Assembly (NCBI RefSeq): GCF_001612885.1
Contig: NZ_BDBH01000002.1
Span: 558,016-622,015, forward strand
Reading direction: 5' to 3'
Origin: Nocardia harenae NBRC 108248
GTDB taxonomy: Bacteria > Actinomycetota > Actinomycetes > Mycobacteriales > Mycobacteriaceae
DNA length: 64,000 nucleotides
The first letter of the stretch is position 1; every line of letters starts with the position of its first letter. Shown one piece after another: positions 1 to 64,000 of the stretch. The notes beneath the pieces are model-generated. The model searched no databases. It was given only the letters and a program-made list of their open reading frames with translations, and was not told the origin of the DNA. The position numbers were made by a program, and so were the translations under genes.

Positions 1-954
1 CGCGGCCAGCCCGGCCCGCGGGCCGTCCGCCGCACCGAGCGCGACCGCGCGGTTCAGCCGCACCACCGGGCTGCCGGTGAGCCGGACCAGCTCGTCGTAC
101 CACTCGACGATCTGCACCCAGTCGGTCTCGCCTGCGGTCTGCGCGTCCGCGTGCAGCGCCGCGATGGCGGCCTGAGCCTGGAATTCGCCGAGCCGGTCGC
201 GAGCCAGTGCGGCCTGCAGGATATCGATCCCCTCGGCGATCAGCGGGCGCTGCCAGCGGCTCCGGTCCTGCTCGGCGAGCGGGACCAGGCTGCCGTCCGG
301 GCTGGTGCGGGCCGGTCGCCGCGCGTGATGCAGCAGGAACAGCGCCAGCAGCCCGGCGACCTCGGGATCGTCGCTGATCGCGGCGAGCTGCCGCGCCAGC
401 CGGATGGCCTCCGCCGCGAGGTCGACATCGCCGCTGTACCCCTCGTTGAACACCAGGTACAGCACCCGGAGCACGGTGCCGAGATCGCCGGGGCTGTCCA
501 GCCGGACCCCGCTGACCGTGCGCTTGGCGCGGCTGATCCGCTGCGCCATGGTCGCCTCCGGCACCAGGTACGCCCGCGCGATCTGCGCGGTGGTGAGGCC
601 GCCGACCGCGCGCAGCGTGAGCGCCACCGCCGAGGCCGGGGTCAGCTTCGGGTGCGCGCACAGGAAGTAGAGCCGCAGCGTCTCGTCGGTGCTCGCCGCG
701 GGCCCCGGCTCCGGCTCGTCGAACACCATGACCTCCCGGTTGCGCCGGGCGGCGTCCGAGCGGGCGAGGTCGAGGAAGCAGCGCCATGCCGTGGTGATGA
801 GCCAGCCCTTCGGGTCGGCGGGCGGCTTGGCCTGCCAGGTGCCGAGCGCGCGGATGAGCGCCTCCTGCACCGCGTCCTCGGCCGTCGCGAAATCCGCTCC
901 CCGGTGCACCAGCGCCGCCAGCACACCGGGGATCAGCTCGCGGAGCTCGGTCAT
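1..954 (-). CDS. ECF sigma factor with DUF6596-type C-terminal region (partial)
   Basis: Extracytoplasmic-function RNA polymerase sigma factor; the 3' end lies beyond the left edge, leaving 318 codons. Region 2 is seen at about residues 10-75 (FATAEDAVQEAL, GWLITTAWRCFLD) and region 4 at about 108-145 (GGLTTAQIARAYLVPEATM, RISRAKR). After about residue 155 comes the long helical extension (VLRVLYLVFNEGY) typical of the ECF42/DUF6596 group rather than a minimal two-domain ECF factor. The ATG overlaps the stop of the YCII gene (TGATG at 952-956), so the two are co-translated. ECF42 factors are known to sit beside DGPF/YCII proteins, which are thought to take part in signalling; the signal is unknown. 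Confidence 0.9.
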   Translation of the reverse strand, partial: MTELRELIPGVLAALVHRGADFATAEDAVQEALIRALGTWQAKPPADPKGWLITTAWRCFLDLARSDAARRNREVMVFDEPEPGPAASTDETLRLYFLCAHPKLTPASAVALTLRAVGGLTTAQIARAYLVPEATMAQRISRAKRTVSGVRLDSPGDLGTVLRVLYLVFNEGYSGDVDLAAEAIRLARQLAAISDDPEVAGLLALFLLHHARRPARTSPDGSLVPLAEQDRSRWQRPLIAEGIDILQAALARDRLGEFQAQAAIAALHADAQTAGETDWVQIVEWYDELVRLTGSPVVRLNRAVALGAADGPRAGLAA

Positions 955-1361
955 CACTCCGCGGTGGGGCCGTGCGCGGTCATCAGCGGCCGGATCTCCA
1001 GCCACTCCTGGATCGGGATGCCGTCTTTGCCCGGCGCCGCGGAGAGCTCGCCCGCCAGCTCCAGCGCGCGGTCGTAGGAGTCCACGTCGATGATCATCCA
1101 GCCCGCGATCAGATCCTTGGTCTCGGCGAACGGGCCGTCGGTGACCGGCGGCCTGCCCGGCCCGTCCGAGCGCACCCAGGTACCGGTCGCGGTGAGCGAC
1201 TGCGAATCCACGTACTCGCCGTCGCGCTCCAGCCGGGCCGCGAAATCCTCCATGTACCGCACGTGCGCCGTGATCTCCTCCGGCGTCCACCGGTCCATGG
1301 GCACGTCGTGCACCGAGGCGGGGGCGCCGCGGTAGTGCTTCAGCAGCAGGTACTTGGCCAT
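954..1361 (-). CDS. YCII (DGPF) domain protein, partner of the ECF sigma factor
   Basis: A 135-residue protein beginning MAKYLLLKHYRG, with the family pattern of a short beta-alpha-beta fold and the segment VTDGPFAETKDLIAGWMIID (about residues 81-100) that contains the DGPF motif. Cytoplasmic. It is first in a two-gene unit with the ECF sigma factor, sharing a TGATG overlap. The ATG at 1361 is chosen because it gives the standard family N-terminus; longer in-frame extensions look non-coding. Members of this family have no settled enzymatic activity. A regulatory role with the sigma factor is inferred from the conserved pairing. Confidence 0.9.
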   Translation of the reverse strand: MAKYLLLKHYRGAPASVHDVPMDRWTPEEITAHVRYMEDFAARLERDGEYVDSQSLTATGTWVRSDGPGRPPVTDGPFAETKDLIAGWMIIDVDSYDRALELAGELSAAPGKDGIPIQEWLEIRPLMTAHGPTAE

Positions 1362-1445
1362 GTCGTGCTCCTTCGTTCGGTTCGTGTACCCCTGGGACGG
1401 AGCGGCCCGCGCGTTCTCGACATCGCCGGGCGATATTTTCTCCGG

Positions 1446-1883
1446 ATGGCGATCCAACGCATGGACAACGTGCTCATCGTGGTCGAAGATCTCGACGCCG
1501 TCATCGGCTTCTTCGTCGAACTGGGGATGGAGCTGGCGAACCGCGGCCCCGCCGAGGGGCGCTGGGTGGAGCGGATCATCGGGCTCGACGACGTCCGGCA
1601 GGAGGTCGCCACGCTGCGCACCCCCGACGGGCACGGCAAGGTCGAACTCGCGCAGTTCCACGCCCCGGCCGCCCGGCGCAGCACCCCCGTCGACGCGCCG
1701 ACCAACACGCTCGGCCTCCGCCGCATCATGTTCGCCGTCGACGACATCGACGACACCGTCGCCCGGCTCAGCGCCCGCGGCGCCGAACTCGTCGGCACCA
1801 TCGAGCGCTATGAGCAGCTCTTCCGCCTCTGCTACCTGCGCGGGCCGGAGGGGATCGTGGTCGGGCTGGCGGAGGAGCTCTAG
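1446..1883 (+). CDS. VOC (glyoxalase/bleomycin-resistance) family protein
   Basis: A 145-residue vicinal-oxygen-chelate protein with two beta-alpha-beta-beta-beta modules: residues 1-75 (MDNVLIVVEDLDAVIGFF, ELGMEL) and 85-145 (LGLRRIMFAVDDIDDTV, LCYLRGPEGIVVGLAEEL). Likely a metal-dependent cytosolic enzyme or a ligand-binding protein; the substrate cannot be told from sequence. It is transcribed divergently from the YCII/sigma pair, about 85 bp apart, and its last 4 bp overlap the 3' end of convergent dnaB. Confidence 0.82.
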   Translation: MAIQRMDNVLIVVEDLDAVIGFFVELGMELANRGPAEGRWVERIIGLDDVRQEVATLRTPDGHGKVELAQFHAPAARRSTPVDAPTNTLGLRRIMFAVDDIDDTVARLSARGAELVGTIERYEQLFRLCYLRGPEGIVVGLAEEL

Positions 1884-4800
1884 CCCCTGGCCATATCCAC
1901 GAACCGGCTCAGGTGCAGCTGGTGCGCCACCGTGATGGTCGCGGTCGGGCCGTTGCGGTGCTTGCCGAGGATCAGGTCCGCCTCGCCGCCGCGCGGGTCG
2001 TCGCGCTCGAAGGCGTCGGGGCGGTGCAGCAGGATCACCATGTCGGCGTCCTGCTCCAGCGAGTTGTGCAGCGCGACGCCGTTCGCCACGAAGTTGTGTG
2101 TGCCGGGCACCGTGCCGTCGAAGACGTCCTGCTCGCCGAGGCTGGTGATGTCGACGACGCGATCCCAGAACACGTCGTTGGTCGCGAACATCTCGATGTC
2201 GGCGTCCTGCAGCACGTTCGCGACCCGGGCGAGCCGGGAGCGGCTGGGCGAGCGCTTCCACATGGTGGAGCCGCAGAACCGCGAGTTCATCGCGGAGGCG
2301 AACTCGCGGTGGGTCATCTCCTTCGTAGCGAGCAGCGTCTTTACCTGCGACCAGATCTCCTTCGGCACCGTGTCGACGTTGGTGTTGCGGGCCAGCGGCG
2401 CCAGCTGCTCGAGCGTGCGCTCCGCAGCAACGCCGCGGGCACCGTGGACGCCGACATCGCGGAGGAAGATCGTCTGGTTCTCCGAACCATCGACGGTGAG
2501 ATGCCAGCACGGCCGATAGTCCGGCTTGCGTACCTGCTTGATGCGGCCGTGCACACCGACCCGCAGCAGCAGCTGCGCAACGTCGTCGACGAGCCGCCTG
2601 CTGGTCGAGGCGTAGTAGACGCGGGCCTGGTTGCCCTTCTCGTCCCAACGTACAGAGCCGTCGGTGGCCCACAGATGCCGCAGGAAGAGCGCGACTTGCT
2701 CGGTCGGCAGCGCGAAGATCCGCGCGGGTACGAACTTCTCATAGCTGCGCAACCCGAATAGCCCGAGGCCGTCGAGCCATTCCGCGATCGGGTTCCGCTT
2801 CCCGCGGGTGAGCCGATACGGGGCACGCAATCGAAGCGTGGTGACCCGGGCGGCGGGGTAGTCGTCGCGCACCGCGGCGACACCGAAGTGCTCGGCCGCC
2901 GTGCTGACCGCGGCGAGGTTCTCTTCATCGATGCTGGCGTACCGCACCGGCTGCCTGCGCACGCACGAACCGTCGCCGATCATGTGCGCGAGCAGGACCA
3001 CCTCGGCGTCGGGCATGCGCTCGGTGTGTACCGGCTCCGGCACCAGGCGTGGCGTGGCCAGCCGATCGCCCACCCCGAGCCGGTCCAGCGGGATCCATCC
3101 GTCCACGGTGAGGAAAGGGTGGTTGCCGGTGGCCTCGACCTCGCGTCCCGACGCGAGACGCAGCCGGAACACCTCCTTGCGCCCGCTGGGGAACACCTTC
3201 ACCATGGGCCGCGCCACCATGCGCATCCGCTCGTCCAGCGACCAGACCAAAGGCTGCTCTCCGGACTCGAGCAGCTCACCCAGCGTGCTTTCCGCACCGG
3301 TATCCGCGCGCAACACCCGGGCCGAGGCTGGCAGGCACCCCGATTCGCGCAGGTCAGACACCATGGGGCGCTTGTCGGTGCGCTGCTCCGGACCACGGTT
3401 CAGCTGGCTGATCGCCACCACCGGCACCTCCAGCTCCTTGGCGAGGAGCTTGAGATTCCGGGAGAAGTCGGAGACCTCCTGCTGCCTGGACTCCACCTTC
3501 TTGCCCGAGGTCATCAGCTGCAGGTAGTCGACGACCACGAGCTTGAGATCGTGCCGCTGCTTGAGCCGCCGCGCCTTGGCCCTGATCTCCATCATGGTGA
3601 GGTTCGGCGAGTCGTCCACGAAGAGCGGCGCCTCGCTGATCTCGCTCATCCGCCTGGCCAGCTTGGTCCAGTCGTCGTCGCTCATCCGCCCGGAGCGCAT
3701 ATCGCCCAGCTTGATCTTCGCCTCGGCGGAGAGCAGCCGCATGACGATCTCGGTGCGGCTCATCTCCAGCGAGAAGATCACGCTGGCCAGCCCGTTCTTG
3801 ATCGAGCAGCTGCGCATGAAATCCATGCCGAGGGTGGAGTTGTGCGTCGGCACCATGGCGCGGCCTGCCAGGTACAGGTGCTCGGTGTTGTCGACCTCGA
3901 CGCAGCGCACGGGGACGCTCGGGATCGGGCGGACGTCCACGATGTAGCGGCACTCGGAGCGCGTGCTGCTCGCCACGGCCCGGCGCTGCTTGTGCAGCAG
4001 CGCCTTCCGGTGCAGGCCGAACACCTCGTCGTCGGTGGCGAAGGTGAGGATGGAGGCGGTGCTGCTCTGCTCGGTGCGGCCGTCGGCCCTTCCGGTGCTC
4101 AGCCGCACCCGGTAGCCGAGGCTCACCACGAGCTCTCGCACATCGGCGGCGAGCCGCTCGTCGACCGCGCTGAACTGCACCGAACCGCCGGATGTCACCG
4201 TGCCGTTGGTATCGAGCAGGCCGGCCAGCAGCGCCCGCCGCTGCGCCTCGGACCCGCGCAGGTACGGGCCGGGAATGTGCTTGGCGTTCAGCACACCGAG
4301 AGTCCGCAGCCGAGCCTGGACCGAGCCGACCGCCCGGCGGCAGCCCTGGCACAGCCGGAGGCCGATGGACGGGCCACCGCGCTGCGGGCAGGCCGGAGCC
4401 GCGACCGGCGCCGAGACGAAGCGGGCCCGGCCGCCGCAGGTGCGCACCAACCCCTCACCCTCGATCCGCACCGCGATCTCCGGGTCGGCGCTGGTGCGAG
4501 TGGCGCTGTCGGGCGAGCCGTCGCCGAGCCAGGCCCCGAGGGTGTACGGGGGCACGGGGAGGTCGGCGGCGGGGAGGTCGAGGGGGCGGGTGGTGCGGAT
4601 GGAGTGGTTGATCCGGCGGTCGGCGGTCTCGCAGCGGAGGGTGGCGGCGATCTGGGCGGTGGTGCGCACCGCGGCCGGGGTGCGGCGGGAGCGGCGCGAG
4701 GCACGGGTGTCGGTGAGCCACTGGTGCTGTTCGTCGGCGACCAGCACGGTGCCGTCGGAGAACTCGACCTCGTAGCAGGGCCTGCCGTGCAGCACCTCGG

Positions 4801-5617
4801 TCGCGGCGACCACCCTGGTCGGCCTCCCGTCGGCGTCCAGCAGCAGGTCGCCCGCGCGCACCTCGCCCATGGTGGTCCAGCCGGTCGGTGTCGGCAGGGG
4901 GGTGTCGAGGGCAAGCGCCTTGCCGACGCCCGGACGGGCCGCGACGATGATCATCTGCCCCGGGTGCAGCCCATTGGTCACCTCGTCGAGCTCGGAGAAC
5001 CCGGTGGGCACGCCGAGCGAGATGCCACCGCGGCTGGCGATGGAGTCGATCTCGTCCATGGTGGGCTGGAGCAGCTCCTCCAGCGGCAGGAAGTCCTCGG
5101 TGGTGCGCCGCTCGGTGACCTCGTAGACCTCGGCCTGGGCCCGGTCGACGACCTCGGCGACGTCCTGGCCGTCGGCGCCGGCGTAGCCGTACTGGACGAT
5201 CCTGGTGCCCGCCTCGACGAGGCGGCGCAGCACGGCCTTCTCGGCGACGATCTCGGCGTAGTAGCCGGCGTTGGCGGCGGTGGGTACGGTCTGGGTGAGG
5301 GTGACCAGGTAGGGCGGGCCGCCGATGCGCTTGAGCTCGCCGCGGCGGTCGAGGGCGGCGGAGACGGTGACCGGATCGGCGGGCTCGCCGCGGCCGTAGA
5401 GGTCGAGCACGGCGTCGTAGATGGCCTGGTGCGCGGGGCGGTAGAAATCGCCGGGGCGGATCACCTCGACCACGTCGGCGATGGCGTCCTTACTCAGCAG
5501 CATGCCGCCGAGCACCGACTGCTCGGCCGCCATGTCGTGCGGCGGCTGCCTGCCGAAATCCTCGCCGGGGGCATCCGGCGGGTACTCGGCGTGCCCGCGG
5601 TCGTCGACGACTGCCAC
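1880..5617 (-). CDS. dnaB: Replicative DNA helicase DnaB, interrupted by two inteins
   Basis: Hexameric 5'-3' helicase of the replication fork. The 1245-residue precursor would splice to a usual 460-residue DnaB. Exteins are residues 1-233 (N-terminal domain, MAAEQSVLGGMLLSKDAI, then Walker A ending RPGVGK), 594-760 (STLGMDF, Walker B LVVVDYLQLM, ISQLNRGPEQR) and 1186-1245 (SLEQDADMVILLHRPDAFER). Intein 1 splits Walker A between GK and ST; intein 2 sits after DLRESG. Both are known DnaB insertion points, the second being the M. tuberculosis site. The GTG start is preferred because MAVVDD...RQPP matches mycobacterial DnaB. The helicase can work only after both splicing events. Confidence 0.97.
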   Translation of the reverse strand: MAVVDDRGHAEYPPDAPGEDFGRQPPHDMAAEQSVLGGMLLSKDAIADVVEVIRPGDFYRPAHQAIYDAVLDLYGRGEPADPVTVSAALDRRGELKRIGGPPYLVTLTQTVPTAANAGYYAEIVAEKAVLRRLVEAGTRIVQYGYAGADGQDVAEVVDRAQAEVYEVTERRTTEDFLPLEELLQPTMDEIDSIASRGGISLGVPTGFSELDEVTNGLHPGQMIIVAARPGVGKALALDTPLPTPTGWTTMGEVRAGDLLLDADGRPTRVVAATEVLHGRPCYEVEFSDGTVLVADEQHQWLTDTRASRRSRRTPAAVRTTAQIAATLRCETADRRINHSIRTTRPLDLPAADLPVPPYTLGAWLGDGSPDSATRTSADPEIAVRIEGEGLVRTCGGRARFVSAPVAAPACPQRGGPSIGLRLCQGCRRAVGSVQARLRTLGVLNAKHIPGPYLRGSEAQRRALLAGLLDTNGTVTSGGSVQFSAVDERLAADVRELVVSLGYRVRLSTGRADGRTEQSSTASILTFATDDEVFGLHRKALLHKQRRAVASSTRSECRYIVDVRPIPSVPVRCVEVDNTEHLYLAGRAMVPTHNSTLGMDFMRSCSIKNGLASVIFSLEMSRTEIVMRLLSAEAKIKLGDMRSGRMSDDDWTKLARRMSEISEAPLFVDDSPNLTMMEIRAKARRLKQRHDLKLVVVDYLQLMTSGKKVESRQQEVSDFSRNLKLLAKELEVPVVAISQLNRGPEQRTDKRPMVSDLRESGCLPASARVLRADTGAESTLGELLESGEQPLVWSLDERMRMVARPMVKVFPSGRKEVFRLRLASGREVEATGNHPFLTVDGWIPLDRLGVGDRLATPRLVPEPVHTERMPDAEVVLLAHMIGDGSCVRRQPVRYASIDEENLAAVSTAAEHFGVAAVRDDYPAARVTTLRLRAPYRLTRGKRNPIAEWLDGLGLFGLRSYEKFVPARIFALPTEQVALFLRHLWATDGSVRWDEKGNQARVYYASTSRRLVDDVAQLLLRVGVHGRIKQVRKPDYRPCWHLTVDGSENQTIFLRDVGVHGARGVAAERTLEQLAPLARNTNVDTVPKEIWSQVKTLLATKEMTHREFASAMNSRFCGSTMWKRSPSRSRLARVANVLQDADIEMFATNDVFWDRVVDITSLGEQDVFDGTVPGTHNFVANGVALHNSLEQDADMVILLHRPDAFERDDPRGGEADLILGKHRNGPTATITVAHQLHLSRFVDMARG
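2063..3337 (-). other. Intein 2 of DnaB (425 aa, class 1, LAGLIDADG endonuclease)
   Basis: Precursor residues 761-1185, inserted between DLRESG and SLEQDADMV. It is a standard Cys1 intein: CLPASARVLRADTGAE at the start, block B EATGNHPFLT (His73), and a C-terminal block ending VANGVALHN before a +1 Ser. The endonuclease motifs LLAHMIGDGS (about 115-124) and HLWATDGSV (about 221-229) both keep their acidic residue, so homing activity is plausible. The start resembles the M. tuberculosis DnaB intein at the same site. Confidence 0.93.
3839..4918 (-). other. Intein 1 of DnaB (360 aa, class 3 type, degenerate homing endonuclease)
   Basis: Protein-splicing element at precursor residues 234-593, in the Walker A loop. 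It starts with Ala (ALALDTPLPTPTGW) rather than Cys/Ser and ends THN before a +1 Ser. It shows the WCT set that defines class 3 inteins: Trp67 in ADEQHQW, Cys339 in VPVRCVEVD and Thr358 in the terminal PTHN. A two-motif LAGLIDADG endonuclease lies between: LGAWLGDG (about 127-134) and LLAGLLDTNG (about 230-239). In the second motif Asn238 replaces the usual catalytic Asp, so DNA cleavage may be lost. Four cysteines (161, 177, 190, 193) suggest a zinc-binding insertion. Confidence 0.92.
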
Positions 5618-6264
5618 CTGACTCGACCGTCCTCTCTCCGCACGAGCGCGGCCCGTGAAACCACCTGCTGGTCCGCGACTGCCTCGGTTCTACCGCGTGG
5701 GTACGACAGGTCGTGGCTCGGCGCGCCGGGGCGGATCCGGAACGCCGCCGCCGGAACCGGAACGTCAGTTACCGCCGTGCCGCCACCCGGACGCCGCCGC
5801 CGGAAACGGCCGCGGCGATGAACCTAGGGGAGCCCGCGGACCCCTGCCAAACCGACTTGGGGATGTACCTGTGGATAACGTGGGGACTGTTAACCAATCG
5901 ATGTGCAGCCCCTGGGGATAACTTGGGGAAAACGCAGGTCACAGCGCGAAAATGCCCAGATGAACGGCTATTTACGAGGTCTCACAGGTGTGGATCAAAT
6001 TTACTGCGGCGTGTCGGGGGAGATGAACAGCCGGGCGTGTTGAGTGAACGGGACATGGAAGAAACATGACCTGAATCACAGCAGTGCCGGTCGGTTTTTC
6101 CGGTAATCCACAGGGCTGTCCCACAGTGGGGAGTGTGTGCAGGTGACGGCACCGGGAAGGTTCCGCGCGGTAGCACCGGGGGTGAGGCTAATCGGCCGCA
6201 ACCGGGAAGTGTGGCGGGATTCGCGCCGGCGCCCCCGCATGCATGACCGGGCGCGCGCACGGAG
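5618..6264. promoter_or_regulatory. Gene-free stretch upstream of dnaB with DnaA-box-like sites
   Basis: About 650 bp without a convincing gene. It holds one exact DnaA box in reverse sense (TGTGGATAA, 5870-5878). Three sites have one mismatch: TGGGGATAA (5913-5921), TGTGGATCA (5989-5997) and TAATCCACA (6104-6112). A weaker one is TGTCCCACA (6117-6125). The segment 5840-6130 is visibly richer in A and T than its surroundings. It must also contain the dnaB promoter. Two modest reading frames here have atypical composition and were not accepted as genes. Confidence 0.6.
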
Positions 6265-6297
6265 AGGCCGTTCCCGGAGATGCTCCGGGAACGGCCT
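6265..6297 (-). terminator. Terminator hairpin of the rpsF-ssb-rpsR-rplI operon
   Basis: A perfect 15-bp inverted repeat (6265-6279 with 6283-6297) and a 3-nt loop, lying 16 bp past the rplI stop. There is no long T run, as is common in actinobacteria. Confidence 0.85.
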
Positions 6298-6312
6298 GTC
6301 CGAGAGTGCGAA

Positions 6313-6768
6313 TCAGCTCGCGGCGACGACCTCGACGCCGAGCTTGGCCGCCACGTCGGGGTGCAGGTGCACCACGATGTCGTGCTTGCCGGTGCTCTTG
6401 ATGTGCGACTTCGGCAGCTCGATGCTGCGCTTGTCGATCACCGGGCCACCGGCGGTCTTGATGGCCGAGGCCACGTCGGACTGGGTGACCGAGCCGAAGA
6501 GCTTGCCGGAGCCCGCGGTCTTGACCGACAGGGAGACCCCGGTCAGCCCCTCAAGGGCCTGCTTCAGCTCGTTGGCGTGGCCGAGGTCGCGCACCCGGCG
6601 GGCATCCTGCGCCCGGCGGATGCCCTCGACCTGCTTCTGCGCGCCGCGGCTGGCAACGATCGCCAGGCCGCGGGGCAGCAGGTAGTTGCGGCCGTATCCG
6701 TCCTTGACCTCCACGGTGTCGCCGGGGGCACCGAGGTTGTCCACGTCAGCGGTAAGAATCAACTTCAT
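6313..6768 (-). CDS. rplI: 50S ribosomal protein L9 (bL9)
   Basis: A 151-residue L9 of the large ribosomal subunit. The N-terminal 23S rRNA-binding domain carries the signature [19 protein letters not shown] (residues 16-34). A connecting helix follows (about 41-75), then the C-terminal domain with [15 protein letters not shown] (about 89-103) and [13 protein letters not shown]. It is last in the rpsF-ssb-rpsR-rplI operon, 15 bp after rpsR, with a strong hairpin downstream. Confidence 0.98.
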
Positions 6769-6783
6769 CTGCGTGCCTCCTTC

Positions 6784-7035
6784 TCAGCGAGCGGTGGACA
6801 CGTAAGGAAGCAGCGCCACCTCACGCGAGTTCTTGACGGCGACCGCGACATCGCGCTGGTGCTGGACGCAGTTGCCGGTCACCCGGCGCGCGCGGATCTT
6901 GCCGCGATCACTGACGTACTTGCGCAGCAGCGTCGTGTCCTTGTAGTCGATGTGCACGGTGCCGGTCTTGCTCTCCTTGCAGAACTGGCACGCTTTCTTC
7001 TTCAGCACCTTTTCGCGCGCGGGCGCTTTCGGCAT
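6784..7035 (-). CDS. rpsR: 30S ribosomal protein S18 (bS18), cysteine-containing form
   Basis: An 83-residue S18. [18 protein letters not shown] and [17 protein letters not shown] are the family core. It keeps a CxxC (CQFC, residues 16-19) and the Cys in TGNC, so it is the putative zinc-binding (C+) form corresponding to RpsR1 of mycobacteria. It lies between ssb and rplI in the conserved order. Confidence 0.97.
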
Positions 7036-7090
7036 GGTCTTCTACTCCGTTTTCATGTGGCCCTGATCGCCAGGGCCGGGAAGCCGTTCG

Positions 7091-7654
7091 TCAGAACGGC
7101 GGTTCGTCGTCATTGCGGCCGCCGCCCCCGAAGGAGGAGCCTGCCGCGGGCGCGCTGCCCCAGGGATCGTCGTCGGCGCTGTTGGTGCCACCGCCGCCGC
7201 CACCCCGGTTGCCGCCGCCCCCGCTGTTCGCGTTGTATCCGCCGCCCCCGCCGGAGCCACCGCCGAAACCGCCGCCCCCGCCACCGCCGCGGCTGGTCTT
7301 GTTGACCTTGGCCGTGGCATACCGCAGCGACGGGCCGACCTCGTCGACCTCCAGCTCGACCACGGTGCGCTTCTCACCCTCGCGGGTTTCGTAGGAGCGC
7401 TGCTTGAGCCGGCCGCTGACGATCACCCGCGCGCCCCTGGTGAGGCTCTCGGCGACGTTTTCCGCGGCCTCCCGCCAGATATTGCAGCGCAGGAAGAGGG
7501 CCTCGCCGTCCTTCCACTCGTTCGAATTGCGGTCGAACACGCGGGGGGTGGAGGCCACGGTGAAGTTCGCCACCGCCTGGCCCGCGGGTGTGAATCGGAG
7601 TTCGGGGTCGGCCGTCAGGTTTCCGATGACGGTGATGACCGTGTCGCCTGCCAT
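7091..7654 (-). CDS. ssb: Single-stranded DNA-binding protein
   Basis: A 187-residue SSB. The OB-fold spans about 1-115 ([56 protein letters not shown]). A long flexible Gly/Asn-rich tail follows (about 125-170) and ends in the acidic tip NDDEPPF that recruits replication and repair partners. The ATG at 7654 is preferred over an upstream in-frame start because of a strong AGGAGG about 8 bp before it and the standard MAGD N-terminus. It sits between rpsF and rpsR in the operon. Confidence 0.97.
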
Positions 7655-7753
7655 TGTGGTTCCTCCTGGAGAGGGGGGATCAGCGATTGCTCGCTCGGTT
7701 GCGCTAGAGCCTAGAGACAGGCACCGACGCATTCCGAAGGGGCAGCGGCGCGA

Positions 7754-8044
7754 TTACTTCTTGCCGTGGCGCAGCACCTTGGTGCGCAGCACCGTCTCGT
7801 TCAGGCCGAGCTGGCGGTCGAGCTCGCTCACGGTCGCCGGTTCGGCGGTGAGGTCGACGATGGCGTAGATGCCCTCGGCCTGCTTGCTGATCTCGTAGGC
7901 GAGCCGGCGGCGGCCCCAGATATCGACCTTGTCGATCTTGCCGCCATCGGTGCGGACGACGCTGAGCAGATTTTCCAGCGACGGACCGACGGTGCGCTCA
8001 TCCAGGCTCGGATCGAGGATGACCATCACTTCATATTGACGCAC
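7754..8044 (-). CDS. rpsF: 30S ribosomal protein S6 (bS6)
   Basis: A 96-residue S6 that pairs with S18 on the small subunit. [16 protein letters not shown] starts the first strand; [21 protein letters not shown] (about residues 40-60) is the family signature. It is the first gene of the minus-strand operon; ssb follows after about 100 bp. The operon promoter should lie in 8045-8256, where I see no other gene. Confidence 0.97.
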
Positions 8045-8256
8045 GGACCATTCACCTCCTGTGGACTCGAATCGGCCACGGACGTTCCGTGGCAGGAGGG
8101 TCGTTGCGTCAGCAACCCGGCAAGGCTACCCGACCGGCCCCTGACCGGCGAAATCGATGCCCCGCCTGCGGTAGCGCCCCGGCGCAGTGCCGTACGCGCG
8201 CTTAACGCCTTGGCGAAGGCGAACTCGGAGCCGGTGAGCCCCGGTCGCGGCGCGAT

Positions 8257-8294
8257 GGGGGTCCGTGGGGACGACCCCGTCCCCACGGACCCCC
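8257..8294 (+). repeat. Perfect 17-bp inverted repeat just upstream of the GT87 gene
   Basis: Arms 8257-8273 and 8278-8294 with a 4-nt ACCC loop, ending 18 bp before the GT87 ATG. In the mRNA leader this would be a very stable hairpin. It could be an attenuator, a barrier that occludes the start region, or a terminator of transcription entering from the left. Confidence 0.8.
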
Positions 8295-8312
8295 TCCTCT
8301 AGGGTGGGCCCC

Positions 8313-9677
8313 ATGCCGAACGAGCGCCGGGTCACCCGCCGTGCGGCGCTCGCGACGGCGGTGCTGCTCCTCTGCGCCCTCACCCTGATACTCGGCTACC
8401 TGAACAAGGCCAGGTGCGCGGGCGCCCCGTTCCACCCGGACGGCCGCAGCGCGGTCTTCGACATGGCCAAGGACGCCGACGTCTGCTATTCCGACATCCA
8501 GTTCCTCTGGCTCGGCCGGGATATCGACAACCACGTCTTCCCGTACATCGACGGAACGATCACCCCGGACGGCGCGCTGATCGGCGGCGTCGTCGAGTAC
8601 CCGGTGCTGAGCGGGGTGCTCATGTGGCTGGGCGCGCTCCCGGCGCACAGCGATGCCGAATTCCTGCGCTGGTCGGCGCTGCTGCTCGCGCCGTTCGCGC
8701 TGCTCACGGCGTGGATGCTGGCCCGGCTCGCCGGCGGCGCCGCGCTGCTGTGGGCGATCGGCACTCCGCTGGTGCTCTACGCATTCCACAACTGGGAGCT
8801 GCCGGTGGTCTGCGCCGCGGTGGCGGCGGTGTACGTGGTGGCGGTGCCGCGCTGGTCGCTGCGTACCCGCGGGGTGGCGGCGGCGGTGCTGCTCGGGCTC
8901 GGCTTCTGTCTCAAGCTCTATCCGGGGATCTTCGTGCTCCCGCTCATGGCGTACGTGCTCACCGGCGGCGCCGAGCCGGACGGGAAACGCGATGTGCGCG
9001 GCGCGCTGCTCACCGGCGCCGCCGCGGCGGGCACGGTAATCCTGGTGAACCTGCCGTTCGCACTGGCCGGGTTCGAGGGCTGGCGGGCGTCCTTCGCCTT
9101 CCAGCAGCTGCGCCGCGCCGACATCACCACGAACTCGCTCTGGTACTGGGGGCTGCGCCCGCTCTATCCGGCGAGCGAAGCGGGCGAGGAGAACTTCCAG
9201 CACACCGTCTCGATCGCCTCGCCGCTGCTGATCCTGGTGTCGTTCGCGCTGGCGCTGTGGCTGGGGTGGCGGCGCGGGCGGAGTACCGGGGTGTACCCGT
9301 GGATCGGCGTGAGCGGCGCCATGCTCTGCGGTTTCCTGCTCTTCCACAAGGTGCACAGCCCGCAGTACACGCTCTGGCTCATCCCCTTCCTGGTGCTGCT
9401 GGTGGTGCCGTGGTGGCTGGTCGGCGCGTACCTGGTGGCGGATGTGGCGATCGGGGTCGGCGTCTTCCGCTACTTCTACGCGCTCGGCACCGGCGAGGGG
9501 GTCGAGCCGCTGGAGAACGTGGTGCAGTTCGGGGTCTGGGGGCGGGCGGTGCTGCTCGCGGTGTTCTTCGTGCTGTTCGTGCGGGCGGCGCAGCGCGACG
9601 ACCGGGTTACTTCCGCGCCTCGCGCCACTGCATCCCCCAGCCGTACGCCTCGTCCAGCGCCTGCTGGGCCCCGCTGA
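8313..9677 (+). CDS. GT87-family polytopic membrane glycosyltransferase (DUF2029)
   Basis: A 454-residue integral membrane protein with about 10 hydrophobic helices. It resembles polyprenyl-phosphomannose-dependent alpha-mannosyltransferases of mycobacteria. Supporting features are the early loop CYSDIQFLWLGRDI, EYPVLSGVLMWLG, the KLYPGIFVLPL segment and the late HKVHSPQYTLWLIP. It occupies the position of Rv0051 next to rpsF. The ATG at 8313 is chosen over an in-frame ATG at 8265 because the latter would put the hairpin inside the gene. The last 71 bp overlap the 3' end of a convergent TerD gene. A second GT87 gene lies at 24830-26587. Confidence 0.85.
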   Translation: MPNERRVTRRAALATAVLLLCALTLILGYLNKARCAGAPFHPDGRSAVFDMAKDADVCYSDIQFLWLGRDIDNHVFPYIDGTITPDGALIGGVVEYPVLSGVLMWLGALPAHSDAEFLRWSALLLAPFALLTAWMLARLAGGAALLWAIGTPLVLYAFHNWELPVVCAAVAAVYVVAVPRWSLRTRGVAAAVLLGLGFCLKLYPGIFVLPLMAYVLTGGAEPDGKRDVRGALLTGAAAAGTVILVNLPFALAGFEGWRASFAFQQLRRADITTNSLWYWGLRPLYPASEAGEENFQHTVSIASPLLILVSFALALWLGWRRGRSTGVYPWIGVSGAMLCGFLLFHKVHSPQYTLWLIPFLVLLVVPWWLVGAYLVADVAIGVGVFRYFYALGTGEGVEPLENVVQFGVWGRAVLLAVFFVLFVRAAQRDDRVTSAPRATASPSRTPRPAPAGPR

Positions 9678-10236
9678 TGTAGTTCACCTCGCGGCGCACC
9701 GAGATCCGGCCGCCGGTATTGCCGATCAGCGCGATGGCGCAGGAGCGGGCGCCGTTCACCGGGGAGTCGAGCAGCACCTCGATCTGCGGGCCGCTGGTGG
9801 GGACGAGCGTGACCACGCCGTCGGCGGCGGCCCAGTTCGGCACGCCCTCGTAGATGAGGGCGAAGATCAGCACCCGGCGGAACTGTTCGGGGCGGCCGAG
9901 ATCGATGCGCATGGTCTCGCCGCCGACCGAGCCGCCGCTGCGGTCGTCGCCGTCCAGCTCGATGAAGGGCGGGGAGCCGAGCGAGCCGTAGTTGTTGCCG
10001 AGCGCCTGCACCACGCCCTTGCTGCCGTCGGCGAGCTCGTAGAGGCAGCCGAGGTCGAGGTCGATCGAGCCGCCGCGCCGGAAGAGCCGGGGCTTGCCGC
10101 TGGTCCAGCGCAGGTTGACGCGCAGAACGCCCTGCGCTTCCCCCGGTTTGGCGAGGTCGACGCTCGGCGCCGCCTTCGAGAGTGTCACCTTGTTCAGGTC
10201 GACGCCGCCGGCTCCGGCCCGGTTGTCGGCCGCCAT
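9607..10236 (-). CDS. TerD-domain stress protein
   Basis: About 209 residues of one TerD-like beta-sandwich domain: LNKVTLSKAAPSVDL at the start, SIDLDLGCLYELADG in the middle, and MRIDLGRPEQFRRVLIF, IYEGVPNWA, RREVNYISG towards the end. TerD domains bind calcium and act in membrane-associated stress complexes. Two ATGs are possible; the one at 10236 sits 9 nt after GGAGG, whereas 10242 is too close. It is the last of three minus-strand Ter genes, separated from DUF475 by a strong terminator, so it probably has its own promoter. Its 3' end overlaps the convergent GT87 gene. Confidence 0.87.
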   Translation of the reverse strand: MAADNRAGAGGVDLNKVTLSKAAPSVDLAKPGEAQGVLRVNLRWTSGKPRLFRRGGSIDLDLGCLYELADGSKGVVQALGNNYGSLGSPPFIELDGDDRSGGSVGGETMRIDLGRPEQFRRVLIFALIYEGVPNWAAADGVVTLVPTSGPQIEVLLDSPVNGARSCAIALIGNTGGRISVRREVNYISGAQQALDEAYGWGMQWREARK

Positions 10237-10306
10237 CGCCATCCCCCTCCAACTCGACACGGTGGTCAGGTGGCACCGAGCCTAACGCGCGCGACCCCGG
10301 AAATGC

Positions 10307-10340
10307 CCGGAGCGGCAGCGAAAATTCGCTGCCGCTCCGG
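10307..10340 (-). terminator. Terminator hairpin downstream of the DUF475 gene
   Basis: A perfect inverted repeat (10307-10322 with 10325-10340, centred on AATT), 20 bp past the DUF475 stop and ahead of the next minus-strand TerD gene. Confidence 0.82.
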
Positions 10341-10359
10341 AGCGGGTACCGCGCGGTGC

Positions 10360-11496
10360 TCAGCCGACCGGGCTGGCCTCCCGCTCGTCCGGGGTCTCCG
10401 CGGCGGCCTTGCGGTTGCGCCGGATGCTGGACCAGAGCGCCGCGCCGATGAAGGCGACGCCGACCAGGCCGGTGATGATCTCGTTGATGTGCACGCCGAT
10501 CGAGACCAGCAGGATGGTGGCGAGCGCGCCGATCGCCCAGTGCGCGCCGTGCTCCAGGTACACGTACTCCGAGAGCGTGCCCTGCCGCACCAGGTAGACG
10601 GTGATCGACCGGACGAACATGGCGCCGATCAGGCCGAGGCCGAGCGCGATGATGATCGGGTCGGCGGTGATGGCGAAGGCGCCGATCACGCCGTCGAAGG
10701 AGAACGAGGCGTCCAGCACCTCCAGGTAGAGGAAGAGGAAGAAGCCGGCCTTGCCGGTGGCCTTGGCCAGGTCGGATGGGCCGGTGCGCTTGCCCTCCAG
10801 CTCCTTGCCCGCCTCGTCGAGGTTCTCTTCGAATTCCTCGGTGTGGAACATGGAGCCGAGGCCGTCGACGGCGATGTAGGTGATCATGCCGAGCAGCCCG
10901 GCCAGCAGCACGGTGGCGCGGTTGTCGTCGTCGGCGAGGAACTCGGCGGCGAGCACCAGCGCGATACCGGCGACCACGACCGAGAGCATGTCCAGCCTGC
11001 CCGCCTTGGCCAGCGGCTTCTCCAGCCAGCTCAGCCAGGTGATCTCGCGCTCGGCGAAGATGAAGTTCAGGAAGAGCAGCGCGAGGAACATGCCGCCGAA
11101 GGCCGCGATCTGCGGGTGCGCGTCGGTGATCAGGGTTTCGTAGCTCGGGCTGCCGTCCGGGAAGTAGGCGGCGTCGCCCTCCGGCGGGTTCAGCGCGAGG
11201 TCGAATGCCTGCACCGGATTCAGCCCGGCGGTGACCCAGATGATCGCCAGCGGGAAGAGCAGCCGCATGCCGAAGACGGCGATGAGGATGCCGACGGTGA
11301 GGAAGATCCGCTGCCAGAATTCACTCATCCGCCGCAGCACCGTGGCGTTGATGACGGCGTTGTCGAACGAGAGCGACACCTCGAGAATGCCGAGGATGGC
11401 GCAGAGGAAGAGTGCGGTCGGGCCTCCGTAGAGGAAGGCCACGACCAGTGAAAGCACTGTGACGAGGCCGGAGAGGCCGAATATGCGCAGGACCAC
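10360..11496 (-). CDS. DUF475 integral membrane protein (TerC-like)
   Basis: A 378-residue polytopic membrane protein of the DUF475/TerC-related group. Repeated hydrophobic helices carry the acidic segments LEVSLSFDNAVINATVL (early) and LEVLDASFSFDGVIGAF (late), the pair of SFDxxV motifs typical of TerC-like proteins. Such proteins are thought to move metal ions, and in Ter systems they anchor TerD proteins. The GTG at 11496 (LRIFGLSG onwards) follows GAAAGG and removes a non-hydrophobic 30-residue extension; the true start is uncertain. It lies 134 bp downstream of a TerD gene, with a hairpin between them. Confidence 0.85.
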   Translation of the reverse strand: MVLRIFGLSGLVTVLSLVVAFLYGGPTALFLCAILGILEVSLSFDNAVINATVLRRMSEFWQRIFLTVGILIAVFGMRLLFPLAIIWVTAGLNPVQAFDLALNPPEGDAAYFPDGSPSYETLITDAHPQIAAFGGMFLALLFLNFIFAEREITWLSWLEKPLAKAGRLDMLSVVVAGIALVLAAEFLADDDNRATVLLAGLLGMITYIAVDGLGSMFHTEEFEENLDEAGKELEGKRTGPSDLAKATGKAGFFLFLYLEVLDASFSFDGVIGAFAITADPIIIALGLGLIGAMFVRSITVYLVRQGTLSEYVYLEHGAHWAIGALATILLVSIGVHINEIITGLVGVAFIGAALWSSIRRNRKAAAETPDEREASPVG

Positions 11497-11590
11497 CGGA
11501 GGGACCTTTCGTTGTCGGGGCCGGACGTAGCCGCCGTCCAGCCTGGATGCGCGGGCGCGCGTTGTCCACCGGAGGCGGCCGGGCACGAGA

Positions 11591-11614
11591 AGGGGGCCCG
11601 TCCCCGGGCCCCCT
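11591..11614 (-). terminator. Terminator hairpin downstream of the TerD gene
   Basis: A perfect 10-bp G+C-rich stem (11591-11600 with 11605-11614) and 4-nt loop, 17 bp past the TerD stop. It may reduce read-through into DUF475. Confidence 0.75.
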
Positions 11615-11630
11615 CACACGCGGTCGTGCG

Positions 11631-12206
11631 TCAGACGTTCACGCCGTAGTCGCGCGCGATGCCGGACAGGCCGGAGGCGTAGCCCTGGCCGATGGCGCGG
11701 AACTTCCACTCGGCGCCGTTGCGGTACAGCTCGCCGAAGACCATGGCGGTCTCGGTGGAGGCGTCTTCGGTGAGGTCGTAGCGGGCGAGCTCCTCGCCGT
11801 TGCTGCGATCCGAGACCCGGATGTAGGCGTTGCGCACCTGGCCGAAGGACTGCTGGCGGGTCTCCGCGTCGTAGATCGAGACCGGGAAGACGATGCTCTC
11901 GATGGTCGCCGGGGTGTTGGCCAGGTCGACGTTGATGACCTCGTCGTCGCCCTCGCCCTCGCCGGTGCGGTTGTCGCCGGCGTGCTCGATCGCGCCCTCC
12001 GGGGACTTCAGGTTGTTGAAGAACACGAAGTGCTGGTCGGACACGACCTTCTTGTCCGCGCCGGTGGCGATCGCGCTGGCATCCAGGTCGAAGTCGGTGC
12101 CCGTGGTGGTCCGAACGTCCCAGCCGAGGCCGACCGCGACGGCCGTCAGGTTGGGGGCTGCCTTGCTCAGCGAAACGTTGCCGCCCTTGGACAAACTGAC
12201 ACCCAT
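11631..12206 (-). CDS. terD: TerD family protein (canonical, calcium-binding type)
   Basis: A 191-residue canonical TerD: MGVSLSKGGNVSLSKAAPNL, GLGWDVRTTTGTDFDLDASA (about 28-47), FFNNLKSPEGAIEHAGDNRTGEGEGDDE (about 63-90, the acidic Ca-binding stretch), then AMVFGELYRNGAEWKFRAIGQGY. Cytoplasmic or peripheral to the membrane. It is divergent from the plus-strand Ter biosynthetic operon; the 131 bp between 12207 and 12337 should hold both promoters. In this group TerD is linked to tellurite, oxidative and phage stress, but the direct function is unresolved. Confidence 0.95.
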   Translation of the reverse strand: MGVSLSKGGNVSLSKAAPNLTAVAVGLGWDVRTTTGTDFDLDASAIATGADKKVVSDQHFVFFNNLKSPEGAIEHAGDNRTGEGEGDDEVINVDLANTPATIESIVFPVSIYDAETRQQSFGQVRNAYIRVSDRSNGEELARYDLTEDASTETAMVFGELYRNGAEWKFRAIGQGYASGLSGIARDYGVNV

Positions 12207-12337
12207 GCGGGAATCCCTTTCGATGGTCGGTGTGTGGTCCCGACATGTCCGAATCGCCGGGTACGCCATACGACACTAGTAGGTTTCGGCGAACTTGCGT
12301 AGGAACCGGCGCTCAGGGGATCTCCTACGATCGGGGC

Positions 12338-13552
12338 GTGGCAGGGCGCAGGCGTGGATGGTTCCGATCGTCGGGGCGCGACGAGTGGATCGAGCAGGCT
12401 CGGGCCGGTGTGGTCGCGGCCTTCCTCGACATGGACCGACGGCAGAGCGCGGCCGATTCGGCGGTGCTCGCGGCCGCGGAGGTCCGGCCGGACGCGGCGC
12501 TCGCCCGGGCCTGGGAACCGGTCCGCAACCGCTGCTACGCGGCGGCCGGGGTGTATCTGGCCCTGAACGACGATCTGGAGGCGGCGGAGCGCGACGGCAC
12601 CCCGGTGCCGGGCGGCCCGCTCCGCGCCGAGCAGGTCACCAGGCAGCTCGCAGAGGCCGGGCGCGCGGTGGACGAGTTCTGGAACGCGCACCGGGCGCGG
12701 CTGGAGGACGCGGTCGCGGTGCTCGGCGCGGTGCCCCGGTTCGCCGAGGAGGTGCGGGCCGAGGCGGAGCGGGTGCTCACCGCCGCCGCGAGTTCGGAGT
12801 ACACCGGGTACCGCTCGATTCGCTCCGGGGTCGCCGCCGTCGATGAGGCGCTGCTCACACTGGCCGCGGCCACCGCCGAGGGGCCTGGCCGGGTGCGCGC
12901 CGCCGCCACCGCGCTGCGCGAGGTGACCGCGCTGCTGTCGGAAGCATTGGCGCAGGCCCCTTCTCGGCGCGGCGCCGCGGCCAATGCGATCGCCTCGGTG
13001 ACCACCCGCATCGCCGCGGTGCGGACCAGGGCTGAGGGGCTCGGCGCGGCCTACTCGGCGCTGCTGCGCGAGTTCAACGCTGCGAGTTCGGCCGATCTGA
13101 CCAACAATGAGCGGGAGAGCCAGCAGGCCGTCGCCGCCGCCGATTCCGCACTAGCGGGAGCGCGGGCCGCGGCGGCCGAGCACGATCCGGAGACCGCGCT
13201 TGAACTGACCACTTCCGCGCGCGCCAGCCTCGCGGCGGCCGAGCAGCAGGTCGATGCCGTCACCCGGCGACTCACCCTGCTGCGCGAGGTCGCCGCGCAC
13301 CCGAATATGAAGGCCGAGGCCGTACGATTCCGGCTGCGGGACGCGCAGATGCTCGCGGTGAGCCGGGGGCTCGTCGCCGAATGGGGTTCGGTACTCGATG
13401 CCCAGATCGACCGAATCGACCGCGCCGTCGCCGCCCTGACCGGTAGGCACCCGAACTATTGGGCATACGTCACAGAGCTCGACACCATCGCCGACTTCAT
13501 CGCGGGCGTGGTGGATCGAATGCGGAAAGAACCAGGACAACGACGAGGATGA
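12338..13552 (+). CDS. Alanine-rich helical/coiled-coil protein of the Ter operon
   Basis: About 404 residues, nearly all predicted helix, very rich in Ala, Glu and Arg (for example ERESQQAVAAADSALAGARA around residues 245-265), with no signal peptide or membrane segment. I recognise no catalytic motif. It is the first gene of the plus-strand operon and ends 13 bp before the HpcH/HpaI-type lyase, so it probably serves the same pathway, perhaps as a scaffold. The start is a GTG at 12338 with a weak ribosome site; earlier in-frame starts would invade the divergent terD promoter. Confidence 0.7.
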   Translation: MAGRRRGWFRSSGRDEWIEQARAGVVAAFLDMDRRQSAADSAVLAAAEVRPDAALARAWEPVRNRCYAAAGVYLALNDDLEAAERDGTPVPGGPLRAEQVTRQLAEAGRAVDEFWNAHRARLEDAVAVLGAVPRFAEEVRAEAERVLTAAASSEYTGYRSIRSGVAAVDEALLTLAAATAEGPGRVRAAATALREVTALLSEALAQAPSRRGAAANAIASVTTRIAAVRTRAEGLGAAYSALLREFNAASSADLTNNERESQQAVAAADSALAGARAAAAEHDPETALELTTSARASLAAAEQQVDAVTRRLTLLREVAAHPNMKAEAVRFRLRDAQMLAVSRGLVAEWGSVLDAQIDRIDRAVAALTGRHPNYWAYVTELDTIADFIAGVVDRMRKEPGQRRG

Positions 13553-13565
13553 GGACGGGGCCGCG

Positions 13566-14777
13566 ATGACCGCGAGCATTGCCGTCGCGCAGGAGGTCTC
13601 CCTGCGCAAACGGAAGCCGCTGTGCCATTTCCGGCAGCTGCCCGGCGGGCGGGCGCCGGAGCTGTTCCACCGGCGGCCGCAGCCGTTCGGCGACAGCGAC
13701 GAGCGGGAGCTGCTCGCCATCGCGCTCGGCGCGACGCTATATGTCCCGGCGACCAGGAACGATCTGGCCGCCACCATTCGGCGCCGGGCCGCGCGCGGCG
13801 TCTGCTCCATGGTGATCGACTTGGAGGACGCGGTCGCCGACCACGAGGTCGAGTGGGCGACGGTACAGGCGGTGGCGGTGCTCGACGAGCTCGCCGCCGA
13901 CCCGGACCCCAACCCGATGCTCTTCGTCCGGGTGCGCGACGCCGCCACCATCACCGAGATCGCGGAAGCGCTCGGCCCCGGCGCCGCCGTGCTCACCGGC
14001 TTCGTCTTCCCCAAGTTCGACAGCCGAAGCGGCCCCTCCTATTTCACCGCGCTGGCCGCGGCGACGCAGCGGCTCGGCCGCACCGTGTACGCCATGCCGG
14101 TGCTGGAGTCGGCGGCGCTGGTGCACCGGCAGACCAGGGACCTGGAGCTGGGCCGGATCGCGGAGCTGCTGGCCGCGCACCGGGAGCAGGTGCTCGCGGT
14201 GCGGGTCGGCGCCACCGACATGTGCGCCACCTTCGGCATCCGCCGCGACCGCGACCTCACCATCTACGACGTCCGGGTGGTCGCCGACGTGATCGCCGAC
14301 ATCGTGAACTACCTGGGCCGCGCGGACGGCTCCGGCTTCGTGATCACCGGCCCGGTCTGGGAGTACTTCGCCGACCACGAGCGAATGTTCCGGCCGCTGC
14401 TGCGCACCGCGCCGTTCGAGGAGTCGGACGCGGTGAAATTCCGCCAGTACCTGGTGAGCCGGGATCTGGACGGGCTGCTCAGGGAGATCACCCTGGACCG
14501 GGTCAACGGGATCCAGGGCAAGACGGTGATCCACCCGTCGCACGTGGCGGCGGTGCACGCGCTCTCGGTGGTGACGCACGAGGAGTACTCCGACGCGCTG
14601 GACATCCTGCGCGCCGACGTCGGCGGGGTCGCCGCCTCCGGCTACCGGAACAAGATGAACGAGATGCGCCCGCACCGCAGCTGGGCCAGGCAGACCGTGC
14701 TGCGCGCGCGGGTCTTCGGGGTGGCGAACAAGGGCGTCTCCTTCGTCGACCTGCTCACCGCGCTGGTGACGGAATGA
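13566..14777 (+). CDS. HpcH/HpaI aldolase/citrate lyase family C-C bond lyase (Ter-associated)
   Basis: A 403-residue TIM-barrel enzyme of the citrate-lyase beta-like family. Metal and substrate residues appear in SMVIDLEDAVADHE (about residues 81-94), LFVRVRDAATITEI, GFVFPKFDS, YAMPVLESAALVH and VRVGATDMCATFGIRRDRD (about 217-235). It likely cleaves or forms a C-C bond in a small metabolite. It belongs to the predicted Ter biosynthetic module described by Anantharaman, Iyer and Aravind (lyase, PRTase, StiP/PELOTA, HAD, sometimes ATP-grasp). Its stop overlaps the next start in ATGA, so translation is coupled. Confidence 0.85.
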   Translation: MTASIAVAQEVSLRKRKPLCHFRQLPGGRAPELFHRRPQPFGDSDERELLAIALGATLYVPATRNDLAATIRRRAARGVCSMVIDLEDAVADHEVEWATVQAVAVLDELAADPDPNPMLFVRVRDAATITEIAEALGPGAAVLTGFVFPKFDSRSGPSYFTALAAATQRLGRTVYAMPVLESAALVHRQTRDLELGRIAELLAAHREQVLAVRVGATDMCATFGIRRDRDLTIYDVRVVADVIADIVNYLGRADGSGFVITGPVWEYFADHERMFRPLLRTAPFEESDAVKFRQYLVSRDLDGLLREITLDRVNGIQGKTVIHPSHVAAVHALSVVTHEEYSDALDILRADVGGVAASGYRNKMNEMRPHRSWARQTVLRARVFGVANKGVSFVDLLTALVTE

Positions 14778-17134
14778 GCTGGGCGACCAGGGAGCTCGGT
14801 TTCGGTGTGCACCACGAGCGCGGTGCCGCGGCGCACCCGGGCACCGTGCCCGCGCTGATCGAGCCGGGGTTGCGCAGGGGCAACCCGCGCCGCGCCCACC
14901 TGCTGGTCTCCACCGTGCTCGGCAAGCACATCCCGACCGACCCCGCCGTCGTGCGCGGCGCCGGCGAGCGCCTCGGTGACCTGGTGCGCGAGCGGCTCGG
15001 CGAGAGCGACGCGGTGGTGCTCGGCTTCGCCGAGACCGCGACCGGGCTCGGGCACTGCGTCGCTACCCGGATCGGCGCCAGGTGCTACCTGCACTCCACC
15101 CGGCGCGCCGTGCCTGCCGCGCGGACGCTCGCCGGTTTCGAGGAGGGGCACTCGCACGCCACCTCGCACCTGCTGCAACCGGAGCCGGCCGCGGTCTTCG
15201 CCGACGGGCTGCCGCTGGTGCTGGTGGACGACGAGATCTCCACCGGGAAGACGGCACTGGAGGCGCTGCGGGCGCTGCACGCCTTCGCGCCGCGCAGGCA
15301 CTACGTGCTGGCCAGCCTGGTCGACATGCGCACCGCGGCGGACCGGGCGCTGGTCGAGGCAGCCGCCGCCGAGCTGGGCGCGCGGATCGACACCGTGTGC
15401 CTGGCGGCGGGGCGCGTCGAGTTGCCCGCCGACCTGCCCGAAGCGGTGACGGCGCTGCCCGAGCACCGGCTGAACCCGGTCGGCGCGCGGCGGGGTGCGG
15501 TGGCGCGGGTGCGGCTGCCGTGGCCCGCCGACGTTCCCGAGGGCGGGCGGCACGGGTTCCTGCGCGCCGATCAGCCCGGGTTCGAGCGGGCGCTGGCGGC
15601 GGCCGTGGCCGCGCTGCGGGAAGCGCTCGATCCGGCCCGCCCGGTCGTGGTGATCGGCCACGAGGAGCTCATGTACCTCCCGCTGCGGCTGGCCGGCGCG
15701 CTGGCAGCGGCGGGGACGCCCGCGCGATTCCAAACGACCACCCGCTCCCCGGCGTACGTCCTCGACGAGCCGGACTACCCGCTGCGCCGCGGCTTCCGGT
15801 TCACCGCGCCGGAGTCCGGCGACGACGCGCCGCGCTACCTCTACAACGCCGCGTGGCCCGGCGCCGATCCGCTGCTCGTGCTGGTGCTGGACGAACCCGC
15901 CGACACCACCGCGCTCAGCGCCGCGGGCGGGCTGCTCGACGTGCTCACCGCCGCCGGGGCGGACGTGCTGGTCGCGGTGGTTCCCGGCGCCGATCCGCGG
16001 CTGCTGCGCGCGGCCCGCGCGCTGCCGCAGCCGCTGTACGGCCCGGATTTCGGCTCCTACGCCGCCGACGAGGTGGCCTGGCTGCTGAAGGACCTCTCCG
16101 CGCTCGACCTGGAGGCCGATGTGGCCGAGCGGGAGCGCCGGATCCAGGCCGGGGTGGCGCACTACGCGGAGTCGCTGCCGATCGAGTTCCAGCCGGACGC
16201 CGACTACCGCGAGCTCTTCGACAAGGTGCTGGCGGAGAGCGCGGAGCGGCTCGCGCTCGCCGTCGGCACGGTGGCCGAGCTGGTGGTCGCCGAGCGTGGC
16301 GACGATGTCGTGCTCGCCTCGCTGGCCAGGGCGGGGACGCCGATCGGGATCCTCATGCGGCGCTGGCTGCGGCACCGGAGCCCGGCACTGGAGGTGCCGC
16401 ACTATGCCGTGTCCATCGTGCGCGATCGAGGCATCGACGCGGTGGCGCTGGACTACCTGGCGGCGCAGCACGACCCCGCCTCCGTGGTCTTCGTCGACGG
16501 CTGGACCGGCAAGGGCGCCATCGCCAGGGAGCTCACCGCCGCGCTGGACGCGTACCGCGCCGCGGGCGGCGCCCGCTTCGACGACGGGCTCGCGGTGCTC
16601 GCCGACCCGGGCCACTGCGTGCGCACCTTCGGCACCCGCGACGACTTCCTCATCGCCTCGGCCTGCCTGAACTCCACCGTCTCCGGGCTGGTCTCGCGGA
16701 CCGTGCTGAACGCCGAGCTCATCGGCGCGCGCGATTTCCACGGCGCCAAGTTCTACCGCGAGCTGGCCGCCGACGACGTCTCCGGGCGGCTGCTCGACAC
16801 CGTGACCGAGGCCTTCGACACCGTGCGCGACCGGGTGCCCGCGGCGGTCGCCGCGATCCGGGCGAGCGACCGCACCCCGACCTGGACCGGGTGGGCCTCG
16901 GTGGAGCGGGTGCGCGCCGAGTACGGCATCGGCACGGTGAACTTCGTCAAGCCGGGGGTCGGGGAGACCACCAGGGTGCTGCTGCGCCGGGTGCCGTGGC
17001 GGGTGCTGGTGCGCGAGGCCGACGCGCCGGAGCACGCGCACATCCGGATGCTGGCCGCCGCCAGGGGGGTTCCGGTGGAGGTCGTGCCCGAGCTGGCCTA
17101 TTCGTGTATGGGATTGATCAAGGACGTGCAGTGA
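14774..17134 (+). CDS. PRTase-TRSP-StiP-PELOTA fusion protein of the Ter biosynthetic operon
   Basis: A 786-residue multidomain protein. Residues 1-215 form a phosphoribosyltransferase with the PRPP loop LVLVDDEISTGKTAL (about 148-162). Residues about 240-415 form the TRSP domain, with IGHEELMYLPLRLAGAL and the eponymous TTTRSPAY (about 321-328). Residues about 420-690 resemble StiP-type putative cysteine peptidases (DFGSYAADEVAWLLKDLS, VVFVDGWTGKGAI, ACLNSTVSGLVSRTV with Cys631, DFHGAKFYREL). Residues about 700-786 are a PELOTA RNA-binding-like domain. These are often two separate genes; here they are one frame. It probably helps make a nucleoside-like compound. It overlaps both neighbours by 4 bp. 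Confidence 0.83.
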   Translation: MSWATRELGFGVHHERGAAAHPGTVPALIEPGLRRGNPRRAHLLVSTVLGKHIPTDPAVVRGAGERLGDLVRERLGESDAVVLGFAETATGLGHCVATRIGARCYLHSTRRAVPAARTLAGFEEGHSHATSHLLQPEPAAVFADGLPLVLVDDEISTGKTALEALRALHAFAPRRHYVLASLVDMRTAADRALVEAAAAELGARIDTVCLAAGRVELPADLPEAVTALPEHRLNPVGARRGAVARVRLPWPADVPEGGRHGFLRADQPGFERALAAAVAALREALDPARPVVVIGHEELMYLPLRLAGALAAAGTPARFQTTTRSPAYVLDEPDYPLRRGFRFTAPESGDDAPRYLYNAAWPGADPLLVLVLDEPADTTALSAAGGLLDVLTAAGADVLVAVVPGADPRLLRAARALPQPLYGPDFGSYAADEVAWLLKDLSALDLEADVAERERRIQAGVAHYAESLPIEFQPDADYRELFDKVLAESAERLALAVGTVAELVVAERGDDVVLASLARAGTPIGILMRRWLRHRSPALEVPHYAVSIVRDRGIDAVALDYLAAQHDPASVVFVDGWTGKGAIARELTAALDAYRAAGGARFDDGLAVLADPGHCVRTFGTRDDFLIASACLNSTVSGLVSRTVLNAELIGARDFHGAKFYRELAADDVSGRLLDTVTEAFDTVRDRVPAAVAAIRASDRTPTWTGWASVERVRAEYGIGTVNFVKPGVGETTRVLLRRVPWRVLVREADAPEHAHIRMLAAARGVPVEVVPELAYSCMGLIKDVQ

Positions 17135-17985
17135 GCTCTGCTCTACCGGCCCTGGTGGCCACCGATCTGGACCGCACCATGATCTATTCGCGGGCGGCGA
17201 GCGGCGACGCCGAATCGCTGGTCTGCGTGGAACACCTGGACGGGGAGCCGATCTCGTACCTCACCGAGCGCGCCGGTGCGCGGCTCGGCGAGCTGGCCGG
17301 GGTGGCAGCGGTGCTGCCGACCACGACAAGGACCATCGAGCAGTACCGGAGGATCGCGCTGCCCGGCGGGCCGTTCCGGTACGCGGTGACGAGCAATGGC
17401 GGGAATGTGCTGGTCGACGGCGAGCCCGATAGCGCCTGGCGGGCGGCGGCCGGGCGGGCTGCGGCGGCCGGTGGAGCCGGGCTGGCCGAGGTGCGGGCCG
17501 AGTTGCTGCGGCGGATCGATGACTCGTGGGTGCTCAAGTTCCGGGAGGCGGACGAGCTCTTCTGCTACCTGGTGGTGAATGTGGCGGCCATGCCCCCGGG
17601 GTTTCTCGCGGAGTGGGACGGGTGGTGCCGGGCGCACGGGTGGGGGGCTTCGCAGCAGGGGCGGAAGATCTACGCCATGCCGCAGGCGGTGTGCAAGAGC
17701 GTTGCCGTCGCCGAGGTGCGGACGCGGCTGCTCGAGTCCGGGGAGCTGGCGCCCGAGGCGCCGTTGTTCGCCGCCGGTGACGGGGCGTTGGACGCGGAAC
17801 TGCTGGCTGCGGCGGATTTCGCTATTCGGCCGCGGCACGGGGAGCTGGAGGAATTGGGCTGGACCAGCCCGAATCTGGCGCTGACCGAGACGCGTGGGGC
17901 GGATGCGGGGGCCGAAATCGTGGAGTGGTTCCACACCGGCGTCCGTGCGTCCGCCGCCACAGCGGCGAAAGAACTCGCGGGGTAG
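17131..17985 (+). CDS. HAD-superfamily phosphatase of the Ter biosynthetic operon
   Basis: A 284-residue HAD hydrolase with all four motifs. Motif I is ATDLDRTMIYS (residues 8-18, DxDxT); motif II is the Thr run in LPTTTRTIEQYRR; motif III is a Lys in CKSVAVAEV; motif IV is FAAGDGALDAELL (GDGxxD). A cap domain lies between (SWVLKFREADELFCYLV). It likely removes a phosphate from an intermediate made by the upstream PRTase. It starts with GTG overlapping the previous stop as GTGA. It ends the operon; its stop lies inside a terminator hairpin. Confidence 0.88.
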   Translation: MSSALPALVATDLDRTMIYSRAASGDAESLVCVEHLDGEPISYLTERAGARLGELAGVAAVLPTTTRTIEQYRRIALPGGPFRYAVTSNGGNVLVDGEPDSAWRAAAGRAAAAGGAGLAEVRAELLRRIDDSWVLKFREADELFCYLVVNVAAMPPGFLAEWDGWCRAHGWGASQQGRKIYAMPQAVCKSVAVAEVRTRLLESGELAPEAPLFAAGDGALDAELLAAADFAIRPRHGELEELGWTSPNLALTETRGADAGAEIVEWFHTGVRASAATAAKELAG

Positions 17986-18004
17986 GCCTGTCGGCCTACC
18001 CCGC
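17977..18004 (+). terminator. Terminator hairpin of the Ter biosynthetic operon
   Basis: A perfect 12-bp stem (17977-17988 with 17993-18004) and TGTC loop, overlapping the TAG stop of the HAD gene. Confidence 0.85.
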
Positions 18005-18109
18005 ACCCCACCCGAGACCGCCGGTCGGCGAGCTCGCGGCGCATGCCTCGGCGAAGGCGCGCGGCCGCGGACCCCACCCGGCCTCGGCCGGGGCGCCGCA
18101 AGCGCGGAC

Positions 18110-19159
18110 TCAGGGCTGGGAGTCGAGGCCCTTCGCCAGGACCGGCCAGGAGGCCTTGAGGTCGTCCTGCCAGTAACCCCAGGAGTGGGTGCCGCTGTCG
18201 CGGTAGACGAAGGTGGCGGGGATACCGAGCTCCTGCAGGCGATTGTCCAGGTTGTGGGTGGACCAGTTCACGCCCGCCTCGATGACCGCGCCGATGGCGA
18301 CGGTCTGCGGGGTATCGGCCGGTTTCTCCAGCCGGAACTTCCCGCCCGGCTCGTCGTAGACGCCGGGAATCCCACTGCCGGTGGAGACGAAGAGATCGGT
18401 GCCGCGCAGCTTCTCGGCATTGACGATGGGGTCGTTTTCCCGCCACAGCGGGTCGTCCGCCGGGCCCCACATGTTCTCGGCGTCGCCGCCGCCCCAGGTC
18501 TCCACGGTCACCTTCACCATGTTCTGGCCGATGGGGTCGCTGGTCTGGGCCAGCCCGCTGTAGACCGCCGCGCTGCGGTACAGCCCGGGCTTGGCGATGG
18601 CCAGATTCAGCACCGACACCCCGGACATGGAGAGCCCGGCGATGGCGTTCACCCTGTTGGTGCCGAGCACCTCGTCGATCAGCGGCGGCAGCTCCTCGCT
18701 GATGTAGGTCTTCCACTTGTTCACGCCGAGGACCGGGTCGGCCGACTTCCAGTCGGTGTAGAAGGTCCAGGCGCCGCCGATGATCTGCACCACGTTGACG
18801 TTCTTGTCGCCGAGGAACTCCAGCGCGTCGGTCATCCGCTGCCAGGAGGCCGAGTCGACGCCGCCGCCCGCGCCGTTGAGCAGGTAGAGCGAGGGCCGCG
18901 GCGCCGACGTGTCGGCGGGGCGGAGCACGTCGACCACCAGGGTCCGGTTCATGGCGGCGGAGTGGATGTGCAGCCGGACATTGCGCGCGTCCAGCGCCTC
19001 CACCTTCTCCACGGAGGAGCCGCCCGGCGCGACCGCCTTGGCGGTCACGACGTTCGGGGCCGGTGCCGGCTCGGCGAGCGCCGGGCTCACCGACCCGAGC
19101 AGGCCGGCGGCGAGTGCCGCCGCGACCATGGTTCGCCTACCGGCGCGGCGGATCGACAT
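18110..19159 (-). CDS. Secreted alpha/beta-hydrolase esterase, antigen 85/mycolyltransferase-like
   Basis: A 349-residue exported protein. The N-terminal signal peptide (RRAGRRTMVAAALAAGLLGS, cleavage after about ALA-29) precedes an alpha/beta-hydrolase fold of the esterase D/antigen 85 family. The nucleophile elbow is AGLSMSG (Ser177); a distal SGTHSWGYWQDDL supplies the probable catalytic His near residue 332. Family members transfer mycolates between trehalose esters and arabinogalactan in the cell wall. Assignment to true mycolyltransferase rather than general esterase is inference. It is transcribed in the same direction as the three AIM24 genes, about 90 bp downstream of them. Confidence 0.87.
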   Translation of the reverse strand: MSIRRAGRRTMVAAALAAGLLGSVSPALAEPAPAPNVVTAKAVAPGGSSVEKVEALDARNVRLHIHSAAMNRTLVVDVLRPADTSAPRPSLYLLNGAGGGVDSASWQRMTDALEFLGDKNVNVVQIIGGAWTFYTDWKSADPVLGVNKWKTYISEELPPLIDEVLGTNRVNAIAGLSMSGVSVLNLAIAKPGLYRSAAVYSGLAQTSDPIGQNMVKVTVETWGGGDAENMWGPADDPLWRENDPIVNAEKLRGTDLFVSTGSGIPGVYDEPGGKFRLEKPADTPQTVAIGAVIEAGVNWSTHNLDNRLQELGIPATFVYRDSGTHSWGYWQDDLKASWPVLAKGLDSQP

Positions 19160-19251
19160 CCTCGTCCTTCGTTCGTCCTGCTACCGCGAGATCCGCGGCC
19201 CGCCGAACCGATCGGCGGAGCGCGCCCGAATATACCGGCGCGCCGATCTTT

Positions 19252-20016
19252 TCAGTACTGCTGTTGCTGACCCGCCAATTGCTGGGCGATCACGCCCTGC
19301 AACCGCTGCAGCCCGCCGACCGTCATCCCGCTCTGCAACTGCCCCTCGATGGTGCGGACCACCTGGGAATCGCTGAGCACCTTCTCGCTCGACTGGATGA
19401 GCACGGTGCCCGCGCCGGTGAAGTCGAACTGCCGCTCCTCGCCGGAGCTGACGCCGAACCGCGCCGCCCCCGCCGCCAGGAAGTCGGTGATCCAGCGCTG
19501 GTCGTAGTGGTGGCTCGGGGACGGGCAGTCCGCCCAGCCGACCAGGGACTCCGGATCCACCCGCAGCGGCGGCTCGGCGAACATCACCGGGCCGTTCGAC
19601 GAGGCGAGGAATTTGCCGGTGCCGATCAGGGTGAGGAAGCCGGGCACGATGGACTGGTTCAGCGAGAGCCCCGGCTCGAAGGCGAGCAGGTTGGCGGCGC
19701 GGATCGTGAGGTTGCCGTCGTCCAGATCGTAGGAGTTGATGTCGTAGCCGCGGTCGCCGATGATCAGCTTGCCGTGCCCCTCGGCCACCACGTAGTCGCC
19801 GGTGAAGAGCGGCGCGGAGAACTGGGTGGAGACCATGTGCAGCAGCCCGCCGTGCAGGCCGTGCGTGAGCACCTGGAAGTTCATCTGTCCGTAGTAGGCG
19901 ATCATCGCGCCCTTGCGCATGAACCAGGGTTTGTTCAGGTCGATGGAGTACGCGTAGCTGTTTCCCGGGATGTTGTCGCTCTCACCGAGATTCATGGGGT
20001 TCAGGATCTGGCTCAT
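19252..20016 (-). CDS. AIM24 family protein (third of three)
   Basis: A 254-residue beta-rich AIM24-domain protein: KPWFMRKGAMIAYYGQMNF (about residues 29-47), FTGDYVVAEGHGKLIIGDRG, NGPVMFAEPPLRVDPESLVGW. The C-terminus is Gln-rich (GQQQQY). The domain is a double-stranded beta-helix-like fold with no known catalysis. In yeast Aim24 supports mitochondrial membrane organisation, and in bacteria the family often sits with Ter genes. It lies 3 bp after the previous AIM24 gene, so the three form one operon. Confidence 0.88.
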   Translation of the reverse strand: MSQILNPMNLGESDNIPGNSYAYSIDLNKPWFMRKGAMIAYYGQMNFQVLTHGLHGGLLHMVSTQFSAPLFTGDYVVAEGHGKLIIGDRGYDINSYDLDDGNLTIRAANLLAFEPGLSLNQSIVPGFLTLIGTGKFLASSNGPVMFAEPPLRVDPESLVGWADCPSPSHHYDQRWITDFLAAGAARFGVSSGEERQFDFTGAGTVLIQSSEKVLSDSQVVRTIEGQLQSGMTVGGLQRLQGVIAQQLAGQQQQY

Positions 20017-20019
20017 GGC

Positions 20020-20730
20020 TCACAACTTCTCTTCGGAGGCCTGCACGTAGACGATGCCCTGGCCGACGCAGTGCAGCTGCATCGCCTCGCCGGCGCCGCG
20101 GCCGACCGCGTCCCGCCAGCTCATCGCCGTTTTCAGCTCGGTCTGCACATTGCCGTACGCGGCCACGAAGGCCTGCGGATCGACCACGATCGGATTCGGC
20201 CCGCCCACCTGCAGCTCCAGGAACCCGCCGTGCGCCAGCAGTACCGCCGAGCCCTGCCCGCTGAGCTGGGTGGTGAACATGCCCTGCCCGGTGAGGGCGC
20301 CGGAGGCGGCGCCGCGCAGCGCGCCCATGATGCCGCCGCCGCCACCGCCACCACCGCCCGAACTCGCCACCGAGACGATCGAGCTCTGCAGCTGCGCGGA
20401 GTTGGCGAGCAGCCTGGACGCCTCCACCCGGAGCACCGCGCCCGGCTGCATCTGCACCACGTGGATCTCCAGCCCGGCCAGGCCGTAGTGCACCTCGCCG
20501 TTGCCCTGGGCCAGCATGGTGCTCTCGTGCTCGCCCGCCATCATCCGGCCCGCCATGCGGAGCATGCCGCCGCCCATGCCGCCCATCCCGCCGCCGCCCG
20601 TCCCGGCGATCTGGTGCGGGGAGAACGAGACGTCGCCGGTGTAGAAGAGCATGGCGCCCTTGCGCGCGACCACGCCGCCCGCCATCCCGACGTTGACCTT
20701 GACGACCTTGCCGTTGACCTTCTCGAACAT
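20020..20730 (-). CDS. AIM24 family protein with Gly/Met-rich loop (second of three)
   Basis: A 236-residue AIM24-domain protein starting MFEKVNGKVVKVNVGMAGGV. It differs from its neighbours in a Gly/Met-rich insertion at about residues 44-65 (GTGGGGMGGMGGGMLRMAGR) and a poly-Gly run at about 125-134 (SSGGGGGGGGGIMGALRG). Conserved parts are VARKGAMLFYTGDVSFSP, GQGMFTTQLSGQGSAVLLAHG and IVVDPQAFVAAYGNVQTEL. The glycine loops are likely flexible surface or membrane-contact segments (inference). It is separated by 11 bp and 3 bp from the flanking AIM24 genes. Confidence 0.88.
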   Translation of the reverse strand: MFEKVNGKVVKVNVGMAGGVVARKGAMLFYTGDVSFSPHQIAGTGGGGMGGMGGGMLRMAGRMMAGEHESTMLAQGNGEVHYGLAGLEIHVVQMQPGAVLRVEASRLLANSAQLQSSIVSVASSGGGGGGGGGIMGALRGAASGALTGQGMFTTQLSGQGSAVLLAHGGFLELQVGGPNPIVVDPQAFVAAYGNVQTELKTAMSWRDAVGRGAGEAMQLHCVGQGIVYVQASEEKL

Positions 20731-20741
20731 GGAAGCGCCCC

Positions 20742-21365
20742 TTACCGTTCCGCGGGCTGGATCAGTACGACGCCCTGCCCGTCCCAGCGCAGCGAGAACG
20801 CCTCGCCCGCGTCCTGCCCCATGACCGTGCGCCAGGAGACGTCGGTGACGAAGGACTGGTTGAGATTGCCCTGGGCCGCGACGAAGGCATCCGGATCGAC
20901 GATCAGCGGGTACTGCGGGCTGACCTCGAGGTGGATCAGCGGGCCGCCCGCGGAGAGCAGCGCGACCTGCCCCTGGCCGGTGACCGTCGTGGTGAAGAGC
21001 CCCTGCCCGGTGGAGGCGCCGCGCACGCCGGCGAAGCGGATGTCGGTGCGCAGGTTGCCCGCGAAGGCGAGCAGCTGCTGCGACTCCACCTGCAGCGTCT
21101 CGTTGTTCAGGTTCACCACGGTGACGTTCTGCCCGTTCACCGCGAAGAAGACGCGGCCGTTGCCGCCGCACTCCATGAGCGAGAGCTTCTCGCCGGTGGC
21201 GCGGCGCTTGAGCCCCGCGAGCACGCCGTCGCCGCCGCCGAAGCCGGCGGACTTGAACTGCACGTTTCCTTCGTAGGCGATCATCGAGCCGGAGATCGCG
21301 CGGACACTGGTGCCGGCGAGGTGGGCCTCGATCACCTTCTTCGACTGCTCGAACAGCTGTGCCAT
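20742..21365 (-). CDS. AIM24 family protein (first of three)
   Basis: A 207-residue AIM24-domain protein: MAQLFEQSKKVIEAHLAGTS, GSMIAYEGNVQFKSAGFGGG, GRVFFAVNGQNVTVVNLNNE, GQGLFTTTVTGQGQVALLS, PLIVDPDAFVAAQGNLNQSF. No signal peptide. The VDPxAFVAAxGN segment is shared with the second paralogue, so the set arose by tandem duplication. It is divergent from the TerD-TerD gene; the 219-bp space 21366-21584 should contain both promoters and shows no other gene. Confidence 0.9.
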   Translation of the reverse strand: MAQLFEQSKKVIEAHLAGTSVRAISGSMIAYEGNVQFKSAGFGGGDGVLAGLKRRATGEKLSLMECGGNGRVFFAVNGQNVTVVNLNNETLQVESQQLLAFAGNLRTDIRFAGVRGASTGQGLFTTTVTGQGQVALLSAGGPLIHLEVSPQYPLIVDPDAFVAAQGNLNQSFVTDVSWRTVMGQDAGEAFSLRWDGQGVVLIQPAER

Positions 21366-21584
21366 AGGAAATCGCCTGTGGTCTCGGGGGAACGGCGGAG
21401 GGTTCGCGGTGTTCCGTGCGAGCGACACACTAACCGATCCGGCTGTGGCCTGCGGTCTTCGCGAACCACGGTTGTGCACAGGTTCCGATTTGTCCCCAAA
21501 TGTCTCCGGGGTGTTCACGCTGCCGCGCCGACCGGCGATTCTCGTAGAGTGGCTTCGAACGCACCGACAAGCGAAGGGTCTAAC

Positions 21585-23012
21585 TTGTCCGCATCACTCG
21601 CCAAAGGCCAGAACGGCCCACTGGCAGTCAACGACGTCGTGGTCTCCATCCAGCTCACGGCTCCCGCGGATCTCTCCGCGCTGCTCGTCACCGAACAGGG
21701 GAAGGTCCGCTCCGACGCGGACTTCGTCTTCTTCAACCAGCCGAGCGGTCCCGGCGTGAACCTGGTGCCGGCGGCCGGGGGGCCCGCCGCGCTCGCGGTC
21801 TCGCTGGCCCAGGTGCCGCCGGATATCGCGCAGATCCGCGCGGTGATCACGCTGGAGGACGCGTCCAGCAACTTCGGCCGGTTCCCCGCGCCCACCGCGA
21901 TCGTCTCCGACGCATCGGGGAACCAGCTCTTCGAGTACCGGATCGATGGCCTGGCCAGCGAGTCCATCGTGATCGCGCTGGAGCTGTACCGGCGCCAGGG
22001 CGCCTGGAAGGTACGCGCGGTCGGGCAGGGCTACGCGGGCGGCTTCGCCGCGCTGGTCACCGATCACGGCGTGAGCGTTGACGATTCGCCCGCCCCGCAG
22101 ACGCAGAGCGCGCCGCCGCCCCCGCCGCCGGCCCCGACCCAGGTCGCGCAGCCGACGCAGGGCTACCCGCCGCCGCAGCAGCAGTACGCGCCGACCCAGG
22201 GTTACCCGCCGCCGCAGCAGCCCGCGCAGGGCGGCTACCCGCCCCCGCCGCAGGGCGGGCAGCAGGGGTACCCGCCGCCGCCCCCGCAGGGTGGCTACCC
22301 GCAGCAGCAGGGCGGGTACCCGCCGCCGCAGCAGGGTGGGTACCCGCAGCAGGGCGGTCAGCCGCAGCAGGGGTACCCGCCCGCCGCGCCGCCGCAGCAG
22401 CCGCCCGCCGAGGTGAGCCTGAGCAAGGATCGGCCGGTCAGCCTGGAGAAGGGCCAGCGGGTCACGCTGCGCAAAGAGGGCGGCGCCCAGCTGACCTTCG
22501 TCAAGATGGGGCTCGGCTGGGATCCGGTGCGCACCCGCGGCATGTTCGGCAGCCGCACCGTCGATATCGACCTGGATGCCTCGGTCACCATGTTCGCCGA
22601 CAACAACCTGGTCGACGTGGCCTACTACGGCCAGCTCAGCTCCAAGGACGGCTCGGTCCGGCACCAGGGCGACAACCTGACCGGCGAGGGTGACGGCGAC
22701 GACGAGGTGATCCTGGTGGATCTCACCCGGGTGCCCGCGCACGTCACCACGCTGCTCTTCATCGTCACCTCCTACAAGGGGCACTCCTTCGAGCAGGTGC
22801 AGAACGCCTTCTGCCGCTTGGTCGACGGCAGCAACAATGCCGAGCTGGCGCGCTTCACCCTGGCAGGCGGCATGCCGTTCACCGCCATGGCGATGGCCAA
22901 GATCTACCGCGCGGGCGGCGACTGGAAGTTCGTCGCGCTCGGCGAGGGATTCCAGGCCAAGCACCCGGGCGAGGCGGTCCCGCAGCTGGGCCGGTTCCTG
23001 GTGAGCAGCTGA
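21585..23012 (+). CDS. Double TerD protein with Pro/Gln/Gly/Tyr-rich linker
   Basis: A 475-residue protein with two TerD domains. Domain 1 is about residues 1-165 (SASLAKGQNGPL, FVFFNQPSGPGVNLVP, VRAVGQGYAGGFAALV). The linker at about 166-285 is built of repeats such as QGGYPPPQ and QQGYPPP. Domain 2 is about 285-475 (SLSKDRPVSLEKGQRVTL, MGLGWDPVRTRGMFG, IDLDASVTMF, HQGDNLTGEGDGDDE with the acidic Ca-binding stretch). The likely start is TTG at 21585, about 8 nt after AAGGG, giving the usual family N-terminus; a GTG at 21549 is also possible. The low-complexity linker suggests a tether or condensate-like surface (inference). The next TerD gene follows after 14 bp. Confidence 0.88.
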   Translation: MSASLAKGQNGPLAVNDVVVSIQLTAPADLSALLVTEQGKVRSDADFVFFNQPSGPGVNLVPAAGGPAALAVSLAQVPPDIAQIRAVITLEDASSNFGRFPAPTAIVSDASGNQLFEYRIDGLASESIVIALELYRRQGAWKVRAVGQGYAGGFAALVTDHGVSVDDSPAPQTQSAPPPPPPAPTQVAQPTQGYPPPQQQYAPTQGYPPPQQPAQGGYPPPPQGGQQGYPPPPPQGGYPQQQGGYPPPQQGGYPQQGGQPQQGYPPAAPPQQPPAEVSLSKDRPVSLEKGQRVTLRKEGGAQLTFVKMGLGWDPVRTRGMFGSRTVDIDLDASVTMFADNNLVDVAYYGQLSSKDGSVRHQGDNLTGEGDGDDEVILVDLTRVPAHVTTLLFIVTSYKGHSFEQVQNAFCRLVDGSNNAELARFTLAGGMPFTAMAMAKIYRAGGDWKFVALGEGFQAKHPGEAVPQLGRFLVSS

Positions 23013-23026
23013 GCGGAGCGGATGTC

Positions 23027-24640
23027 GTGATCCAGTTGCAGGCCGGGCAGAACACCCCGCTCACCGGCGGGGCCGTGCGATTCGAGGCGTCCGCCGGTGC
23101 GGCGCTGCGCTTCGCGGCCCTGGTGGTGGCGGACAACCTGCGGGTCACCGGCCCGGAGGATCACGTCTCCGCCGAGCGGCCGGGCGCGCCGGGGGTGGCG
23201 CTCGCCGGGAGCGCCGTCGTCGTCGACCCGGCCGCCGTGCGGGCCGATGCGCAGGCGGTGCTGCTCGTCGTCGCGGCGGACCCGGCGGCGCCGGTGCCGC
23301 CCGGTGGGCTCGGCTCCGTCGAGGCCGTGCTCACCGGGGTGGACGGGGGCGGGATCGCCCGGTTCACCTTCACCCCGTCGGCCGGAGAAACGGCGCTCAT
23401 CTGCTTCGAGGTGTACCGGAGGGGGAGCGGCTGGAAGTTGCGCGCGGTCGGGCAGGGGTACGCCGGTGGGATGGGTGCGCTGCTCCCCGCGCACGGGATA
23501 GCGGCCCCCGCACCCGGCGTCGGCGGCGCCTCCGGATTCGGTGACGCGCCGGGCATCGGTGGTGCCTTCGGGGGCGGCGGCGCGTCCGCCTTCCTCGCCC
23601 CGGGCGCTCGGCCCGGCGCCGCTCCCGCGGCGGGAGCACCGCTCGAGGTCGCGCACGGCCTCGAACGCATCTGGATGATCTTCGAGGACGCGGCGCGCTC
23701 CGCGGCGGCGCTCATCGCCGCCCGCGACTACGCCGACAAGCGGCTGGATCAGGAACTCTCCGCCGCCGTCTCCGACCCGGCTACCCGCAACACCCCGGCC
23801 GCCGACCAGGCGAGGCAGCTCGCCCAGCAGCGCTACGACGAGCTGATCGGCATCGCCGAGGGCAACCACCGCAGGGACAGCGAACAGCTGCTCCGCGAAC
23901 TCGCCGAGGCGGACCGGCAGCTGCCACCCGCACTCGCCTCCTGGGACGCCCCCGCCTGGGACCGCCCGCCCGCTGCCGCGGACGGCATCCGGCTCGGCGA
24001 GCTGTACGCGATCGAGCGCGGCTCGCTGCGGATCCCGTACTGCGTGCCGGTGCCGCTCAACCGCCCGCTCTGGATCGACACCGAATCCAGCGCCGCCGTG
24101 GCCCCCGTGGTCGGGGCGCTGCTCGCGCGGCTCATCTCCGCGGTCCCCGACCGGCGCACGGTGGTCGACCTCATCGACCTCACCCAGGGATTCCGCAGCC
24201 TCACCCCGCTGCTCGCCCCCGTGCTGGCCGGGGCGCCGATCACCGACCACACCGACATCTCGGCCCGGCTGCAAGCCCTGGTCGAGGCTGTCGAGCTCGC
24301 CGAGCTGGCCGCGAGTGGCGGGGCGGGGGTGCCGCCGGGGGAGCACCGGATCCTGGTGGCCGCCGATTTCCCGCACGGGTACCAGGGGATCGACGTGCAG
24401 CGGCTCGCCACCCTGGTGCTGCGCGGCGGGCTGATCGGGCTCTCGGTCGTCGTCGTCGGCACCAATGAATCCGGCTCGACGGAGAGCGCCCTCGCCGCCC
24501 TCTCCCAGTCCTGTCGCCACCTGCCGACCATCGCCGGTACGCCGCTGTTCGACCCGTGGACGGGATCGGCTTGGGAGCTGGCGCTCGATCTCCTTCCCCA
24601 GGAGCCGGGAAGGCAGGCGAGGTTCCTGCGGAGTGTTTGA
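23027..24640 (+). CDS. TerD-domain protein with long C-terminal region of unknown function
   Basis: A 537-residue protein. Residues 1-160 are a TerD-like domain (QLQAGQNTPLTGGAVRFE, CFEVYRRGSGWKLRAVGQGY). A Gly/Ala/Pro linker (about 161-205) follows. A helical segment (about 206-310, HGLERIWMIFEDAARSA) precedes an alpha/beta part (about 320-537) with VPVPLNRPLWIDTES, VVDLIDLTQGFRSLTP, HRILVAADFPHGYQ and GLIGLSVVVVGTN. The last part resembles regions of FtsK-like ATPases that are fused to TerD elsewhere, but I see no intact Walker A, so it may be an inactive relative. Probably co-transcribed with the double TerD gene. Its stop lies in a tandem repeat. Confidence 0.75.
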   Translation: MIQLQAGQNTPLTGGAVRFEASAGAALRFAALVVADNLRVTGPEDHVSAERPGAPGVALAGSAVVVDPAAVRADAQAVLLVVAADPAAPVPPGGLGSVEAVLTGVDGGGIARFTFTPSAGETALICFEVYRRGSGWKLRAVGQGYAGGMGALLPAHGIAAPAPGVGGASGFGDAPGIGGAFGGGGASAFLAPGARPGAAPAAGAPLEVAHGLERIWMIFEDAARSAAALIAARDYADKRLDQELSAAVSDPATRNTPAADQARQLAQQRYDELIGIAEGNHRRDSEQLLRELAEADRQLPPALASWDAPAWDRPPAAADGIRLGELYAIERGSLRIPYCVPVPLNRPLWIDTESSAAVAPVVGALLARLISAVPDRRTVVDLIDLTQGFRSLTPLLAPVLAGAPITDHTDISARLQALVEAVELAELAASGGAGVPPGEHRILVAADFPHGYQGIDVQRLATLVLRGGLIGLSVVVVGTNESGSTESALAALSQSCRHLPTIAGTPLFDPWTGSAWELALDLLPQEPGRQARFLRSV

Positions 24641-24687
24641 TTTGCCCGGGGGTGTTTGATTGGCCCGGCTGTGTTTGATTTGCCCGG
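24634..24687 (+). repeat. Three tandem 16-bp repeats with 19-bp period
   Basis: TGTTTGATTTGCCCGG occurs at 24634-24649, with one mismatch at 24653-24668 and exactly at 24672-24687. The first copy contains the TGA stop of the TerD gene; the third is part of the 152-bp element. Confidence 0.9.
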
Positions 24688-24819
24688 CTTCGCCGGGTGG
24701 GTTCGCGGCCCCGGGGGGTCTCGCCGTTCAGCACTCGAGACTCGCGCCTGCGGCGCATGCGCTTTCGAGTGCTGAACGGCGAGACGGGCCGCGAACGGGG
24801 CTCGTAGGACTCGCCCCCG
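24668..24819 (+). repeat. 152-bp palindrome-bearing element, copy A
   Basis: It matches the reverse complement of 33841-33992 over 152 bp with 6 mismatches by eye. It contains a perfect 21-bp inverted repeat (24718-24738 with 24765-24785) around a 26-nt asymmetric centre. It lies between convergent genes (TerD protein and GT87), so it may act as a two-way terminator or be a small mobile or REP-like sequence. Confidence 0.92.
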
Positions 24820-24829
24820 GGTGGGGGGC

Positions 24830-26587
24830 TCAGAGGTGGCTGGGTTTGGGGCGGAGACGGTCCGGGAGCCAGGGGAGGAGGGGGTCGGGGGCTCGGTCGA
24901 GGACGCCGCCGAGTGGGTCGTCGGCGTAGTCGCGGCGGACCGGGTCTTCGTCGGGGCGGTAGATCTGCCGGACCACAAGGGCGCAGAGCGCGAGCACGGC
25001 CAGGTCACGGAGGAGCACCGTGCCGGTGAACCACTGCTCGGGGAGACCTTTGCGGTCGGTGCCGAGGTAGTAGTACATGCGGGGGACCCAGACCAGGGCG
25101 TCGATGGTCATCCAGGCCAGCAGGATGCGGCGGTGCGGTAGCGCCAGCACCGCCAGCGGGACGAGCCAGAGCGAGTACTGGGGGCTCCACACCTTGTTGG
25201 TCAGCAGGAACGCCGCGATCAGCAGGAAGCAGAGCTGGGCGAGGCGGGGGCGGCGGGGGGCGGTGAGCGCCAGGTACGCGATGGCGAGGCAGGCGAGGGC
25301 GAAGGCCACCAGCGAGACCAGGTTCAGGATGCTCGGGGCCTCGCCGTGCACGAGTTCTCCGTCGAAGCCCGCCCAGCCGGTGAACGAGGTGATCACGTTG
25401 TAGATCGAGTCGGGGTCGGCGTGCCTGGTGGTGTTGAGCCGGAAGAACTCACGCCAGCCCTGCGGGTAGAGCAGGGCGATCGGCAGGTTCACCAGCCCCC
25501 AGGTGAGCAGTGCCGCCACCACGGTGGCACCGGCGGCGCCGAGCGGGCGCGCGCTGAGCGCCTCCAGCCGCTGCCGCCGCCCGTCCCACCAGTCCAGGAA
25601 GGTGGACAGGTCGCGCACCGAGCCGAGCCCGGGGCCGGTCGCGGCGTTCGGCGTCCGGTGCAGCGGGTCGGCGCGCAGGCAGAGGATCACCAGCGGGCCG
25701 AGCAGCAGCAGCGGGTACAGCTTGGCGGCGCCGCCCAGGCCGAGCAGCACCCCGGCCAGCACCGGCCTGCGCCGGGCCCAGGCCAGCAGCCCGGTGGCGG
25801 CGAAGGCGGTGGCGAGGGCGTCGAAATTGGTGAAGGCGTGCACGATCACCAGCGGCGAGCAGACCAGCAGCGCGACATCCCACGGTCGCCTGCCCGCGGA
25901 TCGGGTGGTCGCCCAGACGGTGACCAGCCAGGCCAGCGCCAGCCCGATCGCCACCACATCGAAGTAGATGACGACCTGCAGGGCGCCCGAGCCCGGCAGC
26001 GGCAGCATGTCGTAGGTCTTGGCGATCCGCATGGCCAGGTACTGGTAGAGCCCGGAGAGCACCGGATACTCCATGTACCTGACCTCGGTGCCGCCCTCGG
26101 GGGTCTGCTCCACCCAGTACTTCTTGTACGGGAAGGCGCCCTCGTTCAGCCGCTCCGCGCCGTACAGCGGCACCGTGTCGGAGTAGCACATGGCCACGTA
26201 CTGCCTGCCGTTGTTCCAGTCCAGCGAGAGCTGGCCGTTGCCGTCCGAGGTCTGCTGGATGCAGGCCGCCTTGGTGGACCAGCCCAGCGCGAGGAAGAGC
26301 ACCGCGAAGGCGAGCAGCACACGCAGCGGCGTCCAGTACCCGGCCCGTCCGATCAGTGCGTGGTCGCCGACCGGGCCGCCCACCGCGGTGCTGAGCTGCG
26401 CGGCGAGCGAATCGTTGCGGCTCGGCTTGTCCCGCCCGTCGGCCGAGCGCAGGTCGGGCGCGAGCGGCGCGGGCGAGATGTAGCCGGGGAGCGGGTGGTA
26501 CACGGCGTCCTTGCCGGTGCCGGGCGAACCGGCGGCCGGCACGATACCGCCGGCCGCCCGCTCATCGGCCACCTGCTGCTCGGTCAC
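24830..26587 (-). CDS. GT87-family polytopic membrane glycosyltransferase (DUF2029), second copy
   Basis: A 585-residue membrane protein. The first 100 residues are hydrophilic (ERAAGGIVPAAGSPGTGKDA, DKPSRNDSLAAQLST); about 11 hydrophobic helices follow. Shared with the first GT87 gene are CYSDTVPLYGAERL, EYPVLSGLYQYLA, HAFTNFDALA, KLYPLLLLGPLV and NKVWSPQYSLWLVPL. Likely a polyprenyl-phosphate-sugar-dependent transferase acting outside the membrane on lipoglycans or arabinogalactan. The GTG at 26587 is 12 bp after the ponA stop, so the two are probably one operon, matching the Rv0051-ponA1 neighbourhood. Confidence 0.85.
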   Translation of the reverse strand: MTEQQVADERAAGGIVPAAGSPGTGKDAVYHPLPGYISPAPLAPDLRSADGRDKPSRNDSLAAQLSTAVGGPVGDHALIGRAGYWTPLRVLLAFAVLFLALGWSTKAACIQQTSDGNGQLSLDWNNGRQYVAMCYSDTVPLYGAERLNEGAFPYKKYWVEQTPEGGTEVRYMEYPVLSGLYQYLAMRIAKTYDMLPLPGSGALQVVIYFDVVAIGLALAWLVTVWATTRSAGRRPWDVALLVCSPLVIVHAFTNFDALATAFAATGLLAWARRRPVLAGVLLGLGGAAKLYPLLLLGPLVILCLRADPLHRTPNAATGPGLGSVRDLSTFLDWWDGRRQRLEALSARPLGAAGATVVAALLTWGLVNLPIALLYPQGWREFFRLNTTRHADPDSIYNVITSFTGWAGFDGELVHGEAPSILNLVSLVAFALACLAIAYLALTAPRRPRLAQLCFLLIAAFLLTNKVWSPQYSLWLVPLAVLALPHRRILLAWMTIDALVWVPRMYYYLGTDRKGLPEQWFTGTVLLRDLAVLALCALVVRQIYRPDEDPVRRDYADDPLGGVLDRAPDPLLPWLPDRLRPKPSHL

Positions 26588-26598
26588 GAAATCCGAGG

Positions 26599-29448
26599 CT
26601 ACCGGGAGCCGTTCGGCCCGCCGCCCTCCGAGTCCTCCGCGCCGGGTGCGGGGGTACCGCTCGGCGCCACCGGCTGGCCGGGCAGCGGCCCCGCGTCCGG
26701 CTGGGACTGCTGCTGCTGCGGGCGCTGCTGCTGGGTCTGCGGCGCGACCCCCGGCACCGGGATGGTGATGCCGGGCAGGATCTCCACCTGCGAGGGGGTG
26801 ATCACCACCGGCGGCATCGGCTCCTGCTCGGTGCTGGACGGCGCGGTGTACGGGGCGGTCCACTCGGGGACGCCTGCCTGGCCCTTGATCGGGGCGGGCT
26901 TCGGGAAGGTCTCGTTCGGCGTGCCCTTGAGCGCGCCGTCCATGGTCAGCTTCCAGATGTCCGAAGGCAGGCTGGAGCCGTAGATCATGGCGCCGCCGTA
27001 GTTGCGCAGCGCCGAGTTGTCGGTGCTGCCCACCCAGACCGCGGTGGCGAGCGACGGGGTGTACCCGACCATCCAGGTGTCCTTGTTCTCGCCGGTGTCG
27101 CCGAGCTGCGCGGTACCGGTCTTGGCCGCGGAATCGCGGCCGCCGGCCAGGCCGTGGTTGCGCGAGTAGGCGGCGATCGGCCTCATGGCCGCGGTGACAT
27201 TGTCCGCCACCGCCGCCGAGATCCGCTGCTCACCGGGGACGTCGCCGCGGTCGAGCAGGGTGGTGCCGTCGGCGGCGACGACCTTGGAGACGAAGTGCGG
27301 CGTGTGGTACATCCCGGACGCGGCGAAGGTCGCGTACACCGACGCCATGTCGAGCACCCTGGCCTGGTACTGGCCGAGCACGATGCCGTTGTTCGGACCC
27401 GCGCCGTCCGGCTCGGTCAGCGTCTTGCCGACGCCGGGCAGCGACTCCGGGATGCCGAGCTTGTGCCCCATGTCGGCGATCTTCTGCGGGCCGTTCTGCA
27501 TGTCCAGCTGCATGCGGTAGAAGCTGGTGTTCAGCGAGCGCTTGAGCGCCTCGGCGATGGTGCAGGTGCCGCACTGCTCGCCCTCGACGTTCGTGATCTT
27601 GATGCCGTTCACCGTCACCGGCGAGCTGTCGTACATCTGCGAGAGCGGGATGCCCTGCTCCAGGTTCGCGGCCAGCCCGATCGGCTTGAACGAGGAGCCG
27701 ACCTGCAGCCCGGCATTGGCGAAATCGTAGCCCTGGCCGTCCTCGCCGCCGTAGTAGGCGCGGACCGCGCCGGTGCGCGGATCGATCGAGACGACCGCCG
27801 TGCGCAGCTGCTCCGGCTCGCCCTCCATCTTGGTGCGCGCCGCGTTCACCGCCGCCTCCTGCATCTGCGGATCGATGGTGGTGGTGATCTGCAGGCCGTC
27901 GGTGTTGAGCTGCTGCTCGCTGATGCCCGCGGCGGAGAGTTCGCGCAGTACCTGGGTCTTGATCAGCCCCTCCGGGCCCTGGTCCAGCTCGTTGTCCTGC
28001 AGCGATGCCAGCGGAACCACCGGCGGGTACTGCATGGACTGGCGCTCGGCGGCGGGCAGGTTGCCGCCCGCGACCATGCCGTCGAGCACGTAGTTCCAGC
28101 GGGTGTTGGCGCCCTCCGGGTTCTTCTCCGGGTCGAGCGCGGAGGGCAGCTGGATGGTGGCGGCGAGCACCGCGCCCTCGGCCACGGTCAGCTCCTGCAC
28201 CGGCTTGCCGAAGTACGCCTTGGCGGCGGCATCGATGCCGTAGGCGCCGCGGCCGAAGTAGATGGTGTTCAGGTAGGCGGCGAGGATCTGCTCCTTGCTC
28301 CACTGGCGCGCCATCTTGGCCGAGATCACCAGCTCGCGCATCTTGCGGGTGAGCGACCGCTCGTCGCCGACCATGGCGTTCTTCACGTACTGCTGGGTAA
28401 TGGTCGAGCCACCGCCCGCGCTCTCCTTGCCGAGCAGGTTGTCCCTGGCGGCGCGGGCGAAGCCGGAGAGCGAGAAGCCGGGGTTGGAGTAGTAGTCCCG
28501 GTCCTCGGCCGCGATCACGGCATTGCGCACGTGCGGCGGGATCTGGTCGATGCCGACCTCGGTGCGGTTGCCCTCCGGCGGGATCACCTTGCTGATCACG
28601 GTGCTGCCGTCGGAGCCGAAGATGGTGGCCACCTGGTTGGTCTCCAGGTCGCCCGGCCTGGGCACCGTGACCGTGCTGTAGGCGACGAGGAAGACCGCGC
28701 TCGGCACCACGATCATCAGCGCGACCAGCACGTAGAGGGTGCGTCGCACGATCTTCCACGGGAACTTCCGCTTGCGCCCGTCGCCGCCGCGGCCACCGCC
28801 CTTGCCGCCGCCGCGCCGGTTCGGCGGGCCGGGCGGGCCGCCCTGCCTGCTGCGCTCGCCGGTGGCGGTGCCGTCGCGGCGGACCGCGGTCCTGCCGCCG
28901 GTGCCCGCGGCGGTGCGGCGCGCAGGCTCGCCGGGGGCGGGCCGCCTGACGCCGTCGCTGGTGCCGGGGCGGGTGCGCTCGGCGCCGCCCGCGCGCTGCG
29001 CGGCCTCGCCGGGGCGCGCGATGCGCTGGGTGCGGTTGGCAGGGTCGCCGGGGGCGGGGATCGGCCCGGAGGGCATGCCGTCGCGGCGCGGCGGGCGGCC
29101 CGGCTGGCCCGGCGGTCTGGCGCCGGGCGCGGGGCGGCCGTTCGGCGGCGGGGCGCCAGGGGTGGAGCGGCCGTTCGGCGACGGGGCGCCAGGGGCGGTG
29201 CGGCTGCCCGGAGGAGGGCCGCCCTGGTACAGGCGACCGGGCGGCGGCCCCGGTCGCTGCCCTGGGGCGCCGCCCTGGCGCGGCGGCATCGGCCTGCCGT
29301 CCGGCGGCATCGGGCGCCCGGCGCCGGGCGGCGGGCCGCCGGGGCGCTGCGGCTGCGGCCTGGACTGGAAATCTTGGTGTGAACTGCGCTGCGTACGGCC
29401 GCCGTGCGGTTCTTCGCCGTAGGGGGAACGCTCGTAGGGCGAATTCAC
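26599..29448 (-). CDS. ponA1: Bifunctional class A penicillin-binding protein PonA1-like
   Basis: A 949-residue peptidoglycan synthase. A long cytoplasmic Pro/Gly/Arg-rich N-terminus (1-220) is followed by one transmembrane helix (about 238-258). The GT51 transglycosylase domain (about 290-470) shows AEDRDYYSNPGFSLSGFARA, GGGSTITQQYVKNAM and YLNTIYFGRGAYGIDAAA. The transpeptidase domain (about 560-850) shows SSFKPIG (SxxK), RSLNTSFYR (SxN) and AAKTGTAQLGD (KTG). A Pro/Gln-rich extracellular tail ends the protein. GTG 29448 is preferred, 9 nt after GGAG; an upstream TTG is too close. GT87 follows in the same operon. Confidence 0.95.
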   Translation of the reverse strand: MNSPYERSPYGEEPHGGRTQRSSHQDFQSRPQPQRPGGPPPGAGRPMPPDGRPMPPRQGGAPGQRPGPPPGRLYQGGPPPGSRTAPGAPSPNGRSTPGAPPPNGRPAPGARPPGQPGRPPRRDGMPSGPIPAPGDPANRTQRIARPGEAAQRAGGAERTRPGTSDGVRRPAPGEPARRTAAGTGGRTAVRRDGTATGERSRQGGPPGPPNRRGGGKGGGRGGDGRKRKFPWKIVRRTLYVLVALMIVVPSAVFLVAYSTVTVPRPGDLETNQVATIFGSDGSTVISKVIPPEGNRTEVGIDQIPPHVRNAVIAAEDRDYYSNPGFSLSGFARAARDNLLGKESAGGGSTITQQYVKNAMVGDERSLTRKMRELVISAKMARQWSKEQILAAYLNTIYFGRGAYGIDAAAKAYFGKPVQELTVAEGAVLAATIQLPSALDPEKNPEGANTRWNYVLDGMVAGGNLPAAERQSMQYPPVVPLASLQDNELDQGPEGLIKTQVLRELSAAGISEQQLNTDGLQITTTIDPQMQEAAVNAARTKMEGEPEQLRTAVVSIDPRTGAVRAYYGGEDGQGYDFANAGLQVGSSFKPIGLAANLEQGIPLSQMYDSSPVTVNGIKITNVEGEQCGTCTIAEALKRSLNTSFYRMQLDMQNGPQKIADMGHKLGIPESLPGVGKTLTEPDGAGPNNGIVLGQYQARVLDMASVYATFAASGMYHTPHFVSKVVAADGTTLLDRGDVPGEQRISAAVADNVTAAMRPIAAYSRNHGLAGGRDSAAKTGTAQLGDTGENKDTWMVGYTPSLATAVWVGSTDNSALRNYGGAMIYGSSLPSDIWKLTMDGALKGTPNETFPKPAPIKGQAGVPEWTAPYTAPSSTEQEPMPPVVITPSQVEILPGITIPVPGVAPQTQQQRPQQQQSQPDAGPLPGQPVAPSGTPAPGAEDSEGGGPNGSR

Positions 29449-29555
29449 TGACAAAATCTCCGTTGCTCGTATCTGTGCACGCTCATGGCGTCGGGTTCAC
29501 CGCTCGGCGGTGTCACGGCTCCTCCGCTGGCTGCGCGGACGAGCCGGTGCGCGGC

Positions 29556-29999
29556 TCATTCGGCCGCGCTGCGCCGGCCGGAGCCGGGCCGGTTCTCGCG
29601 GTTCCCGCCCGCGCCGGACCGGCCGCGCCGCGGCGCCGGATCGGTACCGAGGACGTACGACTGCACCAGGTGATTCCAGTGGCACGAGCGGCAGACCTCG
29701 ACCACGTGCACCGAGAACTCCTCTTTGGTGTCGGCCAGCCTGGCCAGCTCCTCGGGCGTTCTGGCCGACCCCGCCGTCTGCCCGAGCCCGTCACCGTAGA
29801 CCCAGGATACGAGCGTGAGCTGCTCTTTCCGGCAGATGGGGCAGGTGACCTCGCTGCCCCGGCCATGGAACTTCGCGGCCCGGAGGAGGTAGGGGTTCGC
29901 ATCGCACACTTCGGCCACGGCGACCCGCCCCGCGTAGACGTCGGCGAGCAGCGACTTACGCCGGAGGGCGTAGTCGACCACCTGCCGCTGAATTCGCAC
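29556..29999 (-). CDS. DUF5318 family protein
   Basis: A 147-residue actinobacterial protein: MRIQRQVVDYALRRKSLLAD, VCDANPYLLRAAKFHG, then two Cys pairs, TCPICRKEQ (about residues 52-60) and VCRSCHWNHL (about 101-110), forming a likely zinc ribbon. The C-terminus is basic and Arg/Gly-rich. Function unknown. It sits directly upstream of ponA1 on the same strand, as in mycobacteria (Rv0049-like position). The start is a GTG at 29999. Confidence 0.85.
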   Translation of the reverse strand: MRIQRQVVDYALRRKSLLADVYAGRVAVAEVCDANPYLLRAAKFHGRGSEVTCPICRKEQLTLVSWVYGDGLGQTAGSARTPEELARLADTKEEFSVHVVEVCRSCHWNHLVQSYVLGTDPAPRRGRSGAGGNRENRPGSGRRSAAE

Positions 30000-30113
30000 G
30001 CCACCCAGAGTAGCGGTGCGGGGAAGCCCCCGCCCCGGCGCGGGCGGGGTCCCGGCGGCGGCAATCCACCGCCAACAGGCGCGTTTCCGGCCGCGACATT
30101 CTAGGATTCGGCT

Positions 30114-31223
30114 GTGTCAACCGCCGCATCCGGCCGCATGCGAGCGCGTGACCTCGATCGCGTGAACGCATCCGGGCTCCTGGACGCCGCCTACGCGGAG
30201 GGGCAGCTCGGCGGCGACGAGTATCACGATCGCGCCGCCGAGGTCGCCGCCGCCACCACGATCGGCGACCTGCGCGCGCTGGTCGACGATCTGCAATTGC
30301 CCGCGGCCAGGGTCAGGGCCGCCACCGAGGGGGTGCAGGCGGGCACCGGGTGGCGGCCGCTGCAGGGTGGCGCGGGCCACTACCCCGGCCGCACCCGCGC
30401 GCGGAACGCCGATCGCGAGCGCACCCGCGCGGTGCTCGACACCGCGCACGGCGAGGGGCAGCTCACTGCCGCCGAGCACGCCGAGCGGCTGGAGCTGCTC
30501 ACCGCCGCCCGCTCGCTCGACGACCTCGCCGAACTCGTCGACGACCTGCAGCGCGTGCCCGGCCCCGGCCTCGCGCCCCGGCAGCCGCCCAGCTACCGGG
30601 GCAGGTTGCGGATAGCGCTGGTCACCGTGCTCGCGCTGGCCGCCGCCACCGGCGGCTTCCTGGTGACGCACCGCGACGAGGTCGAGCCGCCCCCGGTGTC
30701 GTACCCGGGGATCGCCGAGCTCGGCGCGGTCGAGCCCGTGGTGATCGCGACGCCATCGCTGGTCACCGCGGAGGGGCTGGCCGAGTTCCTGCGCCGGTAC
30801 CGGGAGCAGTTCGGCGATCTACAGGTCGATGAGATCGACCTCTTCCCGGAGCACGCGAGCATCGCGCGGGCCCTCCCCGGCCAGCCGAATCGCCTGGCGC
30901 ACTACACCTACCGCGGCGGTTTCGAGCAGGACCGGGACCTCACCACGCGCAAGACCGACACCCCCGTGGTCGACCTCGGCGTGCTCGACTCGGCGGGCAT
31001 CGGCGCCGCGCTCGCCGCCGCCCCCGGCGCCGCGAACGTGCGCGACGGCGCGGTCTCGCACCTGAGCGTCGAGCCGGTCGCCACCGATTTCTACGCCAGG
31101 TACGGACTGCCGCGCGGTGTGATTTCGGTCGAGATCTCGGTGCGCAACGAGTTCTCCGAGTCCGGGCGGCTGCTGCTGGATCAGACCGGGCGGATCGCCA
31201 ACGTCTGGCCGTTCGAGGAGTGA
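30114..31223 (+). CDS. DUF1707 membrane protein with two DUF1707 domains
   Basis: A 369-residue protein. Two copies of the short DUF1707 helical domain occur at about residues 8-60 (RARDLDRVNASGLLDAAYAE, DEYHDRAAEVAAATTIGDL) and 96-145 (ARNADRERTRAVLDTAHGE, AAEHAERLELLTAARSLDDL). A single membrane helix follows (about 163-182, IALVTVLALAAATGGFLV), then an extracytoplasmic domain of about 185 residues with no recognised family. DUF1707 is common in actinobacterial membrane-signalling proteins; function unknown. A 30%-range paralogue follows immediately, sharing the layout. The start is GTG without a clear ribosome site, so it may be leaderless. Confidence 0.82.
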   Translation: MSTAASGRMRARDLDRVNASGLLDAAYAEGQLGGDEYHDRAAEVAAATTIGDLRALVDDLQLPAARVRAATEGVQAGTGWRPLQGGAGHYPGRTRARNADRERTRAVLDTAHGEGQLTAAEHAERLELLTAARSLDDLAELVDDLQRVPGPGLAPRQPPSYRGRLRIALVTVLALAAATGGFLVTHRDEVEPPPVSYPGIAELGAVEPVVIATPSLVTAEGLAEFLRRYREQFGDLQVDEIDLFPEHASIARALPGQPNRLAHYTYRGGFEQDRDLTTRKTDTPVVDLGVLDSAGIGAALAAAPGAANVRDGAVSHLSVEPVATDFYARYGLPRGVISVEISVRNEFSESGRLLLDQTGRIANVWPFEE

Positions 31224-31234
31224 GGAGCGAGCGG

Positions 31235-32026
31235 ATGGCGCAGCGAACCGACGGCGTCCGGGCGCGGGACCGGGACCGGGTGGATGCCTGCTCGGTGCTG
31301 GACGCCGCGCTGGCGGACGGCCAGCTGAGCGCCGCCGAGCACACCGCGCGCACCGCGACGGCCATGCGCGCGAAGTCCTTCGGCGAGCTGGACGCGCTCG
31401 TCGCGGACCTGCAGATCCCGGCGAACCTGGTGGACGCCCCGATCGTCCGGGTCGACCGGCGCACCCCGCGCCGCTGGCAGGTGCCGGTCGCAGTGCTCGC
31501 CTCCGCCGCCGCGCTCGGTTTGCTGACGGGTTTGCTGAGCAGCTGCGGTGGCCCCGGCGGCCCGGATGAGCAGCTGCCGGTGCTCACCAGCGGGGCGGGC
31601 ATCGCCTACTTCCTCGCCGAGTACCGCGCCGAGTTCGGCGACACCGTCGCCGACGAGGTCACCTTCTACCCGGAGTACGTGCTGGTGGACCGGGCGCTGC
31701 CGGGCAGCCCGCAGAGCACCGCCGACTACCACTACGACGGCGGCTTCGGCCGGTACACCGCGAGCACCGGCCGCAAGCCGGACGAACCGACCCTCGATCT
31801 CGCCGAGCTCGACGTGCGGCGGCTGGCCGGGCTGCTCGGGGGCGCGCCGCAGACGGTCGGGCTGCCGGACGGCGTGATCAGCCACATCATCGTGGAGCGC
31901 GAGGCCGGGGCGCGCAGCGAGGCGGCGCCGATCGCCCGGATCTATGTGCGCAGCGCCGACAACCGCTCCGGCTACCTGGAGACCACGCTCGGCGGGGAAC
32001 CGCTGGCAATCAATAAGCCCTCCTGA
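31235..32026 (+). CDS. DUF1707 membrane protein, tandem paralogue
   Basis: A 263-residue protein with one DUF1707 domain (about residues 7-60, VRARDRDRVDACSVLDAALA, AEHTARTATAMRAKSFGEL), a membrane helix (about 83-102) and an extracytoplasmic domain similar to that of the upstream gene (SGAGIAYFLAEYRAEFGDTV, YHYDGGFGRYTAST, GLPDGVISHIIVERE). The ATG at 31235 lies 8 nt after GAGGAG, which also spans the previous stop, so the two genes are an operon. A GTG at 31220 is an alternative start. SSCGGPGG after the helix could mimic a lipobox but comes too far from the N-terminus. Confidence 0.8.
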   Translation: MAQRTDGVRARDRDRVDACSVLDAALADGQLSAAEHTARTATAMRAKSFGELDALVADLQIPANLVDAPIVRVDRRTPRRWQVPVAVLASAAALGLLTGLLSSCGGPGGPDEQLPVLTSGAGIAYFLAEYRAEFGDTVADEVTFYPEYVLVDRALPGSPQSTADYHYDGGFGRYTASTGRKPDEPTLDLAELDVRRLAGLLGGAPQTVGLPDGVISHIIVEREAGARSEAAPIARIYVRSADNRSGYLETTLGGEPLAINKPS

Positions 32027-32068
32027 CCTGCTGCTATTCCGCTTGCACAGGGCTACTGCGCGCAATGT

Positions 32069-32085
32069 TATATCGGCGCGATATA
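32069..32085 (+). promoter_or_regulatory. Palindromic operator upstream of padR-ino1
   Basis: A perfect inverted repeat of TATATCG and CGATATA with a 3-bp spacer, 55 bp before the padR ATG, in a locally A/T-rich patch. PadR proteins bind such palindromes, so autoregulation of padR-ino1 is likely. Confidence 0.72.
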
Positions 32086-32140
32086 GTGGGAAGTCGCATC
32101 CATCGGTTAGATCTGTCGACAAGTCAGGGGGTGAGGCCCG

Positions 32141-32698
32141 ATGCTCGAGCTGGCAATCCTCGGGCTGCTCCTGGACGCACCCATGCACGGCTACGAGCTG
32201 CGCAAGCGGCTGACCGGGCTGCTCGGGCCGTTCCGCGCGTTCTCCTACGGGTCGCTGTACCCCACCCTGCGGCGTATGCAGACGGATGGGCTGATCGCGG
32301 AGGAGAGCGTCACCGGCGCGACGATGCGGCGGGCGCGGCGCGTCTACCACCTGACTCCGGAGGGGCGGGAACGGTTCACCGAGCTGCTCGCCGACACCGG
32401 ACCGCAGAACTACACCGATGACGGCTTCGGCGTGCACCTCGCCTTCTTCAGCCGCACCCCCGCCGAGGCGCGGATGCGGATTCTGGAGGGCAGGCGGCGC
32501 CAGGTCGAGGAGCGCCGAGAAGGACTCCGGGAGGCCATCAAGAAGGCTAGCGGCTCGCTCGATCGCTACACCCGGCAGCTCCATCAGCTCGGACTGGAAT
32601 CGAGCGAGCGCGAAGTGCGCTGGCTCAACGAGTTGATTGCCGCAGAGCAATCGACGAAGGCGGCACCACAGAAAGAGGGAAATATCGGCCATGAGTGA
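32141..32698 (+). CDS. PadR family transcriptional regulator
   Basis: A 185-residue repressor. The N-terminal winged helix (residues 1-80) has [39 protein letters not shown] and [13 protein letters not shown]. The C-terminal Vir_AS-like helical dimerisation part (about 95-175) has [20 protein letters not shown]. It overlaps ino1 by 8 bp, so the two are co-translated. The same padR-ino1 pair occurs in M. tuberculosis (Rv0047c-Rv0046c). A palindrome at 32069-32085 is its likely operator. Confidence 0.92.
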
Positions 32699-33791
32699 CA
32701 TCGACAAGGCTGACAACGCCACCGAAGTACGCGTCGCCATCGTAGGTGTGGGCAACTGCGCCTCGTCGCTGGTCCAGGGCGTGCGGTACTACCAGGACGC
32801 GGACGAATCCTCGACCGTGCCCGGGCTGATGCACGTCAGGTTCGGTCCCTACCACGTGCGCGACGTGAAGTTCGTCGCCGCGTTCGACGTGGACGCCAAG
32901 AAGGTCGGCTTCGACCTGGCGGAGGCGATCTTCGCCAGCGAGAACAACACCATCAAGATCTCCGACGTGCCGCCGACCGACATCACGGTGCAGCGCGGCC
33001 CGACGCTGGACGGCATCGGCAAGTACTACGCCGAGACCATCGAGCTCTCCGAGGCCGAGCCGGTCGACGTCGTCAAGGCGCTGAAGGACGCGAAGGCCGA
33101 CGTCCTCGTCTCCTACCTGCCGGTGGGTTCCGAGGAGGCCGACAAGTTCTACGCCCAGTGCGCCATCGACGCGGGCGTGGCCTTCGTCAACGCCCTGCCC
33201 GTCTTCATCGCCTCGGATCCGGTCTGGGCGCAGAAGTTCGTGGACGCCGGCGTCCCCATCGTCGGTGACGACATCAAGAGCCAGGTCGGCGCGACCATCA
33301 CGCACCGCGTCATGGCGAAGCTCTTCGAGGACCGCGGCGTTCAGCTCGACCGCACCATGCAGCTCAATGTCGGCGGCAACATGGACTTCAAGAACATGCT
33401 CGAGCGCGAGCGCCTGGAGTCCAAGAAGATCTCCAAGACCCAGGCGGTGACCAGCAACCTGAAGAAGGAGCTCGGCGCCAACGACGTCCACATCGGCCCC
33501 TCCGACCACGTCGGCTGGCTCGACGACCGCAAGTGGGCCTACGTCCGCCTGGAGGGCAGGGCCTTCGGCGACGTGCCGCTGAACCTGGAGTACAAGCTCG
33601 AGGTCTGGGACTCCCCCAACTCGGCGGGCATCATCATCGATGCCGTCCGCGCCGCCAAGATCGCCAAGGACCGCGGCATCGGCGGCCCCGTCATCCCGGC
33701 CAGCGCCTACCTCATGAAGTCCCCCCCGAAGCAGCTCGCGGACGACGTAGCCCGCACCCAGCTCGAGGCCTTCATCATCGGCGCCGAGTAA
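32691..33791 (+). CDS. ino1: Inositol-3-phosphate synthase
   Basis: A 366-residue NAD-dependent enzyme converting glucose 6-phosphate to 1L-myo-inositol 1-phosphate, the first step to phosphatidylinositol, PIMs and mycothiol. The Rossmann motif [17 protein letters not shown] is at residues 18-34. Other family motifs are [45 protein letters not shown] and [13 protein letters not shown], and [20 protein letters not shown] near the end. The length matches the short actinobacterial form. The ATG lies inside the padR 3' end. A terminator hairpin follows 20 bp after the stop. Confidence 0.97.
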
Positions 33792-33811
33792 GCGGTATAC
33801 CTCTGGACAAA

Positions 33812-33847
33812 GCCCCCGTGCGAGGCCTCCCAGCCCCGCACGGGGGC
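33812..33847 (+). terminator. Terminator hairpin of padR-ino1
   Basis: A perfect 11-bp G+C-rich stem (33812-33822 with 33837-33847) with a 14-nt loop. Its right arm runs into the start of the 152-bp element. Confidence 0.75.
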
Positions 33848-33992
33848 GAGTCTTACGAGCCCCGTTCGCGGCCCGTCTCGCCGTTCAGCACTCGAAAGCG
33901 CATGCGCCGCAGGCGCGAGTCTCGAGTGCTGAACGGCGAGACTCCCTGGGGCCGCGAACACGCCCGGCGGAGCCGGGCAAATCAAACACAGC
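33841..33992 (-). repeat. 152-bp palindrome-bearing element, copy B (inverted)
   Basis: Inverted copy of 24668-24819, about 96% identical by eye. The 21-bp arms are 33875-33895 and 33922-33942. It again lies between convergent genes (ino1 and a GyrI-like gene). Same length as copy A, with the asymmetric centre flipped. Confidence 0.92.
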
Positions 33993-34008
33993 TGGTGAGA
34001 TCACCCAC

Positions 34009-34440
34009 TCAATCCAGTGACACGTACACCTCAACAGACGTAGGCCCGGTATACCGCTCCAACTCCGCGGTGTGCGACCGCGTAATGGTCCCCGCCGCCT
34101 CCGCTTTCGCCACCTGCGCCCAGGCTGTGCGCAGCAGGTCGTAAGGCTTGTCCGAGACGACGAACCGCGCGTACCGCCCCGACGGAATCCGGGTCACCAC
34201 ATCTCCCGGGTCCAGCTCCCCCAACCCGGAGACCTCGTACCCGAGCACCGCCACCGCGTGGTCGTTCTGCCCGATGTAGGCGGCGGCCCGCGAAACCGTC
34301 TTCTCTCGCGCCAGGTACCGATCCCAGGTGAAGTTCACCAGGTCCAGATCCCGGGCAGCCACCTCACGCCCCGTCAGCGGCACCGTGAGACCCGCGACCA
34401 GGATTTCGTCCAACGTGACCAGTTCGAAGTCCACAGCCAT
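34009..34440 (-). CDS. GyrI-like effector-binding domain protein
   Basis: A 143-residue protein of the GyrI-like/AraC effector-binding fold: FELVTLDEILVAGLTVPL at the start, YIGQNDHAVAVLGYEVSGL in the centre, VVTRIPSGRYARFVVSD (the conserved PxGxYAxF pattern) and ELERYTGPTSVEVYVSLD at the end. No DNA-binding domain is attached. Such solo domains bind small hydrophobic ligands or act on covalent adducts. A paralogue lies 3 bp upstream, so the two are a duplicated pair in one operon. Confidence 0.82.
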   Translation of the reverse strand: MAVDFELVTLDEILVAGLTVPLTGREVAARDLDLVNFTWDRYLAREKTVSRAAAYIGQNDHAVAVLGYEVSGLGELDPGDVVTRIPSGRYARFVVSDKPYDLLRTAWAQVAKAEAAGTITRSHTAELERYTGPTSVEVYVSLD

Positions 34441-34443
34441 GTC

Positions 34444-34902
34444 CTACCTGTTCGCCTGTTCGTCGGCCAGCGCCACGAACACCTCGACGGTGCGGGCGTC
34501 CGGGTACTGCTCGACATCGCCGGTGTAGGAGCGCACCAGCTTGCCCGCGGCCTCGGCGTCCCAGACCGTGCGCCAGATGGAGACGATGGTGTCGCCGAGG
34601 TTCGCCCCGCTCGCGGTGAAGCGGGCGAAGCGTCCGGCTGGCACGCGGGCGAGCACGTCGCCGGGTTGCAGGTCGTCCAGGCCGCGGCAGCGGTAGCCGA
34701 CTATGTGGGTGAGGTACGAGTTGATCTCGGGGGCGTGGTCGACGTAGGCCGTCGTCGGCGGGCCGGGGAGCCGGCGGGCGAGGTTGCGCTTCCACGCCTC
34801 TTCGACCTTCGCCCGCCGCGGCCCCTCGACCGCGAGCGCCGGGCTGCGAAGTACTGTTCCCGCCACCAGCGTCTCGGGACGGTCAACGACATTGAAATCC
34901 AC
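34444..34902 (-). CDS. GyrI-like effector-binding domain protein, tandem paralogue
   Basis: A 152-residue paralogue of the following gene: MDFNVVDRPETLVAGTVLRS, YLTHIVGYRCRGLDDLQPGD, LARVPAGRFARFTASG and DVEQYPDARTVEVFVALAD. It has the same PAGRFARF core and the same acidic end. No HTH is present. The 284 bp upstream (34903-35186) hold no gene that I can support and should contain its promoter. Confidence 0.82.
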   Translation of the reverse strand: MDFNVVDRPETLVAGTVLRSPALAVEGPRRAKVEEAWKRNLARRLPGPPTTAYVDHAPEINSYLTHIVGYRCRGLDDLQPGDVLARVPAGRFARFTASGANLGDTIVSIWRTVWDAEAAGKLVRSYTGDVEQYPDARTVEVFVALADEQANR

Positions 34903-35186
34903 CGGCGTAGCCCCTATGTCTCGTCTTTCGTCGTCGCTCGAGCGCTATCCTCCCGCATCGCCCGCCCGGCGACGCTGTCGGCCCCGCGCCCGGCGCGTCG
35001 TTCGCGGCTCGAGCCCTTCGTGCGGATTCGTCGCAGGTCGGCGCGGTTCCGGCCGGCCGAGACCACCGAGGTCCGGCCCATGCGTCGCTCTCACTCCGGT
35101 TAGCTCTCACTCTGGCCAACGATGCTGCCACGTCCGCGGTTCCGCGGGGACGGGGTAGGCGTAACCGTGATCTTGACTCGACACGT

Positions 35187-37373
35187 TCAGCGGCCGCTGA
35201 GACCGGGAAAGAGCTCGCCGGGCTGGGCGGGGCCGGAGGTGGCGGGTGGAATCACGATGAAGGGTGCCGCCGGCGTCGTGCTCGGCGCGGAGCTGGTTCC
35301 CGGCCCGAACATGCCGAATCCGCCGCCGGGGGCGGTGGGCTGCGGCGGCGCGGCGGCCGGGTCCGCGCCGGGGAACTGCTCGACGGGGGTGCCCGCGAGC
35401 GCGCCGTCCATGGTGTCCTTCCAGATGTCGGCGGGCAGCCCGGAGCCGTAGATGTCGCCGCCGCGGGCGGTGCGCAGCGGCTGCGGCAGGTCGGTGCCGA
35501 CCCAGACCGCGGTGGCGAGCGCGGGGGTGAACCCGATCATCCACGCGTCCTTGTTGGCGGCGGTCTCGCCGAGCTGGGTGGTACCGGTCTTGGCGGCCGA
35601 CGGCCTGCCATCGGCGAGCCCGTGGTTGTTCGAGTACCCGGCGACCGGGAGCATGGCGCGGACGGTGTTGTCGGCGATGGCGCGGGGGATGCGCTGTTCG
35701 CCGCGGCCGGGCTCGCCGCGGTCGAGCAGCACGTCGCCGCTGCCGGTCACCACCTTCTGCACGAAGTAGGGCGGGTGGTAGACCCCGCCCGCGGCGAGCG
35801 TGGCGTAGGCGGAGGCCATGTCGATCGGGCGCACCAGGTACTGGCCGAGCACGATGCCGTTGTAGGGCGGGGCGCCGTCCTCGGTGAGCGTCTTCCCGAC
35901 GCCGGGCAGCTCCTCCGGGATGCCCGCCAGGTGCGCGGCGTCGGCGATCGAGCCGGGGCCGTCCGACATGGACATGGTGAGCCGGTAGTAGACGGTGTTG
36001 AGCGAGCGCTTCAGCGCCTCGGCGAGGCTGCACTTGCCGCAGCTCTCGCCGCCGACATTGGTGATGGTGGCGTTCCGGTCGGTGACCGGGCCGCTGTCGA
36101 AGGCGCGGGTGAGCGGAATGGCCTGCTGCTGCGCGGCGATGGCGGCGAAGACCTTGAAGGCGGAGCCGGTCTGCAGCGGGGCGTTCGCGAAGTCGTAGCC
36201 GGTGCCGTCGGCGCCGCCGTAGTAGGCGCGCACGGCGCCGGAGCGCGGATCGACGGAGACGACGGCGCCGCGCAGCTGCGGCGGCTGCGGGCCGAGCCGG
36301 TTCGCCACCGCGTCCAGCGCGGCCTGCTGCGCGCGGGCGTCGATGGTGGTGGTGATCTGCAGCGCTCCGGTGTTGAGCTGCTGCTCGTCGATGCCGGATT
36401 CGGCGAGTTCGCGCAGCACCTGGGTGCGGAGCAGCCCCTCCGGGCCGAGCGCGGTGCTGGTATCCGGGATGGCGGTGACCGGGATGATGTCCGGGAAGGT
36501 GGTGGCGTCGCGCTCGGCGGCGGTGAGCGTGCCGAGCTCGACCATGCCGTCGAGCACGTAGCGCCAGCGGTCGCGGAGCTGCGGCAGGTGCGTCTCCGGG
36601 GTCAGGATGGAGGGCGAGCGGATGACGGCGGCGAGCACCGCGCCCTCGGCGGTGGTCAGCTCCGGCACCGGCTTGCCGAAGTAATTGGTGGCGGCGGCGG
36701 CGATGCCGTACGCGCCGCGGCCGTAGTAGATGGTGTTCAGGTAGGCGGCGAGGATGTCGTCCTTGCTCCACTGCCGCGCCATCTTGGCGGCGATCACCAG
36801 CTCGCGCATCTTCCTGGTGACGGTGCGGTCGTGGCCGAGGAAGGCGTTCTTGACGTACTGCTGGGTAATGGTGGAGCCGCCGCCCGCGTTGTCGTGGCCG
36901 AGCAGGTTGTCCCGGACGGCGCGCAGGAAGCCGGAAATGGAGTAGCCGGGGTTGCGGTAGAAGTCGCGGTCCTCGGCGGCGAGCACGGCCTGCCGCACCG
37001 GGACCGGGACGTCGGCGAGCGGCGTCGGGGTGCGGTTGCCGGTGGGCGGGAGCACGGTCGCGAGCACGGTGCTGCCGTCCGCGGCCAGCACGGTGGCGAT
37101 CCGGTCGGTCCGCGCGTCCTCCGGGCTCGGGATCTCGGCGCTCCAGTAGACCAGCACGAAGAGCAGCGCGGGGACGACGACGAAGACGACGGTGAGCGCG
37201 AGCAGCAACCGGCGCAGCCGCTGGGCCCGGGTGCGGTGCCGCCGGACCGGCGCGCCGGGCGGAGTGCCGCGCCGCGGGACAGCGGGGCCGGGGAGCGGCT
37301 TCCAGTGCGCTGTCTCGTCGTAGACCGGCGGCGGGCCGCTCCGGGGTGCGGGGGGCTCTTCGGACGAGCTCAC
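35187..37373 (-). CDS. Second bifunctional class A penicillin-binding protein
   Basis: A 728-residue PonA1 paralogue. A short basic cytoplasmic N-terminus, then one membrane helix (about 58-78, LLLALTVVFVVVPALLFVLV). The GT51 domain has AEDRDFYRNPGYSISGFLRA, GGGSTITQQYVKNAF and YLNTIYYGRGAYGIAAAA; the transpeptidase has GSAFKVFAA (SxxK), RSLNTVYYR (SxN) and AAKTGTTQLGE (KTG). All catalytic motifs are intact, so it should be active. It lacks the long proline-rich N-terminal extension of ponA1. The start is GTG after AAGGAGAG. It appears monocistronic. Confidence 0.93.
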   Translation of the reverse strand: MSSSEEPPAPRSGPPPVYDETAHWKPLPGPAVPRRGTPPGAPVRRHRTRAQRLRRLLLALTVVFVVVPALLFVLVYWSAEIPSPEDARTDRIATVLAADGSTVLATVLPPTGNRTPTPLADVPVPVRQAVLAAEDRDFYRNPGYSISGFLRAVRDNLLGHDNAGGGSTITQQYVKNAFLGHDRTVTRKMRELVIAAKMARQWSKDDILAAYLNTIYYGRGAYGIAAAATNYFGKPVPELTTAEGAVLAAVIRSPSILTPETHLPQLRDRWRYVLDGMVELGTLTAAERDATTFPDIIPVTAIPDTSTALGPEGLLRTQVLRELAESGIDEQQLNTGALQITTTIDARAQQAALDAVANRLGPQPPQLRGAVVSVDPRSGAVRAYYGGADGTGYDFANAPLQTGSAFKVFAAIAAQQQAIPLTRAFDSGPVTDRNATITNVGGESCGKCSLAEALKRSLNTVYYRLTMSMSDGPGSIADAAHLAGIPEELPGVGKTLTEDGAPPYNGIVLGQYLVRPIDMASAYATLAAGGVYHPPYFVQKVVTGSGDVLLDRGEPGRGEQRIPRAIADNTVRAMLPVAGYSNNHGLADGRPSAAKTGTTQLGETAANKDAWMIGFTPALATAVWVGTDLPQPLRTARGGDIYGSGLPADIWKDTMDGALAGTPVEQFPGADPAAAPPQPTAPGGGFGMFGPGTSSAPSTTPAAPFIVIPPATSGPAQPGELFPGLSGR

Positions 37374-37470
37374 GAGCCTCTCCTTCCGAAAGCGTCGGCG
37401 AACTCCCGGTGCGGCTACCCGCGAACCCCGCGGTGACGTCCCCCGACTTTACCCGCTGCGGCCGCCCCGA

Positions 37471-38370
37471 TCAGCTCTTGACGCCGCCCGCGGTGAGCCC
37501 GGAGATGATCCGGCGCTGGAAGAGCAGCACCATGATCACCAGCGGCACCGTGACGATGGTGCCCGCCGCCATGATCGCCGCGTACGGCTGCACCAGCGGG
37601 TCGTTGCCGGAGAAGCGCGCGATGGCGACGGTCACCGGCTCGGTGCTGCCGTTGGAGAGCAGCCGGGCCAGCAGGTACTCGTTGACCGCCGCGATGAAGG
37701 CGAGGATCGCGGTGGTGAAGACCGCAGGCGCCGCCAGCGGCAGCATGACCAGCCGGAAGGCCTGCAGCTTGGTCGCGCCGTCGATCCGCGCGGCCTCCTC
37801 CAGCTCCCAGGGCAGCTCGGCGAAGAACGAGGCCAGGATGTACACCGTCATCGGCAGCACGAACGAGATGTTCGGGATGATCAGCGCCTGGTACTGCCCG
37901 ATCCAGCCGATGTCGCTGAAGAGCTGGAAGAGCGGGGTCACCAGCACCACCACCGGGAACATGGAGGCGCTCAGGATCAGCCCGGAGACGATGTACTTGC
38001 CCCGGAACTGGATCCGGGCCAGCGCGTACGCCGCCAGGATGCCGAGGATCAGCGCCACCACCGTCGTGGCGAAGCCGATGATCACGCTGTTCAGCAGCGC
38101 CTTGCCGAAGTCGTTGCCGCGGGTGGTGTCGAACGCGTTGCGGAAGTTCTCCAGCGTCACGTGCGTCGGCCACGGGGTGTTCTCGAACTGGTAGGCCGGG
38201 TCGCGGAAGGCGGTGACCGTCATCCAGTAGAACGGCGCCAGCCCCCAGAGCAGCACGATCAGCGCGCCGAGGTAGAGCCGCACGGTGCCGAGCCGCTTGG
38301 TCCACGGCTGCCGGTGCGGAGCCGGAGGCCGGGCGGGGTCCGGCTTGCGGGTGTCGATGGCGGTGCTCAT
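37471..38370 (-). CDS. Carbohydrate ABC transporter permease (SugB/MalG type)
   Basis: A 299-residue inner-membrane permease with six helices. The EAA loop that docks the ATPase is ELEEAARIDGATKLQAFRLVMLPLAAP (about residues 195-221). The N-terminus is short and basic. It is the second of a permease pair, overlapping the upstream permease stop in ATGA, and the last gene of the unit. MalG-type features such as VNEYLLARLL and a C-terminal SGLTAGGVKS suggest import of trehalose, maltose or related sugars. Confidence 0.93.
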   Translation of the reverse strand: MSTAIDTRKPDPARPPAPHRQPWTKRLGTVRLYLGALIVLLWGLAPFYWMTVTAFRDPAYQFENTPWPTHVTLENFRNAFDTTRGNDFGKALLNSVIIGFATTVVALILGILAAYALARIQFRGKYIVSGLILSASMFPVVVLVTPLFQLFSDIGWIGQYQALIIPNISFVLPMTVYILASFFAELPWELEEAARIDGATKLQAFRLVMLPLAAPAVFTTAILAFIAAVNEYLLARLLSNGSTEPVTVAIARFSGNDPLVQPYAAIMAAGTIVTVPLVIMVLLFQRRIISGLTAGGVKS

Positions 38371-39392
38371 GACTTGCGCTGCTCCTCCTGCGTGCGGACG
38401 GCGTTCGCGCCGAGGACCTTCACCAGCACGAAGGCCACCGCGAAGATCATCAGGAAGGTGATCGTGGAGAGCGCGGCGGCGCTGTTCGGGCCCTGCCGCA
38501 CCTGCTCGACCACCAGGATCGAGAGCGTCTTGGTGGCCGGGTTGCCCAGCGTCATGATCGCGGGCAGGTCGAACATGCGCAGCGCGTCCATGGTGCGGAA
38601 GAGCACCGCGACCAGCAGCGCCGGCTTGAGCAGCGGCAGCGTGATGTGCACGAAGCGCTGCCAGGCCGACGCACCGTCCACCTTGGCCGCCTCGTACACG
38701 TCGGCCGGGATCACCTGCAACCCGGCGAGCAGCAGCAGCGCCATGAACGGCGTGGTCTTCCAGACGTCGGCGGCGATCACCGCGAAGCGGGCGGGCCAGG
38801 CGTCCGAGGTCCAGAGGATCTCGGTGCCGAGGATCCGGTTCACCACGCCGTCGTACTGGAACATGAACTCCCAGAGCCGCGCGGTGACGGCGGTCGGGAT
38901 GGCCCACGGAATGAGCACCGCGGCGCGCAGCAGCGCCCGGCCGCGGAAGGTCTTGCCCATCACCACGGCCATGGCGAGGCCGAGCACCACCTCCAGCGAG
39001 ACGGTGACCACGGTGAAGAAGAGCGTGATCCCGACCGCCATCCAGAACTGCGAGCCGAGCGTGCCGGTGGGGCAGGGCACCACCCCGCCCGCGGCCTGGC
39101 ACTGCTGCAGCAGCCAGTGCGTGTAGTTCGTGAAGCCGGCGCCGCCGCCCTCCACGAACATGCCGGTGGCCGGGTCGAGCCCCGCGTCCTTCTCGAAGGA
39201 CATCCAGAGTGCCCGGAAGACCGGATAGCCGATGACCACCGTCAGCGCGGTCAGCACCGGGAGCACGAAGAGCCAGGCCCGGCGGGACTTCCGCCACTCC
39301 GTGGCCAGCGCCGCGCCGAAGCCGGGCTTGCGCTCCTCGGGCCGCGGCCGCTGTTCCTCGACCAGGGTGGCCGTTCCCGAAGGATCCGACAC
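38367..39392 (-). CDS. Carbohydrate ABC transporter permease (SugA/MalF type)
   Basis: A 341-residue permease. A cytoplasmic N-terminus (1-38) precedes the first helix. A periplasmic loop follows (about 70-115) with two cysteines (QQCQAAGGVVPCPTG) that could form a disulphide. The remaining helices carry the EAA loop DVYEAAKVDGASAWQRFVHI (about 225-245). It starts with GTG and lies 47 bp after the binding-protein gene, downstream of a small hairpin. It partners the following SugB-type permease. Confidence 0.92.
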   Translation of the reverse strand: MSDPSGTATLVEEQRPRPEERKPGFGAALATEWRKSRRAWLFVLPVLTALTVVIGYPVFRALWMSFEKDAGLDPATGMFVEGGGAGFTNYTHWLLQQCQAAGGVVPCPTGTLGSQFWMAVGITLFFTVVTVSLEVVLGLAMAVVMGKTFRGRALLRAAVLIPWAIPTAVTARLWEFMFQYDGVVNRILGTEILWTSDAWPARFAVIAADVWKTTPFMALLLLAGLQVIPADVYEAAKVDGASAWQRFVHITLPLLKPALLVAVLFRTMDALRMFDLPAIMTLGNPATKTLSILVVEQVRQGPNSAAALSTITFLMIFAVAFVLVKVLGANAVRTQEEQRKS

Positions 39393-39432
39393 GTTCTCTC
39401 TCCTACGGGTCGTCGGTATGCCTGGCGTGATT

Positions 39433-39453
39433 CCGCCGGTCAGTTACCGGCGG
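39433..39453 (-). repeat. Hairpin at the end of the sugar-binding protein gene
   Basis: A perfect 8-bp stem (39433-39440 with 39446-39453) and 5-nt loop spanning the stop of the binding-protein gene, inside the operon. Such structures often raise the level of the binding-protein transcript relative to the permeases. Confidence 0.55.
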
Positions 39454-40741
39454 TCTCGATGCCCTTCTGCATGCCGATGATCGCGTCGTCCACCGACTTG
39501 GTGCCGTTCAGCGCGGCGTAGGCATTGTCCTGCACGGCCTTCGACACCGCCGAGTAGAACGGGGTGACCGGGCGCGGCACCGCGCTCGCGATCGACTCCT
39601 TGAGCGCGGGCAGGTACGGCATCTGTGCGATCAGGGCGGGGTCGTCGTACATCGAGGCGCGCACCGAGGGCAGCGCGCCGGAGGCGACGATCTGCTGCGC
39701 CTCCTCCGAGATCAGGAAGCGCAGGAAGTCCAGCGAGGTCGCCTTGTTCTTGGAGAAGGCGCTGATCGCCGCGTTGTAGCCGCCGAGCGTCGAGGCGCCG
39801 ACGCCGTTGTCGCCGGGCAGCGGGGCCACCCCGAACCTATCCTTGACCTGGGAGGCGTCGCCGCCCGCCTCACCGAAGAAGTACGGCCAGTTGCGCAGGA
39901 AGAGCAGGTTGCCGCTGGCGAAGGCGTTGCCGCTCTCCGGCTCCTTGAAGGTGATCGCCTCACGCGGGATGTCGCCCGCCTTGTAGGCGTCGACCAGCGT
40001 GTTCAGGCCGGCGCGGGCCTGCGGGCTGTCCACCGTCGGGGTCTTGCCGTCCGGGCCGACGAAGGTGCCACCGTAGGCATTGATCACCTCGGCGGTGTTC
40101 ACCGTGAGGCCCTCGTAGGGGGCGAGCTGGCCGGCGTAGCAGCCGATGTTGTTGTCCCGCGCCACCTGGCACTGGCCGAGCATCTCGGTCCAGGTGCGCG
40201 GCGGGGTGGGGACCAGGTCCTTGCGGTAGAAGAGCAGGCCGCCGTTGGTGTTTCGGGGCGCGGCGTAGAGCGTGCCGTTGTAGGTGGCGCTCGCGACCGT
40301 GGGGGAGAGCAGCGCGGCGGTGTCGATGGCGAAGTTGTCCTTCAGCGGCTGGATCCAGCCCTTGGCCGCGAACTCCGCGGTCCACGGCACGTCGAGCGCG
40401 ACGACGTCGTACCCGGACTGCTTCGAGCGCATGTGCTCGACCAGGTCGTCGTACTGCTGGTTGGCGTCGTTGGACTGCTCCTTGAACGTCACCTGCTCGT
40501 TCGGGTGGGTGGCGTTCCAGCGTTCGATGATCTGCTTCACCACCCCGGTCTCGGTGGTGTCCTTGCCCTCCACGTAGGTGATGGGGCCGCGGCCGTCCAG
40601 ATTCTCCGAGGTCGGATTGCCGCTGTCGCCGCTGGAGCAGCCCGCGGCCATGGTCGCGGTGAGCAGCGCCGCGGAGGCGATCGCCAGCGACGCCCGCGGT
40701 ACGAGCGACGAACGAAGGGACGACACCTGCTTCAAAGCCAT
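39440..40741 (-). CDS. Extracellular sugar-binding lipoprotein (LpqY-like)
   Basis: A 433-residue solute-binding protein with a lipoprotein signal (ASLAIASAALLTATMAAGCS; lipobox AAGC, Cys at about residue 35). The body is of the MalE-type cluster: DVVALDVPWTAEFAAKGWI closely resembles mycobacterial LpqY, and GNLLFLRNWPYFFGEAGG and GALPSVRASMYDDP are typical. It likely delivers trehalose or another alpha-glucoside. It is first in the three-gene importer operon; no ATPase gene follows, so the MalK/SugC-type protein at 50973-52055 is the probable partner. Confidence 0.92.
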   Translation of the reverse strand: MALKQVSSLRSSLVPRASLAIASAALLTATMAAGCSSGDSGNPTSENLDGRGPITYVEGKDTTETGVVKQIIERWNATHPNEQVTFKEQSNDANQQYDDLVEHMRSKQSGYDVVALDVPWTAEFAAKGWIQPLKDNFAIDTAALLSPTVASATYNGTLYAAPRNTNGGLLFYRKDLVPTPPRTWTEMLGQCQVARDNNIGCYAGQLAPYEGLTVNTAEVINAYGGTFVGPDGKTPTVDSPQARAGLNTLVDAYKAGDIPREAITFKEPESGNAFASGNLLFLRNWPYFFGEAGGDASQVKDRFGVAPLPGDNGVGASTLGGYNAAISAFSKNKATSLDFLRFLISEEAQQIVASGALPSVRASMYDDPALIAQMPYLPALKESIASAVPRPVTPFYSAVSKAVQDNAYAALNGTKSVDDAIIGMQKGIETAGN

Positions 40742-40867
40742 CGCGAACACTCCCGGGTCGAGACGTGAGCGGCGGCACATCAGCCGACGCACAAGGCAAG
40801 ATACATGGTGTTCACCGGGAGCGCTGGAGCGCATTCCCCTTCGGCCCCGCTCGCTAGGCTGGCCAGG

Positions 40868-41704
40868 ATGACTTCGCCGAACGCGGTTCCGGACCGGATG
40901 CTCACCCGGATCGGCGGCCTGCTGCGGCAGGCCGAGTCCACCGACAACGAGCACGAGGCCGAGGCGTTCCTGGCCGCCGCGCAGCGGCTGGCCACCCGCT
41001 CCTCGATCGACCTCGCCGTCGCCCGCGCGCACGTGGCGGGCAGGCAGCGGCGCGCCACGCCGATCCAGCGAGTGATTCCGATCGGCGAGCCGGGCCGGAA
41101 AGGTCTGCGCACGTACGTGCAGCTGTTCGTCGCCATCGCCGCGGCCAACGATGTGCGCTGCGATGTCGCGCGCACCTCCACCCAGGTCTACGCCTACGGC
41201 TTCGCCGGCGACATCGACGTCTGCGAGGCGCTGTACACCAGCCTGCTGGTGCAGATGGTGCGGGCCAGCGACCAGTACATCAAGTCCGGCGGCTACCGCT
41301 CGGCCACCGTCGAGAAGGTGGTGGTGCAGAAGCGGCTCGGGCGCACCGTGCGCCGCCGGGTCGCGGCGCCGGTCGCGCCGGTGACCGCGCGGCTCAACTT
41401 CCAGGCGGCGTTCGCGGCGCGGGTCGGCAAGCGGCTCGCCGAGGTCAAGGCCGAGGTGGTGCGGGACGCCGCGCCCGCCGAGGCCGGTGCGCCAGGCACC
41501 GCGCTCGCGCTGCGCGAGAAGGAGCTGGAGCTCACCGACTTCTACCGCAGGACCTCCGAGGCCAGGGGCACCTGGCGCGGCGCCGCTGCCTCGCTCACCC
41601 CGTCCGCCGACGCGCGCAGGGCCGGTGACCGCGCGGGCCGGGTGGCGCGGCTCGGCACCGCGCCCGAACTCGGCGCCCCGCGCGGCGAGCTGCCCGCGCC
41701 GTGA
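40868..41704 (+). CDS. DUF2786 domain protein
   Basis: A 278-residue protein starting MTSPNAVPDRMLTRIGGLLR, with the short DUF2786 helical domain at about residues 9-50 (AESTDNEHEAEAFLAAAQRL). The rest is a basic region with KVVVQKRLGRTVRRRV and a helical end. Cytoplasmic; function unknown. It is divergent from the sugar importer (126-bp gap holding both promoters). Its stop is the TGA of the first GTGA in a chain of 44-bp repeats that leads into the metallohydrolase gene, so the two are co-transcribed. Confidence 0.85.
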   Translation: MTSPNAVPDRMLTRIGGLLRQAESTDNEHEAEAFLAAAQRLATRSSIDLAVARAHVAGRQRRATPIQRVIPIGEPGRKGLRTYVQLFVAIAAANDVRCDVARTSTQVYAYGFAGDIDVCEALYTSLLVQMVRASDQYIKSGGYRSATVEKVVVQKRLGRTVRRRVAAPVAPVTARLNFQAAFAARVGKRLAEVKAEVVRDAAPAEAGAPGTALALREKELELTDFYRRTSEARGTWRGAAASLTPSADARRAGDRAGRVARLGTAPELGAPRGELPAP

Positions 41705-41836
41705 CCGCGCGGGTTGTGCGGCGCTCCGCCGTCGACGAGGCGCCGTGACCGCGCGGGATATGCGGCGCTCCGCCGTCGACGGGACGCCGTGATCGCGCGG
41801 GTTGTGCGGCGCTCCGCCGTCGACGAGGCGCCGTGA
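41701..41836 (+). repeat. Three 44-bp tandem repeats forming a chain of GTGA-coupled mini-ORFs
   Basis: Units lie at 41701-41744, 41745-41788 and 41789-41832 and are nearly identical. Each encodes a 15-residue peptide from GTG to TGA: VTARVVRRSAVDEAP (41701-41748), VTARDMRRSAVDGTP (41745-41792) and VIARVVRRSAVDEAP (41789-41836). Each TGA overlaps the next GTG in GTGA. The chain starts at the DUF2786 stop and ends at the GTG of the metallohydrolase, whose N-terminus VTARDSQRGAVYDAE resembles the peptides. The unit therefore looks like a tandem copy of that gene's start. Confidence 0.93.
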
Positions 41837-42330
41837 CCGCGCGCGATAGCCAGCGTGGCGCCGTCTACGACGCGGAGCAGCTGGTGCGCGGCGCCTTCGA
41901 GCGCGCCGACGAGTTCGGCAACCGCACCGTGGAGGTGTTCGGCTCGCAGCTCACGCTGCCGGTGGAGCGGCGGTTCGGGTCGGTGGAGTCGGTGGCCGGG
42001 TACGTCGAGCGGGTGCTGGCGCTGAACTGGGTGCGGGCGGGGTGGGAGCGGGCGGCGGTTCCGGTCCGGGTGCGGGCCAGGCGCGGGGCGTCCGCGGCGC
42101 ACTACGAGCCCGACGGCGCGGTGCTCGCGGTGCCGTTCGAGCGGGTGTGGGCGCTGCGCGAGCTGGTGGTGCTGCACGAGCTGGCGCACCACCTGGCGCC
42201 GTCCGCCGAGCCCGCGCACGGCCCCGCCTTCTGCGCCCGCTACCTGGCGCTCGTGGACGGGGTGATCGGGCCGGAGGCGGCGCTGCTGCTGCGTTCGGCG
42301 CTGCACGGCACCGGGGCCAGGATCGGGTGA
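41833..42330 (+). CDS. TIGR04338-type putative zinc metallohydrolase
   Basis: A 165-residue protein with the zinc motif HELAHHLAPSAEPAHGPAF (about residues 116-134). HExxH gives two ligands and the following AHG a likely third. Upstream parts include TVEVFGSQLTLPVERRFGSV and YVERVLALNWVRAGW. This matches the actinobacterial TIGR04338 group, whose substrate is unknown. No signal peptide. The GTG start overlaps the stop of the third mini-ORF, so its translation probably depends on ribosomes passing through the repeat chain. Confidence 0.87.
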   Translation: MTARDSQRGAVYDAEQLVRGAFERADEFGNRTVEVFGSQLTLPVERRFGSVESVAGYVERVLALNWVRAGWERAAVPVRVRARRGASAAHYEPDGAVLAVPFERVWALRELVVLHELAHHLAPSAEPAHGPAFCARYLALVDGVIGPEAALLLRSALHGTGARIG

Positions 42331-42422
42331 GGGAGCCGCCCGGCGGGTTCGTGCGGCGCGCACGGCCCGGCCGGAACCGGTAACCGATCTGTCCGTAACT
42401 GTCCGGTATCCGCCGGATCGGT

Positions 42423-43373
42423 CTATCCCCCGACCAGCGCGCGCACCCGCTCCAGCCGATCGAGCCACCACCGGGTGCGCTCCGGGTCCGGGTGCCGGTA
42501 GCGCTCGAGCAGTTCCGGGTCCGGGGTCGGCGGCACGGCGGGCACCTCCAGGAATCCGTTCTCCGGCAGCACCGGCTCGGCCAGCACATCCCCGGTGAAG
42601 AGCGCGCCGGTGCCGAGCCCGCAGGCGTAATCCAGCTCCGGCAGCGCCCCGGCCAGCGCCAGCTGCGCCCCGAGCCCGACCCCGGTCTCCAGCGCCGACG
42701 ACACCACGCACGGCAGCCCCGCCGCCTCCGCCACCCGCAGCGCCCGCCGCACCCCGCCCAGCGGCGTGCACTTGATCACCGCGATATCGGCGGCCCCCGC
42801 CACCGCCACCCGCAGCGGATCCTCCGCGCGCCGAATGGATTCGTCCGCCGCGATCGGCACCGTGACCCGGCGGCGCACCGCCGCGAGCTCCTCGATGGTG
42901 CGGCACGGCTGCTCCACGTACTCCAGCCCGCCCGCCGCCCGATCCAGCGCCCCGATCCGGCCGACCGCGGTCTCCACGTCCCACACCGCGTTCGCATCGA
43001 CCCGCACCGCGCCGCCCGGCCCGAGCGCCGCCCGCACCGCCTCGACCCGCGCGATGTCCTCCGCGAGCGAGTCCGGGTGGTCGGCGACCTTCACCTTGGC
43101 CGTGCCGCAGCCGGATTCGGCCACGATGCGGTGCGCCCGCTCCGGCTCGACCGCGGGCACGATGCAGTTCACCGGAATCCGCCTCCGCACCGCCGCCGGC
43201 CACCCCTCGTTCGCCTGCTCCAGCGCGGTGGCCAGCCAGTTCGCCGCCTCCCGGTCGTCGTACTCGGGGAACGGGCAGAACTCCCCCCAGCCGCGCGGCC
43301 CCTGCACCAGCACGCCCTCACGCACGGTGATCCCGCGGAACCGGGTGCGCAGCGGAATCGCGTAAACCAGCAT
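42423..43373 (-). CDS. menC: o-Succinylbenzoate synthase (menaquinone pathway)
   Basis: A 316-residue enolase-superfamily enzyme that dehydrates SHCHC to o-succinylbenzoate for menaquinone. The catalytic set is visible: the lysine pair in GTAKVKVAD (about residues 100-108), metal ligands in VRVDAN, LEYVEQPC and PIAADESI, and a second lysine in DIAVIKCTPLGG. The N-terminal capping domain shows MLVYAIPLRTRFRGITVREG and GWGEFCPFPEYDD. The ATG at 43373 gives the usual actinobacterial N-terminus; a longer frame adds non-homologous sequence. No other men genes are in the window. Confidence 0.92.
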   Translation of the reverse strand: MLVYAIPLRTRFRGITVREGVLVQGPRGWGEFCPFPEYDDREAANWLATALEQANEGWPAAVRRRIPVNCIVPAVEPERAHRIVAESGCGTAKVKVADHPDSLAEDIARVEAVRAALGPGGAVRVDANAVWDVETAVGRIGALDRAAGGLEYVEQPCRTIEELAAVRRRVTVPIAADESIRRAEDPLRVAVAGAADIAVIKCTPLGGVRRALRVAEAAGLPCVVSSALETGVGLGAQLALAGALPELDYACGLGTGALFTGDVLAEPVLPENGFLEVPAVPPTPDPELLERYRHPDPERTRWWLDRLERVRALVGG

Positions 43374-43464
43374 GCCCGGATTCTGCCCCAGCACCGGAAA
43401 CTCCCCGCCCCACCTGAGTAGTTTCCCGGTACCCGCGCCCCGCGCCCGCGACCAGTATCGATGC

Positions 43465-43851
43465 ATGATGACCGCTTATCCGGACCCGCGGTACGACGCT
43501 ATGCCGCCCCCGCCGCCGAGGAAGCAGCTGAATCCGCTGGATGTGACGCTCGGGGTGGTTCTGTACTCGGTCGCGCTGGTCCTCGCCGCCTGCTCCGCCT
43601 ACGCGACGATCTTCTTCGCCTTTGCCGCCGACTCCTGCAGCTACGACGGCAAGAGCTGCGATTATGTCGGCTCGGGAATGGGCGTCGCCTGGGGCAGCGC
43701 GGCGCTCACCGTCGTCATCGGCGCCGTCATGCTGCCGATCGCCGCCTGGCGCCGCTGGCCGCTCTGGATCTGGGGCGTGATCCCGCTGATCGTCGTCGTG
43801 GGCGGCTTCCTCTGGGGCTACAGCATCGTCTCGGCGGGCTTCTCGGCGTGA
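43465..43851 (+). CDS. Small membrane protein
   Basis: About 128 residues. A proline-rich cytoplasmic start (MPPPPPRKQLNPLDV) precedes three hydrophobic helices (about residues 29-52, 70-92 and 98-120). Between the first two lies a short loop with two cysteines (DSCSYDGKSCDYVGSG) that may form an extracytoplasmic disulphide. I do not recognise a family with certainty. It is divergent from menC (91-bp gap). Two consecutive ATGs are possible. Confidence 0.7.
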   Translation: MMTAYPDPRYDAMPPPPPRKQLNPLDVTLGVVLYSVALVLAACSAYATIFFAFAADSCSYDGKSCDYVGSGMGVAWGSAALTVVIGAVMLPIAAWRRWPLWIWGVIPLIVVVGGFLWGYSIVSAGFSA

Positions 43852-43962
43852 CCGGCGTCGGGTGGCGGGCCGCCGCGGTAGCCGTGCCAACGCTGCTCGC
43901 CGCTGCCCTTCGCGGTGTGCGCGCGGCGATTTCGGGTCATGCTGAAGGGGAAGGGGGGCGAC

Positions 43963-44328
43963 ATGGCACGGTTCGACAAGCGGCGACCGGAGTGGCGCGA
44001 CCCCCGCCCGGCGTCCCCTTTCGACCTGCTGCGCACCGTCGCGGGCGCCCTGCTCGCGCTCCTGGTGGCCGGGCTCGCCGTCGCCCTGGTCCCGCTCTAC
44101 GGCCTCTTCGCCGACGAGAAGCGGGACGGCCTCGGCGAGGTCTGGCCCGCGGCGCTCATCGCCTGGGGCGGGCTGGTGTTCGCGGCGGTGGTCGCCGTGT
44201 CACACGTGTGGGAGCGAGTGCGGTACGGCAGGCCGATCGGCTGGGGCCCCGTGGTCGCCGTCCCGGTGATCGTCGAGGCCTGGCTGCTCGGCCTGGTATT
44301 CGCACTCGCCCTCGGTGAACTGCGCTGA
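43963..44328 (+). CDS. Small membrane protein
   Basis: A 121-residue protein with a basic start (MARFDKRRPEWRDPRPASPF) and three hydrophobic segments (about residues 25-48, 60-78 and 92-115). It is likely an integral membrane protein of unknown function. The ATG follows AAGGGGGG at good spacing. It lies 111 bp after the previous small membrane gene and converges on the thiolase gene, 3 bp away. Confidence 0.68.
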   Translation: MARFDKRRPEWRDPRPASPFDLLRTVAGALLALLVAGLAVALVPLYGLFADEKRDGLGEVWPAALIAWGGLVFAAVVAVSHVWERVRYGRPIGWGPVVAVPVIVEAWLLGLVFALALGELR

Positions 44329-44331
44329 GGG

Positions 44332-45501
44332 TTACAGGGTTTCGAGGATCATGGCGTTCGCCAGCCCGCCCGCCTCACACATGGTCTGCAACCCGTACCG
44401 CCCGCCGCGCTCGCGCAGCGCGTGCACCAGCGTGGTGGTGAGCCGCGCGCCGGAGGCGCCGAGCGGATGGCCGAGCGCGATGGCGCCGCCGTTCACGTTG
44501 ACCTTGGCGAGGTCGGCCCCGGTGTCGTCGGCCCAGGCCAGCACCACCGAGGAGAACGCCTCGTTGATCTCGACCAGGTCCATATCGGCCAGCTCCAGCC
44601 CGGCCCGGCTCAGTACCTTGCGGGTCGCCGGGATGACGGCGGTGAGCATGAGCAGCGGATCGTCGCCCGCCACGGCGAAGCTGTGCAGCCGGGCCAGCGG
44701 GGTGAGTCCCAGCTCGGCGGCCTTGGCGCCGCTCATGATGAGCACCGCCGCGCTGCCGTCGTTGATCTGGCTGGCATTGGCCGCGGTGATGTTCCAGCCG
44801 ATCTCCGGGAAGCGCGCCGCGACCGCCTCGTCGTAGTAGGCCGGGCGCAGCCCGCCGAGCAACTCCAGGCTGCTGCCGGTGCGAATGCCCTCGTCGGTGG
44901 CGAGCCCCGCCAGCGGCGCGAGCTCGGCCGCGAAAGCGCCGTTCTTGGTGGCCAGTGCCGCCCGCTCATGGCTGGCCAGCGCGAACTCGTCCAGCCGGGT
45001 GCGGCTCAGCCCCCAGCGCGCGGCGATCAGCTCGGCGCTGATGCCCTGCCCGACCAGCCCCTCCGGATAGCGGTCGGCGAAGCCGACGCCCAGGATGTCG
45101 TCGGCGCCCTGCACGCTCGCGCCCATCGGCACCCGGCTCATGGACTCCACCCCGGCCGCGATCACCACGTCGTAGGCGCCGGAGATCACGCCCTGCGCCG
45201 CGAAGTGCACCGCCTGCTGGCTGCTGCCGCACTGCCGGTCCACCGTGGTGGCGGGCACCGCCTCCGGGAACCCGGCCGCCAGCACCGCCCTGCGCGTGAT
45301 GTTCACGCTCTGCTCGCCGGACTGCGTCACCACCCCGCCGATGACGTCGTCCACCAGGGCCGGATCGATCCCCGCCCGGTGCACCACCTCGCGCAGCGAA
45401 TGGGCGAGCAGATCGACCGGATGTACCCCGTGCAGCGCGCCCGTCGGCTTGCCCTTGCCGATCGGAGTGCGGACCGCTTCGACGATGACTGCGTCTCGCA
45501 T
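44332..45501 (-). CDS. Acetyl-CoA acetyltransferase / 3-ketoacyl-CoA thiolase
   Basis: A 389-residue thiolase. The nucleophile is Cys90 in TTVDRQCGSSQQAVHFAA. Other motifs are IAAGVESMSRVPMG, EINEAFSSVVLAW, the active-site His in NGGAIALGHPLGASGARL, and the second Cys in QTMCEAGGLANAMIL. It catalyses thiolytic cleavage of 3-ketoacyl-CoA or the reverse condensation; the sequence points to beta-oxidation of fatty or sterol side chains, but the exact chain is unknown. The third glycine of the usual CxGGG is Ala (CEAGG). It is divergent from an HxlR regulator, which probably controls it. Confidence 0.92.
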   Translation of the reverse strand: MRDAVIVEAVRTPIGKGKPTGALHGVHPVDLLAHSLREVVHRAGIDPALVDDVIGGVVTQSGEQSVNITRRAVLAAGFPEAVPATTVDRQCGSSQQAVHFAAQGVISGAYDVVIAAGVESMSRVPMGASVQGADDILGVGFADRYPEGLVGQGISAELIAARWGLSRTRLDEFALASHERAALATKNGAFAAELAPLAGLATDEGIRTGSSLELLGGLRPAYYDEAVAARFPEIGWNITAANASQINDGSAAVLIMSGAKAAELGLTPLARLHSFAVAGDDPLLMLTAVIPATRKVLSRAGLELADMDLVEINEAFSSVVLAWADDTGADLAKVNVNGGAIALGHPLGASGARLTTTLVHALRERGGRYGLQTMCEAGGLANAMILETL

Positions 45502-45592
45502 CGTGCTTCCTTCCGTCCGGGGAGCCGTCTGGCTCTACCTCGACATAGCCAAGTCTCCACTCTGGCAATAGTCCGGTCAAGTCAGCGGGGGT

Positions 45593-46099
45593 ATGATGTG
45601 CGCCATGGCAGCCGTGATGGAAGGACCTCTCGCCGATCTCGCCGCCTGGCGGCCGACCGAGTGCTCGATCGCCAAGGCGCTGGACATCGTCGGCACCCGG
45701 TCGGCGGTGCTCATCATGCGCGAGGCGTATTACGGCACCACCCGCTTCGACGGGTTCGCCGCTCGGGTCGGGATCACCGACGCGGCCGCGGCTTCGCAGT
45801 TGCGCAAACTCGTCGCCGCGGGGTTGCTCGCCAAGGAGCCGTATCGGGAGGAGGGGCAGCGGACTCGGCACGAGTACGTGCTCACCCCGATGGGTCGGGA
45901 TCTGCTTCCCGCCGTGCTCGCGCTCCAGCAGTGGGGGGATCGGTACCTACAGCCCGGACCTGCGCCGTTGCTGCTTGTCGAGGCGGCGACGGGGGAGTCG
46001 GTGCGGGTGGAGGTGCGCAGTGGGTCCGGGGCGGAGATCGGGTTGGAGGAACTGGGGGTTCAATTGAACGAGGAGTTCGTCCGGAAGTGCCGCCTGTGA
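45593..46099 (+). CDS. HxlR family transcriptional regulator
   Basis: About 168 residues with an HxlR/MarR-like winged helix: CSIAKALDIVGTRSAVLIMR (about residues 24-43), TRFDGFAARVGITDAAAASQL, LRKLVAAGLLAKEPYREEGQ, and HEYVLTPMGRDLLPAVLAL. It keeps the leading Cys used for redox sensing in some HxlR members. The start may be one of the ATGs at 45593, 45596 or 45605. The 91 bp between it and the thiolase gene should hold the shared operator. Confidence 0.87.
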   Translation: MMCAMAAVMEGPLADLAAWRPTECSIAKALDIVGTRSAVLIMREAYYGTTRFDGFAARVGITDAAAASQLRKLVAAGLLAKEPYREEGQRTRHEYVLTPMGRDLLPAVLALQQWGDRYLQPGPAPLLLVEAATGESVRVEVRSGSGAEIGLEELGVQLNEEFVRKCRL

Positions 46100-46112
46100 T
46101 CCCTTAACGGTG

Positions 46113-47534
46113 TCACGGTGCGCGGGTGCCTGTGCGGTCGGCGAAGGATCGCAGGCCAGGCAATGCTGCGGAGTGGGGGTCTTGGAGTAGGTCGAAGGTG
46201 ATTTGCTGGATGGGCTTGCGGTAGCGGACTTCGTCGGGGGCGGCATGCTCGGCGGCACGCAGTGCCCCGTAGCACTGTTCGAACTTGCCCCACTGATGGA
46301 AGGCACGCGCGACGTCGGACCAGTAGCGGGCGCGAGTTTCGGCAGACCGAATCGAGGCGGGGTCGATTCGACGCGCGGTGTCGATGGCGGTTCCGGCGTC
46401 GCCGAGGACCCTGGCGATGCTGACCTGATAAAGCACGACGGAGCCGGTACCGAATCCGGCAACGGCGCCGGGGTGGTTGTGCTCGACCTGAGCGGCGGCA
46501 TGTGCCGCTTCGTCGATGAGCGTCCGCGCGCCGTCTCGGTCGCCCGAGGTGGCGGCGGTGTAGGCAGCGGTGGACAGCAACGCCGCAAATGTGGCGAGGT
46601 TGTTGACGTCCCGGTGTGGTTGTGCCTGGAGTGACGCCGCGGTGTCGAGGATCAGTTGTGCGGCGGTGTCGGTGTGTCCCGTGCGGCGAAGTACGATCGC
46701 CCACGATCGGCGAGCCTGTGCTCGGATGAGGGGGTCGTTGCTGACCTGGGCGGCTTGCATCGCACGGTCGGCGGTAGTCCAAGCGAGTTGGTCGTGGCTG
46801 AATTTGACGCTGAGTTGAGCAGCGACCACGTAGGCGCGCGCGAGAAGCGCGCTGGTTGCGGCAATGTCGTTGGTGGTGCCGCTCGAGTGGGTCGCGGTCG
46901 CGGTGGACAGCAGCCGGGGCAGGCCGTTGGCGAGTGCGGCGTAGTGCCCGTGGTCGAACATTGATCGGGCGGCCGTGACCTGCTGGTCCAGCTGCCGCAG
47001 ATGGACCGGGACGCCGGTGGTGGGTGTTGCCAGGAGCGCGCGCTCGAGCTGGTGCAGGGGGTCGCTTGCCTGGGCTACGCCGGAGGAGGGCGCGACGCCG
47101 AGGACGGTGACGGTGCCGGCCAGTCCGGTCAGCAGCGTGCGACGGCGCATGGGTTCGGTCTCCTCGTCCGGGCCACGGGTGAGCCCGACGATAGCGGGGG
47201 GATGCAGGGGGTGCATCGGAAGTCTCGGCGGGTCGGCCACTCCAAGTAGTTCGGGCGGAAACTGCAGCGCTGCGGCGAGGCTGCGCAGCACGTGCGTGTC
47301 GCGCAGTGACTGCTTGCCGCGTTCGAGCCGGGACAGTGTCGAGATGGAGTAGTTGCTGCGAGCGGCCAACTCGGCGAGGGTGATGTTGTTGGCGCGGCGT
47401 ACGGCACGGACGACTGCGCCGAGGTCACCTCGGGCCAGAGCATCACGTACCGCGCGGGTATCCCAGATCGCGCGGTTGGGTCCATCGTCGCGTTCCTTAC
47501 TCGGACCGAACTTTGACGGTAGCGACCGCAGCAC
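46113..47534 (-). CDS. XRE-family HTH regulator with TPR-like helical C-terminus
   Basis: A 473-residue protein. The helix-turn-helix is at about residues 38-98 (LGAVVRAVRRANNITLAELA, ARSNYSISTLSRLERGKQSL, LRSLAAALQFPPELLG). A helix with MRRRTLLTGLAGTVTVLGVA (about 128-147), which resembles a Tat-type segment, follows in the linker as in many actinobacterial XRE proteins. The long C-terminus is TPR-like (AARSMFDHGHYAALANGLPR, ARSLLIRA-type helices). It is divergent from the hexapeptide/acyl-CoA dehydrogenase pair, which it probably regulates. The start is a GTG at 47534 without a strong ribosome site; a later start is possible. Confidence 0.82.
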   Translation of the reverse strand: MLRSLPSKFGPSKERDDGPNRAIWDTRAVRDALARGDLGAVVRAVRRANNITLAELAARSNYSISTLSRLERGKQSLRDTHVLRSLAAALQFPPELLGVADPPRLPMHPLHPPAIVGLTRGPDEETEPMRRRTLLTGLAGTVTVLGVAPSSGVAQASDPLHQLERALLATPTTGVPVHLRQLDQQVTAARSMFDHGHYAALANGLPRLLSTATATHSSGTTNDIAATSALLARAYVVAAQLSVKFSHDQLAWTTADRAMQAAQVSNDPLIRAQARRSWAIVLRRTGHTDTAAQLILDTAASLQAQPHRDVNNLATFAALLSTAAYTAATSGDRDGARTLIDEAAHAAAQVEHNHPGAVAGFGTGSVVLYQVSIARVLGDAGTAIDTARRIDPASIRSAETRARYWSDVARAFHQWGKFEQCYGALRAAEHAAPDEVRYRKPIQQITFDLLQDPHSAALPGLRSFADRTGTRAP

Positions 47535-47671
47535 GCACTACGCCAGCGGTTTTGCAGATCTCGCAACAGCTTTCCGTGTGCCGCAAAGCGCGTGGTCACC
47601 GAGCGCGGGTTCGTTGTCTTCTGATAGGCGCTGTGGCAGCACACCCGTCTCGCCGCGGCGCAGGAGGAATC

Positions 47672-48487
47672 ATGACTGTCCACCCCGCCTCGGGATCACC
47701 GAGGCCACAGACCCCGATGGCCAATTCGGCGATGACCATGACCGAACTCGACCGTGTCGGTCTGCTGCACGCTGAACCCACCGCTCGAATCAGCAGATTC
47801 GCACTTTTCGTGCCTGCCGACCACCTCGGTGTGCTGCGCCCGGTTGTCGTTGCCGGGGGTGCGGTGATCTGCGCGTTCGCGACCGTGCACGGCGGTGTCG
47901 CGCTTGCCGAAAACGCCCTGGTCGAGGAGCAGGCGGTGATCGGTAAACCCGAGCACGGATACGCGGTCGGCCGAATCCATCCCGGTGCGGGCGGGATGAC
48001 GCTGCTCGGCGCCGAGAGCGTGATTCGTTCCGGTGCCATTGTCTACGCCGATGTCGAGGTAGCCGCCGCCACAGTGGTCGGGCACCAGTCGGTATTGCGT
48101 ACCGGGGTTCGTGTCGGTGCGGAGACTGTGCTCGGCCATCACCTGTGTGTGGAGCGCGGCACCTGGATCGGGCAGCGGGTGCGATGCTCGCCAGGCTCGC
48201 ACATCACCAGCTCCACTCACCTTGCCGACGAAGTGTTCCTGGGTGCGGGGGTGCGCACGGTCAATGACAAGACCCTGACCTGGCGTGACCCGAATCGAGA
48301 ACCGATTCTGGTCCCACCGCGTTTCGAAACCGGCGCCAAGGTCGGCACCGGATCGGTGATCATGGGTGGTGTCACGATCGGCGCACGAGCGTTGGTCGGC
48401 GCGGGATCGCTGGTCACCCGCGATATCCCGCCCGGTGCGCTGGCCTATGGCCACCCCGCCCGCGTCCACGGGAAGGTGAACCGATGA
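47672..48487 (+). CDS. Left-handed beta-helix (hexapeptide repeat) protein
   Basis: A 271-residue protein with hexapeptide repeats over about residues 60-265 (VVVAGGAVICAFATVHGGVA, AIVYADVEVAAATVVGHQSV, KVGTGSVIMGGVTIGARALV, GAGSLVTRDIPPGALAYGHP). The end resembles acetyltransferases of the WbbJ/DapH kind. A conserved H-rich turn (GHHLCVERGTWIG) may bind metal or acyl-CoA. The ATG has an excellent AGGAGG. It overlaps the acyl-CoA dehydrogenase gene by 4 bp (ATGA), so the two are a coupled pair. The substrate is unknown. Confidence 0.85.
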   Translation: MTVHPASGSPRPQTPMANSAMTMTELDRVGLLHAEPTARISRFALFVPADHLGVLRPVVVAGGAVICAFATVHGGVALAENALVEEQAVIGKPEHGYAVGRIHPGAGGMTLLGAESVIRSGAIVYADVEVAAATVVGHQSVLRTGVRVGAETVLGHHLCVERGTWIGQRVRCSPGSHITSSTHLADEVFLGAGVRTVNDKTLTWRDPNREPILVPPRFETGAKVGTGSVIMGGVTIGARALVGAGSLVTRDIPPGALAYGHPARVHGKVNR

Positions 48488-49698
48488 CCGCTATCACCTC
48501 GAGTGAGGCCGTAGAGACCTGGCTGAAGCCACTGCAACCCCTGATCGACCCTGCGAGCCGGGTCGACTGGCCGCGGCTGGCTGCGCTCGCCGCGATCGTC
48601 GACGATGCCGCCGAGACCTATCCGATCGTCGTCGGCCTCGGTCGTCGGCCCGGTGACCAGTTACACGCGATCCGGATCGAGCTGGCGAATCACGGCCTGC
48701 TCGACACCACCCGACAGCCGGCTCTATTCGCCGTGCTGGCCCAGTTCGTCTGCGGCTACCGCGATATCGATATGCGCGATTCCACCGGCCTCGGTCACGG
48801 TGCGCTCGTCGCACGCTACGGCGGTTCAGCGGTTTGCCAGCACTGGATTCCGCGGCTGCTGGCCGGTGAACTGGCGGGGATCGCGATTACCGAAGCGCAC
48901 GGAGGATCGAATCCAACCGCCACGGCGACCCGCGCGGTCAGTACGCCGGACGGTACATGGCGCGTGACCGGTAGTAAGAGCTGGATCAGCCGGTTGAGCG
49001 AGGCAGCGGTGTTCATGGTCTTCTTCCGGGCCCCCGACGGCGGTTTGGCCGCGGCGGCGGTTGACGCCGGTGAACCGAGTCTGCACCGACGGCTCGTCGA
49101 ACCGGCCGGGCTCGCGGGCTGGGACTGGGGAATCCTGGATCTCGACCGCGTTCCCATCCGGCCCGAGGACGTACTGCGCGGAGACGGGATGACTCTGCTG
49201 CGCAGCCATTTCGCCAGGTACCGGCCGCTGGTTACCGCGACGGCGGCCGGTGCCGCGGCCGCACTGTTCGATATGGTCACCGCGACCTTGGCGGACCGGC
49301 ACACCACCGGTGGCGTGCCACGGCTGCGCGACACCGCTCTGCTGTCGATCGGACGAGCCCACGCCCAACTCGTCAGTGCCCTGCTCGGCGCGGCAGCCTC
49401 CGCCGCGCTCGCCGAATCCGGGTATTCCCATGCCGAGCGATGGTCGGCGGGGACGAAATCCCACGGCGTCGACTTGGCGAACCAGGTCGCCGCCGACCTG
49501 ATGCCGCTGGTCGGCGCGGCCGGGTTTCGTGCCGACAGTCCCCTGATCAAGATCCGGCGTGATCTGGGCGGGCTGCTCTATGCTGACGGTATCCACGACA
49601 GCCTTTACCGTGCGTCCGGCAAGCAGCACATCACCCACGCCGGCATCGCGCCATCGAGCCAACGACCTGCTTCGCAGCGGTTGTCGCTGTCAGCATGA
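48484..49698 (+). CDS. Acyl-CoA dehydrogenase family protein
   Basis: A 404-residue flavoprotein of the acyl-CoA dehydrogenase fold. Supporting segments are HWIPRLLAGELAGIAITEAHGGSNP (about 118-142, FAD-binding strand), WRVTGSKSWISRLSEAAVFMV, DLDRVPIRPEDVLRGDGMTL, and a C-terminal helical bundle with HGVDLANQVAADLMPLVGAAGF. The usual catalytic Glu position is not clear, so it may act on a carrier-bound or unusual substrate. It is paired with the hexapeptide protein, typical of small secondary-metabolite or modification cassettes (inference). Confidence 0.85.
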   Translation: MTAITSSEAVETWLKPLQPLIDPASRVDWPRLAALAAIVDDAAETYPIVVGLGRRPGDQLHAIRIELANHGLLDTTRQPALFAVLAQFVCGYRDIDMRDSTGLGHGALVARYGGSAVCQHWIPRLLAGELAGIAITEAHGGSNPTATATRAVSTPDGTWRVTGSKSWISRLSEAAVFMVFFRAPDGGLAAAAVDAGEPSLHRRLVEPAGLAGWDWGILDLDRVPIRPEDVLRGDGMTLLRSHFARYRPLVTATAAGAAAALFDMVTATLADRHTTGGVPRLRDTALLSIGRAHAQLVSALLGAAASAALAESGYSHAERWSAGTKSHGVDLANQVAADLMPLVGAAGFRADSPLIKIRRDLGGLLYADGIHDSLYRASGKQHITHAGIAPSSQRPASQRLSLSA

Positions 49699-49707
49699 CC
49701 ACACCGC

Positions 49708-49745
49708 CAGGGGCGGCGTACCGGTCAGCCGATACGTCGCCCCTG
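49708..49745. terminator. Possible two-way terminator between acyl-CoA dehydrogenase and Nudix genes
   Basis: A 13-bp stem with one mismatch (49708-49720 with 49733-49745) and a 12-nt loop. It overlaps the Nudix stop between convergent genes. Confidence 0.5.
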
Positions 49746-50243
49746 CTCGCAAAGCACCGTAGCGCCCTCGCGCACCGCCGCTAGCGCCATCGCCAAGCGG
49801 TCGGCCAACAGCGGTTTCACCCGAGCCGCGGCTTCGGTGAGGGTATAGAACCCGATCGAGCGGATCTCTCCGGGATGGAGGACCATACAGGCGATATCGA
49901 GGTCGGTGAGCACGCCGCCGTCGAAGACGAACACCACGCCCTCGGGCCGATTATCCTGCGGACGCACGTAATCGATCACCAGCAGTCGGCCTACCGGGTG
50001 GTCCCAGCTGATTTCCTCACGCAGTTCACGGCGTACCGTCCCCCACGGTGATTCGTCGGCTTCGACGGTACCGCCCGGTATCTCCCAATTCGGTTTGTAG
50101 GTCGGCTCCACAAGGAGCACCCGGCCCAGCTCGTCACGGAACAACATTCCCGCGGCCATCCGCTTACGCGCCAACCCGGCCACGTACTGCTGCACCGGCA
50201 GAACCCCGGTCGGACCCGCGTCCGAGCTCGATGCTGTGCTCAC
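49725..50243 (-). CDS. Nudix hydrolase
   Basis: A 172-residue Nudix protein. The Nudix box GGTVEADESPWGTVRRELREE (about residues 65-85) fits Gx5Ex7REUxEE. The fold start is AAGMLFRDELGRVLLVEPTY and the end is a helical tail (LADRLAMALAAVREGATVL). It likely cleaves a nucleoside diphosphate linked to another moiety; the substrate is unknown. The GTG at 50243 is chosen because the frame further upstream has Arg/Pro-rich non-homologous sequence. Confidence 0.85.
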   Translation of the reverse strand: MSTASSSDAGPTGVLPVQQYVAGLARKRMAAGMLFRDELGRVLLVEPTYKPNWEIPGGTVEADESPWGTVRRELREEISWDHPVGRLLVIDYVRPQDNRPEGVVFVFDGGVLTDLDIACMVLHPGEIRSIGFYTLTEAAARVKPLLADRLAMALAAVREGATVLCEQGRRIG

Positions 50244-50304
50244 CCGTGCCACCCTAGCCCCAGGCTGGCGCGGGGTCGGCGACTGTGTCGGCTGGTTACG
50301 GGGG

Positions 50305-50445
50305 TTACGCCTGGTTGAACTCTCCGGCTCGTACCCCGGCGACAAATGCTGTCCATTCGGACGGGGTGAAGTCCAGGACGGGGCCAGCGGGGTTCTTCGA
50401 GTCGCGCACTGCCGTACGTCCACCGTCCAGGTGGCCGATCACACC
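50305..50445 (-). pseudogene. DUF397 domain remnant
   Basis: The C-terminal half of a DUF397 domain is clear: DGGRTAVRDSKNPAGPVLDF followed by TPSEWTAFVAGVRAGEFNQA. The usual N-terminal half (a W.KSS.S segment and a conserved Cys) is not present in any frame upstream. A GTG at 50445 could yield a 46-residue peptide, but a truncated gene is more likely. DUF397 proteins normally pair with XRE regulators, such as the one at 46113-47534. The region 50446-50629 holds nothing that I can assign. Confidence 0.65.
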
Positions 50446-50629
50446 GCGCCTTCGCCGCAGCGGATTCTGACGGAATACGAAGGGGCATGGCAGGACTACA
50501 ATTCCGCACTCGCCCATTGGTTCCGGTGTCCCAACCCGGAGCCGCGGGAGGTCCGCGAAGCGCTCATGGCGGCCCGGGCGCAGTTCCTGGAAGTCGCGCC
50601 GATCACCATCCGGCTCAACGGATTCCGCA

Positions 50630-50972
50630 CTACTCGATCGCGTCACCGAGCAGGTCGTAGGCGAGGCGGCCGTCGTTGTCGTACCAGCCGCGAGTGCGGT
50701 CAAGGGTGTAGAGGACGTTTCCGTCCGCGTCGTGCCACCTGTCGTTCAGCCGGAACCAGCCCTCGAATCGAGTCCCGTTGAGGTCGGCGATATGTGCGTT
50801 CGAGCGCGGCAGTCCATCCTGAGCGCGCGGCTTCGTCGCGCGGACCTGCCTGCTGAACTCTTCCAGGATGCGTTCGTTGCGCTCGATCTCCTCGGCGGTC
50901 GGCAGGCGAGGAGGCTGTTCGGCTCTGCTCTCGATGCCGAACAACCTCAACCACTTCCACTTGGGCACGAAC

Positions 50973-50992
<20 letters not shown>
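50630..50992 (-). CDS. Hypothetical protein
   Basis: About 120 residues, unrecognised. A helical N-terminal half ([20 protein letters not shown]) is followed by an aromatic half with [20 protein letters not shown] and [20 protein letters not shown], which reads like a small beta-rich repeat. No signal peptide or membrane helix. The ATG at 50992 overlaps the malK-type gene by 20 bp; a GTG at 50968 is an alternative that removes the overlap. Possibly translationally linked to the ATPase gene but of unrelated function. Confidence 0.55.
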
Positions 50993-52055
<1,063 letters not shown>

Positions 52056-52245
52056 GGTGGATCAACATCCCTTCACCGGCAGGAACGTGCCGGACGATCC
52101 GAGTAGAGGAATCGCCGGGATGCTATCCGAGCCGGGGCGGTGCGCCGCCCGCGGCCGGACCGATGGTCGAAATGTGTCACTGCCGCGTCGTACAGCCGGA
52201 CGGCGCGGCGGACAGGCCGCGCCGGGTCATGGAAGGAGCCACGGC

Positions 52246-53664
52246 GTGCTGCCACCCCCTCTCTCGCGCACCTCTGGACTGCCCGGTGCCCTCCGCGTCT
52301 TCCGGGACGCGGCCGAGCACGTACCCGCCTACCGGGATTTCCTGCGGGTGCGCGGTATCGCGCCGGGCGACATCAGGACGGCGGCGGATTTCGCCGCGCT
52401 GCCCGCGCTCACCAAGCAGAACTACATCGCCGTCTACCCGGCGCACCAGCTGCTCCCGCACGGCCGGATCACCGGGGCGGAGACCTGGTCGGCCAGCTCG
52501 GGCTCGTCCGGCGAGCCGACCTACTGGGCGCGCGGCCCGGTCGCGCTGCGGCAATCCATCGAGCTGCACCGCCGGATCCTGCGCGGCCTCGGCGCCGATC
52601 GCAGGCCGACCCTGGTGGTGATCGGCTTCGCCATGGGCAGCTGGATCGGCGGCACCTACACCTACCAGGCGATCACCGCGCTGCACCGGCGCGGCTTCCC
52701 GGTCTCGGTGATCACGCCCGGGGTCGATGTCGCCGCCATCCGCGCGGGGCTGCGCACGCTCGGCCCGCAGTACGGACGGGTGGTGCTGGCCGGGTACCCG
52801 CCCTTCCTGCGCGACGTCCTCGACGAGCCGGGGATCGCCGACGGCGTCGACCTCCGGCTGCTCATGGCGGGCGAGAACATCGGCGAGCCATGGCGCGACC
52901 ACGTGCTCGAGCTGGCGGGCAAGCCGGGCAGGCCGGAGTTCTCCACTCTGATCTACGGCACCGCCGACCTGGGCATGATCGGCCACGAGACCGCCACCAC
53001 CATCGCCGTGCGCAGGTACGCCGAGCGGCTCCCCGCGCTCCGGCGCCTGCTCTTCGGCGACGCGGGCAGCACGCCGACCTTCGTCGAGTACGACCCCGGC
53101 TACCGCTACGTCGAGCCCGACGCGAGCGGCGCCCTGCTCTTCACCGCGCACAATGCGATCCCGCTGGTGCGCTACCGGATCAACGACGAGGGAACGGTAT
53201 TCGGCAGCCGGGAGCTGCGGGCCGCCCTGCGCGACGCCGGCTGCCCGCCGCCCCGCCCGATCACCCGCGGTGCCCGCTACCTGGTGCTCAACGGCCGCAC
53301 CGACGTCGCCGCCACCTTCTACTCGGTCAACATCACCCCGGACGCGGTGCGCACCGCGCTCGCCGACGCCAGGCTGGTCCGCACCCTGACCGGAAAACAC
53401 CTGCTCGACACCGTCGCGGACGACCGCTTCCGCTCCGAGCTGGTGCTCCGGGTGCAGCTGCGCCCCGGCATCCGCCCGGAGCCCGGGCTCGCCGCGCTGG
53501 TCAGGCAGGCGACGGTGGCCACGCTGTGCCGGGTCAGCAGCGAGTACCGCGAGCTGCACCGGGTCTCCGGCGTGCGCGCCGAACCCACCGTGCTGCTGGA
53601 CGAATTCGACAGCCCGGAGTACTCCTACCGGGTCAAGCACCGCCCGATGCGGCAGGTGGCCTGA
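52246..53664 (+). CDS. PaaK-like (phenylacetate-CoA ligase family) adenylate-forming protein
   Basis: A 472-residue protein of the AMP-forming PaaK/CapK family. Features are AEHVPAYRDFLRVRGI, LPALTKQNYIAVYP, the P-loop TWSASSGSSGEPTYWARGP (about residues 82-100), LIYGTADLGMIGHET, and YRINDEGTVFGS in the C-terminal part. It likely activates a carboxylic acid as an adenylate or CoA ester; the substrate is unknown. The GTG at 52246 lies 7 nt after GGAAGGAG. It is divergent from the MalK-type gene and convergent with the double TetR gene. Confidence 0.83.
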   Translation: MLPPPLSRTSGLPGALRVFRDAAEHVPAYRDFLRVRGIAPGDIRTAADFAALPALTKQNYIAVYPAHQLLPHGRITGAETWSASSGSSGEPTYWARGPVALRQSIELHRRILRGLGADRRPTLVVIGFAMGSWIGGTYTYQAITALHRRGFPVSVITPGVDVAAIRAGLRTLGPQYGRVVLAGYPPFLRDVLDEPGIADGVDLRLLMAGENIGEPWRDHVLELAGKPGRPEFSTLIYGTADLGMIGHETATTIAVRRYAERLPALRRLLFGDAGSTPTFVEYDPGYRYVEPDASGALLFTAHNAIPLVRYRINDEGTVFGSRELRAALRDAGCPPPRPITRGARYLVLNGRTDVAATFYSVNITPDAVRTALADARLVRTLTGKHLLDTVADDRFRSELVLRVQLRPGIRPEPGLAALVRQATVATLCRVSSEYRELHRVSGVRAEPTVLLDEFDSPEYSYRVKHRPMRQVA

Positions 53665-53729
53665 TGCCGGGCCGATCTGCGCACCCGGCGGCGCGACACC
53701 GGCCCGGGGCCGATGCGCGCCGACACCGC

Positions 53730-54977
53730 TCAGTCCAGCAGCACCCCGCGCAGCGCCACATCGGCGGCGAAGGCGGCGTTCTCCTCGGCGGAGCGGTCGC
53801 GAAAGGTGAAGCAGCGCAGCAGGATGGCATTGGTCAGCCAGGCGGCGACCTCGGCGGGCGGGTGGTCGTCGGCCAGCTCCCTGCGCTTCTGGCCGCGCTC
53901 GACCACCGGCTCGATGATGGCGGGCAGGTTGAGCTGCGTCTTCACCGAGCGAATGCGCTCCGGCGCGCCGTAGGTGTCGTGCGCGACGGCGACCAGCAGG
54001 GTGTCCATGAAGACGGTCTCCGCGCCGATCAGCCGCGCGCAGCCGAGCAGGTAGCGGCGGATGGTCGTGGCGGCGTCGACGTCGAAGGCGGCGGCATCGG
54101 TGATCTCGGTGCCGAGCTGATCGAACGGGGTGCGCAGCGCCGCCTCGATGATGTGGATCTTGCTGGGGAAGAGCAGCTCGAGCTTGTCCCGCGGTACGCC
54201 GGAGGTCTCGGCCACGTGCTCCATGCCGGTGTTGAAGTACCCCCGGTTGCCGAATTCCAGCCGGGCGGCGGCGATCACGGCGGCGCGTGGATTGCTCGGC
54301 AGCGCCACCGGCGCCCGCTTCGGCGCCGGATCGCCGACCGGCCGGTGCCGCTCCTCGACGTCGATGGCCCCGTTGAGCAGCGCCGACACGGCGTTCGCGA
54401 GCAGCTCGGCGGTGACGACCTCCGGCTCCGCCCGCATCCGCAGCTGCAACCCCTCCAGCAGGGCGTTCACCGCGACGGCAAGGGTGCCCGCGCCGAGTGG
54501 GCGGCGCAGCGTGACCCCGACCCGCTCGAAGGCGGCGTCCAGCACGGCGTGCGCGGCGTCGTCGCGCTGCCGGTAGGAATCGCGGAGCCGGGCGCGCAGC
54601 CGGCCATCCGACGGCGCCAGCCAGTGCGCGAGCAGCTGGCCGGCGAACCGGCGCGGCTCGGTGAGCGCCTGGTACCGGCGCAGCACCAGCTCGTGGATGG
54701 CCCGGTCGCCGCGCTGCCCCGCCGCGTCGATCCGCTCGATCTCCGCGCGCAGCTCGTCCGCGCCGCAGATCACCGGCGGCGGCAGGGTGGCGGCGATGGC
54801 GTCGAGGAACACCTGCTTGGTGCGGAACTTCCGGGAGAAGGTGGCCGCCGCGGCGCCGGAGAGCTCCACCAGCCGATCCCGGTTCAGGCCGCGGTCGAGC
54901 ACCCGCGCGGGCTCCTCGGCGAGGGTGCGCAGCGCCGCCTCGATGAACCGGGCAGTTATCGGATCCGCGGCCTTCAT
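53730..54977 (-). CDS. Fused double TetR-family regulator
   Basis: A 415-residue protein that appears to hold two TetR units. Unit 1 is about residues 1-205: ARFIEAALRTLAEEPARVLD, RLVELSGAAAATFSRKFRTK as HTH. Unit 2 is about 225-415: NPRAAVIAAARLEFGNRGYF, HVAETSGVPRDKLELLFPSK as HTH. Each is followed by a helical ligand-binding part. A single chain with two HTHs could bind a palindrome as a monomer. The ATG at 54977 gives the clean start MKAADPITARF. The 230 bp upstream (54978-55207) hold no gene and separate it from the LuxR-type gene. Confidence 0.82.
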   Translation of the reverse strand: MKAADPITARFIEAALRTLAEEPARVLDRGLNRDRLVELSGAAAATFSRKFRTKQVFLDAIAATLPPPVICGADELRAEIERIDAAGQRGDRAIHELVLRRYQALTEPRRFAGQLLAHWLAPSDGRLRARLRDSYRQRDDAAHAVLDAAFERVGVTLRRPLGAGTLAVAVNALLEGLQLRMRAEPEVVTAELLANAVSALLNGAIDVEERHRPVGDPAPKRAPVALPSNPRAAVIAAARLEFGNRGYFNTGMEHVAETSGVPRDKLELLFPSKIHIIEAALRTPFDQLGTEITDAAAFDVDAATTIRRYLLGCARLIGAETVFMDTLLVAVAHDTYGAPERIRSVKTQLNLPAIIEPVVERGQKRRELADDHPPAEVAAWLTNAILLRCFTFRDRSAEENAAFAADVALRGVLLD

Positions 54978-55207
54978 CGATGCGATCCCCCTCGCCTTGC
55001 GCTGTCCTCGGCTCCGGCTCCGAACGGCGTTCCCGCAGCGCACATCCCCGAAAGTGCCGAAACCGTCGCAGCCCGTGAGCCGGAATTGTCTCACGAGCGA
55101 CGGATCGGTGTCACAGCGCGGACTGAAGGATGCGTGCAGATCGAATCAGATGGAGAGGATCACACAGATCGACCGCTCTTCCGGGCGGCACACGAGAGAG
55201 ACGCGTC

Positions 55208-55483
55208 ATGAACCGGAACGCAACCGCCATGCCCGATCCCGAGCCGCTGCGGTACGCCGACCCCGGGTTGAGCGCCAGGGAGGCCCAGGTGGTCAGGGAG
55301 TGGCTGCTGGCCGAGAACAAGAACCAGGTCTGCCGCAAGCTGTACCTGGCTCCCGGCACGGTCAATACCCACCTCGCGCGCGCCAGGCGGAAGTACGACG
55401 AGGTCGGCCGCCCCGCGGTCACCAAGGCCCAGCTGCTCGCCAGGGCCGTGCAGGACGAACTGCTCAGCCTCGACGAGTTCTGA
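55208..55483 (+). CDS. Solo LuxR-type HTH protein
   Basis: A 91-residue protein that is almost only a LuxR/FixJ-type DNA-binding domain: LSAREAQVVREWLLAENKNQ, VCRKLYLAPGTVNTHLARAR (about residues 25-65), followed by a short acidic tail (QDELLSLDEF). There is no receiver or sensor domain. Such short proteins usually act as dimers under transcriptional control. It ends 1 bp before the convergent unknown gene. Confidence 0.83.
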   Translation: MNRNATAMPDPEPLRYADPGLSAREAQVVREWLLAENKNQVCRKLYLAPGTVNTHLARARRKYDEVGRPAVTKAQLLARAVQDELLSLDEF

Positions 55484-55484
55484 C

Positions 55485-55886
55485 TCACGGCCCGGTGAGC
55501 ACCGCGCGGATGCCCTGCGCGGTGAGCCGGTGCAGCGTGGCGTTCGCCAGGTACCCGGCCAGCGCGCGGGCGCTGTGCACCCCGCCGGGGCCGGCCCGCC
55601 CGCCCAGCCGGAAGCGGGCCGCCGCGGTGCCCGCCAGCAGCTCGAACGCCACATCCACCGAGAAGCCGTCGCTGCTCACCAGTGTGACCGCCGCGACCTC
55701 CACCCCGCGCCCCGGCTCCCGCCCCGCCGCGCTGCGGTCCCTGGCCCGCACCGCCCGCAGCCGCCGCACATTGTCCGGCTCCCGGTCGGCGGGCGCGGGC
55801 GCCACCGCGATCGTATGCACCGCGTCGATGAGCTCCGCCAGCGCGGCATCGGCGGCCACGACGTCGAACCATCGGCCCTCACCCAT
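55485..55886 (-). CDS. Hypothetical protein
   Basis: A 133-residue protein with no family that I recognise. An N-terminal helical stretch (VAADAALAELIDAVHTIAVA) leads into a basic segment and a beta-rich half (EVAAVTLVSSDGFSVDVAFE, GPGGVHSARALAGYLANATL). No signal peptide. The codon pattern is normal for the genome. It converges on the LuxR-type gene and is divergent from the LLM oxidoreductase. Confidence 0.6.
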   Translation of the reverse strand: MGEGRWFDVVAADAALAELIDAVHTIAVAPAPADREPDNVRRLRAVRARDRSAAGREPGRGVEVAAVTLVSSDGFSVDVAFELLAGTAAARFRLGGRAGPGGVHSARALAGYLANATLHRLTAQGIRAVLTGP

Positions 55887-56017
55887 GTGCCCAGTATCGG
55901 TGTTGCGCGCGGCGCCGACCAGTCATCGGTTTCGATGATCATTCGCGCGCGGCGCCCGACCCCGCCCGCCGGTAGCCTCGCCCCCGGAAACACCCAACGG
56001 ACGACGAGGAGCAGAGC

Positions 56018-56812
56018 ATGAGCCGACCGGTTCGCATCGGAGTTCAGCTGCAGCCGCAGCACGCCCCCGACTACCAGCTCATCCGGGACGCGGTGCTGCG
56101 CTCCGAGGACGTCGGGGTGGACATCGTCTTCAACTGGGACCACTTCTACCCGCTCACCGGCGACCCGGAGGGCGCGCACTTCGAGTGCTGGACCATGCTC
56201 GGCGCCATCGCCGAGCAGACCGAGCGGGTGGAGCTGGGCGCGCTGGTCACCGGCGGCGGGTACCGGAACTTCGACCTGCTGGCCGATATGGCGCGCACGG
56301 TGGACCACATCAGCGGCGGCCGGCTGATCCTCGGGATCGGGGCGGGCTGGTTCGAGCGGGACTACGACGAGTACGGCTACGAGTTCGGCACCGCGGGCAG
56401 CCGGTTGGCGCTGCTCAAGGAGGGGCTGGCGCGGATCGATGCGCGGCTGAAGAAGCTGACCCCGGCCCCGACGCGACACATTCCGGTGCTGATCGGCGGC
56501 GGTGGCGAGAAGAAGACGCTGCGGCTGGTGGCGGAGTACGGGAACATCTGGCACAGCTTCGGCGACCTGGAGACCTTCACCCGCAAGAGCGGCATCCTGG
56601 CCGAGCACGCGGCCGCGGTCGGCACCGACGCGGGTCGGATCGAGAAGTCGACGGCGTGGCCCGGGGTCGAGCAGGCGGCGAAGTTCCACGAGGCGGGCGT
56701 CACGCTCTTCACCGTCGGCACCAGCGGTCCGGATTACGACCTGAGCCAGGTCGAGGCGGCGATCCGGTGGCGGGACGAGGTGAACCCGGAGTCGGTGGTC
56801 GGGCTCTCCTGA
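56018..56812 (+). CDS. LLM-class F420-dependent oxidoreductase
   Basis: A 264-residue luciferase-like TIM-barrel protein: RIGVQLQPQHAPDYQLIRDA, VFNWDHFYPLTGDPEG, TERVELGALVTGGGYRNFDL, DMARTVDHISGGRLILGIGAGWF (about residues 90-112) and HIPVLIGGGGEKKTLRLVAE. The last two are typical of actinobacterial F420-binding members. The substrate is unknown. It has a good AGGAG site 7 nt before the ATG. It stands alone, 76 bp before the amino-acid importer. Confidence 0.9.
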   Translation: MSRPVRIGVQLQPQHAPDYQLIRDAVLRSEDVGVDIVFNWDHFYPLTGDPEGAHFECWTMLGAIAEQTERVELGALVTGGGYRNFDLLADMARTVDHISGGRLILGIGAGWFERDYDEYGYEFGTAGSRLALLKEGLARIDARLKKLTPAPTRHIPVLIGGGGEKKTLRLVAEYGNIWHSFGDLETFTRKSGILAEHAAAVGTDAGRIEKSTAWPGVEQAAKFHEAGVTLFTVGTSGPDYDLSQVEAAIRWRDEVNPESVVGLS

Positions 56813-56888
56813 CCGGCGCGCAAGGGTTTCGCGCTGTGAGACGCCTGATAGCGGGGGATTCGCCACCCCGCGACTAGGGTGGTTTCCC

Positions 56889-58682
56889 ATGTCGGTTTCC
56901 CGCGCGTTCCGCTCGTCGGCCCTGCTCGCCGCGGTGCTCGCGGTCGCCACGCTCGTGCTGAGCGGGTGCGGCTCGGGCGACGGCGGCGGGCAGGCCCGTG
57001 ATCTGTGCGCCCCGCCGGGGCCGACGGCGGCCGCCGCCGCGCCCGCCAACCTGGCCTCCCCGCAGGGCGCGGGCGCCGACCGCTACACCACCCCGGACGT
57101 GGTGCCGCTGAGCTCCATCGACGTGAGCAGGCTCGGGCTGATCACGCCGGGCCGGCTCAGCGTCGGCACGCTCTCCGACGCCCCGCCGAGCATCTGCGTG
57201 AACGGCAGCAACCAGGTCACCGGCTTCGACAACGAGCTGCTGCGGGCCATCGCGGCCAAGCTCGGGCTGACCGTCGACTTCGCCAGCACCGACTTCTCCG
57301 GCCTGCTCGCCAGCGTGGCCGCCGGGCGCTACGACGTCGGCTCGTCCAACATCACCACCACCGACGCGCGGCGCCAGCTGGTCGGCTTCACCAATGGCTA
57401 CGACTTCGGCTACTTCTCGCTGGTCACTCCCGTCGGCAGCGCGATCGGGAGCTTCGCGGACCTGAACCCGGACACCAGGATCGCGGTGGTGCAGGGCACC
57501 GTGCAGGACGAGTTCGTGGTGAACCAGCTCGGGCTGGACCCGGTGAAGTTCCCGGACTACAACACCGCCTACGCGAACCTGAAGTCCGGCCAGGTGGACG
57601 TCTGGGTGGCGCCGTCCGCGCAGGCCGAGGGCGCGATCGCGCCCGGCGACCCGATCACCGTCGCGGAGAACACCTTCAGCCTGGACAATTTCGTCGGCTA
57701 CGCCGCCGCCAAGACCAACCAGCCGCTGATCGACGCGCTGAACAGCGGCCTGGACGCGGTGATCGCGGACGGCACCTACGCCCGGCTCTACCAGGACTGG
57801 GTGCCGCGCGAGCTGCCGCCGGGGTGGAAGCCGGGCTCGCGCGCCGCGCCCACCCCCGAGCTGCCCGACTTCCGCGCGCTGGCCGCGCAGAACGCGCAGC
57901 CGGAGCAGACCGAGGCCGCCGCTCCCAAGTCCACGCTGGAACAGCTGGGCGACACCTTCTTCGACTGGTCGCTGTACAAGCAGGCATTCCCCGAGCTGAT
58001 CAAGACCGGGCTGCCGAACACCCTGATCCTGGCGGTGGTCTCCGGTGTGCTCGGCACCGTGCTCGGCATGCTGCTCGCGGTGGCCGGCATCGCCCGCACC
58101 CGGTGGCTGCGCTGGCCCGCCCGGGTCTACACCGATATCTTCCGCGGCCTGCCCGCGGTGGTGATCATCCTGATCATCGGACTCGGCATCGGCCCGGTGG
58201 TCCGCAATATCACCGGCAACAACCCGTACTGGCTCGGCGCGGTGGCGCTGGCGCTGCTGGCCTCGGCCTACATCGGCGAGATCTTCCGCTCCGGCATCCA
58301 GTCGGTGGAGCCGGGGCAGCTGGAGGCGGCGCGCGCCATCGGCTTCGGCTACCGGCAGGCCATGACGCTGGTGATCATCCCGCAGGGCGTGCGCCGGGTG
58401 CTGCCCGCGCTGATGAACCAGTTCATCGCGCTGATCAAGGACTCCTCGCTGATCTACTTCCTCGGCCTGCTGGTGAGCCAGCGCGAGCTCTTCGCCGTCG
58501 GCCGCGACCTCAACGCGCAGACCGGCAACCTCTCGCCGCTGGTCGCCGCCGGGCTGGTGTACCTGCTGCTCACCATCCCGCTCACGCACCTGGTCAACTA
58601 CATCGACCGGCGGATGCGCACCGGCCGCCCGGACCGGCCCATCGACCCCGCGGACCAGGCCGCCATCACCGAAGGACGCTGA
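56889..58682 (+). CDS. Amino-acid ABC transporter: fused binding lipoprotein and permease
   Basis: A 597-residue fusion. A lipoprotein signal (LAVATLVLSGCGSG, Cys27) anchors a polar amino-acid binding domain (about residues 85-320: GTLSDAPPSICVNGSNQVTG, YDVGSSNITTTDARRQ, NTAYANLKSGQVDVWVAP). A linker follows (about 321-365). The permease domain (about 370-585) has the EAA-like loop VEPGQLEAARAIGFGYRQAM and GLPAVVIILIIGLGIG. This GlnP-type architecture needs only an ATPase, supplied by the next gene. Ligand specificity (Gln, Glu or a cationic amino acid) is not clear. Confidence 0.92.
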   Translation: MSVSRAFRSSALLAAVLAVATLVLSGCGSGDGGGQARDLCAPPGPTAAAAAPANLASPQGAGADRYTTPDVVPLSSIDVSRLGLITPGRLSVGTLSDAPPSICVNGSNQVTGFDNELLRAIAAKLGLTVDFASTDFSGLLASVAAGRYDVGSSNITTTDARRQLVGFTNGYDFGYFSLVTPVGSAIGSFADLNPDTRIAVVQGTVQDEFVVNQLGLDPVKFPDYNTAYANLKSGQVDVWVAPSAQAEGAIAPGDPITVAENTFSLDNFVGYAAAKTNQPLIDALNSGLDAVIADGTYARLYQDWVPRELPPGWKPGSRAAPTPELPDFRALAAQNAQPEQTEAAAPKSTLEQLGDTFFDWSLYKQAFPELIKTGLPNTLILAVVSGVLGTVLGMLLAVAGIARTRWLRWPARVYTDIFRGLPAVVIILIIGLGIGPVVRNITGNNPYWLGAVALALLASAYIGEIFRSGIQSVEPGQLEAARAIGFGYRQAMTLVIIPQGVRRVLPALMNQFIALIKDSSLIYFLGLLVSQRELFAVGRDLNAQTGNLSPLVAAGLVYLLLTIPLTHLVNYIDRRMRTGRPDRPIDPADQAAITEGR

Positions 58683-58684
58683 TC

Positions 58685-59410
58685 ATGAGTGCTTCGCTCA
58701 CCGGCACCGGGCTGCACCTCACCCTCGGCCGCAACCACATCCTGCGCGGCGTCGACCTGCACGTCGACGCGGGCCGCACGGTCACCGTGATCGGGCCCTC
58801 CGGGTCAGGCAAGTCCACCCTGCTCCGGGTGCTGAACCGGCTGCACGAACCGGACAGGGGTGACGTGCTGCTGGACGGCAAGTCGGTGCTCACCGAGAAC
58901 CCGGACCGGCTGCGCCGCCGCATCGGCATGGTCTTCCAGCAGTTCAACCTGTTCCCGCACAAGTCGGTCGCGGAGAATGTCGCGCTCGGCCCGCGCAAGC
59001 TGGAGGGGCTCTCCGCCGAGGAAGCGCGCGCGCTCGCCGTCGAGCAGCTCGAGCGGGTCGGGCTCGCCGACAAGGTCGACTCGCGGCCAGGCAACCTCTC
59101 CGGTGGCCAGCAGCAGCGCGTCGCCATCGCCCGCGCGCTGGCCATGAAGCCCGAGCTCATGCTCTTCGACGAGGCCACATCGGCGCTCGACCCGGAGCTG
59201 GTCAAGGGCGTGCTCGCGCTCATCGCCGAGCTCGCCTCCGGTGGCATGACCATGGTCGTCGTCACCCACGAGATGGGCTTCGCCCGCTCGGTCTCCGACA
59301 CCGTCGTCTTCATGGACCGGGGGGTCGTGGTCGAGCACGGCGCCCCCGACGCCGTCTTCGACAATGCCGAAACCGCGCGCCTGCGCACCTTCCTCGATCA
59401 GGTGCTGTAG
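58685..59410 (+). CDS. Amino-acid ABC transporter ATP-binding protein (GlnQ type)
   Basis: A 241-residue ATPase: Walker A GPSGSGKSTLLRVLN, Q-loop MVFQQFNLFPHKSVAENVAL, signature NLSGGQQQRVAIARALAMKP, Walker B LMLFDEATSALDPELVKGV, H-loop VVTHEMGFARSVSD. It lies 2 bp after the binding protein-permease fusion and completes the importer. Its last 13 bp overlap the convergent CHAT gene. Confidence 0.95.
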   Translation: MSASLTGTGLHLTLGRNHILRGVDLHVDAGRTVTVIGPSGSGKSTLLRVLNRLHEPDRGDVLLDGKSVLTENPDRLRRRIGMVFQQFNLFPHKSVAENVALGPRKLEGLSAEEARALAVEQLERVGLADKVDSRPGNLSGGQQQRVAIARALAMKPELMLFDEATSALDPELVKGVLALIAELASGGMTMVVVTHEMGFARSVSDTVVFMDRGVVVEHGAPDAVFDNAETARLRTFLDQVL

Positions 59411-60636
59411 ATCGTCGCCGGTGCCGCCCAGAGGATCGGGGCGGTGGCGGCGGAGGGGGTTGTGCGCCAGGCGGTGAGGCGGGTGCGCTGCCAGTCGGCG
59501 TGCGCGGTGACGGGGTCGGGGTGTTCGTGGGCGGTATCGACGGCGCAGATGGTGTCCTGGAGCGGGCTGCCGGAGGCACCGGCCAGGCGCTGCAGGGCGA
59601 GGTCGGTGGGGAGGGCCCAGCGGCAGGCGGTGACGAGTTCGGCGCCGCCCGCGATCATGGCGGTGACCAGGCCGAGCGCCTCGCCGAAGCGGAGGTCGCC
59701 GCCGCTCTCGCAGGCGATCAGCGCGACCCGGGCGGGGATGGGCCAGAGCTCGTTGCCCGGCCGCGGGTCGGGGTCGCGGGTGTGCGAGCCGAGCAGCAGG
59801 TCCTTCGCGGTGAAGGGGCGGTGAGTGCGGATCGGTGCGGCGAAGCCGGGGCGGTCGGCGGGGCAGGCGAGGTGCAGGGCGGCCTCCTCGCTGCGGCCGG
59901 ACTCCGGGGCGGCGGCGGTGACGTGGCCGACGTAGAGCAGGCGGCTCGCGCCCGCGCGCAGCAGCTCGCCGAGCAGGTCGCGGTCGAGGTCGGTGCGGCG
60001 GAAGGCGTCGGTGGGGGTCGCGGCCTTCGGGGCGAGCCGGTCGTTCGCGGCGTACTCGGCGATGCGGCGGGCCACCGGCATGGCCGGGTCGGGGCGGCCG
60101 AGCACCGAGCCGAGCGCGGAGTCGGCGCGGAAGCCGGGGACGCGCGGGTCGAGCACGGCGACCACCGGGAGCGCCGGGTCCCACGGGCGCGGCTCGCGGG
60201 CGCGGACCACGCTGACCGGCGGCAGCAGGCTGATATCGGCGATCTCGAGCAGCCGGATGGCGGGGTCGGGGGCGAGCAGTTCCCAGGGGATCTGGGCGAC
60301 CCGCGGCGCCGGCTGAATGCGAAGGTGCGGGCGGATTCCGCTGGTCATCAGCTCGTGCAGGGCAGTGGCGAGGTTGTAGGGGAGGAAGGCGCGGGAGAGT
60401 TCTTCGGCGAGGCGCTGTTCGCGTCGCGGGTCGGCGAGCGCGCCCGCGGTGAGCGCGTTCTCCAGGCTGCCGGGGGTACCGGGGTCGGGGAGGGCGGCGG
60501 TGAGTTCGGCGAGGACCGCGCGGAGTTGGGCCTCGGGGACGATGCCGATTCCCGGTGCGGCGGTGTGGTTCTCCCAGCGCCACCAGAGGTAGAGGTCGCC
60601 GGCGTCGGCCATGCGGATGTAGGCCGTTGGGGTCAT
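59398..60636 (-). CDS. CHAT-domain (caspase-like) protein
   Basis: A 412-residue protein. The C-terminal half is a CHAT domain: RVAQIPWELLAPD (about residues 112-124) leads in, the catalytic His is H238 in RLLYVGHVTAAAP, and the catalytic Cys is C309 in VALIACESGGDLRFGEALG. Late elements include GGAELVTACRWALPTDLALQ. The dyad is intact, so peptidase activity is likely. The N-terminal part (1-110) is helical and unrecognised. It overlaps the upstream TPR gene in ATGA and is last in a four-gene operon. CHAT proteins elsewhere are executors of cell-death or conflict systems; the role here is inferred. Confidence 0.87.
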   Translation of the reverse strand: MTPTAYIRMADAGDLYLWWRWENHTAAPGIGIVPEAQLRAVLAELTAALPDPGTPGSLENALTAGALADPRREQRLAEELSRAFLPYNLATALHELMTSGIRPHLRIQPAPRVAQIPWELLAPDPAIRLLEIADISLLPPVSVVRAREPRPWDPALPVVAVLDPRVPGFRADSALGSVLGRPDPAMPVARRIAEYAANDRLAPKAATPTDAFRRTDLDRDLLGELLRAGASRLLYVGHVTAAAPESGRSEEAALHLACPADRPGFAAPIRTHRPFTAKDLLLGSHTRDPDPRPGNELWPIPARVALIACESGGDLRFGEALGLVTAMIAGGAELVTACRWALPTDLALQRLAGASGSPLQDTICAVDTAHEHPDPVTAHADWQRTRLTAWRTTPSAATAPILWAAPATIYST

Positions 60637-62234
60637 ATCTGCACCACCCGACTGGCCCGCACCGGCCTGCCATACCGCTGCTCGGCGGCTGCGAGGTGCT
60701 CGGCGAGCGCGATCCGGCCGTCCGGCAGGGCGATTCGCGGTGGCGGCGCGACGGCGAGTCCGGCGGCCGCGGCGACCTCGGCGAGCGCGATGCCAAGCTC
60801 GACCGGGCCGCCCGCGGTCAGTGCACCACCCACCTCCTCCGGAGGATCGATCCAGGTCAGCGGCAGAGTCGGGGGTGTCGCGGTGCCGGTGCTGCGGTCC
60901 AGGTCGATGGTCGTTCCGGCGCAGCGGGTTTCGATGAGTTCGGCGATGAGCCGGCCATTGCCGGAGGCGTAGGCGAGGCGGAAGGCGATCCGGGCCGCCG
61001 GGTCGGCGATCTCGTCGTTCCAGCGGGCGCGCTGGGTGCCGTCGGGGAAGGTGAAGCGCACGGCGTCGAGGGCGAGGGCGGCGATGACCGCGAGTTCGGT
61101 GCCGCGGGCCAGCCGGGCCGGGTCCTCGGCCGCTTCGATGAGCGCGGCGTGCCAGTAGTCGATCCGGGCGCAGCGGGTGGTCATGCCGCGCTCCGCGCAG
61201 GCCGAAAAAGCCTCGTCGAGAAGGGTTTCAGCCTCGGGGAGGCGGCCGGTGCGGGCGGCGACGGTCGCCAGCCGCACCCGGACCTCGGCGGCGTCGAGCA
61301 CCGCACCGGATTTCTCGAATCGGGCCAGGGCTTGCCGGTACGCCCCCTCGGCATCGGCGGGCCGATCGGCCCCTTCGGCCAGGAAACCCCGCAGTTTGGC
61401 GCCGATTCCGGCGCGGTGCGCGAGCCCGGCTCGCTCGAAGTACTCCTGGCTGCGGCGCAGTGGCTCGGCGGCCTCGTCCAGGCGGCCGGTGCGGGCAAGC
61501 ATGGCGGCGGTGTTCTGATCGGTCTCGGCGCGGGCATTGAGGTCGTTCGCCTCGGTGAAGGCGGCTCCGGCCTGGGCGGCGAAGTCGAGGGCGAGGTCGG
61601 TGCGGCCGGTCTCGAAGTGGGCGGCGGCCAGGTTGAGCAGCGGGTGCCCGGCCAGTTCGGGGGCGAAGCGGACGGCGGCGTCCAGGGATTCGGTGGCGAG
61701 TTCCAGAGCCAGGGCCCAGTGGTCGCGGTGGATGGCGACGGCGGTGAGCGAGAGCAGGCAGGCCACTCGGACCCGGCCGAGATCGGGGTCGGTGCTGTCG
61801 GCCAGCAGGGTGCGGGCCTCCTCGAGGGAGTTCCGCGCACCGTCGAGGTCGCCGAGGTGCTGCTGGACCTGGGAGAGGGTGATGAGGGCGTGCGGGCGCA
61901 CGCGCACCGCGTCGGCGGGCATGAGCGCGAGCGCCTCGCGCAGCAGCGGGAGCGCCTCGGCATGGTCGCCGAGTTCGTCGTGCATGCTCGCGGCATTGGT
62001 CAGTGCGGCGCGGTGCACGGCCTCGTCCGGGCTGGAAGCGGCTTTGCGGAAGATCCGAAGTGCCTCGGTGACCTCGCCCCGGCCGTACGCCGCGGCCCCG
62101 GCCGCCAGCAGCTCCCACCCGGCCGCCGCGGCACCTTCCGATGCGCCCGACTCGGCCGCGCCCGTCGGTAGCTCCGGCGCCGGCCCACCGAGCGCGCCCG
62201 GCCGCGCGCCGCCGGAGTCAGAAGTCGGAGTCAT
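60633..62234 (-). CDS. TPR-repeat protein of the CHAT operon
   Basis: A 533-residue helical-repeat protein. After a low-complexity start (1-38), TPR units run from about 40 to 360: ELLAAGAAAYGRGEVTEALR, ALTNAASMHDELGDHAEALP, LLNLAAAHFETGRTDLALDF, AAMLARTGRLDEAAEPLRRS and VRLATVAARTGRLPEAETLL. A conserved non-TPR end (about 400-533) carries RVFxF-like strands and GRIALAEHLAAAEQRYGRPV. It overlaps CHAT by 4 bp and the upstream gene by 17 bp. TPR plus CHAT resembles regulator-protease pairs in which TPRs sense a ligand or partner and gate the protease. Confidence 0.87.
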   Translation of the reverse strand: MTPTSDSGGARPGALGGPAPELPTGAAESGASEGAAAAGWELLAAGAAAYGRGEVTEALRIFRKAASSPDEAVHRAALTNAASMHDELGDHAEALPLLREALALMPADAVRVRPHALITLSQVQQHLGDLDGARNSLEEARTLLADSTDPDLGRVRVACLLSLTAVAIHRDHWALALELATESLDAAVRFAPELAGHPLLNLAAAHFETGRTDLALDFAAQAGAAFTEANDLNARAETDQNTAAMLARTGRLDEAAEPLRRSQEYFERAGLAHRAGIGAKLRGFLAEGADRPADAEGAYRQALARFEKSGAVLDAAEVRVRLATVAARTGRLPEAETLLDEAFSACAERGMTTRCARIDYWHAALIEAAEDPARLARGTELAVIAALALDAVRFTFPDGTQRARWNDEIADPAARIAFRLAYASGNGRLIAELIETRCAGTTIDLDRSTGTATPPTLPLTWIDPPEEVGGALTAGGPVELGIALAEVAAAAGLAVAPPPRIALPDGRIALAEHLAAAEQRYGRPVRASRVVQI

Positions 62235-63195
62235 CGGCGGCGGCCGCACTCTCGGCGCGCAGCGGGGAGCCGGTTCCGGCGAGCCGGGTGCGGGCGAACT
62301 CCCGCACCCGGACCCGATCCGCCGCCGAATCCGCCTGCGCCGACCCGACTCCGGGCACGAAGAGCTCCGGCTCGGCGGCATCGCCGGTGGCCAGCGTGGT
62401 GACCCAGCGATCGGCGGCGGCATCGAGCGGCACGCGCAACTCCCCGACCCGGACCCAGGGCCGCAGGTGCGCGGGGACCAGCACCGGCACCGTCCGCGGC
62501 GCCGCCACCACCTCGACCCGCAGCACCCCGGCCCCACCCTGCCGCACCGACTCCCAGGTCAGCGCCTGTTCGGAGGCATCGATCACGCCGGGCGGGCAGC
62601 GATGCCACGCCCACCCGGTGCTGCCGCGCCGCAGCACCATCCCCGCCGGCGCCCCGTCCCCGGCGGCCAGCGCGTAGTCCTCGGCGCGCGCGGTCACCTC
62701 GACCGGAACGGGGGCGACCGCGTCGGCCCCGTCGACCAGCGCGTCACAGGCGGCGGTCAGCTCGGCGATCTCGGCGTCCAGTAGCCCCTGGTCGAGCGCG
62801 GCGATCCCGTCCAGGGTGGAGGCGGGCCACCAGCGGGCGGCCCAGTGCGCGTAGGCGAGCTGCCTGGCGGCCGCGGCCTGCGCGGGATCGGCGGGCGAGA
62901 CGTCGAGCGGCCCGGCGGCCGCGGGCGAGAGGTCGAGCGACCCGGAAACGCGATCGGCCACGGCCACCGCTGCCGCCTCGCCGTAGAGCGCCCACAACCA
63001 ATCCTGCGCGGCCGCCGGGTCGTCCAATACCGCCGCCGCAACACCGCTGTCATCGAAGAGATCCCAGGTCAGGTGCCCACCCGACACCTCGAGCACCAGC
63101 ACCCCGACCCCCGGCACCGGATCCAGCACGGTCGGCGCCCCCGCGGGAGCGAGCACGGTCAGCCCGTCCGCCCCGGACAGCTCGACGATCGCCAT
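62218..63195 (-). CDS. Hypothetical protein of the CHAT operon
   Basis: A 325-residue protein without a family that I recognise. It starts MAIVELSGADGLTVLAPAGA and has aromatic segments GGHLTWDLFDDSGVAAAVLD, DWLWALYGEAAAVAVADRVS and LAYAHWAARWWPASTLDGIA. A beta-rich second half (RRGSTGWAWHRCPPGVIDAS, VRQGGAGVLRVEVVAAPRTV) ends in an acidic tail (AAAADDSDF). No membrane segment. It overlaps its neighbours on both sides, so its product is probably made in fixed ratio with the TPR and CHAT proteins. Confidence 0.72.
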   Translation of the reverse strand: MAIVELSGADGLTVLAPAGAPTVLDPVPGVGVLVLEVSGGHLTWDLFDDSGVAAAVLDDPAAAQDWLWALYGEAAAVAVADRVSGSLDLSPAAAGPLDVSPADPAQAAAARQLAYAHWAARWWPASTLDGIAALDQGLLDAEIAELTAACDALVDGADAVAPVPVEVTARAEDYALAAGDGAPAGMVLRRGSTGWAWHRCPPGVIDASEQALTWESVRQGGAGVLRVEVVAAPRTVPVLVPAHLRPWVRVGELRVPLDAAADRWVTTLATGDAAEPELFVPGVGSAQADSAADRVRVREFARTRLAGTGSPLRAESAAAADDSDF

Positions 63196-64000
63196 CAGCC
63201 CGCCCTCTGCGCCGGGGTCTCCAGCTCGGCACGCGCGCTGAGCACCTGTTTCACCCGCATCCGGTGATCGAGCATGACCGACCGGGCGACCCCGTCGAGC
63301 AGATCCCACAGCTCGTCCGGGTCGTACACCGGCGCCGCGCGCACATCCCGCCCGTGCAACCGCACCCAGAGCCTGCGCAGGTACGGCCGCCACGGCCGGG
63401 CCAGATCGGCGGCGACGGCGGCGAGCGGCTCGGCATCGGCACCGGGCGCACCGGCCACCGAGAGCCGCCGGGCCGCCAGGACATACGCCTCGCGCTGCCA
63501 GCGCCCGTTCACGATCCGGTGCGCGGCGGTGGCATCCGGCGCGGTGCCCGGCGTGCCATCCGGCGCCGGAGCGGTCGCCCCGGCGGGCGCGAGGCCGAGC
63601 GCGAGCGCGATCCCGGCGGTCGCGGTGAGCCGCAGCGATTCGTCCAGCAGTGCCAGCGGCGCGCAGCTGCGCGCGACCTCGGCGGCGACCAGCTCCGGCA
63701 CGGTCGGCAGGTCGGCCCGCTCGGAGCCGCCCTGCAGCACGGTGAAGACCCGCTCGTAGACGGTGCGGTCGAACGGGAGCCCGAGCTGCGCGGTCGCGGC
63801 GGAGCTGCCGACCGCGGGCTGCGGCGGCACCGGACGCGCGGTGAGCCCGAGCTCGGCCGCGGTCCAGCCGGTCACCAGCTGCCAGAGCTCGATCCCGGCG
63901 TGCGTGCCCGCGTGCGCGTCGAGCAGGTCGTCGAAGGTCTGCAGCCCGTTGTCGGCGCCGTCGGTGAGCCGGGCGGCGGCGCAGGCGTCGAGCAGGGTGT
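63195..64000 (-). CDS. Hypothetical protein of the CHAT operon (partial, 5' end outside)
   Basis: At least 267 residues; the frame is open to the right edge, so the true start is outside. Visible parts are ELWQLVTGWTAAELGLTARP, LPFDRTVYERVFTVLQGGSE, EVARSCAPLALLDESLRLTA, IVNGRWQREAYVLAARRLSV and RPYLRRLWVRLHGRDVRAAP. Helical and Arg/Ala-rich, with no recognised motif. Its stop overlaps the next start in ATGA. What lies upstream could decide the nature of the whole operon. Confidence 0.7.
   Translation of the reverse strand, partial: TLLDACAAARLTDGADNGLQTFDDLLDAHAGTHAGIELWQLVTGWTAAELGLTARPVPPQPAVGSSAATAQLGLPFDRTVYERVFTVLQGGSERADLPTVPELVAAEVARSCAPLALLDESLRLTATAGIALALGLAPAGATAPAPDGTPGTAPDATAAHRIVNGRWQREAYVLAARRLSVAGAPGADAEPLAAVAADLARPWRPYLRRLWVRLHGRDVRAAPVYDPDELWDLLDGVARSVMLDHRMRVKQVLSARAELETPAQRAG

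Follow-up and report, generated by a model that had tools for sequence, protein, structure and literature searches.

The window under study, a 64-kb stretch of the Nocardia harenae genome, contains a gene for a DUF2786/DUF7168 protein (product families PF10979/PF23771) followed on the same strand by a gene for a TIGR04338 (Rv0185-like) metallohydrolase, which matches TIGR04338 with an E value of 5.7e-65. The DUF2786 reading frame is open from 40805, and the start used here, 40868, was chosen by us. Positions 41701-41832, between the two genes, consist of three 44-nt units placed head to tail with no indels; TRF reported this array as 41696-41843, with a period of 44, 3.4 copies and a score of 261. 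Each unit is a GTG-to-TGA frame of 15 codons whose TGA sits within the next GTGA, and the GTGA sites of the chain start at 41701, 41745, 41789 and 41833. The features of the junction are as follows.

40868..41704, plus strand: upstream gene, DUF2786/DUF7168 protein, with its TGA stop within the first GTGA.
41701..41748, plus strand: mini-ORF 1, 15 codons and TGA, read from the sequence (unit 1 is 41701-41744).
41737..41740, plus strand: SD-like tetramer GAGG in the last part of unit 1, putatively serving mini-ORF 2 (computed pairing -5.9).
41745..41792, plus strand: mini-ORF 2, 15 codons and TGA, read from the sequence (unit 2 is 41745-41788).
41781..41784, plus strand: SD-like tetramer GGGA in the last part of unit 2, putatively serving mini-ORF 3 (computed pairing -5.8).
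41789..41836, plus strand: mini-ORF 3, 15 codons and TGA, read from the sequence (unit 3 is 41789-41832).
41825..41828, plus strand: SD-like tetramer GAGG in the last part of unit 3, putatively serving the metallohydrolase start (computed pairing -5.9).
41833..42330, plus strand: downstream gene, TIGR04338 (Rv0185-like) metallohydrolase, with its GTG start within the fourth GTGA.

The sequence, TRF and a repeat search agree with the coordinates, the 15-codon frames and the GTGA overlaps that an initial annotation had proposed for this junction. The four overlaps also tie the stop of the DUF2786 gene to the start of the metallohydrolase gene, as that annotation had claimed, and its further point that a period of 44 preserves the chain is correct and holds for every period of 2 mod 3. 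The mini-ORF peptides are, in order, MTARVVRRSAVDEAP, MTARDMRRSAVDGTP and MIARVVRRSAVDEAP, the initial valine being shown as M. Units 1 and 2 differ at 4 positions, units 1 and 3 at 1 and units 2 and 3 at 5; all five variable positions change an amino acid, and they are too few for a test of selection within the array. Tandem copy number can be misjudged in short-read drafts, and the assembly that carries the array is a draft of 25 contigs, so an assembly artefact has to be considered. The units are not identical, however, the repeat covers just 132 bp, and like chains are seen elsewhere, both at other junctions and in genomes complete in one contig, that of the closest relative (G021) among them; we therefore regard an artefact as extremely improbable.

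In G021 the array has zero units, and the DUF2786 and metallohydrolase genes meet in a single GTGA. The metallohydrolase is 92% and the DUF2786 protein 95% identical between the two genomes. The number of units varies between species (3 in N. harenae, 0 in G021). Outside Nocardia, a -4 start in frame with the metallohydrolase was found at 8 of 10 loci, one of these eight starts being located 54 nt ahead of the homologous metallohydrolase start. Of the remaining two loci, inspection by eye of L073 showed two GTGA sites with a six-codon ORF between them, and L084 gave only a partial protein match. The direct overlap of the two genes is probably the ancestral state.

When unit 1 was compared with both strands of the window, its best match outside the array was the metallohydrolase start, in register and with 31 of 44 bases shared (runner-up 29; sliding matches along the plus strand had a mean of 13.8 and an SD of 3.2). 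Units 2 and 3 shared 31 and 30 bases with the first 44 bases of the metallohydrolase gene, the runner-up reaching 28 in each case. At positions 13-16, unit 2 and the metallohydrolase gene read GATA, and units 1 and 3 read GTTG. The in-register match thus supports, as probable, the earlier suggestion that the unit is a duplicated gene start. Since the unit resembles the downstream gene's own start, it probably arose on site and did not come in as a mobile repeat; the simplest account of the array would be that the metallohydrolase gene start was duplicated in place and that more rounds of duplication followed. A dispersed origin was also considered. A search of the N. harenae genome with a 92-nt query at an E value of 0.001 gave two matches, both at the array, and no further copies; partial, weak matches to the unit were present in 15 of the 147 other genus genomes. 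This single locus, together with matches that are only weak and partial in the genus, ruled out a dispersed origin.

The same junction was read across the genus in a sample of one genome per species, 148 of the 150 genomes being covered (G056 and G096 had no place listed and were left out). Gene starts were fixed by homology and the nearest start codon, and a junction was counted as linked when each step of its linker ORFs was a strict -4 overlap. Twenty junctions were direct -4 overlaps, 59 were joined by linker ORFs and 69 were without a -4 chain (46 gaps of at least 15 nt, 7 of 9-14 nt and 11 of 0-8 nt, 3 junctions at -1 and 2 longer overlaps). Because almost half of the junctions (69/148) do without a -4 chain, the relay is not indispensable. 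Among the 59 chained junctions, 44 had one linker step, 13 had two, one had three and one had four, the sole three-step junction being the N. harenae array itself. The gap exceeded 30 nt at 98 of the 148 junctions. In two other species, TRF detected tandem repeats at this same junction (L016, period 138, 2.2 copies, in a 433-nt gap; L103, period 105, 2.0 copies, in a 727-nt gap), and duplication therefore seems to enlarge the gap at this place repeatedly.

Of the 68 gapped junctions flanked by DTGA on both sides, 59 were connected. Shuffling the gaps at equal length connected a mean of 26 of the 68, with a maximum of 34 in 200 sets, and a length-jittered shuffle control connected 13 of 68, with a maximum of 22. 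When the junctions were thinned by tree distance, the connected counts were 41 of 48 and 25 of 32, compared with 18.6 and 11.7 in shuffles. The lengths of the 68 gaps left remainders of 1, 0 and 2 on division by three in 46, 17 and 5 cases, respectively, in keeping with what relays would predict, whereas the distribution was flat (15, 13 and 16) in the 44 gapped junctions missing one DTGA; the lengths of remainder 1 are partly shared by descent, but the result survives thinning. For gaps of at least 30 nt with a remainder of 1, the linker frame was open in 39 of 41, compared with 14 and 18 of 41 for the other two frames. In 46 sister pairs (cherries) the gap length differed in 31, by a multiple of 3 in only 11; at least one member was coupled in 19 of the pairs and both in 11, and the step number differed in 7 of these 11. 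A plain same-frame test would fail here, and the claim rests on the chain test. The genus data favour a retention of ribosome relays at the DUF2786/metallohydrolase junction.

We judge that the array is not a product of chance, because it is missing from G021 and because the coupled state shows a selection-like retention in relatives. According to a neutral account, the array would have expanded by chance in GC-rich DNA, in which open frames are common, and would have no role. One period in three would be 2 mod 3 by chance, every variable unit position alters an amino acid and the array was found in a single genome among those examined, all of which suits such an account. Coupled linkers are nonetheless retained across the genus above two shuffle controls, and we hold a neutral repeat to be improbable, although its coupling could make the array harmless and, in that sense, still neutral.

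Another rival concerns initiation. Since each unit places GAGG or GGGA before the next GTG, a contribution of SD-like pairing is likely within the array, where the first GTGA site has a computed pairing of -3.4. No RNA structure above that of dinucleotide shuffles was found for the array (z of -0.5) or for its units (0.4, 1.5 and 0.5). As the array provides the metallohydrolase start with a GAGG (-5.9, compared with -2.8 at the same start in G021), improved direct initiation competes with the relay: the array would be a ribosome-binding site whose last unit initiates the metallohydrolase, and the chained frames would be a by-product of duplication. Across the genus, SD-like pairing was weaker in coupled junctions (direct and one linker) than in uncoupled gaps of at least 15 nt, pairing of -5 or below being reached in 32 of 64 and 36 of 46, respectively (Fisher p 0.003). 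The latter count indicates that independent starts exist in the genus. Junctions with two or more linkers run opposite to this trend, with strong pairing in 12 of 15, which also fits independent starts. On the other hand, the GAGG is short and 4 bases away from the GTG that follows, and a pairing of -5 is reached at 34% of random positions in the window. Moreover, a ribosome-binding site leaves unexplained both the relays in 59 of the 68 gaps with DTGA at both ends and the one open frame in 39 of 41. We thus consider this explanation rather unlikely, and retain the relay as the preferred reading.

Open linker frames coupled at both ends would also be expected if the linker encoded a genuine small protein and the array were a repeat inside its gene. 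We counted linker substitutions by codon position in six close pairs with linkers of equal length and obtained 39, 26 and 22 at positions 1, 2 and 3, whereas the downstream gene gave 16, 11 and 93 in seven pairs. The pairs were chosen by hand, one genome being used in two of them, and one of the seven linker pairs (51% different) was omitted from the sum. Linker peptide sequences also vary between clades. A conserved linker peptide was rejected, as the linker substitutions lack the codon-position bias of the downstream gene, and a small-protein gene is in our view very improbable. Because linkers show no third-position excess, what is retained seems to be the unbroken path for ribosomes rather than a peptide.

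Other arrays were looked for by TRF over 862 kb (14% of the genome), which yielded 92 rows with periods of 20-200, some of them overlapping. Eight of these rows had a period of 2 mod 3, and three of the eight were DTGA chains between two open frames: the 44-nt array described above, a 71-nt array at locus L276 and a 50-nt array at locus L271. Their positions are given below.

L276:13866-14022, minus strand: 71-nt period, two units of identical sequence that each form a 24-codon ORF with GTGA overlaps.
L271:11378-11485, minus strand: 50-nt period, two ATGA-linked 17-codon ORFs between two open frames.

At L276, AGGAGG lies ahead of each start, and the flanking genes are presumably transporter-like. 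There is one 71-nt unit in G021 and there are two in N. harenae. The junction was coupled in all 30 of the best-matching genus loci, of which 13 were direct, 5 had one unit of 24-25 codons, 5 had two units and 7 had a single ORF of 46-50 codons; in six of these seven, two copies were found inside the ORF. The 71-nt unit may be dispersed, as suggested by matches of 80-81% at G000:C5:552687 and C1:665689. At L271, the two 17-codon ORFs of N. harenae correspond to one 32-codon ORF in G021, with a length difference of 5 nt, and both linkers are -4-coupled at both ends. The survey of this junction comprised 30 loci, one without a downstream match; coupling to the nearest start was seen in only 9 of the 29 readable loci, N. 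harenae and G021 included.

Two gene pairs from the window served as control junctions, with 30 loci each picked by match score, a smaller sample than that of the focal junction. The first was a direct -4 overlap in 4 of 30 loci and had no gap above 19 nt. The second was direct in 25 of 30, with five gaps of 14-38 nt, none of one- or two-linker length. Long linkers are thus not universal among junctions, since the control pairs are without them and 98 of the 148 focal gaps exceed 30 nt. In the window itself (30114-32026), the first control pair consists of two -4-overlapping genes whose protein starts, RARDLDRVNASGLLDAA and RARDRDRVDACSVLDAA, are alike, and the two genes may therefore be tandem paralogues.

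Two further repeats were noticed during this work. A repeat of about 75 bp (peptide beginning MSESGPEAGAERGHGGP), related to the array in its architecture, is truly interspersed, with 62 matches in the N. harenae genome and at least one match in 140 of 148 genus genomes (loci L305-L334, L267, L272, L278 and L281; for example G000:C2:265327, C9:244169 and C11:232258). Thirty loci collapsed to 11 readable sites, 4 loci being without the search word and 3 without a recognised unit start; at 10 of the 11 sites an open frame of at least 223 codons ends in the DTGA with which the first unit begins, and there are 1-6 units per site. At a period of 75 the repeat reads through in frame and extends the N terminus, with repeated starts. 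The period is 77 at one site (L331), where the ORFs are stop-linked and 26 codons long, as in a MIRU. The other repeat, a 72-bp array on the minus strand (L265:3412-3565), carries GTGAGCGACGGGCGCGAAGGCGG at every unit start and begins at the stop of a 418-codon open frame.

Taken together, these sequence comparisons make it reasonably probable that ribosomes leaving the DUF2786 gene reach the metallohydrolase gene by way of the 44-nt chain, over DNA derived from a tandem duplication of the metallohydrolase start; the passage of ribosomes is likely, and the duplication probable. A duplication containing GTGA would copy a stop and a start together. If its length were 2 mod 3, a chain of mini-ORFs would result and the downstream gene would remain coupled, because such a duplication carries stop and start jointly; a length of 0 mod 3 would instead give an N-terminal extension of the downstream protein, and a length of 1 mod 3 would break the relay. 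The genetic code itself dictates these three outcomes. Hand-over at each GTGA could occur by termination-reinitiation or by elongating ribosomes that open the next start, and the GAGG supplied by the units probably assists it. As the initial annotation proposed, ribosomes might then have to terminate and restart four times, and the number of units might set the ratio of the two proteins and differ between strains. PMC6728339 gives reporter support for termination-reinitiation in H. volcanii and, with the exception of one tested pair, in E. coli, and describes the help of the SD as strong but variable. In PMC7538156, RRF depletion in E. coli left coupling unchanged, a result that its authors read as arguing against re-initiation as a major mechanism. 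The array is like the pairs of PMC6728339 in its co-directed genes and its 4-nt stop/start overlap at each step; it differs in having three serial 15-codon ORFs where those pairs have one overlap.

The closest parallel in the literature is with MIRUs, which are attributed to Supply 1997 (as cited in PMC12548453 and PMC2734929). MIRUs have a unit length of 40-100 bp and lie in tandem between genes (PMC2734929), with an internal ORF whose coupling to the next gene is at -4 nt (PMC12548453); the units at senX3-regX3 measure 77 and 53 bp (PMC4213456). The array is similar in that short tandem units, here three of 44 bp, lie between co-directed genes, and in that the -4 ORF spacing is found at four GTGA overlaps, from which we infer the coupling itself. 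The senX3-regX3 unit sizes are, like 44, 2 mod 3, and copy number varies between genomes, in the present case between species. Unlike a MIRU, however, the unit resembles the start of the downstream gene, and since the array is not interspersed in its own genome we do not class it as a MIRU. By analogy, it likely works like the coupled ORF of mycobacterial MIRUs, which is proposed to hand ribosomes between genes.

PMC12548453 also describes short upstream ORFs by which ribosomes are brought to the gene that follows. The mini-ORFs resemble them in that they would bring ribosomes to the next start and in that the peptide need not matter, but they are serial, lie between two operon genes and vary in number and length among relatives. 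In PMC2734929, variable tandem repeats upstream of Mtb-fpg1 have a proposed effect on transcript level; like the array, they are tandem units between two genes and are missing in related species, but the passages on them contain no description of start/stop-linked ORFs. We found no earlier report of such chains or of a MIRU-like repeat in Nocardia in the literature searched, which lay mostly outside subscription papers.

We describe the array as a variant relay, one to which the gene it serves probably gave rise on site; linkers have a long record at this junction. A broader view, for which we put the chances at about even, is that some operon junctions in Nocardia are kept as relays: inserts of nearly any sequence would be retained if they read as a chain of ORFs coupled at -4, frame-shifting indels would add or fuse steps, peptides would be irrelevant, and the array would be a newborn local MIRU-like cassette. 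If the relay reading is true, the 44-nt array would illustrate how MIRU-like elements can begin from a duplicated gene start, and would give a plausible origin for MIRU-like repeats. A simple rule would then apply, in which the reading frame ties the length of an insert to the number of steps, and operons gain DNA while keeping translational coupling. The junctions would also provide a natural series of 0 to 4 steps for gauging the cost per hand-over. These results suggest that many Nocardia gaps annotated as intergenic may be translated.
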